Shown piece by piece: positions 1 through 41,032 of a stretch of 41,032 nucleotides of DNA. Below the pieces are notes generated by a model, which did not search any database, was not told the DNA's origin, and saw only the letters and a list, made by a program, of their open reading frames with translations. Every line of letters starts with the position of its first letter. Position 1 is the first letter of the stretch. The stretch comes from Phycisphaerales bacterium (lineage in GTDB: Bacteria > Planctomycetota > Phycisphaerae > Phycisphaerales > SM1A02): assembly GCA_028823105.1 (NCBI GenBank), contig JAPKCC010000017.1, positions 1 through 41,032 of the forward strand, read 5' to 3'. A program made the position numbers and the translations under genes.

Positions 1-54
1 GCCGACGCTGATGATGATGCCGATGCTGATGCCGACGCTGATGATGATGCCGAT
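1..54 (+). repeat. 30-bp tandem repeat coding an Asp/Ala-rich linker
   Basis: One full 30-bp unit (1-30) is followed by the first 24 bases of an identical second unit (31-54). It is in frame with the protease and encodes ADADDDADAD-type sequence. More copies may lie to the left of the window. The period is a multiple of three, so changes in copy number would lengthen or shorten the linker without a frameshift. Confidence 0.85.
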
Positions 55-1608
55 GTGACGACCGAGAAAGTCGCCGCGATCCCATTTACGACCGAGGATC
101 TGCAGACCGCGTATCTACGGCTTCGGAAGTTGACGAGTCTTCCTGGAAATGAAAGCCGACTCACGATGCTCCCCGCGGGGAACGCGGTGCTCTTCGACAG
201 CCGCACGTCGGCTCCTGGCGTGTCCGGTCTCTACACGGTCGCGTGGGACGGCACGGGCCGGAAACGGCTCGGGGATTCCGTCTCGATGATGGGACTCTCC
301 GAAGACGGCGGGCGATTGGTTGCGGTCGGCGCCGGGTCGGCCAAGACCATCGACGTGGGAAGCGGCAAGGCGACGGCATATCCCATCAGCATGCGAATTC
401 GACTTGATCTCGAGCAGCAGTCGAGCGAGAAGTTCCTCGAGGCAGCCGGAATCATCGGCGAGGTCTTCTACGATCCCGAGATGAAGGGGCTGGATTGGCC
501 CGTCTTGACCGATCGATATCATGAACTCGCGCGGAAGGCACGAACCGCAGATGAGTTCAACTGGGTCGCCAATCGACTCATCGGCGAACTCAGTGCGTCG
601 CACATGGGTATTCGTGCCCGCGCCGAGACGATGCCGTTGTCCCAGTCGATCGGCCGTCTTGGTGTCGATCTGGAAGCCGTCGAGGGTGGGTATCGAATCA
701 CCGGGATCATCGAGGATTCACCGGCAGTAGAAACCGAGATGCCGTTGGAGATCGGTGACGTCATCACCGCGATCGATCTCGTACCGCTTGATCTCGGTGC
801 GCTCCCTCCGGATACCGTGGGCGGCCATCTTCGCGGGAAGAGCGGTTCCGAGGTGATCGTGACCGTGCTTCGATCCGTGCCGACTGGCGAAGACGGGGTG
901 GCAAAGGAAGCGGTCGAACTCGATCTCCTCCTGACCCCGATCTCGAACAGTGCAGTTCGCGGCCTGGTGTACCGGGCGACGCAGCGCCGTCGATCGGCGT
1001 TGGTCGACGAATGGTCTGAGGGTCGACTTGGCTACACGCACATCCGTGGCATGAATCAGCCGTCGCTGGACGAGTTTGAGCGGGATATCTTCGCGGCGGC
1101 GGAGGGTCGGGACGGACTGATCGTCGATGTCCGTGACAACGGCGGGGGATGGACGACGGATCGACTGCTCGCCTCGATCATGGCCCGCCCGCACGCGTAC
1201 ACCGTTCCACGTGGTGCGGATCCAACCATCACCGGAAAGTACCCGCAGGATCGACTCTACATCCAGCGGGTTCTGCTTCCCATGAACCTACTCTGCAACG
1301 AAAAGAGTTACTCGAACGCGGAGATCATCTCCCACGCCTTCAAGACGCTCGGCCGCGGAACCCTGGTCGGCCAGAGGACGCACGGAAGCGTGATCTCCAC
1401 CGGAGGGACTTCGTTGATCGACGGCACGTCGGTACGGCTTCCCTTCCGTGGGTGGTATGTCCAGAGTGGCGAAGACATGGAGAACAACGGAGCCATCCCC
1501 GACATCGTGGTGGTGCAGACGCCGGAGGATGAAGTCGCCGGCGTCGATGCGCAGCTCAAGGCCGCGGTCGATGACCTGCTCACCCGGCTCGACGAATCGT
1601 CGTCATGA
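1..1608 (+). CDS. Tricorn-like S41 serine protease, C-terminal part (5' end outside window)
   Basis: The reading frame is open from base 1, so the GTG at 55 in the ORF track is not the real start; 535 residues are visible. Counting from that GTG, the last blades of a beta-propeller occupy about residues 20-110, the tricorn C1 helical domain 120-190, a PDZ domain about 200-300 and the S41 catalytic core 320-505. The tricorn-type catalytic residues can all be matched: the Ser-His pair in SASHMG (S182, H183), the nucleophile in YSNAEI (S420) and a Glu in MENNGAIPD (E476). Tricorn family members degrade peptides; bacterial versions are often exported, but the N-terminus needed to judge that is missing. 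The frame begins with an acidic Ala/Asp repeat, probably an insertion in the propeller. The stop overlaps the next gene by 4 bp. The family assignment is firm; the substrate is unknown. Confidence 0.9.
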   Translation, partial: ADADDDADADADADDDADVTTEKVAAIPFTTEDLQTAYLRLRKLTSLPGNESRLTMLPAGNAVLFDSRTSAPGVSGLYTVAWDGTGRKRLGDSVSMMGLSEDGGRLVAVGAGSAKTIDVGSGKATAYPISMRIRLDLEQQSSEKFLEAAGIIGEVFYDPEMKGLDWPVLTDRYHELARKARTADEFNWVANRLIGELSASHMGIRARAETMPLSQSIGRLGVDLEAVEGGYRITGIIEDSPAVETEMPLEIGDVITAIDLVPLDLGALPPDTVGGHLRGKSGSEVIVTVLRSVPTGEDGVAKEAVELDLLLTPISNSAVRGLVYRATQRRRSALVDEWSEGRLGYTHIRGMNQPSLDEFERDIFAAAEGRDGLIVDVRDNGGGWTTDRLLASIMARPHAYTVPRGADPTITGKYPQDRLYIQRVLLPMNLLCNEKSYSNAEIISHAFKTLGRGTLVGQRTHGSVISTGGTSLIDGTSVRLPFRGWYVQSGEDMENNGAIPDIVVVQTPEDEVAGVDAQLKAAVDDLLTRLDESSS

Positions 1609-2141
1609 CGGCCGTCGCCCGCTCGATCTGCCACGGTCTGGTCCCGGTGATGTGCATCGTGACCTGGGCGATTTCTGGATGTGGAGGCAAGGAGTCCCTG
1701 ATGCGAGAACCTGCGGCCACGGATGCGGATGAGGACCGAGTCGCTGGAATAGCGGCCGACTGGCGATGGAAGCATCGACTGCTCGTGGTCGCGACGGAGT
1801 CGCAGGGTGCAGAGTTGGACGGTCAGTGGATGCGGGTTGTCGAGGTGCGGGACAAGTGGCTCGATCGTGATCTCCTCCTGATCCTGCTCACCAGCGACGA
1901 AGGCTGGATCATTGACGACCCCTCTGCTGCTCGATCCGACTGGAGCAATCTCTCAGCGGGGGAGTCTGCGGCGTTCCGCCGTCGCTACGATCTCGCCGGA
2001 ACCGGATTCGAGGCGGTACTCGTCGGCAAGGACGGGGGAGTGAAGTCTCGATATTCCAAAATCGTTGATCCAGCCATGGTCTTCCCCTTCATCGATGCGA
2101 TGCCCATGCGGATGGACGAGATGCGAAAGGAATCGGAATGA
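1605..2141 (+). CDS. DUF4174-domain lipoprotein
   Basis: This 178-aa protein starts with a hydrophobic segment ending in AISGCGG, which fits a lipoprotein signal peptide with Cys near residue 25. The rest matches the DUF4174 pattern as I know it: an opening RWKHRLLVV strand, a central block with aspartates, then RRYDLAGTGF, VLVGKDGGVKSRY and a C-terminal IDAMPMRMDEMR. DUF4174 proteins are small and have a thioredoxin-like or peroxiredoxin-like strand pattern, but no redox CxxC is visible here. The ATG lies in a 4-bp overlap with the protease stop, and its own stop overlaps the sulfatase start, so the three are probably translated from one mRNA. The biochemical role is unknown. Confidence 0.8.
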   Translation: MTAVARSICHGLVPVMCIVTWAISGCGGKESLMREPAATDADEDRVAGIAADWRWKHRLLVVATESQGAELDGQWMRVVEVRDKWLDRDLLLILLTSDEGWIIDDPSAARSDWSNLSAGESAAFRRRYDLAGTGFEAVLVGKDGGVKSRYSKIVDPAMVFPFIDAMPMRMDEMRKESE

Positions 2142-3604
2142 TCAACGTACGTCTCTTCGCCGGTTTGGCTCTGATGATCATGATCATCATGATCATCATG
2201 GCGACCACCGCGGTTGCGGGAGTCGGGCAGGGTGACCGTCTCGTCTCGACGTCGACCGGTCCCACCATTCCGGACCGTCCCGACATTCTTCTCATACTGA
2301 TCGACGATCTGGGGTGTCGGGACCTCGCCTGCGAAGGTCATGCAACGCACCAGACGCCGAACATCGACGCACTTCGGGCGCAAAGCGTTCGATTCACACA
2401 TGCGGGGTGCAACGGTCCCAACTGTTCTCCGAGCCGGGCGGCATTGGTCACGGCACGACACGGCAGTCGCACTGGTGTGCATACGGTGGGGAACGCAGGC
2501 CGGGGAAAGGCGGCCGATCGGCGGGTGGAGCCCCCGAAGAATGGCGTCCGCATTCGTGAAGACGAGCGGACAATCGCGGAGACCCTCGGCTCGGTGGGCT
2601 ATCGAACCGGCTTCGTCGGAAAGTGGCACGTGAGCGTTGATCCCACGACTCAGGGGTTTGACCGCAATATTGCCGGGAACAAAGCCGGTCATCCAAAATC
2701 CTATTTTCCGCCGTATCGAAACGCGGATCTGAAGGACGGACCAGAGGGCGAGTACCTGATCGATCGCTTGGCCGCCGAGACGGTTGGCATGATCGACTCG
2801 TTCGAGGCCGACTCCTCCAAGGATGGTCGGCCTTGGTTTGTGATGTACGCGCCGTACGCGGTTCATTCTCCGATTCAAGCGGACCCCGCGTCGGTCGCGG
2901 CGATGAAGACTCGACATCCGCAGATGAATGAGCGGGCGGCTCGCTACGCGGTGATGGTCGAGGCGACCGATCGGGCGGTCGGCGCGATCCTGGCGGCCAT
3001 CGATCCCGCCCGCACCGTGGTGTGCTTCGCCAGCGACAATGGTGGTCTTCAGCCGGTCACCGACATGTCGCCGTGGCGAGGGGGAAAGGGCATGCTCTAT
3101 GAAGGTGGTGTGCGAACGCCGCTCTTCGTTCGGGTGCCGGGGCTTCCTCCAAGTGATGTCGAAACGCCCGTGCAGCTCTTTGATGTTCATCCGACGTTGG
3201 TCGAACTCGCCGGGGCGGCGATGCCCATCGACCGGCCGATCGACGCCGTTTCGCTGGTGCCGGCGCTTCGCGGTGATCCGCTCGATCGTGGCGCTCTCTT
3301 CTGGCACTTCCCGGCCTATCTTGAAGGGCGTGATGCCGAAAGCCATGAGCCTGGACGGCCATTCCGATCCACGCCGAGCGGTGCGATCCGAGAGGGTCGG
3401 TGGAAACTTGTCGAGTGGTTCGAAGATGGTGACGTGGAACTCTACGATCTCGAATCCGATCCGGGGGAGCGGGTTGATCGGAGCGAGACCGAACCCGATC
3501 TCCGCGAAGCAATGCTCGGAAGACTTGCGGCATGGCGGCTTCGGATGGGTTCAGCGATGCCCACGCCGATCGCCGTCGCGCCGGCCTCGCCGGTCTCGGA
3601 CTGA
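2138..3604 (+). CDS. Secreted type I (formylglycine) sulfatase
   Basis: This 488-aa sulfatase has an unusual Met/Ile-rich signal peptide. The metal-binding aspartates are in ILIDDLG, and the active-site signature is C96-S-P-S-R100, whose Cys would be converted to formylglycine by a maturase not present in this window. The usual TGR at the end of the signature is TAR here. Later family blocks are visible: GKWHVS, FASDNGG and a typical C-terminal LYDLESDPGE. These enzymes hydrolyse sulfate esters, commonly on sulfated polysaccharides in marine planctomycetes; the substrate cannot be read from sequence. The start is preceded by AAGGA and overlaps the DUF4174 stop by 4 bp. The gene closes the operon, facing a convergent DinB gene 21 bp away. 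Confidence 0.93.
   Translation: MINVRLFAGLALMIMIIMIIMATTAVAGVGQGDRLVSTSTGPTIPDRPDILLILIDDLGCRDLACEGHATHQTPNIDALRAQSVRFTHAGCNGPNCSPSRAALVTARHGSRTGVHTVGNAGRGKAADRRVEPPKNGVRIREDERTIAETLGSVGYRTGFVGKWHVSVDPTTQGFDRNIAGNKAGHPKSYFPPYRNADLKDGPEGEYLIDRLAAETVGMIDSFEADSSKDGRPWFVMYAPYAVHSPIQADPASVAAMKTRHPQMNERAARYAVMVEATDRAVGAILAAIDPARTVVCFASDNGGLQPVTDMSPWRGGKGMLYEGGVRTPLFVRVPGLPPSDVETPVQLFDVHPTLVELAGAAMPIDRPIDAVSLVPALRGDPLDRGALFWHFPAYLEGRDAESHEPGRPFRSTPSGAIREGRWKLVEWFEDGDVELYDLESDPGERVDRSETEPDLREAMLGRLAAWRLRMGSAMPTPIAVAPASPVSD
2174..2200 (+). repeat. ATG/ATC codon repeat in the sulfatase signal peptide
   Basis: Nine consecutive codons are only ATG or ATC, giving MIMIIMIIM as the hydrophobic core of the signal peptide. 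The DNA contains overlapping TGATCA palindromes. Confidence 0.85.
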
Positions 3605-3625
3605 TCGCCCTGTCGGGGGATGGGT

Positions 3626-4138
3626 TTACCAATCGCCGGCGTAATCGATCTTGAAGAGGCCGGCCTTGATCGCGGTCATCTCATGGAGACGCCGAGCGAT
3701 CTGACGAAGATGAAGATCGTCATGCGCGCACCAAGCCGCGAGGATGTCTCCTGCTCGGATACTCCCGAACAATGGTTGCGTCTTCTCGATGTGGAAGTCA
3801 TCGGCGGCGACGGTCCGCAGCCAGTTCGTTTCAGTTCGACGAACGGCCTTGAACTCGCGGAGCATGGTCTGAAGGTCTCGCTCGCGATAGCCGCGTTCTT
3901 TTGCCGCGGCATTCGGGTCGATCTCTGGCCAGTCCGCATCCGGCGCTTCGAGGGTCATTCGGAGTCGTGTGCCGAAGTCATCGAGATCCTCATCGGTGAG
4001 ATGGCAGATGATCTCGAGAATGGACCAATCGGATTCGGAAGGACGCCAGCGAGCGTCATCGAGACTCAAGTCGGCGAGAAGCGTCGCCAGCGAGTCAGGG
4101 ATGCATTCGAGCCGGTCGATCATCCAGTGGACGTCCAT
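3626..4138 (-). CDS. DinB-superfamily protein
   Basis: This 170-aa protein has the four-helix DinB/YfiT layout with its three metal-binding histidines: H46 in IICHLTD, and H139 and H143 in AHDDLHLRQI. DinB-superfamily proteins are metal-dependent enzymes, several of them thiol transferases, and others of unknown function; no specific reaction is evident. It reads in the same direction as the SWIM gene, 85 bp downstream of it, and may be the last gene of that transcription unit. It has no signal peptide, so it is cytoplasmic. The family is well supported, the substrate is not. Confidence 0.85.
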   Translation of the reverse strand: MDVHWMIDRLECIPDSLATLLADLSLDDARWRPSESDWSILEIICHLTDEDLDDFGTRLRMTLEAPDADWPEIDPNAAAKERGYRERDLQTMLREFKAVRRTETNWLRTVAADDFHIEKTQPLFGSIRAGDILAAWCAHDDLHLRQIARRLHEMTAIKAGLFKIDYAGDW

Positions 4139-4223
4139 GCCCCGAATTGAACCACGACGAGGCGAGGCGTGTCGGAGAGACGTCGATTCCGGTCATGAAT
4201 CAGGCTTTAGCCGCGAATTCGGC

Positions 4224-5168
4224 TCAATCGTCGCCGTCGCCATCGTCGGAAGGCTCGGCCTCCGGCGGAGGCTGGGACGCGGCCAGGGCAATGTCGTCGA
4301 GTTCTGCCAGTTGGGCGCGAGCGGCAACGGCAACCGAGTCGTAGATGCTCGCCAGAAGTCCGACCAGCGGAAAACGCCCGTCGAGCGGCGCATTCCCGAG
4401 TCGTCTGAGCAGCGCCTGCGGCGCGTGTTCGATTCGTCGCTCTCGCTTGAACGCCTCGAGTCCGGGTCCTGGAGTCCAGAACGTCTCCAGTGATTCTTCT
4501 ACGGGGGGAAGGCTGCGCACGGTCGCCGCGGTTCCCGGGATCGGATGAGCGCGGCTCACGCCGCTGGTCGCAAGCAGTCTTGCTTCCTGCAACCGTTCCA
4601 GGAATCGTGGACCGAAGAGTCCACGGAGCGTGAGGATCAGCAGCGGATCCCCTTCCATCCGTTCGGCCATCAGGTACGCGACGGTGACCGCATGTCGGCA
4701 TTTTGATCGACCGCAGTTGCAGGTGAAATGAATCTGCGAGGGATCGGGGAGCAGGGTGAGGCCCGCGGCGGCGAATGGTTCGGCGATCTCCGGGGAGACG
4801 TCGCCGGAGAGGAGCCGCGCGGTGTAGCGGGCTTCTCGGGCCATCGAGTTGATGATTCGGTCCCAGTCGTCGCGACTGATCGAGTCGAATTCGATGCGGA
4901 GTTCGTGGGGCCTCGCCGACACATCCTGCACGGTGGACGTGATTCGGGCTGGTTCGACGTTCAGCAGGACGGTCTGGCCCTTGCGGGCGAAGTCGAGCCC
5001 TTCCGACCGCGTGGTGTCATCGAAGCCCGAAAGGACTCTCTCAAGCCAGGGACCTGCCGGCCAGCCGAAGACGATCTCTTCGTCCTTCAAACGAAGGCGG
5101 ATGCCGTTCCTGACCTTCCGAGGCGTGTCGTCCCGGCGTCTGAATCCCTCGTCGCGGCTGGTGATCAC
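4224..5168 (-). CDS. SWIM zinc-finger protein
   Basis: This 314-aa protein contains a SWIM zinc finger, C150-N-C152-GRSK-C157-R-H159, matching CxCxnCxH. The preceding 150 residues resemble the N-terminal part common to bacterial SWIM proteins. SWIM fingers bind DNA or proteins and in bacteria are commonly encoded beside SNF2-family ATPases. Here the GTG start overlaps the SNF2 stop by 4 bp (GTGA), so the two are probably translated together and may form a complex. The C-terminus is acidic (PSDDGDGDD). It is cytoplasmic. The exact role of such pairs is not settled. Confidence 0.88.
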   Translation of the reverse strand: MITSRDEGFRRRDDTPRKVRNGIRLRLKDEEIVFGWPAGPWLERVLSGFDDTTRSEGLDFARKGQTVLLNVEPARITSTVQDVSARPHELRIEFDSISRDDWDRIINSMAREARYTARLLSGDVSPEIAEPFAAAGLTLLPDPSQIHFTCNCGRSKCRHAVTVAYLMAERMEGDPLLILTLRGLFGPRFLERLQEARLLATSGVSRAHPIPGTAATVRSLPPVEESLETFWTPGPGLEAFKRERRIEHAPQALLRRLGNAPLDGRFPLVGLLASIYDSVAVAARAQLAELDDIALAASQPPPEAEPSDDGDGDD

Positions 5169-8100
5169 GATTCATCCTCCTCGACTCCGGTGTCGCGGAG
5201 TGCGAGCACGCTGCGTAACTGATTGGAACTGAGTTCGGTCAACCAGGATTCGCCCGCGCCGATGATCCGGCGTGCGAGGTCCGTCTTTTGCTCGATCATC
5301 TGGTCGATTCGTTCCTCGAGCGTGCCCGATGTGATCATCTTGTGGACGTTCACGGTTCTGGTCTGCCCGATCCGGAAGGCCCGGTCGGTGGCCTGATTCT
5401 CAACCGCGGGGTTCCACCAGCGGTCGAAGTGGATCACGTGATTTGCACTGGTCAGGTTGACGCCCACGCCGCCTGCCTTGAGGGACAGGATGAAGATCGG
5501 TGCGGCCTCTCGATTCTGGAAACGCTCGATCATCTGATCGCGTCGTCCCTGAGGCGTGCCGCCGTGAAGGAACAACGGCTCCATGTCGAACTCCTGCCGC
5601 ATGATCGTGGTCAGGAGGTGCCCCATCTGTCGGAACTGGGTAAAAATCAGCGCCTGATCGCCGGCGGCGACGACCTCTTCGAGAATCTCGACGAGCCGGA
5701 TGCTCTTGCCGGAACGCCGGCTGAGTCGTTCGCCCTTCGCGGGCGCGAGATCGGTTTCTCGAAGGAAATGCGCCGGGTGATTGCAGATCTGCTTGAGTCG
5801 GACGAGTCCTGAGAGGACCAGGCCGCGACGCCGGATGCCCGTCGCCTCGTCGACCTTCCGGAGCATGTCCTGCACCACGGTGTCGTAGAGCCTGGCCTGT
5901 TCCGGCGTGAGCTGGACCTGCTGCCGGTTCTCGACCAGGGGTGGAAGATCGTCGGCGACGCCATCATCGGTCTTGAGGCGACGGAGGATGAACGGGCCGA
6001 CGAGTTGCTTCAGACGCTCTGCGCGTCGCTCATCGCGATGACGTTCGATCGGGATGGCGAAGCGCCGGCGAAAATCGCTCTGCGGTCCGAGGAAGCCTGG
6101 GAGGCAGAACTCCATGATCGACCAGAGTTCCATGAGACGGTTCTCGACCGGAGTACCGGTCAGCGCGATTCGATGACGGCTCTTGATCGACCTGATCGCG
6201 GTGGCTTGCTTCGTGGGCGGGTTCTTCACGTGTTGTGCTTCGTCGAGGACCACCCGTTCCCATGTGACCTCTTCGATCCAGGGCCGATCCCGACTGACCA
6301 GTGCATAGGTGGTGACCACCACATCGCAGGCGTTCGACTTCTCCACGAATCCTTCGCCGACCGGTCGATTCGGTCCGTGCTGGACATGGACCCGAAGTTC
6401 GGGAGCGAAGCGTTCCAGTTCGCGTCGCCAGTTGCCAGCGACCGACATCGGGCAGACCAGGAGCGTCGGAGAGACGGCCCCGGGTCGGACTTCGCGTTCG
6501 TGCTGAAGCAGGGCGATCATCTGGATCGTCTTGCCGAGACCCATGTCGTCAGCAAGGCAGCCCCCGAGACCGAATCGGTCCAAGAAGGCGAGCCAGGCAA
6601 GGCCTCGTTCCTGATACGGACGCAGGGTTCCATTGAAGTTCGCCGGGACCTTCACGGGGCTCGCCGAGTCGTCGGGAATTCCGTCCTCGCCGAGCAGCTC
6701 AGAGATCCAACCGTCGGTACGGACGCCGGTGATCGGTGGCATCTCGCCGTCTTCTTCGCCGACCGATGCCAAGCGAAGGACCTCACCGAGGGTCGCCGCG
6801 CCGCCGGGATGCTTGTCGAGGAAAACCTTCGCTCGCTCGAAGTCTTCGGCGCGGATCTCGACCCATGTATCGCCCACCCGAACCAACGGCACGCCGTTCT
6901 CCGCGAGTCGGCGGAGTTCTTCGAGTCCGACGTTCTGATCTCCGATCGAGATTTCCCACGAGTAGTCGACGAGGCTTGAGAGGCCCATCGCCGGCGGTGC
7001 CTCTGCATCCCCATTTGGCTCGATGATCATTCTCACGCCGATGCGACTCGTGGTGCTTCCCCACCAGGAGGGGGCCATTACTTCGATGCCCGCTTCCTGC
7101 AGAATCGGACGTGCCTCCTGCAGGAATGCATGAGACTCGGCGGTGCTGAGTTCGATTCCGGTGGGATCGATCTCTTCGAGGACTTCCTTCAACTTGGGCC
7201 AGATTCGTTCCGCCCGTCCGAGTTCGGCGAGCAGAAGGTCACCGGGGGTCTCTTCGGAACCGACGACCGACGCGAGACGACCGCCTCCACCATCGGCCCA
7301 GATGTCCGCGGCGTCCACGATGATCGGTGGGTCGTCGGTGACCAGGAGATGGAATCCCAGAGGCCAGCGGGCGTTCTGGAGATCCTCTGGCGTCGCATCG
7401 AGCACACCGTCCATCGGCTCCGCGAGTTGCAGGCACAGGCGGACGGCACGTCCTTCGACCGGATCGATGAGTCCGCCCAACCACAGTCGGGCGCCTCGGG
7501 TCACGTCGACGAGGGTCTCCCGCGAGGCTTGGATTTTCCGGCCATCACCGAGCAAGCCGGTGAGCAGGGCGACCTGTCGATCACCTTCGGCATCTCGATC
7601 CTCGATCGCATCGAGATAATCCTCGCCGATGAGGGTTCTTCGGACGAGCGCATCCACCATCGACTCCAAGGCCGACTCGATCACCGTCCAGCGATCGGTC
7701 GCGGTGGCGTCAGAGGTGGAGAGTGCGATCGGGGGGATGGCGGAAGCGAGATGGCCAAGCGGCTCCGCGAGTTCGGCATCCGCGAGCCAGGGGACCCACC
7801 GACCTCTCGGCGGTCCGCCTTCGGTCTGGATCACCGACGGCACGAAGCGCTGGTCGGCAAGCAGTTCGAGTGCGAAGGTGGAGACTTCCGACCAGAATCG
7901 GATGTCGTGACCGAGCATCACGTGGTCGATCGGTTGTTCGACGATACGGGTAAGTAGATCGACGGCGGTGGCCGCGTCGATCTGCAGACAGGGGACCTCG
8001 GTCTCGGCGAGAATCAGGTCGTCGCTGTCTGGAACCGCGAGCCCCAGTCTCGTCGCCACGACGAGTCCAGGCACGGGTTGTCGTGATTCCCCGCCGCCTC

Positions 8101-8443
8101 GGTGCGGGAGACGAAGACGAAGAACGTGCTGCTCTAAAGGTTCGCAACCCTGAAGAGAGGAACCGAGTCGATCGCGGAGATCTTCGAGCGACGCCGCGAA
8201 CGGGTGGAGCGGGATCGCCCGAGGTTCGGTCGCCACGACGACGGGTGAACCCGAAGCGCCGGTAGGGTCGACGGATGGAACCCGAGCGACTTCAGGGCTG
8301 GAGGTTCTCCAAGTCGAATCGTCGTAGAGATCGATTCGTTCACCCCAAAGAAACCATGCGTCGCCGCTGGTCACTCCGTGCAAGACAATCGTCGGAATTC
8401 CGGAAATGACTGCCGACCTCCATGTCGCGACAACTTGTCGCAA
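5165..8443 (-). CDS. SNF2-family helicase-like ATPase
   Basis: The 1092-residue frame has a roughly 600-residue N-terminal region typical of bacterial SNF2 proteins, then a full SNF2 motor: Walker A ADDMGLGKT (about 632-640), DEAQ box (734-737), TGTP (762-765) and motif VI QATDRAFRIGQ (1017-1027). It should be a cytoplasmic, ATP-driven DNA translocase, perhaps acting with the SWIM partner downstream. The start is uncertain. The ORF track uses a TTG at 8443, but no ATG or GTG lies before the conserved IVLHG and FLWGE blocks. A GGAGG at 8417-8421 sits 9 nt before an in-frame ATT (8405-8407), which would make the first residue Ile13 of the ORF. The upstream tRNA-Lys reads in the same direction. 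Confidence 0.93.
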   Translation of the reverse strand: MRQVVATWRSAVISGIPTIVLHGVTSGDAWFLWGERIDLYDDSTWRTSSPEVARVPSVDPTGASGSPVVVATEPRAIPLHPFAASLEDLRDRLGSSLQGCEPLEQHVLRLRLPHRGGGESRQPVPGLVVATRLGLAVPDSDDLILAETEVPCLQIDAATAVDLLTRIVEQPIDHVMLGHDIRFWSEVSTFALELLADQRFVPSVIQTEGGPPRGRWVPWLADAELAEPLGHLASAIPPIALSTSDATATDRWTVIESALESMVDALVRRTLIGEDYLDAIEDRDAEGDRQVALLTGLLGDGRKIQASRETLVDVTRGARLWLGGLIDPVEGRAVRLCLQLAEPMDGVLDATPEDLQNARWPLGFHLLVTDDPPIIVDAADIWADGGGGRLASVVGSEETPGDLLLAELGRAERIWPKLKEVLEEIDPTGIELSTAESHAFLQEARPILQEAGIEVMAPSWWGSTTSRIGVRMIIEPNGDAEAPPAMGLSSLVDYSWEISIGDQNVGLEELRRLAENGVPLVRVGDTWVEIRAEDFERAKVFLDKHPGGAATLGEVLRLASVGEEDGEMPPITGVRTDGWISELLGEDGIPDDSASPVKVPANFNGTLRPYQERGLAWLAFLDRFGLGGCLADDMGLGKTIQMIALLQHEREVRPGAVSPTLLVCPMSVAGNWRRELERFAPELRVHVQHGPNRPVGEGFVEKSNACDVVVTTYALVSRDRPWIEEVTWERVVLDEAQHVKNPPTKQATAIRSIKSRHRIALTGTPVENRLMELWSIMEFCLPGFLGPQSDFRRRFAIPIERHRDERRAERLKQLVGPFILRRLKTDDGVADDLPPLVENRQQVQLTPEQARLYDTVVQDMLRKVDEATGIRRRGLVLSGLVRLKQICNHPAHFLRETDLAPAKGERLSRRSGKSIRLVEILEEVVAAGDQALIFTQFRQMGHLLTTIMRQEFDMEPLFLHGGTPQGRRDQMIERFQNREAAPIFILSLKAGGVGVNLTSANHVIHFDRWWNPAVENQATDRAFRIGQTRTVNVHKMITSGTLEERIDQMIEQKTDLARRIIGAGESWLTELSSNQLRSVLALRDTGVEEDES

Positions 8444-8495
8444 ATCGAATCTCCAAAGCCCGTTCCTGGGCGTTGAAGGGTTCCCACGTGTCCGG

Positions 8496-8525
8496 GATCG
8501 TCATGCCGTGAGGCGTAGGACGATC
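8496..8525 (-). other. Stem-loop between tRNA-Lys and the SNF2 gene
   Basis: GATCGTC and GACGATC arms pair around an inner five-pair stem with a 4-nt loop; there is a small bulge and one G-T pair. No T-run follows on the minus strand, so it is a poor terminator. It may be a processing or leader structure. Confidence 0.35.
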
Positions 8526-8575
8526 ATCAAGTGACCCGAGCCACCGTGCTCCGTGGGCGATCACGGGACTCGGAG

Positions 8576-8648
8576 TGATTCCGCTGGGGCTCGAACCCAG
8601 GACCTGGCGATTAAAAGTCGCATGCTCTACCAACTGAGCTACGGAATC
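8576..8648 (-). tRNA. tRNA-Lys (anticodon UUU)
   Basis: The minus strand folds into a 73-nt cloverleaf: 7-bp acceptor stem GATTCCG/CGGAATC, D-arm GCTC AGTTGGTA GAGC, anticodon loop CTTTTAA with anticodon TTT, 5-bp T-stem CTGGG/CCCAG with TTCGAGC loop, and discriminator A. The 3' CCA is not encoded. The outermost anticodon-stem position is a U-C mismatch (27-43). A TACACT about 11 nt upstream could be the -10 box. Confidence 0.96.
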
Positions 8649-9039
8649 CCGAGTCCCAAAGTGTAGTGGAGACCGCGTCCTCAACGGGCCGCTTGTCACG
8701 CGATCCTGAATTCGTCCACAGGTCTTCGGCCAACGATGACGTGTGTCACCGAGTCCACGAGGCTTCAGGATCTTCGCGATCTCCATTTCGAGGTCCGCAT
8801 GTGTTTCGAGCGTACTCCTTAGGTCGCCATATTGGCTACAAAAAGGCATTATTATCGGATGTGCATAGTGGTTACGTGGTGATGCAGCATCGATGGTGGA
8901 GATTTCAGACGGTTCGGTCAGCGATATGCCGGCGTAATCCCCCCAACATGCAAAATTCGGAAGGTCGGAGTGAATAGGCGCCGTGTAGACGCCGATGGCT
9001 CTCTCGCGGCGGACTCATCGTCGCTCGGAGACCTCGACC
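8649..9039. other. Intergenic region between divergent tRNA-Lys and propeller lipoprotein
   Basis: I see no convincing gene here. The 103-aa ORF at 8666 has no family resemblance or ribosome binding site. A short AT-rich patch lies at about 8825-8860 and could be part of a promoter for the rightward gene, but I cannot define clear -35 and -10 boxes. Confidence 0.5.
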
Positions 9040-10407
9040 ATGTTCACGACTTCCACTTCTCGATCGTCCGCCTCCACCAAGCAGTCCGGTGCGGGTTCCC
9101 TCGTCCTCTCAGTGATCACCGCGATGGGCACCGCTGCCGTGGTGATCCAGCTGGGCGGCTGCGTCAGTGGGCCCGAAGAGGCGAAGTCGCCGGTGGCCAA
9201 CACCGGGTCGTCGCTCGCTGCTTCCGAAGAGATGGACGCGGATGGACAACCTTGGGCATCGCCGACGTACCGAAACGGCTGGTACGAGGACTTCTCTAAC
9301 CTCGACACCGAAGATGCGTCCTCGACTGACCGCCCGGTGGTTTCGTCCGGTTCCGCACGATCTCAGGTGGTCTTCACCGCAACAAATCAACCGGTCGCTG
9401 ATCGCTCTGTGGTTCGGGTGAGCATGCTTGCAAACTTCGGCGCCAACGCCGGTGCGAGCGAGTGGTCCGGCGGTGACACCAATCTCGCCCAGATCAGTTT
9501 CGCCGCCGAGGGCGCCGATTTCGATCCCGACGTGTCTACCGGCGGAGACTGGGTCGTCTTCGCGTCCACCCAGCATCGCACCGATGCAGATATCTACCGA
9601 AAGTCGGTCGATGGCCGCGTCGTCACACAGTTGACCACCGATCCCTCGCAGGACGTGATGCCCGAGATCGCCCCGAATGGCGAGCGAATCGCCTTCACCA
9701 GCGATCGAAATGGCAATTGGGATGTCTTCGTCATGTCCGTCGATGGCGGACCGGCGATGCAGGTCACCTTCGACGGCGCTCATGAACTTCACCCCACCTG
9801 GTCGCCCGACGGCACCAAGCTCTGCTATTGCCGATTCAATGATCGGACGGCGCAGTGGGAACTCTGGACCGTCGCGCTCGATCGCCCCGGCATGCGGTCA
9901 TTCATCTGCGAAGGCATGTTCCCGCGATGGTCGCCCGATTCGTCGCAGGATCGCATTCTTTTCCAGCGATCCCGGAAGCGAGGTAGCCAGCTCTACGGCG
10001 TCTGGACCATCGACCTCTCTGAGTTCGGCGGTTTCAATCCGACTGAGATCGTGGCTGCCGGTGATGCCGCCATTATGCATCCCGCCTGGTCCCCAGACGG
10101 AAGCCGGATCGCCTTCACCTCCGTCGATCGTCCCGAAGTGGCCGAAGACGGCATGCCCGTCGAGAGTGACATCTGGGTGATTAACGCCGACGGGACGGGC
10201 CGGATGGCCCTGACGTCAGGCGGATTTCGGAACATGCGTCCCACCTGGGCTTCGGACGGCCGGGTCTACTTCACCAGCAACCGAGGTGGCTTGGACGTGA
10301 TCTGGGCAGTTGCCTGCGGATCCTCGATGTTCGCGCCGGAATTCGGAACCGGGCTTTCCGACCCGAATGCAGTCGCCGGGGCCGGAAACGACTTCGACGA
10401 AGACTGA
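9040..10407 (+). CDS. TolB/PD40 beta-propeller lipoprotein
   Basis: I place the start at the ATG at 9040, not 8995, because GGAG lies 9 nt before it and a signal peptide follows directly, ending in a lipobox (QLGGC). The 455-aa mature-type protein has repeated PD40 blades: IAPNGERIAFTSDRNG, WSPDGTKLCY, MHPAWSPDGSRIAFTS and VYFTSNRGG. Such propellers bind peptides or partner proteins in the periplasm; TolB itself acts with Pal. This one is lipid-anchored and lacks an obvious TolB N-terminal domain, so I do not call it tolB. No tol or pal gene is adjacent. It is followed by a strong terminator, so it is probably monocistronic. Confidence 0.88.
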   Translation: MFTTSTSRSSASTKQSGAGSLVLSVITAMGTAAVVIQLGGCVSGPEEAKSPVANTGSSLAASEEMDADGQPWASPTYRNGWYEDFSNLDTEDASSTDRPVVSSGSARSQVVFTATNQPVADRSVVRVSMLANFGANAGASEWSGGDTNLAQISFAAEGADFDPDVSTGGDWVVFASTQHRTDADIYRKSVDGRVVTQLTTDPSQDVMPEIAPNGERIAFTSDRNGNWDVFVMSVDGGPAMQVTFDGAHELHPTWSPDGTKLCYCRFNDRTAQWELWTVALDRPGMRSFICEGMFPRWSPDSSQDRILFQRSRKRGSQLYGVWTIDLSEFGGFNPTEIVAAGDAAIMHPAWSPDGSRIAFTSVDRPEVAEDGMPVESDIWVINADGTGRMALTSGGFRNMRPTWASDGRVYFTSNRGGLDVIWAVACGSSMFAPEFGTGLSDPNAVAGAGNDFDED

Positions 10408-10450
10408 ATCCTTTCTCGATTCGTCCACAGACACTTCAATTGATTTTGAT

Positions 10451-10496
10451 CTGCGGGGAGGGGCCTTCCATGGCCCCTCCCCGCAGTCTTCTTTTT
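10451..10496 (+). terminator. Rho-independent terminator after the propeller lipoprotein
   Basis: A perfect 15-bp GC-rich stem (10451-10465 with 10472-10486) and 6-nt loop is followed by TCTTCTTTTT. It also shows that the long ORF starting at 10310 is not used from its first codon. Confidence 0.93.
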
Positions 10497-10663
10497 CAGC
10501 CCCGGAAGCCTCGGACTCGCGGCGACATGGGCCGACTTGGGGGAACCGCGTGGACGGATCTTCCTTTTCTCCCGTTCCACCGAGAGATCGGCCGATGAAA
10601 CCGATCGTATGGATGGGAGACATCCAGACATTGCTCATCGCGAAGTCACACAGGCAGGACGCC

Positions 10664-11491
10664 ATGGCAACCGTATTCGTCTCAGATCGCCGACCGGCTT
10701 CGCGCCGTGCCGACCGAAGGCCTCGACATTCCTCAACGGAATTCCAGGGGCGTCTCCGGTTCGCTCGGCTCGCCGGTCTTGTGCTGCTCGCCGGATCAAC
10801 CGGTTGCAGTACGAAACCCGAGCGGCTGGCGGCTCCTCCGACTCTCATGGCGCCGTACGCAGCCGTTCTGATGGTCGCGCCCTTCACGAATGAATCGGGC
10901 GTGGACATGGGGCTTGATCTCCGGGCGTCCGTCTCCGACAAAATCATCACCTCGCTCAACTCGGTGAAGGGATGGCAGGCCGTCCCGCTCAACCGCACGC
11001 TTCAGGCGATGCAACAGCTCGGGTTGGCTGAGATCCGATCCGTCGAAGAGGCTCGAGCCCTATTGCAAGTCGTTGGAGCGGACGGAATCATCGTCGGCAC
11101 CATCACCGCATGGGATTCGTACGACCCGCCGACCTTCGGCGCCAACATCCTGTTGGTCGCCGACGAGGGTGAAATCCAGTCGTCTTTCGAAGCCAGGACC
11201 CTGACGGGTCGCACCGGTGATGCGGTGCAGATGGCATCAACGTCGCCCACCACACTCACCGACGTCGTCGGCGACTACGACGCGACCAGACACGATGTCC
11301 GCCAGAGCGTCCGGGACTACGCGATGAGCCACAGCGATGTCACTGGAGGATTCGAACCTCCCGAACGGTACTACCTGATGGTCTTCGATCGTTGGCTCGA
11401 CTTTGCGGCTGATCAGCTGGTCGATGCCATGCTCCTGAAGGAACACGCTCGGGTCTCACGAGCCGCCGCGGCCCGAGCTTCGTCCGGGTGA
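10664..11491 (+). CDS. Lipoprotein of unknown function
   Basis: The ORF track opens at 10310, but that part overlaps the preceding gene and its terminator. The ATG at 10664 has AGGCAGGA just upstream and leads to a signal peptide ending in LLAGSTGCS, giving about 275 aa; an ATG at 10595 is an alternative. The mature part begins with a strand such as AVLMVAPFTNESG, followed by DKIITSLNSVKGWQAVPL and ADGIIVGTITAWDSYDPP. This resembles outer-membrane lipoproteins of the GNA1162 or CsgG-like kind that open with a nucleotide-independent alpha/beta domain, but I cannot assign it firmly. It is anchored in the envelope. Its partner is unknown. Confidence 0.75.
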   Translation: MATVFVSDRRPASRRADRRPRHSSTEFQGRLRFARLAGLVLLAGSTGCSTKPERLAAPPTLMAPYAAVLMVAPFTNESGVDMGLDLRASVSDKIITSLNSVKGWQAVPLNRTLQAMQQLGLAEIRSVEEARALLQVVGADGIIVGTITAWDSYDPPTFGANILLVADEGEIQSSFEARTLTGRTGDAVQMASTSPTTLTDVVGDYDATRHDVRQSVRDYAMSHSDVTGGFEPPERYYLMVFDRWLDFAADQLVDAMLLKEHARVSRAAAARASSG

Positions 11492-11804
11492 TTTCCAGGC
11501 CTCCCGCGAAGGGAAGGCCACCGAAGACAGATTGAGAATGACTGAAACGCCGACTTTCTTTTGAGTCGACGAAACCGCCTGGAACCGCCTTTTGGGGCCG
11601 CCAGGGGGGGTTGTCACGGAGACGATTACGTTTTTTTTCAGAAGTCCGGTAAGGGGCTGAACCTAGCCCCTTCCCGCGTCGATATCGGAACGGCGAGATT
11701 CGGGTTCTTCGGCCTCTTGGAGGTCGCTTGAATTCGACGAATTCCCATTGAGGCCAGGGTCGGTTCGAGATCGAATCACCCAATCAGACTGAGGTTTGAA
11801 CAAC
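11492..11804. other. Intergenic region before the recombinase gene
   Basis: No gene is seen. It contains a T8 run (about 11631-11638) and a small 8-bp hairpin (11651-11658 with 11665-11672) that is not followed by Ts. A bulged stem (11498-11519) just after the lipoprotein stop may help end transcription, but none is a clear terminator. Confidence 0.5.
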
Positions 11805-12809
11805 ATGCGCAACTCTCTTCCCCTCGTCCAGCAGTTCCTTGACTACTTGGTGGATGAACGGCACTTCAGCCCGTACACCGCCCGTTGTTATGGCCTTGAC
11901 CTTCGTCAGTACGGCGAGTTCCTCGGCGATGAGTTCGGCACCGATGTGTCCGCCGAGTCCGAAGCGACCAGTCTTGCCGCGCGGCAGAGCGATCCAAAGT
12001 CGCCCAAGGACGAGACGTCCGTCACCGGGCTGATGCTCGCGGCCGATGTCGAACGAATCCGAGGATTTCTCGGTTGGATGGCCGACCGCGACTACTCAGC
12101 CGCGACCACCGCTCGCAAGATCGCCACGCTGCGTTCCTTCCACAAGTGGATGGAGAAGCGGGGGCTGGTTGGAGAGAATCCCATGCTCGGGATCCGAACG
12201 CCCAAGCAGGCCAAGCGGCTTCCCAAGGCGGTCTCCGTCGAGCAGATCGAACAACTTCTTGCCGCGCCCGACGATAGCGCCCTCCTTGGGGCCCGAGATC
12301 GGGCGATCCTCGAGACGCTTTATTCCACCGGCATCCGGGTGAGTGAGGTCGTCGGAATCAATCGAGGCGACCTCGACGACTCCGGCGAGGCCATCCTGAT
12401 TCGTGGCAAGGGCCGCCGGGAACGCATCGTTCCTCTGGGCTCGCACGCGTTGGCCGCACTTCGTCATTACGTGGGTTTTCACGACACCGAACTTGCGGAA
12501 GCCGGGATGAAGGCGGGATCGGATTCGGCCCTCTTTGTGAACAAGCATGGTGGTCGGCTGAGCAGTCGTTCCGTTCGTCGGAAGGTCACCAAGTACCTGG
12601 AGCAGGTCGGCCTCGATCCCGAGATCAGCCCGCACACCATCCGGCACAGTTTCGCCACCCATCTTCTGGACAACGGAGCAGATCTGCGATCAGTGCAGGA
12701 GCTGCTCGGGCATCAGTCGCTGTCGAGCACTCAGGTCTATACGCACCTCTCGACTCGCCGCGTGCGGGACTCCTACGACAAGGCTCATCCCAGAGCCGAG
12801 GCCGGTTGA
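11805..12809 (+). CDS. XerC/XerD-type tyrosine recombinase
   Basis: The ATG at 11805 has GAGG 10 nt upstream, better than the TTG at 11796 in the ORF track. The 334-aa protein has an N-terminal core-binding SAM-like domain (LVQQFLDYLVDERHFSPYTARCY) and a complete catalytic set: R178, K202, H277, R280, H303 and Tyr312 (in STQVYTHLS). It would cut and rejoin DNA, most likely resolving chromosome dimers at a dif site during division. The N-terminal domain has an extra hydrophilic stretch at about residues 45-78, making it longer than the roughly 300-aa Xer proteins. No integrase cargo, att site or phage genes are nearby, which favours a housekeeping Xer over a mobile-element integrase. I cannot tell XerC from XerD. 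Confidence 0.92.
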   Translation: MRNSLPLVQQFLDYLVDERHFSPYTARCYGLDLRQYGEFLGDEFGTDVSAESEATSLAARQSDPKSPKDETSVTGLMLAADVERIRGFLGWMADRDYSAATTARKIATLRSFHKWMEKRGLVGENPMLGIRTPKQAKRLPKAVSVEQIEQLLAAPDDSALLGARDRAILETLYSTGIRVSEVVGINRGDLDDSGEAILIRGKGRRERIVPLGSHALAALRHYVGFHDTELAEAGMKAGSDSALFVNKHGGRLSSRSVRRKVTKYLEQVGLDPEISPHTIRHSFATHLLDNGADLRSVQELLGHQSLSSTQVYTHLSTRRVRDSYDKAHPRAEAG

Positions 12810-12850
12810 TACCCCGCGAGACCGGCCGTCCAGCCGATCAATGCCACTGA

Positions 12851-12899
12851 AATAAAGACGACGCCCCGTGAAACAGATTCACGGGGCGTCGTCTTTATT
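12851..12899. terminator. Bidirectional terminator
   Basis: A perfect 22-bp inverted repeat (12851-12872 with 12878-12899) with a 5-nt loop has an A-rich start and T-rich end, so it works on both strands. It serves the recombinase gene from the left and the convergent membrane-protein gene from the right. Confidence 0.95.
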
Positions 12900-12910
12900 C
12901 CGAGCGTACT

Positions 12911-13660
12911 TCAGGCGATGACGACTCCTGCGAAGAGCTGTTCCTGTCGCCATTGCATGCTCTCGGATCCTCGTTGCCGCACGGCGCGAGGGATCGCAAG
13001 ATGAATTTGAACGGGATCAGTCAACTCTATTTCGTCCGAGGTTTCATGGACTCCGAGTCGGAAGGGGGCGCCGGCCCAGTCCACTCTGACCGCCCCGCAT
13101 GGCACCCCCTCGTTGCTTCGAAGTCTTCCGCCGTGACTTCTCGGATATCGACTGGTCGCGGCGAGTTTCAGGTCGATCACTTCGCCGCGAAGATGGGTCG
13201 GTACACGAATCGGCTGATGAATGATGCCGAAGTCGCCACCACCGCAGGTGAACGCGATGTGAATGTCCTCGCCACTGTTGCGGACGGAGAAACACTCGCC
13301 CATCGGACGAAGGTGCACCACGGCGTGGGCCGGATTCTCGAATCGATTTTGGTAATAGAGGCGGAGCTCGGCGGCGCCGCTGGAGTCGAGTCGCACCAGC
13401 GGCATGAAGCACACGCCATCGGCTTCGTAGTAGATCGATCCCACGGCTTCCGCGAGTTGATCCTGCAGCCGGTCGGTGAACCAGAGTGTCCGAATCAAGA
13501 AACCACCCAGCCCGAGCATGAGGGCCATGCTGATCACCCGTTGCGCCCAGATTCCGCCGTCACCCTGTCCGATCTGTCCGGATGCCATCCAGGCGATGCT
13601 CGCCCAGATCGTCACTGCGGCGAAGACTAGGACGAGTATGAAATTTCGCTTCTCATGCAT
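12911..13660 (-). CDS. Two-helix membrane protein of unknown function
   Basis: The real start is the ATG at 13660, preceded by a strong AGGAGG 5 nt away; the 90 residues before it in the ORF track are not supported. The 249-aa protein has two N-terminal membrane helices (NFILVLVFAAVTIWASIAWM and a second around ISMALMLGLGGFLIRTLWF), then about 190 residues of a beta-rich soluble domain (YYEADGVCFMPLVRLDSSG, LRLYYQNRFENPAHAVVHLRP). I recognise no family. The soluble part probably faces one side of the inner membrane as a folded domain. It is monocistronic, ending at the shared terminator. Confidence 0.75.
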   Translation of the reverse strand: MHEKRNFILVLVFAAVTIWASIAWMASGQIGQGDGGIWAQRVISMALMLGLGGFLIRTLWFTDRLQDQLAEAVGSIYYEADGVCFMPLVRLDSSGAAELRLYYQNRFENPAHAVVHLRPMGECFSVRNSGEDIHIAFTCGGGDFGIIHQPIRVPTHLRGEVIDLKLAATSRYPRSHGGRLRSNEGVPCGAVRVDWAGAPFRLGVHETSDEIELTDPVQIHLAIPRAVRQRGSESMQWRQEQLFAGVVIA

Positions 13661-14235
13661 GACCGCCTCCTCTTCGGAGAGCCAGATGCTCGGGGCCGAT
13701 CGAGTCCGTGGACTCGATGGATACCGTGCATGGCCGGTCGTCGCGGAACGCGGGCGAAGTGGAACGGACGTGACTTCGTCTTGAAGGTCTCGAAGGAACG
13801 AAACTTGAATCGAGACCGGCGCGAACCGTGGCGCGACCTTGCATCGGTCGTGACCTCGAAACGCCGTACTCTCCTCTTTAGGGTGTGTTGAAACGAGATC
13901 GGCGCCGCGGCACACGCCACGACACGACAAAAAATCTGGAGATCAACGGGCTCTCGGAAGAACATCGAGACCCGGGAAGTTCAAGCCTGTCGGCGAATGG
14001 GGCGTCGAGTCCGAGCAGTCGACTCGTCTCGGCCATCAGCATCCGTCGGCGCAACTCCGGACTTCTAAAGCGTACCGCGCGATCGAGGCTCACCCCGGTT
14101 CGGGAAGCGATTTCACGAAGTATCGTCGGTCGACCATCCCCAACCGCCACTGCGGTACGATCGGCCGGGAGCGGGCGAGCTGGCTTCTCGGTGAATCCCC
14201 GCGTCGAGCGTTCGGTCGCTCGCGGAGTCCGAATC
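13661..14235. other. Intergenic region before the methyltransferase gene
   Basis: No gene is certain. On the minus strand an ORF (13878-14255) contains a stretch (REIASRTGVSLDRAVRF) with protein-like composition and could be a small gene starting inside the frame, but it has no clear start, ribosome site or family. The plus-strand 5' extension of the methyltransferase ORF is rich in Ser and Arg and looks like a shadow frame. Confidence 0.4.
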
Positions 14236-15021
14236 GTGATCGACACAGGCGACAACGAAGTGCCATGGCGGCTGCTGGAGGCGGACTGCGGCGAGGTATT
14301 GGACGATTTACCGGCGGGAACCGTCGATCTTGTCTATGCCGATCCTCCATTCGCGACCAATCAGGTCCAGAAGGGTCGATCCGAGGGGCTTGCCTACGAC
14401 GACCGCTGGCCCGATCTCGACTCGTATCTGGGTTTCATGGCCGGACGGCTCGAACAGTTGCATCGGGTTCTGGCACCTGATGGGGCCATTCTGCTGCATG
14501 TCGACTGGAGGACGTCGCATCATCTGCGGCTACTTCTGGATGAGATCTTCGGTGCTGGGAGATTTGTGAATCACCTCATCTGGCAGTACGGCCTCGGTGG
14601 TTCGAGCCCGAGTCGTTTCGCGCGAAAACACGATGACATTCTCTATTACGCCCGTGGTGACGAGCGGTGGTTCGAGCCGCCGCTGGTTCCCGCCACAAGC
14701 CGCCGAATGGCTGGAATGATGAAGAAGGCGACCGACGTGATCGCGATCCCGGCGATCAACAACATGGCAACCGAGCGTACGGGGTGGCCGACCCAGAAGC
14801 CGGTCGCCCTGCTTGAGTTCCTGGTGGGCGCCTGCGCGAAACCTGGTGGCACGGTGCTCGATCCGTTTTGCGGAAGCGGTACAACGTTGGTGGCAGCGGT
14901 CCGACTGGGCCGTCGAGCGATCGGCATCGATCGGCATCCGGAGGCGATTCGAATCGCGGAGCAGCGTTTGAAGGAACTTGGTGATCCGATCGCCGCGGCC
15001 GATCGACGAGCCGAGGGTTGA
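14236..15021 (+). CDS. Solitary beta-class adenine/cytosine-N DNA methyltransferase
   Basis: The GTG at 14236 has GGAG 8 nt upstream and starts a 261-aa enzyme of normal length. The catalytic motif IV DPPF is at about residue 36 and the SAM-binding motif I DPFCGSGTT at about 209, so IV precedes I, the beta-class order. The segment between holds the target-recognition region. PTQKPVALLEFLV is the usual motif X block near the SAM pocket. DPPF does not by itself separate N6-adenine from N4-cytosine methylation. No restriction endonuclease gene is adjacent, so it looks like an orphan methylase that may serve regulation or protection. Its stop directly touches the convergent purK stop with no spacer. 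Confidence 0.9.
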   Translation: MIDTGDNEVPWRLLEADCGEVLDDLPAGTVDLVYADPPFATNQVQKGRSEGLAYDDRWPDLDSYLGFMAGRLEQLHRVLAPDGAILLHVDWRTSHHLRLLLDEIFGAGRFVNHLIWQYGLGGSSPSRFARKHDDILYYARGDERWFEPPLVPATSRRMAGMMKKATDVIAIPAINNMATERTGWPTQKPVALLEFLVGACAKPGGTVLDPFCGSGTTLVAAVRLGRRAIGIDRHPEAIRIAEQRLKELGDPIAAADRRAEG

Positions 15022-16191
15022 TCAGTCGTCGGACGCCGGCTCGGTCGCCGAGGATCCGGGAATCACGGTGATCAACTGATCCACCCAAGCGCCGGGAGCC
15101 TCCTCGGAGACGGCGGTGAGATGGCCGACCTTCCGACCCGGACGCGGTTTTTTTCGATAGTCGTGATAGACCGCGACGCCGTCGGTCGCCTCGGCCGACG
15201 CGATGCCGAGGTCATCTACCGTTGCGATGCGGTCGGCGGCCAGATCAGGGTGGACCGGCGAGGCGCCGATGGCATTGAGCATCGTTGCGTGGCGATGACG
15301 GGCCGCGGTGGATCCGAGGGGGAGTCTGGTCACGGCACGGACATGGTTTTCGAACTGGTCTGTTTCGGCGAATTCGATCGTGAGGTGGCCGCTGTTGTGA
15401 ACGCGAGGCGCGATTTCATTGGCGAGCACATCGTCACCTCGGACGAAGAATTCCACCGTGAGCACGCCACAGTGGTCGAGTGCTCGGGCGAGCTTCTCAG
15501 TGTGCGCCAGCATGGCGGAGGCCGCCTTCGGTGAGACATTCGGGGCTGGGCAGTCGCTCCGGCGGAGAATGCCTCCCGCATGTTGATTCCGGATCGGTCC
15601 CCAAACCTCGGTCGCGCCGTCGTCGCCTCGGACCACGAGCACGCTCGCTTCGAGATCGAAATCGATCATCGATTCAAGGATCGCGGGCCTTTCGCCGATC
15701 GCGGCAAATCCTGATTCGAGGTCCTCAGGATGCCGGAGCACCGCCTGGCCCTTGCCGTCGTAGCCACCCCGCCGTGTCTTGAGGATCGCGGGAAGCCCGA
15801 CTTTGGCGACCGCCGCCGCGAGTGACGTGAGATCCTCGACCGCGGCGAATGACGCCACTGGAACGCCATGAGCCGCGAGAAAAGACTTTTCGACCAGTCG
15901 ATCCTGAGAGGTCTCGAGTGACTTCCAACCAGGTCGGACATCGACTTCCTCGGCGAGGCGAGCCGCCGATGCGGCCGGGACGTTCTCGAATTCATAGGTG
16001 ACGACATCGCAGCGACGGGCGAGTTCCGACAAGGCCTCGGCGTCGTCGTAGGCGGCTCGAATTCGATTGCCGACCAGATCCGCGGTGCAGTGTTCGGCCG
16101 GATCGAGGAACACGCACTCGATACCGAGTCGCCGAGCGGCGGTTCCGAGCATCCAGCCGAGTTGCCCTCCTCCGAGGATTCCAAGGATCAC
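15022..16191 (-). CDS. purK: N5-carboxyaminoimidazole ribonucleotide synthase
   Basis: This 389-aa ATP-grasp enzyme makes N5-CAIR from AIR, bicarbonate and ATP in purine synthesis. Visible blocks are the N-terminal [20 protein letters not shown], the ATP-binding loop [10 protein letters not shown] and [12 protein letters not shown]. The GTG start overlaps the purE stop by 4 bp (GTGA), giving a purE-purK operon. Length is normal for the family and no key residue is missing. It is cytoplasmic. Confidence 0.96.
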
Positions 16192-16724
16192 GAAGTCTTC
16201 GCTCCATCATTCCCATCGAGGCCCGGGATCGGGTTCTCGAGCACTCGATCAGTCTGCGCACGTCGCCATTCGATGAGCTTCGATCGTACTTCGGTATTCT
16301 CGATCGCGATCACCGATCCGGCCAGGAGCCCGGCGTTGACGGCTCCCGCCCGTCCGATCGCGAGGGTGCCGACCGGAATGCCAGCGGGCATCTGAACGAT
16401 CGAGAGGAGGGAGTCCATGCCGGAGAGCGTCTTCGATTGCACGGGGACGCCAAGGACTGGAAGGTGGGTCTTCGAGGCGACCATTCCGGGCAAATGGGCG
16501 GCCCCGCCCGCGCCGGCGATGATCACTCGGATGCCGCGGTCGGCGGCGGTGGACGCATATTCGAACAGCAGGTCCGGGGTGCGGTGGGCGCTGACCACTC
16601 GGCACTCGTGCGAGACGCCGATCGCGGTGAGTGTCTCTGCGGCGTGCTGCATGGTCTCCCAGTCGCTCTGGGATCCCATGATCACGCCGACGAGCGGATT
16701 CGTGACGGTATCGGCCTCATTCAT
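16188..16724 (-). CDS. purE: N5-CAIR mutase
   Basis: The start is the ATG at 16724; the 50 residues upstream in the ORF track are not family sequence. The 178-aa class I PurE converts N5-CAIR to CAIR, the step after PurK. The signature blocks are [22 protein letters not shown] and [16 protein letters not shown]. The pairing with purK through a 4-bp overlap is the classical arrangement and supports the bacterial N5-CAIR route. No strong ribosome site is seen before the ATG. Confidence 0.96.
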
Positions 16725-16882
16725 GGCGGGAATCGTACCGCGGACCCAGCTTGAGAAGGATGTGACCCCCGCCGACCCCGGCTTCTCCGCCCGTCTGCCG
16801 GTTCTGCCGGTCGGTGTGCCGGATTCCGAAGTTCGGACGAAGGCCCGATCAAGAACCGCCGAGGCGAGTAGCATTCGGAACC

Positions 16883-17728
16883 ATGCCCAACATCATCATC
16901 AATCAAGAATCCGTCTCGCTCGTCGACCAGGAGCGGGTGACCTTCCAGCGATTCGCCGAACTGTCGTTCCCCCAGTGCGTCACGCTTCTGGGGATTCCAC
17001 GTGAACGGCGGTTCATTTCGATGCTTCCCGCCTCGTACGTCTTGAAGCGACGAGAGGACGGCGTCGACTGGGATGACCCGATGGTTCAGGTCGCCCTCTG
17101 GAATCTTCATGATCTCGGAGTCGTCGAGATGAGTCTCGCGGCGGATCCGGAGGGTGGGGATGGTGACCCGCAGATTCGGTTCGATCGCGCGGAAGCGACC
17201 GACATGGCGCTTGGACGCGACTCGTCGATCAATTTCTCCACCGTCAAGAGCGGACGGGCATTCATCGCCGCGCTGAACAATGTCGTTCACCGTTCCTTCT
17301 TCTTCAACGGCGTCGAGCATGAGATTGGCATTCAGCCTCGGCCGGAGATCGAGAAGATTGCGGAGCTGTCCCTCCAGGGCCGGAAGAATGAAGAGGGGCT
17401 TATCTTCGCGATCTCGCGGACGTTCGCCAAAATGGTGCAGCAGGGATTGACGGTCGAGGATATTGAAGTGAAATCGGGGATGGAACTCCTGGCCAACCTC
17501 GGTTGCATCGGAATATCCGTCGTTCCCAACGAGGGTCGGATCGTCTTTAATAGTTTCAGCATCATGTCTGCGATGTCCAGCGGGCTGCTTCAGGGACTCA
17601 ACTGGGATAATCTGAAGAAAGTGAAGGGCAGTGTCCAGATGATGATCGACCAGATCGAAACCCGGGCCGAAACCCCGATCGTCCAGCAATCGAACCGACC
17701 GGTCGCCAAGCGTCGTCGACGGGATTGA
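16883..17728 (+). CDS. Conserved hypothetical protein with a basic tail
   Basis: The start at 16883 ([19 protein letters not shown]) is chosen because the extra 23 residues in the ORF track lack family-like sequence and overlap the divergent purE promoter region. The 281-aa protein is soluble, with no signal peptide or membrane helix. It has regular hydrophobic/charged segments ([44 protein letters not shown]) and ends in KRRRRD. I recognise no domain. It is divergent from purE and 48 bp upstream of the dehydrogenase gene, in the same direction. Confidence 0.75.
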
Positions 17729-17776
17729 GTCGGGATCAGTTTCGATTCGAAGGCCTTCATGCGGTAGCATCGAGGG

Positions 17777-20716
17777 ATGAAGACCATGCACTGGCTCCTC
17801 GTCGCACTCTCGCTTCTCGTTTCAGCATCCACGGGCTTCGCGTCTGGGGATTCGCCTCGCTGGATCTGGATCTCCGCTGCTCCGGGGGTCGGAGAACACG
17901 CGATCTTCGATGTCGATATCGAGATCCCATTGGGATCGAAGAATCTCGTGGTCCGAGCGGTGGTCGACAACGAATTCGTGCTCCGTCTGGATGGCGAAGA
18001 GGTGCTTCGAGGAGATGACTGGTCATCGCCTTCGATTCTCGACCTCTCGAAGCCGGAACCAGGCCGCCACCGGCTCTCGTTTGAGTGTCGCAACGAGAGT
18101 GGGCCGGCGGGGCTCGCCGCGATCATCGAAATTGATACGCCGTCGGGCGTGGTGCGGAAGGTCTCCGGCCCTGACTGGATGGTCAGAGGCACCGGAGAGA
18201 CAACGGATGACGCCCGGACGCCGATCGACTTCGGTTCGACCGAAGCCCCCGACGGACCCTGGAAGAATCCTTTTGAAGAGAAGATCGCGACGCCGGTCGA
18301 GGCGATCACCGTTCCCGATGGTTTCGAGGTCGAACTGCTGCACTCAGCGCAGCCGGGCGAAGGATCCTGGAGTTCGATGACCGTCGACGATCGGGGCAGG
18401 GTCATCCTCTCCGCGCAGTACGGCCCGCTTCGGCGGATCACTCCGGCGGATTCGCCGGGAGGACAAGCACGGGTCGAGCGACTTCACGAAACAGTCGGTC
18501 GTGCCCAAGGGCTGCTGCTGGTTGGTGACGATCTCTACGCGAGCGTCGTCGACGATCCAGACCGGAGCGGGGGGCTCTGGCGACTCCGGGATGCCGATGG
18601 GGATGATCTCTTCGAAACCGCGGAACGTCTCGCCGCCTACGGGAATGGTTCCGAGCACGGCCCGCATGGTCTGGTGCTGGGGCCGGACGGGATGATCTGG
18701 ACGGTGATCGGAAATTATTCCAGGCATCCGCAGCCGATTCTGGAGACCAGTGCTCACGCCAACTGGGCCGAGGACACCGTGCTCGAACGGATCTGGGATC
18801 CGCGAGGACATGCGGTGGGCAAACGTTCTCCCGGTGGCCTGGTGCTGCGAACCGATCTGGACGCCACCGGATGGGAGATTGTTGCAGGCGGTTTCAGGAA
18901 CCCCTACGACCTCGATTTCACGGCCGATGGCGAACTCTTCACCTACGACGCCGACATGGAGTGGGACATCGGTACGCCGTGGTATCGAAGTCCGAGGTTC
19001 ATCCACGTGGTCTCCGGCGGCGAGTACGGATGGCGAGGCGGCAGCGTGAAGTGGCCCGTCGATTCACCTGACGCAAGGCCGGCCGCCCTTGAGATGGACG
19101 CGGGCAGTCCAACCGGCGTGGCGAGTGGCCATCGGTCGAACTTCCCCGAACCCTGGAAGAGTCGGATGTTCCTCGGCGACTGGGCGTACGGCCGGGTGCT
19201 TGCAGTCGATCTCGAAGCCGATGGCGCGAGCCACGTTGCAACGGCGCACTCATTCCTGCAGGGGCGGCCATTCAACGTGACCGACTTTGCCTTCGGGCCG
19301 GATGGGGCGATGTATCTCACGACCGGTGGACGAGGATCGCAGTCGGGCCTCTACCGCGTTCGATGGACCGGTCCGATGTCTCAGGATGCGGCCACGCCGA
19401 CGAAGATCACGACCGCGATCCTCAGGCGACGTTCGCTGGAAGCCTCGCATCGGGATGCCAATGCGGTCTCTCACGAGGCGCTCTTTGACGGTCTTGGGGA
19501 CGCGGATCCCGCTATTCGATATGCCGCCCGAATCGGCGTGGAGCGTGCATTGCTTGCGGCGAGAGACGGTGAACCCGGCGCCTTCACAGAGTCGGACGAC
19601 GATGTCGTCGAGGCGCTGCTTGAACTTCCCGCCGATGCGGGCGGATGGGATGCCGCGATCGCGATGATGCGGGTCGGTGACCGTGCAGATGCGATCGGTA
19701 GCATCGGTCGGATTCAAGAAATGGCGGAGGAAGACGACTCCGATTCCGGGAGGCGTCAGCTCGCCCGCGTGCTTGGGTTGCTCCTCACCCGTCACGGTCC
19801 TCTCGAGCCTGAGCCCGCTTCGAAGGTCATCGATTCGGTCGAGTTGATCTATCCGTCCGGCGTCTTCGAGACCGATCGAGTTCTGGTCGAAGTTCTCGTG
19901 GCGCTCGACGCCCCGTCGGTCATCGCCAGAACGTTGCCGCTGATCGAGGCGGCCGACCGGCAGGAGACGGCCATCATCTTTCTGCATGCCCTTCGGTTGC
20001 AGAAATCTGGTTGGGATGAGGACTCCCGGGGTCGGGTCATGTCGGCCCTTGATCGAGCGAAGTCGTACTCGGGCGGCGCGAGCCTTCCGGGGTTCGTCGC
20101 GGCGATCAGATCCGACTTCGCAGACACCCTCGGACCGGCCGCTGCCGAAACACTGGCCGCTCGAGAAGCCGCCATGAAGGAAGCCGCGATTGAAACGGAA
20201 GTCCGTGCGTTCGTGCGAGCCTGGTCGGTCGACGATTTTTCGACGCACCTCGCGCGGGTTCATGCAGGGCGAGACCATGCTCGGGGAGCGATGATGTTCG
20301 AAGCCCTGCAGTGTGCCGCGTGTCACAAAGTGGGCGACGTGGGCATTGCCTACGGGCCGGACCTCACCGGCGTTGGCGGTCGATTCTCAGCCCATGATCT
20401 GCTGGTCGCGATCATCGAGCCTGCACGAGATCTTTCGGATCAGTACGCGGGGGTCCTTGTCGAGCGCGGCGATGCCGATCCGGTCATCGGACTTCCCATC
20501 GTCGAGGAAAATGGAATGCTCGCCGTCGCGCCTGATCCGCGAACCGGCACGCTCCGGGTCGAGATTCCGTTGTCGGAAATCACTGCTCGAACTCCCGTGA
20601 CTCCGATGGCCGCGGGGCTTGTCGACACGGCGAGCATGGACGACATTCTCGATCTGCTCGCCTACATGCGGTCGGCGGGAGATCCTACGGATACGGCATT
20701 CAAGCGTCCGCCGTGA
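17777..20716 (+). CDS. Planctomycete-type membrane-bound dehydrogenase/cytochrome c protein
   Basis: The 979-aa protein has a signal peptide (MHWLLVALSLLVSASTGFAS), then a beta-sandwich-like domain (about 25-140), a quinoprotein-like propeller (about 175-530, with DGFEVELLHSAQ, HGPHGLVLGPDGMIW and FAFGPDGAMYLTTGGRGSQ), a helical repeat region, and a C-terminal haem domain with C846-A-A-C849-H850 followed by GPDLTGVGGRF. It matches the large planctomycete 'membrane-bound dehydrogenase' proteins, thought to oxidise sugars or other substrates in the periplasm with electrons passing to the covalent haem. The actual substrate is unknown. It begins a co-directional run with methyltransferase, lipoprotein and DUF1592/DUF1552 genes. 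Confidence 0.88.
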   Translation: MKTMHWLLVALSLLVSASTGFASGDSPRWIWISAAPGVGEHAIFDVDIEIPLGSKNLVVRAVVDNEFVLRLDGEEVLRGDDWSSPSILDLSKPEPGRHRLSFECRNESGPAGLAAIIEIDTPSGVVRKVSGPDWMVRGTGETTDDARTPIDFGSTEAPDGPWKNPFEEKIATPVEAITVPDGFEVELLHSAQPGEGSWSSMTVDDRGRVILSAQYGPLRRITPADSPGGQARVERLHETVGRAQGLLLVGDDLYASVVDDPDRSGGLWRLRDADGDDLFETAERLAAYGNGSEHGPHGLVLGPDGMIWTVIGNYSRHPQPILETSAHANWAEDTVLERIWDPRGHAVGKRSPGGLVLRTDLDATGWEIVAGGFRNPYDLDFTADGELFTYDADMEWDIGTPWYRSPRFIHVVSGGEYGWRGGSVKWPVDSPDARPAALEMDAGSPTGVASGHRSNFPEPWKSRMFLGDWAYGRVLAVDLEADGASHVATAHSFLQGRPFNVTDFAFGPDGAMYLTTGGRGSQSGLYRVRWTGPMSQDAATPTKITTAILRRRSLEASHRDANAVSHEALFDGLGDADPAIRYAARIGVERALLAARDGEPGAFTESDDDVVEALLELPADAGGWDAAIAMMRVGDRADAIGSIGRIQEMAEEDDSDSGRRQLARVLGLLLTRHGPLEPEPASKVIDSVELIYPSGVFETDRVLVEVLVALDAPSVIARTLPLIEAADRQETAIIFLHALRLQKSGWDEDSRGRVMSALDRAKSYSGGASLPGFVAAIRSDFADTLGPAAAETLAAREAAMKEAAIETEVRAFVRAWSVDDFSTHLARVHAGRDHARGAMMFEALQCAACHKVGDVGIAYGPDLTGVGGRFSAHDLLVAIIEPARDLSDQYAGVLVERGDADPVIGLPIVEENGMLAVAPDPRTGTLRVEIPLSEITARTPVTPMAAGLVDTASMDDILDLLAYMRSAGDPTDTAFKRPP

Positions 20717-20777
20717 TCCACCGATTGCCGTGACGTCGATTGGAACGTTCCCTCGCGCCGGAGCAACTGGAAGCCAG

Positions 20778-21440
20778 ATGTCGAAGGAGAATCGAATCTC
20801 GAAGACCGGGCCGCCGGCTCACCTCATCGGCGCGGAGGGTGTTGCCCATCAGGTGTTCCATGACGCCTACCGCGAGTCGAAGGCCTCTTGGGTGACGGCG
20901 CGGCCTCAGCCAGCGGTGATGACCGCGTTGTCGAGGGGGTGGTTCGATGACGGCCCGCTTCTCGATCTCGGGTGCGGCACCGGCGAGAACGCCGCAGCCA
21001 TCGCGACGGCACGAAAGAAGTTGCGGATTCTGGCAGTCGATGCGGTTCCGCAGGCGGTTGAGCAAGCGCGACTGGTGATCGCCGCGGCTTCTCTGACGGA
21101 TCGCGTGCACTTTGAGGTCGCAGACCTTCGCGATTTCAAAGCGATGGAACCGTTCGGAACGGTGCTTGACGCCGGAGTGCTTCACGTGTTTTCTGATCAG
21201 GATCGAATCACCTATCTCGAGATGGTCACCCGGGTGCTCCGGCCCGGCGGCACCGCGATCTTCATCGAATTCAGCGACGCGGAGACCCGCCCTCGAGGGC
21301 CTCGGCGGCTTACCCGCGGCGAACTCTGTTCGGCGTTGTCTCTGGCCGGCTTCACGATCGACTCGATCGAGCCCACCAGATACGAGACCACGGTGCATTC
21401 CGGCGGCGCCGCGGCGTGGCTCACGAGGGCCATCCGTTGA
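20778..21440 (+). CDS. Class I SAM-dependent methyltransferase
   Basis: I use the ATG at 20778, since the ORF-track start at 20619 lies inside the preceding gene. The 220-aa protein has the Rossmann SAM fold: motif I LLDLGCGTGENAA, ILAVDAVPQAVEQAR, VHFEVADLRDF, LDAGVLHVFSD and VLRPGGTAIFIEFSD. The sequence resembles small-molecule methylases of the Methyltransf_25/thiopurine type, but the substrate cannot be read. It is cytoplasmic. It sits 61 bp after the dehydrogenase gene, probably co-transcribed. Confidence 0.87.
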   Translation: MSKENRISKTGPPAHLIGAEGVAHQVFHDAYRESKASWVTARPQPAVMTALSRGWFDDGPLLDLGCGTGENAAAIATARKKLRILAVDAVPQAVEQARLVIAAASLTDRVHFEVADLRDFKAMEPFGTVLDAGVLHVFSDQDRITYLEMVTRVLRPGGTAIFIEFSDAETRPRGPRRLTRGELCSALSLAGFTIDSIEPTRYETTVHSGGAAAWLTRAIR

Positions 21441-21534
21441 TTTTACCGCCGCACTCGGCGATTCCGTTGAATCGCCCCCCGATCTGTCGGCGAAACGGTT
21501 TCGTTCGAAGCTCCTGGTGACATAGGATCAACGC

Positions 21535-23010
21535 ATGCCGAATCGCTCCCGAGTACCCGTAGGTCTCTCCGCATCGAATTCAATCCGAGCCAAGCTTCCC
21601 TTGAATGTGCTCCTCGTGGCACTGGGTGCGTGTGGCGGCCTCCTCGGGGGGTGTGTCAATCGTCAGGTCAAGGTGGAAATGCAAGCCGGCGCCGAAGGTC
21701 CGGTGCGGATCTTCGAGACGAATCGAGCCGATCGAGACGAGATCGGGCGACTGTCGGAGACCTACGAAGCGGCGCCGTCTAGACGGAGTGACGGAAAGGA
21801 CGGCGTACGGTTCGAAGGCGTGTTCGCGGAACGCGACCTGCCCAGCGAGATTGGCAATCGCAATGGGTGGTCGACGCTGCCGGGAACTTTCGGGACGGCG
21901 TTCCTCTATGTCGAGCAATTTGGCGCTGCCCGCGACGACTGGGGCGCGTTCCGTGATCGCATGAACGCGGGGGAGCTGTGGATTCGAATGGCGATTCGAT
22001 TCTTCGAGTCACGCATCGAGGATGAGGAGGCGCGGACGGAATGGAGGCGGGTCGCGAACGAAGAATTGCTTCCAGATGCCATGAGCGCCTTCCTCAGGTT
22101 CAACGCAGGTGGGTACGTCCAACAGGGTCAACGAGTCGACACTCGATTCCGCCCGCCCGAGGAACGAGGCCCGCGAAGCGATGATGAGTGGTTCCAACTG
22201 CAGGTCTTTGCGCCGCTGGTCGCATTTGCGGTGGAGAGATCCTGGATCGAGCCTTGGGAGGCGCAACTCGTCCTTCTCTCCGGCATCGACGGCTGGGTAT
22301 CCGCTGGTGAACGAGCGTGGACCCGGAAGGAACTCGCGGATCCGATCGTGAAACGAACCGTCCAGAAGTTCGTTCCGGGCGCCGATCCGGGCGAGATCGG
22401 CCCCAGCAACCAGAAACTGATCTTCACCGGCCTTTCTTTCCTGTGGTGGGTGAACACCTCGAAGGAGGCGGTCGAAGTCATGCTCGACTCGCCCGCGATC
22501 ACGGACGCCGACAAGGCGAAGCTCCGCTCGGGGAATCGCTCGATCGATCTGCCCGGTCCGTTCGGCATTCCGATCGGGGGTGGCGAGCAACCGTTGGAAA
22601 GTGAAGTCGTGCTCCGAACCGACGCAGCACCGTTCCTGACCAACGGGAACTGGGACGAGAGTCTGGGAACGGTCAGTTTTGGAACCCGTATCTATCCGGC
22701 GGACCAACGCCGACGAATGACCCCGCCGGTTTTCCACGCGAGTTGGGCGGTGCCCGACGAAACCACGCAGACGGAAATCTTCGGTGCGGTCGTGTTCGTG
22801 GGCCAGGATCTGGGCGAGGTCGTCTTCTGGGAACGGACGCTCGACGACGACACCGCGAAAAAATGGCTCGCGGCGATCGAAGCGGCCAGGCTTGCCGGTT
22901 CGCCGGAGGTCTTGCGCGACATCCTCGACCGCGTAGAGGGAGAAGCCGCGACCAACCGGCCCGCGCCGACGGCGCTCCGCAACGCAGTGTTTGAGGCGCC
23001 CGGCGCATGA
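21535..23010 (+). CDS. Lipoprotein of unknown function coupled to a DUF1592 gene
   Basis: The 491-aa protein has a signal peptide ending in a lipobox (GLLGGC, Cys near residue 40). The mature part is largely soluble, with blocks such as FLYVEQFGAARDDWGAFRDRM, WIRMAIRFFESRIEDEEAR and VFHASWAVPDETTQTEIFGAVVFVGQD. I recognise no family. Its TGA overlaps the ATG of the DUF1592 protein by 4 bp (ATGA), so the two are probably made together and may work together in the envelope. The gene is of normal GC and not degenerate. Confidence 0.78.
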   Translation: MPNRSRVPVGLSASNSIRAKLPLNVLLVALGACGGLLGGCVNRQVKVEMQAGAEGPVRIFETNRADRDEIGRLSETYEAAPSRRSDGKDGVRFEGVFAERDLPSEIGNRNGWSTLPGTFGTAFLYVEQFGAARDDWGAFRDRMNAGELWIRMAIRFFESRIEDEEARTEWRRVANEELLPDAMSAFLRFNAGGYVQQGQRVDTRFRPPEERGPRSDDEWFQLQVFAPLVAFAVERSWIEPWEAQLVLLSGIDGWVSAGERAWTRKELADPIVKRTVQKFVPGADPGEIGPSNQKLIFTGLSFLWWVNTSKEAVEVMLDSPAITDADKAKLRSGNRSIDLPGPFGIPIGGGEQPLESEVVLRTDAAPFLTNGNWDESLGTVSFGTRIYPADQRRRMTPPVFHASWAVPDETTQTEIFGAVVFVGQDLGEVVFWERTLDDDTAKKWLAAIEAARLAGSPEVLRDILDRVEGEAATNRPAPTALRNAVFEAPGA

Positions 23011-25472
23011 TGGCGGGCGATGAGATGCGAACGTTTCGGCCGGCGCGTCTGGCTCGACTCGTTTTGATTCTCGCCTTCCCGGTGCTTGTTCTTCCATCTC
23101 TGGCGGTCATGACGCCTTCTCCGAGCGCCGTCGCTTCGAGATGGATTGCCGACGGCGAGATTCCGGATCTCTCGTCATTCGCCGAAGTGGTGGACATTCA
23201 CTGTCTGGAATGTCATCGCAACGCGGAAGACGATGGCGGTGTGGATCTTCGAAGCCTTGCGAAGTCAGGGGAGATCGCGTCCGTCGACCCGGTCCTCCTT
23301 CTCGCGGTGCGGGATCGACTTCGGGCTCGGGACATGCCGCCCCGAAAGCCGGTATCTGAAGACGCGAATCCGGTCGTTGCGCGACCGACGGAGGCGGAGT
23401 ATCGCGAGGGGATCACCGTATTGGGCGGCCTGCTCGCCGAGCAAGCGGTTGATGCCGGCGTACCCGGCGTCGTCCTGCGTCGGTTGAATCGGTTCGAGGT
23501 CGCCAATGCCATCGAGGATGTGTTCGAAATTGCCATCGACATTTCGACGCTGCCCGCAGACGATGTCGGCCATGGGTTCGATCATCTCGGGGAGGTTCTG
23601 GCGACTTCGCCGCTGCTCTTTGAGAAGATCGTGGACCTCGCGGAATCAGTTGCCCGGCGTTCGGTCTTCGATGCCGCCACGGCCCTGCCCGAGATCCAGA
23701 TCGCGGCGGGTGACACGCTCGAGGGTGGTCGGGCGATGCGAGGTGGTCGATGGCTGTCGACCCGCGGCGAGGTCTCCGCCGAGATTCCACTCCCACGCCC
23801 CGGCCGGTACCGCGCCGAATTTGACCTCGCCGGACAACAGGCTGGACCGGAGGCGGTGCGCTTCGAACTTCGGGTGGACGATGTCGCCGTCGATCGCGTG
23901 GAGGTCTCCGAGCCACCCGCCGCGCCGGCCACCCATACCGTCGAGTTCGAGCACGCGGGGAACGCGAGAGATGGAGTGAGGCTTTCGGCGTTCTTTCTCA
24001 ACGACTACTACCGCAAGGACGATCCGGATCCGAAGAACCGAGATCGAAACGCGCTGGTAGCCGAGATTCGACTGGTCGGCCCGCTCGATCCGGGCGAACC
24101 GAGTCGGATGCAGCGATCCCTCGCGGCACGGATGAATCGTGGCGATCGTCGTACCGGACTGGCGAGGGCCGCCAGATGGCTCTTGGAGCGGTGCTGGAGT
24201 CGCCCGATCGCATCGGACGAAGCAATGGCCGTGGCCGATGTGGCGATGGCTGCCGCCGGATTTGATCCCGACGCTGATCAAGGAGCCGGGGGAGACGGCA
24301 GAGCCGAGATGATGCAGGCACTGATCGTCTATGCCATTGCGAGCCCGGAGTTTCTTTTCAGAATCGAACGGCCGAGGGAAGGCGCGGCGATCGCCGCCGA
24401 CGATTCGATCCCGCTCGACGGGCATTCGATTGCGGGGCGTCTCGCGGCGTTTCTGAAAGCGAGCATCCCGGACGCGGCGTTGCTTGAATCGGCCAGAGCC
24501 GGCCGGCTCGACTCGGGGCGGGGAATCCTTCGGGAGGTCGACCGGCTTCTCCGACAAGGTGGCTCCAGATCGTTGGCAGAACGATTCGCAACTCAGTGGT
24601 TGCATGTGGAGGGGCTGGAACGACTCGAACCGGACCCGGGAAGATTCGGAGATATCCCGACCACGTTGCTCGCCGACATGCGGGAAGAGACGATCCGCGT
24701 CTTCGAAGAACACGTTGAGAATGAGCGGAGCATTCCATCCCTGTTTCATGATTCGACTTCTTGGTGGTCTCCCGCGCTGGCGATTCACTACGGGATCGAC
24801 CCGATCGAACTGGAACTCGAGCCGTCGGGATTCAGCCGGGTGGATCTGTCGAGGGTCGACTTTCCACAAGCTGACCTCGGGCTCCTCCGCCATGCGAGCG
24901 TGCTCGCGGTGACCAGCAATCCGACGCGAACCTCCCCCGTGAAGCGAGGAAAGTGGGTGATGGAGTCGCTTCTGGACTGCCCGCCGCCCCCACCTCCGCC
25001 CGGGGTCGCACAGTTGCCCGACGATCTTGCATCGGATGGCGAGGCGCAGTCACTGCGGCAGATCCTCGAAATCCATCGAAGGGATCCGGACTGCGCGTCC
25101 TGTCACCTACGAATGGACGCATTGGGATTCGCGCTGGAACCACTTGACGCCGTGGGTCGGTGGCGCGACGAGGAAGACGGGCGACCCATCGATGCGGCGG
25201 CGACGCTGCCGGATGGCAGGCGGATCGAAGGGCCGCGTGGATTGAGGGATGTGCTGGTTGAGGATCCAGCGTTGCTCCGGTCATTCGCGAAGCACCTCTT
25301 GATCTATGCCCTCGGTCGAGGCCTCGAGTGGCGGGACGAACCATTGCTCGACGGGCTGGCGGTCAAACTTCAAGACCGCCCCACTGTGCGTGCGGCGATT
25401 GAATTCATCGTGACGAGCGACGCATTCCGGCGGATGCCTCGACCGGTGGACGGCGGCGCGGAACCCGAATGA
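23007..25472 (+). CDS. DUF1592/DUF1588/DUF1585 planctomycete cytochrome protein
   Basis: The 821-aa protein has an N-terminal hydrophobic signal (LARLVLILAFPVLVLPSLAVM), a cytochrome-like haem motif C66-L-E-C69-H70, DUF1587 (NRFEVANAIEDVFEI), a carbohydrate-binding-like sandwich (about 230-330), DUF1595/DUF1592 helical regions, DUF1588 with TRTSPVKRGKWVMESLLDC and PPPPPP, and a second motif C696-A-S-C699-H700 leading into DUF1585. This architecture is common in planctomycetes, almost always next to a DUF1552 gene as here. The role is presumed to be periplasmic oxidation linked to polymer use, but is not proven. ATG at 23010 is an alternative start. Confidence 0.9.
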   Translation: MMAGDEMRTFRPARLARLVLILAFPVLVLPSLAVMTPSPSAVASRWIADGEIPDLSSFAEVVDIHCLECHRNAEDDGGVDLRSLAKSGEIASVDPVLLLAVRDRLRARDMPPRKPVSEDANPVVARPTEAEYREGITVLGGLLAEQAVDAGVPGVVLRRLNRFEVANAIEDVFEIAIDISTLPADDVGHGFDHLGEVLATSPLLFEKIVDLAESVARRSVFDAATALPEIQIAAGDTLEGGRAMRGGRWLSTRGEVSAEIPLPRPGRYRAEFDLAGQQAGPEAVRFELRVDDVAVDRVEVSEPPAAPATHTVEFEHAGNARDGVRLSAFFLNDYYRKDDPDPKNRDRNALVAEIRLVGPLDPGEPSRMQRSLAARMNRGDRRTGLARAARWLLERCWSRPIASDEAMAVADVAMAAAGFDPDADQGAGGDGRAEMMQALIVYAIASPEFLFRIERPREGAAIAADDSIPLDGHSIAGRLAAFLKASIPDAALLESARAGRLDSGRGILREVDRLLRQGGSRSLAERFATQWLHVEGLERLEPDPGRFGDIPTTLLADMREETIRVFEEHVENERSIPSLFHDSTSWWSPALAIHYGIDPIELELEPSGFSRVDLSRVDFPQADLGLLRHASVLAVTSNPTRTSPVKRGKWVMESLLDCPPPPPPPGVAQLPDDLASDGEAQSLRQILEIHRRDPDCASCHLRMDALGFALEPLDAVGRWRDEEDGRPIDAAATLPDGRRIEGPRGLRDVLVEDPALLRSFAKHLLIYALGRGLEWRDEPLLDGLAVKLQDRPTVRAAIEFIVTSDAFRRMPRPVDGGAEPE

Positions 25473-25583
25473 GGCCATTGGAGGCCGGTCAGTAGTCTGA
25501 GATTAAGAAATTCGGCATTGCCTCGTCTGGGTCCAGCCGATACCGTCGAGCGTCGGGCCTGCTTGACTCCGGAGACTCACCAG

Positions 25584-26948
25584 ATGGCGAAGACGCTTCA
25601 TCGACGTACGGTTCTTCGTGGGATTGGGACCGCCATCGCGCTTCCCTGGCTTGAGGCGATGTCACCCGGGACGATCACCCGGACCGCTCGAGCGGCGACC
25701 CGAAATTCCACGCCGACGCGATTGGCGTTCCTCTTCGTCCCGAACGGCGTTCACGCCCCGGAGTGGCTGCCAACCCCGGGAGCTCCAGGCGCATCGTCGA
25801 TTCTGGCCGAGTTGCCGCCCTTGCTCCGTCCCTTGGATCGAGTCCGTGAACACATCACGCTTCACAGCGGGCTCTCGCATCGAAACGCGACTGCCCTCGG
25901 TGATGGCCCCGGTGATCATGCTCGAAGCGCGGCTTGTTTTCTGACCGGCACTCATCCCAGAAAGACCGCGGGCAGCGACATTGTGAATGGAGTCTCCATC
26001 GATCAGGCGGTCGCGGCGGGCAACCGAGGGCGAACTCGGTTCGACAGTCTGGAGATCGGATGCGATCCGACGCTGACCGCGGGCAATTGCGACTCCGGGT
26101 ATTCCTGCGCCTATAGCGCTAACATCGCGTGGCGATCGCCGCGGACACCCGTGGCGAAAGAAACCAGCCCTCGAGCGGTCTTTGAACGTCTCTTCATGGC
26201 GGGCCCGGTCGGTGAGTCCATGGAGGCAAGAGGCCGTCGTCTGAGCCGCCGGCGAAGCATTCTCGACGCGGTGCGCGGTGATGCGGTTCGACTCTCCAGG
26301 GATCTCGGTGGACGCGATCGAGCCAAACTCGAGGAGTACCTCGATGGCGCGAGAGAGCTCGAGCGTCGCATTGAACAGGTGGAGCGATCCGAGCAGGATT
26401 CATCGGGGTGGGGAATCGATCGACTTCCGCCCGGAGTGCCGGGAGACTACGGGGACCACCTTGCATTGATGGGGGACCTGATGACGCTCGCGTTCCGATT
26501 GGATCTGACTCGCGTCTGCACGTTCATGTGGGCCAACGAGGGTTCCAATCGGACATTCCCGATGGTCGACGTCCGAGAGGGGCATCACCATCTCTCGCAC
26601 CACGCCGGCGATCACGCCAAGATTGACGCGATTCGGCGGATTAACCTGTGGCAGAACGAACGCTTCGCGGATCTGATCGCTGGCCTGGCCGGCATCGAGG
26701 GCGAGCACGGGGGATCGCTCTTAGACGACACGCTGGTGCTCTACGGAGGGGCCATCTCCGACGGTAACCGCCACAATCACCATGATCTGCCGATCGTGGT
26801 TGCCGGGGGTGGCGGTTCCGCAGCGCCAGGACGACAAGTGTCGCATGCGCCTCGAACCCCACTCTGCAATCTCTACCGGTCGATGGCTTCAGCCGCTGGC
26901 ACGCCGTTGGATCGTTTTGGCGATTCCAACGGCTCGGCGATGCTCTGA
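25584..26948 (+). CDS. DUF1552 protein
   Basis: The ATG at 25584 has GGAG 9 nt upstream; the ORF-track start at 25518 adds unsupported sequence. The 454-aa protein begins with an RR-containing signal (HRRTVLRGIGTAIALPWLEAM), which suggests Tat export. DUF1552 blocks include RLAFLFVPNGVHAPEW, HARSAACFLTG, GVSIDQAVA and the C-terminal SDGNRHNHHDLPIVVAGGGG. It pairs with the DUF1592 gene upstream (112-bp gap), as in many planctomycetes, so both probably act in one periplasmic process. The reaction is not known. Confidence 0.9.
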   Translation: MAKTLHRRTVLRGIGTAIALPWLEAMSPGTITRTARAATRNSTPTRLAFLFVPNGVHAPEWLPTPGAPGASSILAELPPLLRPLDRVREHITLHSGLSHRNATALGDGPGDHARSAACFLTGTHPRKTAGSDIVNGVSIDQAVAAGNRGRTRFDSLEIGCDPTLTAGNCDSGYSCAYSANIAWRSPRTPVAKETSPRAVFERLFMAGPVGESMEARGRRLSRRRSILDAVRGDAVRLSRDLGGRDRAKLEEYLDGARELERRIEQVERSEQDSSGWGIDRLPPGVPGDYGDHLALMGDLMTLAFRLDLTRVCTFMWANEGSNRTFPMVDVREGHHHLSHHAGDHAKIDAIRRINLWQNERFADLIAGLAGIEGEHGGSLLDDTLVLYGGAISDGNRHNHHDLPIVVAGGGGSAAPGRQVSHAPRTPLCNLYRSMASAAGTPLDRFGDSNGSAML

Positions 26949-26989
26949 AGACGACTGCGACATCGAAGGCGCTCTCGTCTTGATCTCGG

Positions 26990-27598
26990 TCAGGCCGGCT
27001 TGAGAAGAAGCGTTGTGCCGAGGGCTGCGATTTCATCCACGAAATTGGTAGCGGGACCCGCCAGCTTGCCGAGATGGATGTCCCGGGGGGGACCAAGAAG
27101 CAACCCGCGGAAAGCTGAGAAGCTTGCATCGGTGAGATTGAGCAGGGATCCCGGTGGCGGCGTGATTTTCTTGAAGCATGCGACGAACAAGTCCGAGTTT
27201 GCGGTGAAGGCAGCATGGTCGATCGGCATCACCGGGGGAAACGTGAGCAGCACGAATGAGAAAGCATTCGGTCGTTCGTCGTAGAAGCGGTAGCTCGACT
27301 CCACCCATGATCGGATGAACGTGCCGAGATCCGTCTCATTGGTGGCCGACGCTCGCCGAGTCGCCGCCAATTCAAAGACGAGGCTTGAGAAGACCTCCTC
27401 CTGCATCGCATTCTTGTTCTCGAAGTGATGGTAGAGCACCGCCTCGTTGCAATCAGCTTCGCGTGCAATCGCTCGAACACTCGCGTTCTGAATTCCGTCG
27501 CTGCCCACGACCTTGATCATTGCGTCCATCAGTCGTTGCTTTGTGCGGGCACCAGTTCGCTTCGGTGATTTCGTGGGAGACGTCATTGTTGAGTTCAT
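26990..27598 (-). CDS. TetR-family transcription regulator
   Basis: The 202-aa protein (ATG at 27598; 27586 is an alternative) has an N-terminal TetR helix-turn-helix, ASVRAIAREADCNEAVLYHHFENKNAM, and a helical ligand-binding domain. The recognised ligand is unknown. Its gene is convergent with the DUF1552 gene (41-bp gap) and reads away from the 533-bp intergenic region to its right, where a palindrome may be its operator. It may control itself and the divergent flavoenzyme gene at 28132, but that is inference. Confidence 0.9.
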   Translation of the reverse strand: MNSTMTSPTKSPKRTGARTKQRLMDAMIKVVGSDGIQNASVRAIAREADCNEAVLYHHFENKNAMQEEVFSSLVFELAATRRASATNETDLGTFIRSWVESSYRFYDERPNAFSFVLLTFPPVMPIDHAAFTANSDLFVACFKKITPPPGSLLNLTDASFSAFRGLLLGPPRDIHLGKLAGPATNFVDEIAALGTTLLLKPA

Positions 27599-27708
27599 TT
27601 TCTCGTGGTTGCGTGTTGTAGAGGTTCGGGCGGGAATTTGGCGGCTCAGAATCGGCATGTCTTGGGTCTGACGGTCGAGGAGTCACAACGTTGCGTCGAA
27701 TCTAAAGG

Positions 27709-27736
27709 TTGTCAGGAGGGGTGTTTTGGGGTCAAT
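27709..27736 (+). repeat. 28-nt direct repeat, copy 1
   Basis: It begins TTGTCAGGAG and ends TTGGGGTCAAT. It is 26/28 identical to the copy starting 60 bp further on. Confidence 0.9.
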
Positions 27737-27768
27737 GTCACTGAGTCCAGAAAAAGACTTGTTTTATT

Positions 27769-27796
27769 TTGTCAGGAGCGGTGTCTTGGGGTCAAT
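27769..27796 (+). repeat. 28-nt direct repeat, copy 2
   Basis: It differs from copy 1 at two positions only. A shorter TTGACAGG echo lies at about 27825. There are too few copies and no array spacing for CRISPR. Confidence 0.9.
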
Positions 27797-27898
27797 AAAA
27801 TGCAGAAGAACGGTCTTTTCCATATTGACAGGCAGCATTTAGGCGGAAATTGGCGGTTTTGGCTTTGAGTGTGTTCGGCTTTGGATATTATTGAATTG

Positions 27899-27921
27899 AG
27901 CGTTTATAGAACGAACGCTCT
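27899..27921. promoter_or_regulatory. Candidate operator palindrome
   Basis: GAGCGTT and AACGCTC half-sites are separated by 9 nt. This size and symmetry suit a TetR dimer, and the TetR gene is about 300 bp away. No direct evidence links them. Confidence 0.35.
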
Positions 27922-27984
27922 CAAATTTGACTCTTTCGTCCGGGGTTTTAGTCGGCGTTTCGACTCTTGCTAGAACCCCCTTTA

Positions 27985-28017
27985 GAACTCCCTCGGTTTT
28001 CCGAGGGAGTTCTCTTT
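27985..28017 (+). terminator. Plus-strand terminator without an upstream gene
   Basis: A perfect 12-bp stem (27985-27996 with 28001-28012), TTTT loop, then TCTTT. No plus-strand gene precedes it in the gap, so it may end a short leader or a small RNA. Confidence 0.75.
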
Positions 28018-28131
28018 CATCTACGGGCGTTCTTGGGCAAGCGTTGGGGTTGGACTTGCATCTGGTCGAACGGCGGTCCTTCGTTGGTTCTTTAGAAATC
28101 GGCGGGGCAGCGTAACCCGCATAATGCTCGT

Positions 28132-29298
28132 ATGGAAAAGAGGCGGTTCGTAGTCGTGGGGCTGGGTGGTATCGGCGCGGCGGTACTGAATGAGTTGTCA
28201 ATTCGTAGGGTTCGCCCGTTAGGGCTAGACGGTTGCACGATTGGTCATGATCTCGGAAGTTCGCATGGGGGCTCGCGAGTCGCGAGGCAGGCGTACTTCG
28301 AACACGCAGATTATGTGCCACTGTTGAAATCGGCCTTCGACGGTTGGGACCGCCTCGAAGCGGAGACCGGAATCCGGTGTCTGCACAGGATCGGCGTGCT
28401 GCTGGCGGGCGGGATCGACTCGATGCTTCTGAAGGCATCGCTTGCGAGTGCCAGGGCCCACGGGATTTCGATCGAGTCTCTCGAACCCTCCGAACTTCGT
28501 CGTCGGTTTCCCCAGTTCACGCTTCCAGACGGAATGCACGGGGTGTTCGAGCCTGGGGCGGGCTTCGTTCGCCCGGAAGCCGGCATCGACGCAAATCTCC
28601 AGTCGGCGGTGCGGAGCGGCGCCGAAATTCGACGCCCGTCAAGAGTTCTTGGCATCGATGCCGATGACGACGGTGCCTTGATCAGGACGAGCCAGGGGGA
28701 GATTCGAGCCGAACGGGTGGTGGTGGCCGCGGGTGCCTGGACGAGCCAACTTCTCGGAGAAATCGACCCCCGCATCACGCTCGTTCCCCAGCGGAAGGAA
28801 ATGGTCTGGTTCGCCAACCGCGGAGAGAGGGCGTGTTCGTCTGCCGGAATGCCCGCCTGGCTGATCGACGACGACGGTGCCTGCGGAGATGGTGTCTATT
28901 ACGGCGTTCCGACCTGGAGAGGCCAAGAAGGCCCTCTGGGGATGAAAATCGGCTTTCACGGGCCTGGTATACCGGTTGATCCGAACGTGAAGCAGGCGGT
29001 CCCTCAGGAGATCGTCGATCGCTTTTCAAGAGACATGAAGCGGTACCTTCCCGACGTGCTCGGCGAACCGATTGCCGCCCAGTCCTGCCTCTACACGATG
29101 AGTCCGGACGAGCACTTCGTGATCGATCGGCTCCCCGGGCGGGCGGCCGTCGTCGTGGCGGCCGGATTCAGCGGTCATGGCTATAAGTTCGCCCCGGCAA
29201 TCGGCGAGATCGCGGCGGATCTCGCCATGAAGGGGGAATCCTCGCTTCCGGCAGGGTTCTTGGGGTTCGCCAGATTTGGAACCAAGGCTGAATCGTGA
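28132..29298 (+). CDS. Monomeric sarcosine oxidase/N-methyltryptophan oxidase-like flavoenzyme
   Basis: The 388-aa FAD enzyme has the N-terminal dinucleotide motif VVGLGGIGAAV, the family block LGSSHGGSRVARQAYF, and the covalent-FAD cysteine C319 in QSCLYTMSPDEHFVIDRLP, equivalent to Cys315 of monomeric sarcosine oxidase. Such enzymes oxidise N-methyl amino acids to formaldehyde, glycine-type products and hydrogen peroxide; which amine is used here is unknown. It is cytoplasmic. No clear Shine-Dalgarno precedes the ATG. It may be controlled through the long upstream region with its terminator. Confidence 0.9.
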   Translation: MEKRRFVVVGLGGIGAAVLNELSIRRVRPLGLDGCTIGHDLGSSHGGSRVARQAYFEHADYVPLLKSAFDGWDRLEAETGIRCLHRIGVLLAGGIDSMLLKASLASARAHGISIESLEPSELRRRFPQFTLPDGMHGVFEPGAGFVRPEAGIDANLQSAVRSGAEIRRPSRVLGIDADDDGALIRTSQGEIRAERVVVAAGAWTSQLLGEIDPRITLVPQRKEMVWFANRGERACSSAGMPAWLIDDDGACGDGVYYGVPTWRGQEGPLGMKIGFHGPGIPVDPNVKQAVPQEIVDRFSRDMKRYLPDVLGEPIAAQSCLYTMSPDEHFVIDRLPGRAAVVVAAGFSGHGYKFAPAIGEIAADLAMKGESSLPAGFLGFARFGTKAES

Positions 29299-29376
29299 TT
29301 CCGCTATTCTCAGTCTTCGCGTTCCCACTTCCCCGGCGACTCGCCGGGACCTCATTCGCCTTGGAAATCCCTGCTC

Positions 29377-30243
29377 ATGATTCTTATCTCTCACCTTCTC
29401 GATCGTCGTCTCCCCCGGGCGATCTGGGCTCGATTGATTCCGGTTCTGATCCTCGCGAATCCAGCGGTCGGACAATTGGGGAACGACTTCTCGCCCCGGG
29501 CGTTCAACGGGAAACCGTTAGTGGCGAGTGTCCGGGGGGTCCCTGCGAGTTCGGACGGGTTGAGCGTCTTCCGCAACTACCGATTCAACTCGGAAGGACG
29601 GCTCCTCCGGATCGAGCAGGGGTCGAGCACGCTCGGAGTCACGCTCGAGGTCACCTTCGAAGCGGATCCCGAGGGGCGTCCGGTGAAGGCTTCCGCCATG
29701 TTCATGGGCAATCTTGGTTGGACGGAGACCTACTCCTACGATGAGAAAGGGCGACTCGAAACCTGGAAGAAGTTGAATCCACGGACCGGCGTCGAGACCG
29801 TCTCCCGACGACACGTCTATGACGAGGAGGGGCGTCAGTTAAAGACGATTCTTGTTCGGGCAGGACGTCCGCCGGAAGAGACAGCCAGGACGTTCGATGC
29901 CTCGAATCGAGTGCTTCAGGAAGAAAGCACTTCCGAGGGGAAGTTGGTCCGCCGAACCGAATTCGAATACGACGCTTCCGGGTGTCTGGCAAAGCAGGTG
30001 TCGGTGCTCAGCAAGGGACAGGTGGAGGTACGCGAGTGGACCCACGGAGCAGATTGCCAAGCGAACCAGTTGAGGATCCGAAGCTTCGGTGGCAAGACCA
30101 ACGTGGTCGAGATGACCTACGACGGCAAGGGAAATCTCGTCGCCGAATCAACCTTGCGAGAGGGTCGCTCAACCCCCGAGGTGCAGCAATGGACCTACGA
30201 ATTTGCGGAAGCGGTGTCCGAAAAAGCCGAGGCAAGTGAATGA
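29377..30243 (+). CDS. Secreted YD/RHS-repeat-like protein
   Basis: The 288-aa protein has an N-terminal hydrophobic stretch (AIWARLIPVLILANPAVG) that fits a signal peptide. The body has repeated short beta-hairpins with Tyr-Asp-like cores: YRFNSEGRLLRIEQ, YSYDEKGRLETWKK, HVYDEEGRQLKTI and FEYDASGCLAKQV. These resemble YD/RHS repeats, which form beta shells, but only a few units are present and there is no toxin tip. It is a stand-alone small repeat protein, probably periplasmic or surface-located. Confidence 0.78.
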   Translation: MILISHLLDRRLPRAIWARLIPVLILANPAVGQLGNDFSPRAFNGKPLVASVRGVPASSDGLSVFRNYRFNSEGRLLRIEQGSSTLGVTLEVTFEADPEGRPVKASAMFMGNLGWTETYSYDEKGRLETWKKLNPRTGVETVSRRHVYDEEGRQLKTILVRAGRPPEETARTFDASNRVLQEESTSEGKLVRRTEFEYDASGCLAKQVSVLSKGQVEVREWTHGADCQANQLRIRSFGGKTNVVEMTYDGKGNLVAESTLREGRSTPEVQQWTYEFAEAVSEKAEASE

Positions 30244-30256
30244 TCCTGCCGGGTTC

Positions 30257-30335
30257 GGCCTCGGCCAGTCAGAGGCCTGACGCAAGCTCCGCAAATCGGT
30301 AACATCGCGATTCGCGACATCGCGGAGCCGCTTGC
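30257..30335 (+). other. Paired hairpins upstream of the inhibitor gene
   Basis: A short 6-bp stem (30257-30262 with 30272-30277) is followed by an 11-bp stem with a 3-nt bulge (30282-30292 with 30322-30335). Neither has a T-run, so they may be a leader structure or a weak terminator. Confidence 0.4.
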
Positions 30336-30399
30336 GGGCGGCAAGGCCATGTAGACGCCTAGTAACCGACTTGACGGCACACCAAAGAGAGATGGAATC

Positions 30400-30834
30400 A
30401 TGAACAGAACCTCGACCATTCGTTGCCTCTTGGGCGCCCTCGTTCTTCCATTGGCATTCGTCGGTGGGTGCGCGATGGGATCCGCGAATTCCCACGACGG
30501 AAGAGTCGAGTCGCTTCATCCGGATGCTCGGAGTGAGATCACCGAAAAAGTGGGCTCGCCGATCACGCTCAAGCTCCCAGGTAACGCAGGGACTGGGTAC
30601 GAGTGGGTCATCGCAGGTGATCTTCCGCCGTTTGTCAGCCAGCGGGGCCAGTCGAGTTTCGTGCCCAACGATTCGGATAAAGTTGGTTCTGGAGGCGATT
30701 CAGAATTCGTTTTCGTCGCAAGAAAACCAGGAAAAGGTGTGATCCGCTTCCACTATCTTCGGTCTTGGCAGAAGGATGCTCGGCCGGCTCGGTGGGCCGA
30801 GGTCGAGTTGACGGCGAACCCCAGCGGTTCCTGA
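30400..30834 (+). CDS. Chagasin-like (I42) protease-inhibitor lipoprotein
   Basis: The 144-aa protein has a signal peptide with lipobox FVGGC. Its mature part matches the chagasin/I42 fold, with three loop motifs that block papain-type cysteine proteases: PGNAGTGYEW (for NPTTGY-W), VGSGGDSEF (GxGG) and YLRSW (for RPW). Family members inhibit cysteine proteases; here the lipid anchor places it in the envelope, perhaps guarding the cell from external proteases. No papain-like gene is in the window. The last motif departs from RPW, so activity is not certain. Confidence 0.85.
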   Translation: MNRTSTIRCLLGALVLPLAFVGGCAMGSANSHDGRVESLHPDARSEITEKVGSPITLKLPGNAGTGYEWVIAGDLPPFVSQRGQSSFVPNDSDKVGSGGDSEFVFVARKPGKGVIRFHYLRSWQKDARPARWAEVELTANPSGS

Positions 30835-30965
30835 GCCGGATCCCGAACCTCCGCCTTGGTACATTCCGGTGCATTTCATAGCCAGGTCCGAAAGAAACCA
30901 GTCGTTCCTTGATTCGCTTTCAGGTCTTCCTGAACCAGAACCGAGAGAAGAAGGGGATATGGGCG

Positions 30966-31181
30966 ATGCCATTATTTGATGTACTTGGAAGCGAGGTCGA
31001 AGGACCTGAGGGGCCGGTGCTGGTCGAAGCGACGTTCGCATCGCTCCCGCCGGGTCACGGTGGTCCAGCCATCTGCACTCGGGAGCGATTCCTCGGCGAG
31101 GTGGTCGACCGTCACGGACGCCGTTGGCATGCCATGATTGAGAACAAGAGCGCTCGGTATCTCGGGCCGGCGGACGACTGA
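30966..31181 (+). CDS. Small protein of unknown function (71 aa)
   Basis: The ATG at 30966 follows a purine-rich AGAAGGGGATATGGGCG. The protein has no signal or helix and contains LVEATFASLPPGHGGPAI and FLGEVVDRHGRRWHAMI. I recognise no family. Composition and codon use look like neighbouring genes, which mildly supports it being real. Confidence 0.5.
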   Translation: MPLFDVLGSEVEGPEGPVLVEATFASLPPGHGGPAICTRERFLGEVVDRHGRRWHAMIENKSARYLGPADD

Positions 31182-31218
31182 GCGACGTATCCGTCCGGGG
31201 GTCCGCCTCGATCACGAT

Positions 31219-31734
31219 TCACTCGGTACCGGATATGGATGCCCCTTGGGGCGACCCGGCAGCGCCGAACCAGTACACCAGTCGCCCTCCTTGATCCGCG
31301 ACGCTCACGGTCCAGAGCGCCGTTGCGAGCGTGAGTCCGAACGCGAGTGCTCCGGCGCCCCATCGAACCATGGGACGGGGGATGGTGGACACCAGCACCA
31401 TCGCGGCGATCGCCGTCAGGAGAAGCGGGACACGCTCGCCATCTTGATGATGATCTTCCAGAAGCGAGATTCCGGTCACGCCGAGATTCGTGCGGGCCAG
31501 ATTCTCGGCGGCCTCGCCCGCTTCGCCAGCCTGCCAGGCGATGACGCCGGTCGCAAAGATCGTCGCGGCGAGAAGAAGGCGATAGGCGAGGGCTCGGCGG
31601 CGATGCATGAACAGCAGGACGAGGGTGAATGGAATCGCAAGAACGCTGAATGCGATCGGAAAATGAACCAGAATGGCGTGCCGAGTCGGTGGGTCCGCGA
31701 GTGAAAGTCGGATGTTCTCAAGCAGGTCGGTCAC
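31219..31734 (-). CDS. DUF2231-type membrane protein
   Basis: The GTG at 31734 lies 8 nt after GGAGG, so I prefer it to the ATG at 31749. The 171-aa protein has four predicted membrane helices and a conserved N-terminal block PPTRHAILVHFPIAFSVLA, typical of DUF2231. In other bacteria such proteins are inner-membrane proteins of unknown role, sometimes beside cytochromes. It is on the opposite strand to the surrounding genes and divergent from the PA14 gene (129-bp gap). Confidence 0.85.
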   Translation of the reverse strand: MTDLLENIRLSLADPPTRHAILVHFPIAFSVLAIPFTLVLLFMHRRRALAYRLLLAATIFATGVIAWQAGEAGEAAENLARTNLGVTGISLLEDHHQDGERVPLLLTAIAAMVLVSTIPRPMVRWGAGALAFGLTLATALWTVSVADQGGRLVYWFGAAGSPQGASISGTE

Positions 31735-31863
31735 GAGGCGGGCCTCCATCTGTCGTCGATCATTCGGTTCAGGCCGGCAAGGGGCGGTACGCTCCTTGGA
31801 GTCGCCGGGTATCCGGAGCCACGATAAGTGATGCATCCCAGACCCGTCGCGGAGATTCAGCAT

Positions 31864-32925
31864 ATGAACCCGAGCCGCGTCCATTACCGAAGTTCATGCC
31901 TCCTGCTCGGCGCAGCCTTCCTCGCAGGGGCCGCTCAGGCACAGGATCAACCCTCGCCCGACCACCCCTTCGTATTCGCCAGAGAGATCTGGCGGGTCCC
32001 GGTGACGGCGGCGGCCTTGCACGACGACTCGACCTTTGCGAAGACGCCGGATCGCGTCGAGATCGTCTCGCGCCCGGTGGGCGCCGATGATGCGGGGGAC
32101 CACTTCGTCCAACGGATCCGCGGATGGATCGAGGCTCCACGAACCGGCTCGTATCGTTTTTCGATCACTTCGGATGACGATGGGTTGCTCTTCCTTTCCC
32201 CGTCCGAGGCTCCCAACGAACGTGCCTTGGTGGCGGCGGTGACTGGTTTCACCGGGGCGGGAGAATTTAATCGTCAGCCGAAGCAGACCTCGAGGCCGTT
32301 GACCTTGATCAAGGGCCAGCGGTACTACCTGGAAGCCCGGCACCGAGACCAGGATGGTCTTGACCATCTCTCGATCGCCTGGAGAGGGCCGGGAATGCCG
32401 TCGGGCGTGTCTATTCCGATCGGGATGTCCTTGGTTCCGGAATTCACGCTGGAGACCTGGGAGAACACCGCTCGAGGTGATCCGTCGAGTCTCCCAGTCT
32501 TCGAGACACCTCCAGATCGAGTGCAACGATTGTTTTCCATGGGCTCCAATGACGTGGGGGTGAATGTGGCCACGCGGCTTCGGGGCCAATTCTTGCCGCC
32601 CAAGGACGGTGAATACCGGTTTCTGGTGACCGCGGACGATCTGGCGGAACTTCGGATGCTCGACGCCACCCAGCCCAAGGGCTGGACCCGGCTCGCAGGA
32701 TTGACCGGCTGGACCAGCCCAAACGGCTGGGATGAGCGAGCCGAGCAGATTTCATCGCCCATTCGGTTGAAGGCGGGAATTCCGGTCCTGCTTGAGGCCC
32801 GACACTGGCAGGGCACCGGGCCCGGACATATCGGGATCGGGGTCATCGGACCCGGTGGCCTGGATCTTCGTCCGATCAAATCGATTCCGAAGTACGAAGA
32901 AACAGTGGAATCCGGAACCCGGTGA
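31864..32925 (+). CDS. Secreted protein with two PA14-like domains
   Basis: The start at 31864 has GGAG 9 nt upstream. The 353-aa protein has a signal peptide ending in LAGAAQAQDQ. Two PA14-type beta-barrels follow, with the typical GWIEAPRTGSYRFSITSDDDGLLFL then GQRYYLEARHRDQ in the first, and GQFLPPKDGEYRFLVTADD then GIPVLLEARHWQG in the second. PA14 domains bind sugars or act as adhesion modules. No catalytic domain is attached, so it is probably an accessory surface or periplasmic protein. It lies 169 bp upstream of the metalloprotease gene. Confidence 0.87.
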   Translation: MNPSRVHYRSSCLLLGAAFLAGAAQAQDQPSPDHPFVFAREIWRVPVTAAALHDDSTFAKTPDRVEIVSRPVGADDAGDHFVQRIRGWIEAPRTGSYRFSITSDDDGLLFLSPSEAPNERALVAAVTGFTGAGEFNRQPKQTSRPLTLIKGQRYYLEARHRDQDGLDHLSIAWRGPGMPSGVSIPIGMSLVPEFTLETWENTARGDPSSLPVFETPPDRVQRLFSMGSNDVGVNVATRLRGQFLPPKDGEYRFLVTADDLAELRMLDATQPKGWTRLAGLTGWTSPNGWDERAEQISSPIRLKAGIPVLLEARHWQGTGPGHIGIGVIGPGGLDLRPIKSIPKYEETVESGTR

Positions 32926-33094
32926 ACCCTCGAACTCGTTCTTCGTAAGACCTGAGAGAAGGGCAACCGCCTGGAAATCCATCGGTATTCGTGGAAGCCC
33001 CGTATCCTCTCAGCAACGGATACCGGCAGCGTCTCAAGATTGTGCAGTACGTCTGCCGTCAATGAATCATTTTCCGCTTTGGAGACTCAAACTC

Positions 33095-35875
33095 ATGGTT
33101 CACCCCCGAACCCTCGTCCTCGCCGGTGTGACCGGCCTTGCGGCCCTCGTCACCACGCTTCCGGCGACCGCAATGCAAGGTCCACCACCGTCGGCCAAGC
33201 CTGGTGCCAGCCAGGACTTCCCGCCATTCGCCAAGATTTCCGAAGGTTTCACCGAGGTGGCGCCGGCGGACGGCGGTCGAGGTCTGTATCGACTCTGGAT
33301 CAATAAGAAGACTCAGAAGACCCTCGCCGAGCTTCCCCGGAGCTTCGAGAAGCAGGATCTCTTCCTCGCCTGGACGGTCGCGGCCGGTGTCGAGACCTCC
33401 GCGGTCCAGACCGGTGATCAAGATGCGAAGTGGAAGCGATTCGGAAAGCGACTCGCACTCATCGAACCGAACTTCGCGGTCGTTTCCACCGGCGACAAGC
33501 AGAGCCAGGATGCGACGCAACGTGTCTTTACCGATCGCGTCATCCTCGAGGTGCCGATTCTCACGATGGGTCCGGGCGGTGGTCCGGTCATCGATCTGAA
33601 CGGTCTCTTCGTCAACCAGGCGAGCCGCTTCTTCGGTGGTGTCGTTGCTGGCGCGAACACTCGGCTCGTGACCATCGAGAAGGCCAAGACCTTCCCGAGC
33701 AACGTCGAACTCTGTTACGAGATGCCGCTCTCCAGCGGTCGGTTTGCGAAGTTCTACTATTCGATCGCCGCGATTCCCAGCAACACGGGCTACAAGCCTC
33801 GCGAGGCGGATGACCGAGTCGGCTTCTTCACGACGAGCATTCAGGATCTCGGGGATCCAGCGGCGGATACGCCGTGGAAGCGATATATCAATCGCTGGCA
33901 GCTTGAGAAGGCTGATCCCAAGTTGAAGATGAGCCCGCCGAAGAAGCCGATCGTCTTCTACATCGAGCACACCGTTCCGGTGAGGTACCGCCGGTGGGTC
34001 CGTGACGCGATCCTCGAGTGGAACACCGCCTTCGAAGAAATCGGGATCGTCAACGCGGTCGAGGTCTACCAGCAGGACGCCAACACCGGTGCCCACATGG
34101 AGAAGGACCCCGAAGATGCCCGCTACAACTTCATGATCTGGACCAACGCGAACATGGGTTTCGCGATCGGGCCTAGCAGAGTGAACCCCCGTACCGGTCA
34201 GATTCTCGATGCAGACATCGTGATGGACGAGGGATTCGTGAGTTCCTGGGTTGACGCCTACGAACGTCAGATTCCTCACGCCTCCATGGAAAGTCTCGGT
34301 TCCGAGACCATCGAATGGCTGGTCGAACACCCCGAGTTCGATCCCCGCGTGATTCTCGCCGCTCCCCAGGATCGCGAGCAGGTCACCACGGAGATCGCGG
34401 CCCGATTCGAAGAACTCCGAGGCGAAGGGCTTCGGGCGATGCATCCGAGTCTCGACGGTGCTGGTCGACTCATCGCGGGCGGTGGCCCGGATGGTAATGC
34501 CATCGAGAGCAACGTCAACGCCTGCACCGCGTGCCAGAACGCGATGCGAAAGTCGATGGACGTGGCCTTCATGCGGATGAACGCCGAACTCCTCGGAATG
34601 GTCAATCCTGAGGACAACGACGGACAGATGCTTGATGGCGTTCCCGAAGAGTTCATCGGTCCTCTCCTCAAGGAGGTGATCATGCACGAGGTTGGACACA
34701 CCCTTGGCCTCCGGCACAACTTTGTGGGTTCTGAACTCGTCTCGTACGAAGAGATGAATAGCGAAGGCTTCGACGGTCCGATCTCCTCATCCGTGATGGA
34801 CTACCTGCCGGTCAACATTGCATTCGGCGATAACGTCGAACAAGGACCCTGGACCACGACGGAGCTCGGTCCGTACGACCTCTGGGCCATCTCTTACGGC
34901 TATACCTCCGGCAAGACGGACGCCATCCTCGCCCGTTGCGGAGAGCCCGAACTTCGGTATCTCACCGACGAAGACACCATGGGACCGGATCCCATGGCAC
35001 GCCGATTCGATCACGCCAAGAACCCGCTCGACTACGTCGATGCGCAACTTGCGATCGTCAAGGAACTTCGGGGCCGGATCATCGATGACATGGTCGAAGA
35101 CGGCGAGAGCTGGGCGAAGGCTCGCCAGGCGTACCTGATGCTTCTGTCGAAGCACCGCAACGCCGTGGGGACCGCCAGCAACTGGATCGGCGGCAGTACG
35201 GTCAATCGCGTCAAGAAGGGCGCCGAACTCGACCCGATCTCTGACGTCCCCGCGGATCAGCAGCGTCGTGCCCTGGCCATCGTTCTTGATGCCACCACGC
35301 CCGACGCCGCCTACGGTCTGAATTCGGAACTCCTCCGGAAGATGACGGTCGAGAAATGGTTCGACGGCGGTGGCATGCGGGCGGCTATGACGGATCCGAC
35401 CTTCGATGTGCATAATCGCATCGGCGGGGTTCAGCAGACCGCGCTGACCCTCATCCTCAACCCGACCACCTTGAACCGGATGTACGACAACGAGTTCCGG
35501 GCGGAGCAGGGCGAGGACGTGCTCACCATTCCCGAGACCATGGAAGCTGTGAGGGCTGCAGTCTGGACCGAGCTTGATGCCCGTCCGGACGGCAAGCAGA
35601 CGAACAGCGATCCGTATATCTCAAGTCTTCGTCGAAACCTGCAGCGGGCTCAGCTCGAGCGTTTGGTTTCGCTCGCCGGTGAGAACAACCGTTTCGGGGC
35701 TTCCTCGACCGCGGTCAGAAGCCTTTCGCGGCAGCAGCTTCGGCAGCTCGACGAGCAGATCAGCGAGGCTTTGAGTCGTGACGGAAGTCGGCTCGACGGG
35801 TATTCGAAGGCTCACCTCAACGATGCGAAGGCGGTCATCGATCGCGTTCTCAACGCGGACTACGTCTACAACTGA
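33095..35875 (+). CDS. Secreted zinc metalloprotease (DUF5117/DUF4953 type)
   Basis: The ATG at 33095 has GGAG 10 nt upstream, while the ORF-track start lies inside the previous gene. The 926-aa protein has a signal peptide (LAGVTGLAALVTTLPATA), a DUF5117-like N-terminal beta region and a metalloprotease core with H531-E-V-G-H535-TLGLR-H541-NF, the extended HExxHxxGxxH zinc site. The C-terminal part is helical. Such large proteins are common in Bacteroidetes and planctomycetes and are thought to degrade external proteins, though few are studied. A CTAC pair lies before the zinc site. A hairpin terminator follows the gene. Confidence 0.9.
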   Translation: MVHPRTLVLAGVTGLAALVTTLPATAMQGPPPSAKPGASQDFPPFAKISEGFTEVAPADGGRGLYRLWINKKTQKTLAELPRSFEKQDLFLAWTVAAGVETSAVQTGDQDAKWKRFGKRLALIEPNFAVVSTGDKQSQDATQRVFTDRVILEVPILTMGPGGGPVIDLNGLFVNQASRFFGGVVAGANTRLVTIEKAKTFPSNVELCYEMPLSSGRFAKFYYSIAAIPSNTGYKPREADDRVGFFTTSIQDLGDPAADTPWKRYINRWQLEKADPKLKMSPPKKPIVFYIEHTVPVRYRRWVRDAILEWNTAFEEIGIVNAVEVYQQDANTGAHMEKDPEDARYNFMIWTNANMGFAIGPSRVNPRTGQILDADIVMDEGFVSSWVDAYERQIPHASMESLGSETIEWLVEHPEFDPRVILAAPQDREQVTTEIAARFEELRGEGLRAMHPSLDGAGRLIAGGGPDGNAIESNVNACTACQNAMRKSMDVAFMRMNAELLGMVNPEDNDGQMLDGVPEEFIGPLLKEVIMHEVGHTLGLRHNFVGSELVSYEEMNSEGFDGPISSSVMDYLPVNIAFGDNVEQGPWTTTELGPYDLWAISYGYTSGKTDAILARCGEPELRYLTDEDTMGPDPMARRFDHAKNPLDYVDAQLAIVKELRGRIIDDMVEDGESWAKARQAYLMLLSKHRNAVGTASNWIGGSTVNRVKKGAELDPISDVPADQQRRALAIVLDATTPDAAYGLNSELLRKMTVEKWFDGGGMRAAMTDPTFDVHNRIGGVQQTALTLILNPTTLNRMYDNEFRAEQGEDVLTIPETMEAVRAAVWTELDARPDGKQTNSDPYISSLRRNLQRAQLERLVSLAGENNRFGASSTAVRSLSRQQLRQLDEQISEALSRDGSRLDGYSKAHLNDAKAVIDRVLNADYVYN

Positions 35876-35924
35876 TCACACCAGCGGTCGATTTCGGCCG
35901 CGGTGAATATCGATGAGAACACAC

Positions 35925-35959
35925 CAGGGGGCCGTCTTCGGACGGTCCCCTGTTCCTTT
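35925..35959 (+). terminator. Terminator after the metalloprotease gene
   Basis: A 12-bp stem with one G-T pair (35925-35936 with 35941-35952) is capped by TTCG in a C(TTCG)G context, followed by TTCCTTT. Confidence 0.82.
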
Positions 35960-36052
35960 GGATCATGTAGCGGATGCTGCGTGGTGCCAGGGCATTCCGG
36001 GGCCTCCCCGGCGGAAGGCGATCGACGCGTTTCAATTCGTCGACGGGACTGC

Positions 36053-36490
36053 CTACGGTTTCTTGACGGGGGGGTTGGCGTAGAAGACGGCTTCGAAGTC
36101 GTACCACTTGAAGGCCTTTTCGCCGAGTGCCGGTCCGAAGGCGGGCGTTGATCCGACCATTCCGTCTCCTGCACCCATCCTCGCGGATTCGTCCGAGGCC
36201 GAAAAAGTGGGTGCGTATCGCCACCAGTAGGCGCTGGCCCCGACTTCTTCGGCCGTCGCGAGTGCTTCGTCGTCACCGGGAAGTTGCCCGATCTCCATCT
36301 TCTTGGAGAACTTACTGACGCCGAGTCGAGTCGACTTGATCTCCTTGAACACGCGTACCGGCGTTCCTTCTAGCTCCTGGCGACCGCCGACGTAGTTGTC
36401 CATGAACGGGTTCGCGCATCCCGCGAGGGCCATCGTGGAGATCACGAGGAGGGAGCGGAGGGAGCGAAGGCTTCGGGGTGTTGATCGCAT
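36053..36490 (-). CDS. Small lipoprotein A, end of pseudopilin operon
   Basis: The start at 36490 (MRSTPRSLRSLRSLL) gives 145 aa with lipobox ALAGC. The mature part is hydrophilic, with GTPVRVFKEIKSTRLGVSKFSKK and a C-terminal ALGEKAFKWYDFEAVFY. I recognise no family. It is the last of three minus-strand genes that probably share one transcript. Confidence 0.7.
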   Translation of the reverse strand: MRSTPRSLRSLRSLLVISTMALAGCANPFMDNYVGGRQELEGTPVRVFKEIKSTRLGVSKFSKKMEIGQLPGDDEALATAEEVGASAYWWRYAPTFSASDESARMGAGDGMVGSTPAFGPALGEKAFKWYDFEAVFYANPPVKKP

Positions 36491-36534
36491 GTCCGGGGAT
36501 TCTCTCTTCTGAGGGCGACGTGGCTCGGAAAGGA

Positions 36535-36933
36535 TCAACTCGGCTGGCGGAGCATCCAGAACATGGCTCGCCGTTGCTCCGGCGTGATCGCTTCGTCATA
36601 CATGATGACATTGAGCCGATGGCGCTCTGTGCCGCACTCGGAGTCGAGTGTACGCCACGCGTCGACTTCCGTTTCGGTGATGGTGCCTGACGAGAACTTC
36701 TGCTCGAGGGGGAGCAATTGCGCCCGCATGGCGAGATAGGACGCGGCTTCGATCTTGAATTTGGCGACCCGCGGGTCATCGTCCATGGTCGAAGGAGCGC
36801 CGAGCTTTCCGAGGCCACCATCGGATCCTTGCGGTACCGGTGGCGCGATGTCCTGATCACAACCTATGAAAACGGTTGCAATGAGGGCTAGAACACCAAG
36901 TCCCAGAGGTGATCGAGGGTTTTTTGTGACCAT
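36535..36933 (-). CDS. Small lipoprotein B
   Basis: The 132-aa protein has a signal peptide ending in TVFIGCDQD. The mature part has helical charged segments, EAASYLAMRAQLLPLEQKF and ITETEVDAWRTLDSEC, and no domain I recognise. It lies 9 bp after the pseudopilin stop and 44 bp before the next lipoprotein start, which argues for one operon. Confidence 0.7.
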   Translation of the reverse strand: MVTKNPRSPLGLGVLALIATVFIGCDQDIAPPVPQGSDGGLGKLGAPSTMDDDPRVAKFKIEAASYLAMRAQLLPLEQKFSSGTITETEVDAWRTLDSECGTERHRLNVIMYDEAITPEQRRAMFWMLRQPS

Positions 36934-36942
36934 TCGGCCGGC

Positions 36943-37758
36943 TCACCAGTCGCCGTAGAGGGCGACGCTTCCGGGGAAGAGTCGCTGAGAGACCCAGTCC
37001 CAGTCCGGCCCGGGGTAGTACACATTCGTGAGTTGCCCCGGATCGTTGAAAGCAACTTCGATGGGATCTGGGTCGGTGTAGCTCTCGCCGGCCCACTTGT
37101 ATCGTTCGACGTGACCGTCGGCGAATGCGAAGTTGAAGTATCCGGTGTCGTAGGTCATCAACTGATCGATCCAGACCGGGGTGTAGGGATCGATTCCCCA
37201 GCCGTTGATGTTGTGGCCCCGGCGATCGTTCTCCGCGACCATGGTGATCGTCTCGCTTGGCTTGGGAATCCTGCTCCGCGTGCCGATGCTCCAACTCGGC
37301 GGCCCGTTCCAGTCGCTCGTTCCTTCGCCATCGGTGAAGAAGGCGCTCAGCGAGTAGGTTCGTGGACGAAGAAGCGGATCCGACTCGTCTACGGGTGATC
37401 GATAGAGGCGGACGTCACCGACGTAGGGGTACAACCGGCCTTCAGTCAGCGCCGCGATTCTTTCGGTGTTTCCAGGCCCCATGTTGTTCCCGACGGAACG
37501 AACCCAGTCCCAGACGTGCCGATTCGTGTCCGGAGCGACGTATCGTCCCGCGTTGTCCGTGGCATAGGCGTCCCAGGACAGCATCATTTGCCGCTGGTTT
37601 GACAGGCAAGTCAGGCCTCTTGAAGTCTGCATGAGAACGCCGGTGGCAGAGATGACAAGGCTAATCAGGACCGCAATCATCGCGATCACCACGAGGAGTT
37701 CGACAAGGGTAAATCCGCGGGGTTCACGGACGTGGTGGTATCTGGATCTGGTCGGCAT
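36943..37758 (-). CDS. Pseudopilin with H-X9-DG-like C-terminus
   Basis: The start at 37758 has GGAG 8 nt upstream. The 271-aa protein has the type IV prepilin motif RGFTLVELLVVIAMIAVLI, cut before F and methylated by a prepilin peptidase. Downstream a short globular domain ends with FAFADGHVERYKW, the planctomycete H-X9-DG-type block. These proteins are very numerous in planctomycetes and probably form secretion or surface fibres. The longer ORF-track start is not supported. It leads the three-gene operon with two lipoproteins. Confidence 0.88.
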   Translation of the reverse strand: MPTRSRYHHVREPRGFTLVELLVVIAMIAVLISLVISATGVLMQTSRGLTCLSNQRQMMLSWDAYATDNAGRYVAPDTNRHVWDWVRSVGNNMGPGNTERIAALTEGRLYPYVGDVRLYRSPVDESDPLLRPRTYSLSAFFTDGEGTSDWNGPPSWSIGTRSRIPKPSETITMVAENDRRGHNINGWGIDPYTPVWIDQLMTYDTGYFNFAFADGHVERYKWAGESYTDPDPIEVAFNDPGQLTNVYYPGPDWDWVSQRLFPGSVALYGDW

Positions 37759-37947
37759 TTGAACGGCTCCGTTGATGCTGCACGGGAAAGACCGTTCGAT
37801 ATCGGCACAATCCCGGAGATTCGTCTCTGTAACACGATACCCCGCCCGAGGAAGCTTCGGAAGAACGATCTTCATGAGAGGAGTCCTCATTCCAGGTTCC
37901 AAGTTGGTTATCGACCGTGAGATCAGACCGCTCCAACCCGAATGCCT

Positions 37948-38949
37948 CTATTGCGAAGGGGCGATTTCGCCGGTTCCCGCCGGTGAAGCGATCGATTCCG
38001 GGGTCTGATTCGGTCTGAAGTTCCCGATGCCGGAGTTCGGGGGTCTCCAGTCGTCGGTCGGTCGGATGGCGATCCCCGCGGCCGGAATGGAGGCCTCTTG
38101 ACCCAACGCCCAGAGGAGCCCCTGCACGAGCAAGCGTCGGCACGATTCAGACCGGAAGTCGTACGGGTGGCCGAGGGTCGTGAAGAACACCCTTGATGGT
38201 CTGCCGGACTTCGGATCATTCTCGTAGATCCAGGCGACGGGATTTGAGGCGGGGAAACGATCGTGCCTCTCCGCGTGATAAGACTTGAGGGTTGTACCGG
38301 TGGCGAGCGAGGTTGGTTCGCCGGAGAGGGAATCTCCGCCACCCTCGACGTGGTAGAGCCACGAGTACGCGTCGAAGGGTGCCACGCCGCGGAGGATTGG
38401 ATGCGTCGAGCCTTCCACGGGTTCGATGTGAGTCAGCGGCGACTTTCCATCGTCGAAGTGGCCGTGATGCGTGATCCATCGCTGTCCAAAAAGCTGGCGC
38501 GGCCACTCTCCGTTGAGCGGAGCATGCTCGAGATCGTCATCCGGATACCGGAAGGCATGGGTCGCGGTTCGGAGTCCGACGATCGGACGCCCCGACTTCG
38601 CGTAATCGAGGATCGGCGCGAGTTGCTCGTCGGGGAGGGCTCGGAATCTGGTGAACATCACCACCAGGTCCGCCGTCGCCAGGACATCCGTCCCCGGGAT
38701 GTTGTCCAACGCGTTCGGGTCGATGAGGCCGTTCTCGTCGAGGCTATAGAGGACGGTGGTTCGGACCCCGTGATCCCGAGCGAGGATCGAGGCCAGCAAT
38801 GGGAGCGATTCCTCGCTTCGGTACTCCTCATCACCAGCAATGAACACGACGTGCGGCGTATCCGGTTCGTCGGGCGGGTGACCGGTGGTCCGCGGTGCTG
38901 CCTGGGCCAGCAGAAGCGCGGGGAGGATGACGAGGGAGATGGTAAGCAC
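37948..38949 (-). CDS. Secreted ThuA-domain protein
   Basis: The 333-aa protein has a signal peptide (ISLVILPALLLAQAAPRTTG) and a ThuA-like flavodoxin fold: HVVFIAGDEEYRSEE, ADLVVMFTRFRALPDEQL, IVGLRTATHAFRY and PSRVFFTTLGHPYDFRSESCRRLL. ThuA proteins relate to trehalose and other sugar use, and planctomycetes have many exported copies, probably in breakdown of glycans. The active residues are not established. The gene is divergent from the PhoD-like gene with a 155-bp spacer that should hold both promoters. Confidence 0.85.
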   Translation of the reverse strand: MLTISLVILPALLLAQAAPRTTGHPPDEPDTPHVVFIAGDEEYRSEESLPLLASILARDHGVRTTVLYSLDENGLIDPNALDNIPGTDVLATADLVVMFTRFRALPDEQLAPILDYAKSGRPIVGLRTATHAFRYPDDDLEHAPLNGEWPRQLFGQRWITHHGHFDDGKSPLTHIEPVEGSTHPILRGVAPFDAYSWLYHVEGGGDSLSGEPTSLATGTTLKSYHAERHDRFPASNPVAWIYENDPKSGRPSRVFFTTLGHPYDFRSESCRRLLVQGLLWALGQEASIPAAGIAIRPTDDWRPPNSGIGNFRPNQTPESIASPAGTGEIAPSQ

Positions 38950-39104
38950 GTCCGAAACGTATCCGATGGGACCGTTGGTCGTCGAATTGGCCTATCGAGG
39001 GATCGTGTCTCGAGCCGGTAAGGAGCGATTCGGACTCGCCGCGTACGATGGGGATCGGCCGAACGATCTTCAAGAACCACGATCCATCGATGGAGCACAC
39101 TCCG

Positions 39105-41032
39105 ATGTCATTCCTTCCCGCGATCAGTCGACTCCTTTCTGTCGGAGTCTTTATGGCTCCCACCCTCGTCGTCGGTGCACCACCGATCGCGGATGGAGCT
39201 CCGGTCGATTCACGTTCGATTTCGATCGACCAGGTCGAGTCTCGACGGTGGATTGGTTCGGCTTGGCAACCGAGTCGTCTTCAGGACTGGAGGCTGGAGG
39301 AAGGCAACCTGATCAATGACGATAGTCGCCTGCCGATTCGCACCGCGCATGTTCTTTCACTGCGGCTGGAGCCGTCGTCGCCGACGTCGCCGTTGGTCAT
39401 TCGAGCCAACGTCCGACCGCTGGGCATGCCGGTCGAGGATGGCGCCTTCGCCGGAATCTTGATCGGTGCAGGTAATTCAGAAGTCGATCCGCGGCTTTCC
39501 GCATTGGTGCAACAAGTACCCGCGCCGGATGGCGGACTGCTTGCGGTGGTGGATGCCTCCACCACGCCGCGACTGATTGATTTCTCGACCGAGAAGAAGG
39601 GCGGTTTCAGTTGGTCGCTCCCCAACAAGATGAAGTTTGCCGATCTCAAGCCCGTGAAAGGCGAGCAGATCGAATTAGCTTCCAGCGTCACGACTCAGGG
39701 GCGCATGACGGTCATTCTGCAGATCACTCCGAGAGAAGGTCTCTTCGATCTCGATCTAGAGATTCGCGATGGCGATGCGATCTTCGGAATCACAACAGTG
39801 CGAGGGCTCGGTGCGGATCAGATCGATGGCAGCATCGCATTGGTCTCACATCGAGAACTTCGAAAGGACGGAATCGGATGGGTGTTCGATGGTCTCGATC
39901 TCCAGTCGCGAGATCTTGATCGATGGATCGACGAGACGGATCATTCCTGGGGGCCGGTTCTCGGGGTCACCTACACGTTGGACCGCCAGGACGACGGAAT
40001 TCATGCCCTGAAGCTCAACGCGTTGTTTCCGCCCGTGTCGGATGGCGATCTTGGTGAGGTCGCATTGGATTTCGAAACTCGTGATCACGCGTGGCGGCGG
40101 GTTGCGAAAGGTACGCTGGAAGACCTGAGTTTCACTGTTCCGTTCGCGGTCGACGATGTCGAGGAGTATCTCGGTCGTCGGTATCGAGTGGCCGGTTCGA
40201 TGAATGGAGTTCCCTACGAATGGGTCGGGGAGATCCACGCCCCGCCGACCGACCGCGATCTCCGGATCGCCAGTCTGAATTGCGTGAAGAACGTTACTGC
40301 TCATTCCGCCTGGAATCGGGCGGGCGTCTGGTTTCCGCACGAGGATCTGACCGAACGGGTCGCGGCACATGACGCCGATTTCCTCTTCTTCGCGGGAGAT
40401 CAGATCTACGAAGGCGACATCAACGGGGTGGATCGTCGGAAGATCATGCTCGACTACCACACCAAGTACCACCGCTGGCTTCGGGCGTTCGCGGAACTGG
40501 TGCGTAATCGGCCTTCCGTGATCATCCCCGACGACCACGACGTGTATCACGGAAACATCTGGGGAGCTGGCGGCATCCTCGCCAAGGCGAAAGACGGGTT
40601 CACGGTGCAGGACGCCGGGGGCTACAAGCTTTCGGCGGAAGTCGTCAATGCGATTCATCGGACCCAGGTCGGGAACCTCCCGGCTCGGATGATCCCCGGT
40701 CCAATCGGCCAGGGAATCGAACCCTATGCGACCCGGATTCGATACGGCCCCGCAGACTTCGCGGTGGTCGCGGATCGGATGTGGAAAGACTCTGCGAGTG
40801 TCATGGTGCCGGAAGGCAAAGTTCGAAACGGGTGGTTCCGAAATCCCGACTTCAATCCACGAGACTCCGACGTCCCGACGGCGGAGTTCCTCGGGCCGAC
40901 GCAAGAAGCGTTCCTCGCGGCGTGGGCCGCCGAGCGTGACCCCATGAGTCCGAGGAAGATCGTGCTTTCCCAGACCCCTTGGGTGAACGCCGCCACGCTC
41001 CCACCGGGGAAGGACGATGGCGTGGTTCCGGG
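39105..41032 (+). CDS. PhoD-like metallophosphatase (3' end outside window)
   Basis: This gene is absent from the ORF track because it runs off the edge. The ATG at 39105 has GGAG 9 nt upstream, and the frame is open to the last base (642 codons). It has a signal-like N-terminus (LLSVGVFMAPTLVVGA), a long non-catalytic N-terminal part of about 390 residues, then metal-site blocks FLFFAGDQIYEGDI and VIIPDDHDVYHGNIWG, as in PhoD-like alkaline phosphatases and related phosphodiesterases. LSQTPWVN near the edge is another family block. It should act on phosphate esters in the periplasm. The opposite-strand ORF at 39846-40904 is a shadow. Confidence 0.88.
   Translation, partial: MSFLPAISRLLSVGVFMAPTLVVGAPPIADGAPVDSRSISIDQVESRRWIGSAWQPSRLQDWRLEEGNLINDDSRLPIRTAHVLSLRLEPSSPTSPLVIRANVRPLGMPVEDGAFAGILIGAGNSEVDPRLSALVQQVPAPDGGLLAVVDASTTPRLIDFSTEKKGGFSWSLPNKMKFADLKPVKGEQIELASSVTTQGRMTVILQITPREGLFDLDLEIRDGDAIFGITTVRGLGADQIDGSIALVSHRELRKDGIGWVFDGLDLQSRDLDRWIDETDHSWGPVLGVTYTLDRQDDGIHALKLNALFPPVSDGDLGEVALDFETRDHAWRRVAKGTLEDLSFTVPFAVDDVEEYLGRRYRVAGSMNGVPYEWVGEIHAPPTDRDLRIASLNCVKNVTAHSAWNRAGVWFPHEDLTERVAAHDADFLFFAGDQIYEGDINGVDRRKIMLDYHTKYHRWLRAFAELVRNRPSVIIPDDHDVYHGNIWGAGGILAKAKDGFTVQDAGGYKLSAEVVNAIHRTQVGNLPARMIPGPIGQGIEPYATRIRYGPADFAVVADRMWKDSASVMVPEGKVRNGWFRNPDFNPRDSDVPTAEFLGPTQEAFLAAWAAERDPMSPRKIVLSQTPWVNAATLPPGKDDGVVP

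Follow-up and report, generated by a model that had tools for sequence, protein, structure and literature searches.

The analyzed window is a stretch of 41,032 nucleotides, which represents one contig of a 3.35-Mb genome. Among named records, the closest are MAGs from marine Phycisphaerales, for example Phycisphaera sp. TMED9 and MED708. The genes and motifs examined here are as follows:

17777-20716, + strand: haem dehydrogenase-like protein of 979 aa with a GSDH-like region and the haem motif CAACH (cytGSDH)
20778-21440, + strand: class I SAM methyltransferase gene, located after cytGSDH and before the lipoprotein gene
21535-23010, + strand: lipoprotein gene (LIPO), 491 aa, without Pfam, NCBIfam or PDB relative
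21535-21654, + strand: LIPO signal peptide and lipobox LLGGC, with the codon of the lipidated Cys40 at 21652-21654
23007-23010, + strand: ATGA stop/start overlap of LIPO and DUF1592, conserved as ATGA/GTGA/TTGA
23007-25472, + strand: DUF1592-type dihaem protein of 821 aa with PSD3, PSD4, PSCyt3 and PSD2 domains and a CBM60-like middle domain
23202-23216, + strand: CLECH, the first of two CxxCH haem motifs, unchanged across 12 homologues
25092-25106, + strand: CASCH, the second of two CxxCH haem motifs, unchanged across 12 homologues
25584-26948, + strand: DUF1552 (HXXSHH) protein with a twin-arginine type N-terminus (PF07586, E=5e-94)
26990-27658, - strand: TetR-type regulator, whose counterpart abuts LIPO directly in genome G363
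32792-35875, + strand: Met-zincin (DUF5117/DUF4953) protease, whose orthologue immediately follows LIPO in genera g7 and g14

LIPO has a hydrophobic N-terminus preceding a lipobox and, as judged by motif, a type II signal peptide with a lipobox Cys; Cys40 is invariant in all 17 aligned homologues. The protein had been called an unrecognised lipoprotein in a preliminary description, and indeed no match was found in Pfam, NCBIfam or PDB sequences. In the AlphaFold2 model (mean pLDDT 83), a helical core lies between N- and C-terminal beta parts. A Foldseek search of the PDB with this model gave no fold match (best E 0.14, probability 0.03), and the ferritin-like and DnaK hits among its results were rejected as noise. 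Aside from the lipid Cys, the residues invariant in the 17 aligned homologues belong largely to the set Gly, Pro, aromatic, Arg, Glu and Gln, and neither a haem motif nor an obvious catalytic set was seen among them. None of the aligned homologues has Asp at position +2, which would suggest outer-membrane sorting by the E. coli +2 rule, if that rule applies here. Judging from these sequence features, the role of LIPO is most likely a binding or structural (non-enzymatic) one in the envelope. A Planctomycetota lipoprotein family without known structural relative is thereby defined.

In the DUF1592 protein, PF07626, PF07631, PF07627 and PF07624 all scored above their curated cut-offs. PSCyt1 (PF07635) at the N-terminus reached 19.5 bits against a cut-off of 22, and the CxxCH at residues 66-70 is the first of the two invariant haem motifs. 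The protein is predicted to be exported on the basis of its hydrophobic N-terminus. The DUF1552 gene starts 111 nt downstream in the same direction, and this order is repeated in the relatives read; the two form a recurrent pair, in support of the earlier statement that DUF1592 and DUF1552 proteins usually occur together. The whole source genome contains one DUF1592 and one DUF1552. In the model of the DUF1592 protein (pLDDT 75), the middle beta-sandwich matches CBM36, CBM35 and CBM6 folds; Cry-toxin names among the structure matches were set aside, given the many CBM matches to the beta-sandwich and global TM-scores of about 0.1. It has been reported that PSCyt3 genes usually adjoin a family of unknown genes, and that some PSCyt genes contain CBMs and lie near sulfatases (PMC5615132). 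Considering this remark together with the CBM60 match in Pfam and the CBM folds, our best guess is that the pair may act in carbohydrate processing. The region lies between a sulfatase gene (2138-3601) and a ThuA-like gene (37951-38949), a setting that fits polysaccharide use.

The overlap of the 491-aa LIPO gene with DUF1592 by ATGA, as first described, was confirmed at 23007-23010. The junction reads ATGA in five loci of genus g1 (including the window), GTGA in three other g1 loci and TTGA in the sister genus g244. The GTGA loci have an in-frame ATG three codons later that could be the true DUF1592 start, and the window also has an in-frame ATG at 23025; the conservation of the junction as NTGA across g1 and g244 argues against an artefact of start-codon choice. 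In one fragmented g1 assembly (L026, G002:C584), CGA replaces the LIPO stop codon and the frame continues to 660 aa, representing either a sequencing error or a real read-through. Exact 4-nt overlaps are present in 6 of the 19 co-directional neighbouring gene pairs called in the window. Such overlaps are ordinary here; the translational coupling suggested earlier is plausible, with the overlap conserved across two genera, though not special. The NTGA overlap and the adjacency have been kept in all but one genome of g1 and g244, at a DUF1592 identity of about 56%, and this persistence could reflect a real coupling in this lineage.

We carried out a family-wide survey of 181 genomes from 45 genera; a single-protein LIPO scan had retrieved only genus g1. 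LIPO was detected in 47 genomes (13 genera) and DUF1592 in 79 genomes (22 genera), and the LIPO family is scattered through Planctomycetota. Among the 181 genomes, LIPO-DUF1592 adjacency is limited to the eight genomes of g1 and one (G362) of the two LIPO-bearing g244 genomes. All eight g1 genomes have DUF1592 beside LIPO, followed by DUF1552 where the contig reaches (in G007 across a contig break). No such adjacency was found in the remaining 11 genera of the family that have LIPO, a result that rests mainly on loci with flanks read, as LIPO sometimes lies at the end of a contig. DUF1592 is encoded elsewhere in 22 of the other 38 LIPO-bearing genomes, two of which have it on the LIPO contig at distances of 15 and 28 kb; none was detected in the remaining 16. 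DUF1592 is likewise not a neighbour of LIPO in those loci that were read from further families and classes. Moreover, DUF1592-DUF1552 pairs without an adjoining LIPO are present in four genomes of other genera (G023, G013, G020 and G133; loci L092, L094, L095 and L096). In G013, the surroundings of the pair include a PVC-type cytochrome as well as DUF1080-type 3-keto-disaccharide hydrolase genes.

In g1, synteny extends from purE/purK through the TetR and DAO genes as far as the Met-zincin gene, and thus the adjacency within this genus is inherited synteny. Two copies of the LIPO-DUF1592-DUF1552 region were observed in the G005 assembly (contigs C15 and C33; L025 and L024), which has 6% contamination and probably mixes two strains; one copy (L025 3379-5257) has two or three tandem TetR-type genes, compared to one in the other members of the genus. 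With relatedness uncorrected, DUF1592 occurs in 31 of the 47 LIPO-positive versus 48 of the 134 other genomes (p=5e-4), and in 59 of the 89 genomes with cytGSDH-like genes versus 20 of the 92 without, the latter association being the stronger; as uncorrected comparisons, both carry little weight.

A pair-less locus was identified in the second LIPO-bearing g244 genome, G363. Its gene order is cytGSDH, methyltransferase, LIPO, TetR, DAO and Met-zincin; LIPO is intact, and a few bases separate its end from the TetR gene, which is convergent to it. Neither PF07631 nor PF07586 was found anywhere in this assembly (an 85% complete MAG). Because the pair is present in g1, G362 and G364, its loss in G363 is the simpler reading. 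We then compared relative rates in G362 and G363 against g1 sequences by counting lineage-specific changes. For cytGSDH, 43 changes in G362 versus 136 in G363 (p=2e-12) correspond to an approximately threefold faster rate in G363, where the protein (L099 16455-18869) has lost an N-terminal domain of about 150 aa and kept its CxxCH. LIPO has 35 and 50 changes (p=0.13), respectively; cytGSDH is the only one of the genes tested with a significant difference, and no loss or degeneration of LIPO was seen alongside the loss of the pair. Coming from one lineage, represented by a single genome, these sequence data are no more than suggestive of a tie between cytGSDH, rather than LIPO, and the pair.

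Taken together, LIPO adjoins the pair in two of the family's 13 genera that have it, which are sisters in the LIPO tree; it is intact in a genome that has no pair, and pairs elsewhere have no LIPO. The preliminary description had proposed LIPO as a lipid-anchored third partner of DUF1592 and DUF1552, to be checked by looking for it next to DUF1592 genes in other planctomycetes. With its meeting with the cassette limited to two sister genera and its homologues mostly unlinked to DUF1592, LIPO is unlikely to be a third partner of the pair in general. A larger periplasmic module with a haem dehydrogenase-like gene upstream had also been envisaged. This gene is real and is separated from LIPO by the methyltransferase gene; LIPO as a member of the module is not supported, and the idea gains some support from cytGSDH, which has strongly diverged in the pair-less genome and is the likelier extra partner of the pair. 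In g7, some 8 kb separate the cytGSDH homologue from DUF1592. A functional tie between the GSDH-like haem protein and the DUF1592-DUF1552 cassette is thus a testable lead.

LIPO might still have been recruited in g1 and g244 specifically, as a membrane anchor or scaffold for the DUF1592, DUF1552 and cytGSDH haem proteins, with translational coupling setting their stoichiometry. Such a module would agree with the overlap and gene order kept in two genera, with the weak co-occurrence of LIPO and DUF1592, and with the slight, non-significant excess of LIPO changes in G363. However, LIPO remains intact there without the pair, adjacency weighs little within synteny reaching from purE/purK beyond TetR and DAO, and 4-nt overlaps are common in the window; we regard this reading as rather unlikely. 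Its boldest form, in which a LIPO of unsolved fold would be the co-translated membrane anchor, in two genera, of a polysaccharide-acting periplasmic haem machine (cytGSDH-LIPO-DUF1592-DUF1552), appears doubtful.

A different candidate partner is the Met-zincin protease. In the window, about 9.8 kb separate its gene (with a true start probably downstream of 32792) from the stop codon of LIPO. The two genes are direct neighbours in three genomes of g14 and two of g7 (L032, L033, L101, L102 and L103). In the LIPO tree, g1 and g244 group with g7 and g14 (support 84/90), and a single clade with 100/100 support, in which the branching matches, unites the LIPO-linked Met-zincins. Across these four genera, the sequences place Met-zincin as the older neighbour of LIPO. 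In view of this adjacency and the congruent trees, the pair probably entered the locus in the ancestor of g1 and g244, coming to lie between the protease gene and LIPO. LIPO could then be an adaptor, substrate or inhibitor of the protease, its true partner, with the pair merely interposed. The direct adjacency in g7 and g14, the same-strand linkage in g1 and g244 and the congruent trees all speak for this. On the other hand, the genes are on different contigs in g48, g17, g29, g27, g28 and g12, and the spacers of about 210-240 nt bear no sign of coupling; we consider such a partnership improbable.

In other genera, LIPO has neighbours such as G6PD, LpoB/MFS, DNA polymerase III alpha and chaperonin genes. 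No universal neighbour was found across the loci read, and the differences among genera indicate that LIPO has no universal partner. In g17 and g48, an LpoB-type peptidoglycan-synthase activator gene adjoins LIPO convergently (L029 10377-11024, with the related gene in L077-L079). Neighbours that change in nearly every genus would also be expected if the arrangement had no functional meaning, with a gene order passed on by chance and no relation among LIPO, the cassette and the protease. This is very improbable, as the 4-nt overlap has outlasted changes of the start codon and the acceleration of cytGSDH in G363 suggests at least a cytGSDH-pair connection.

We therefore favor, with reasonable though limited confidence, an autonomous envelope lipoprotein whose transcription unit has acquired a carbohydrate-related redox pair. 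LIPO would be secreted and lipid-anchored, with a role of its own. In the marine Phycisphaerales ancestor of g1 and g244, the LIPO locus, already linked to Met-zincin, would have gained the DUF1592-DUF1552 cassette. The two proteins that it encodes are a dihaem protein, exported and equipped with a carbohydrate-binding-like domain, and a Tat-type exported HXXSHH protein. Together with the upstream cytGSDH, the cassette products would most likely serve periplasmic oxidation or processing of carbohydrates. LIPO and DUF1592 would share expression through co-translation at the ATGA overlap, and we infer that LIPO acts independently of the pair, with no physical partnership between them. The planctomycetal cassette can thus be present or absent beside an unrelated lipoprotein, and caution is needed, as one overlapping gene pair does not make a module.

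Compared with known systems, LIPO shares a signal peptide and a lipobox Cys with bacterial lipoproteins of unassigned function, and it differs in having no Pfam or NCBIfam model and no PDB sequence or fold match. The cassette resembles the PSCyt3/PSD (DUF1587-DUF1592-DUF1588-DUF1585) and DUF1552 (HXXSHH) pairs of PVC bacteria in its domain set, its two CxxCH motifs, its carbohydrate-binding-like domain and a same-strand DUF1552 immediately downstream. It differs from them in the 4-nt overlap of DUF1592 with a lipoprotein gene upstream, and its PSD4 score is lower (about 102-113 bits, versus about 115-160 in most relatives). With a weak GSDH-like region and a C-terminal CxxCH domain, cytGSDH resembles the PVC-type haem-binding GSDH-like proteins, although it scores below both NCBIfam curated cut-offs (63.2 of 122.2 bits for TIGR02604 and 63.6 of 68.15 for TIGR02603). 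Finally, the protein encoded at 32792-35875 has the same domains as Met-zincin proteases (DUF5117-DUF4953, PF17148/PF16313), and its gene, unlike those of g7 and g14, does not lie beside LIPO.
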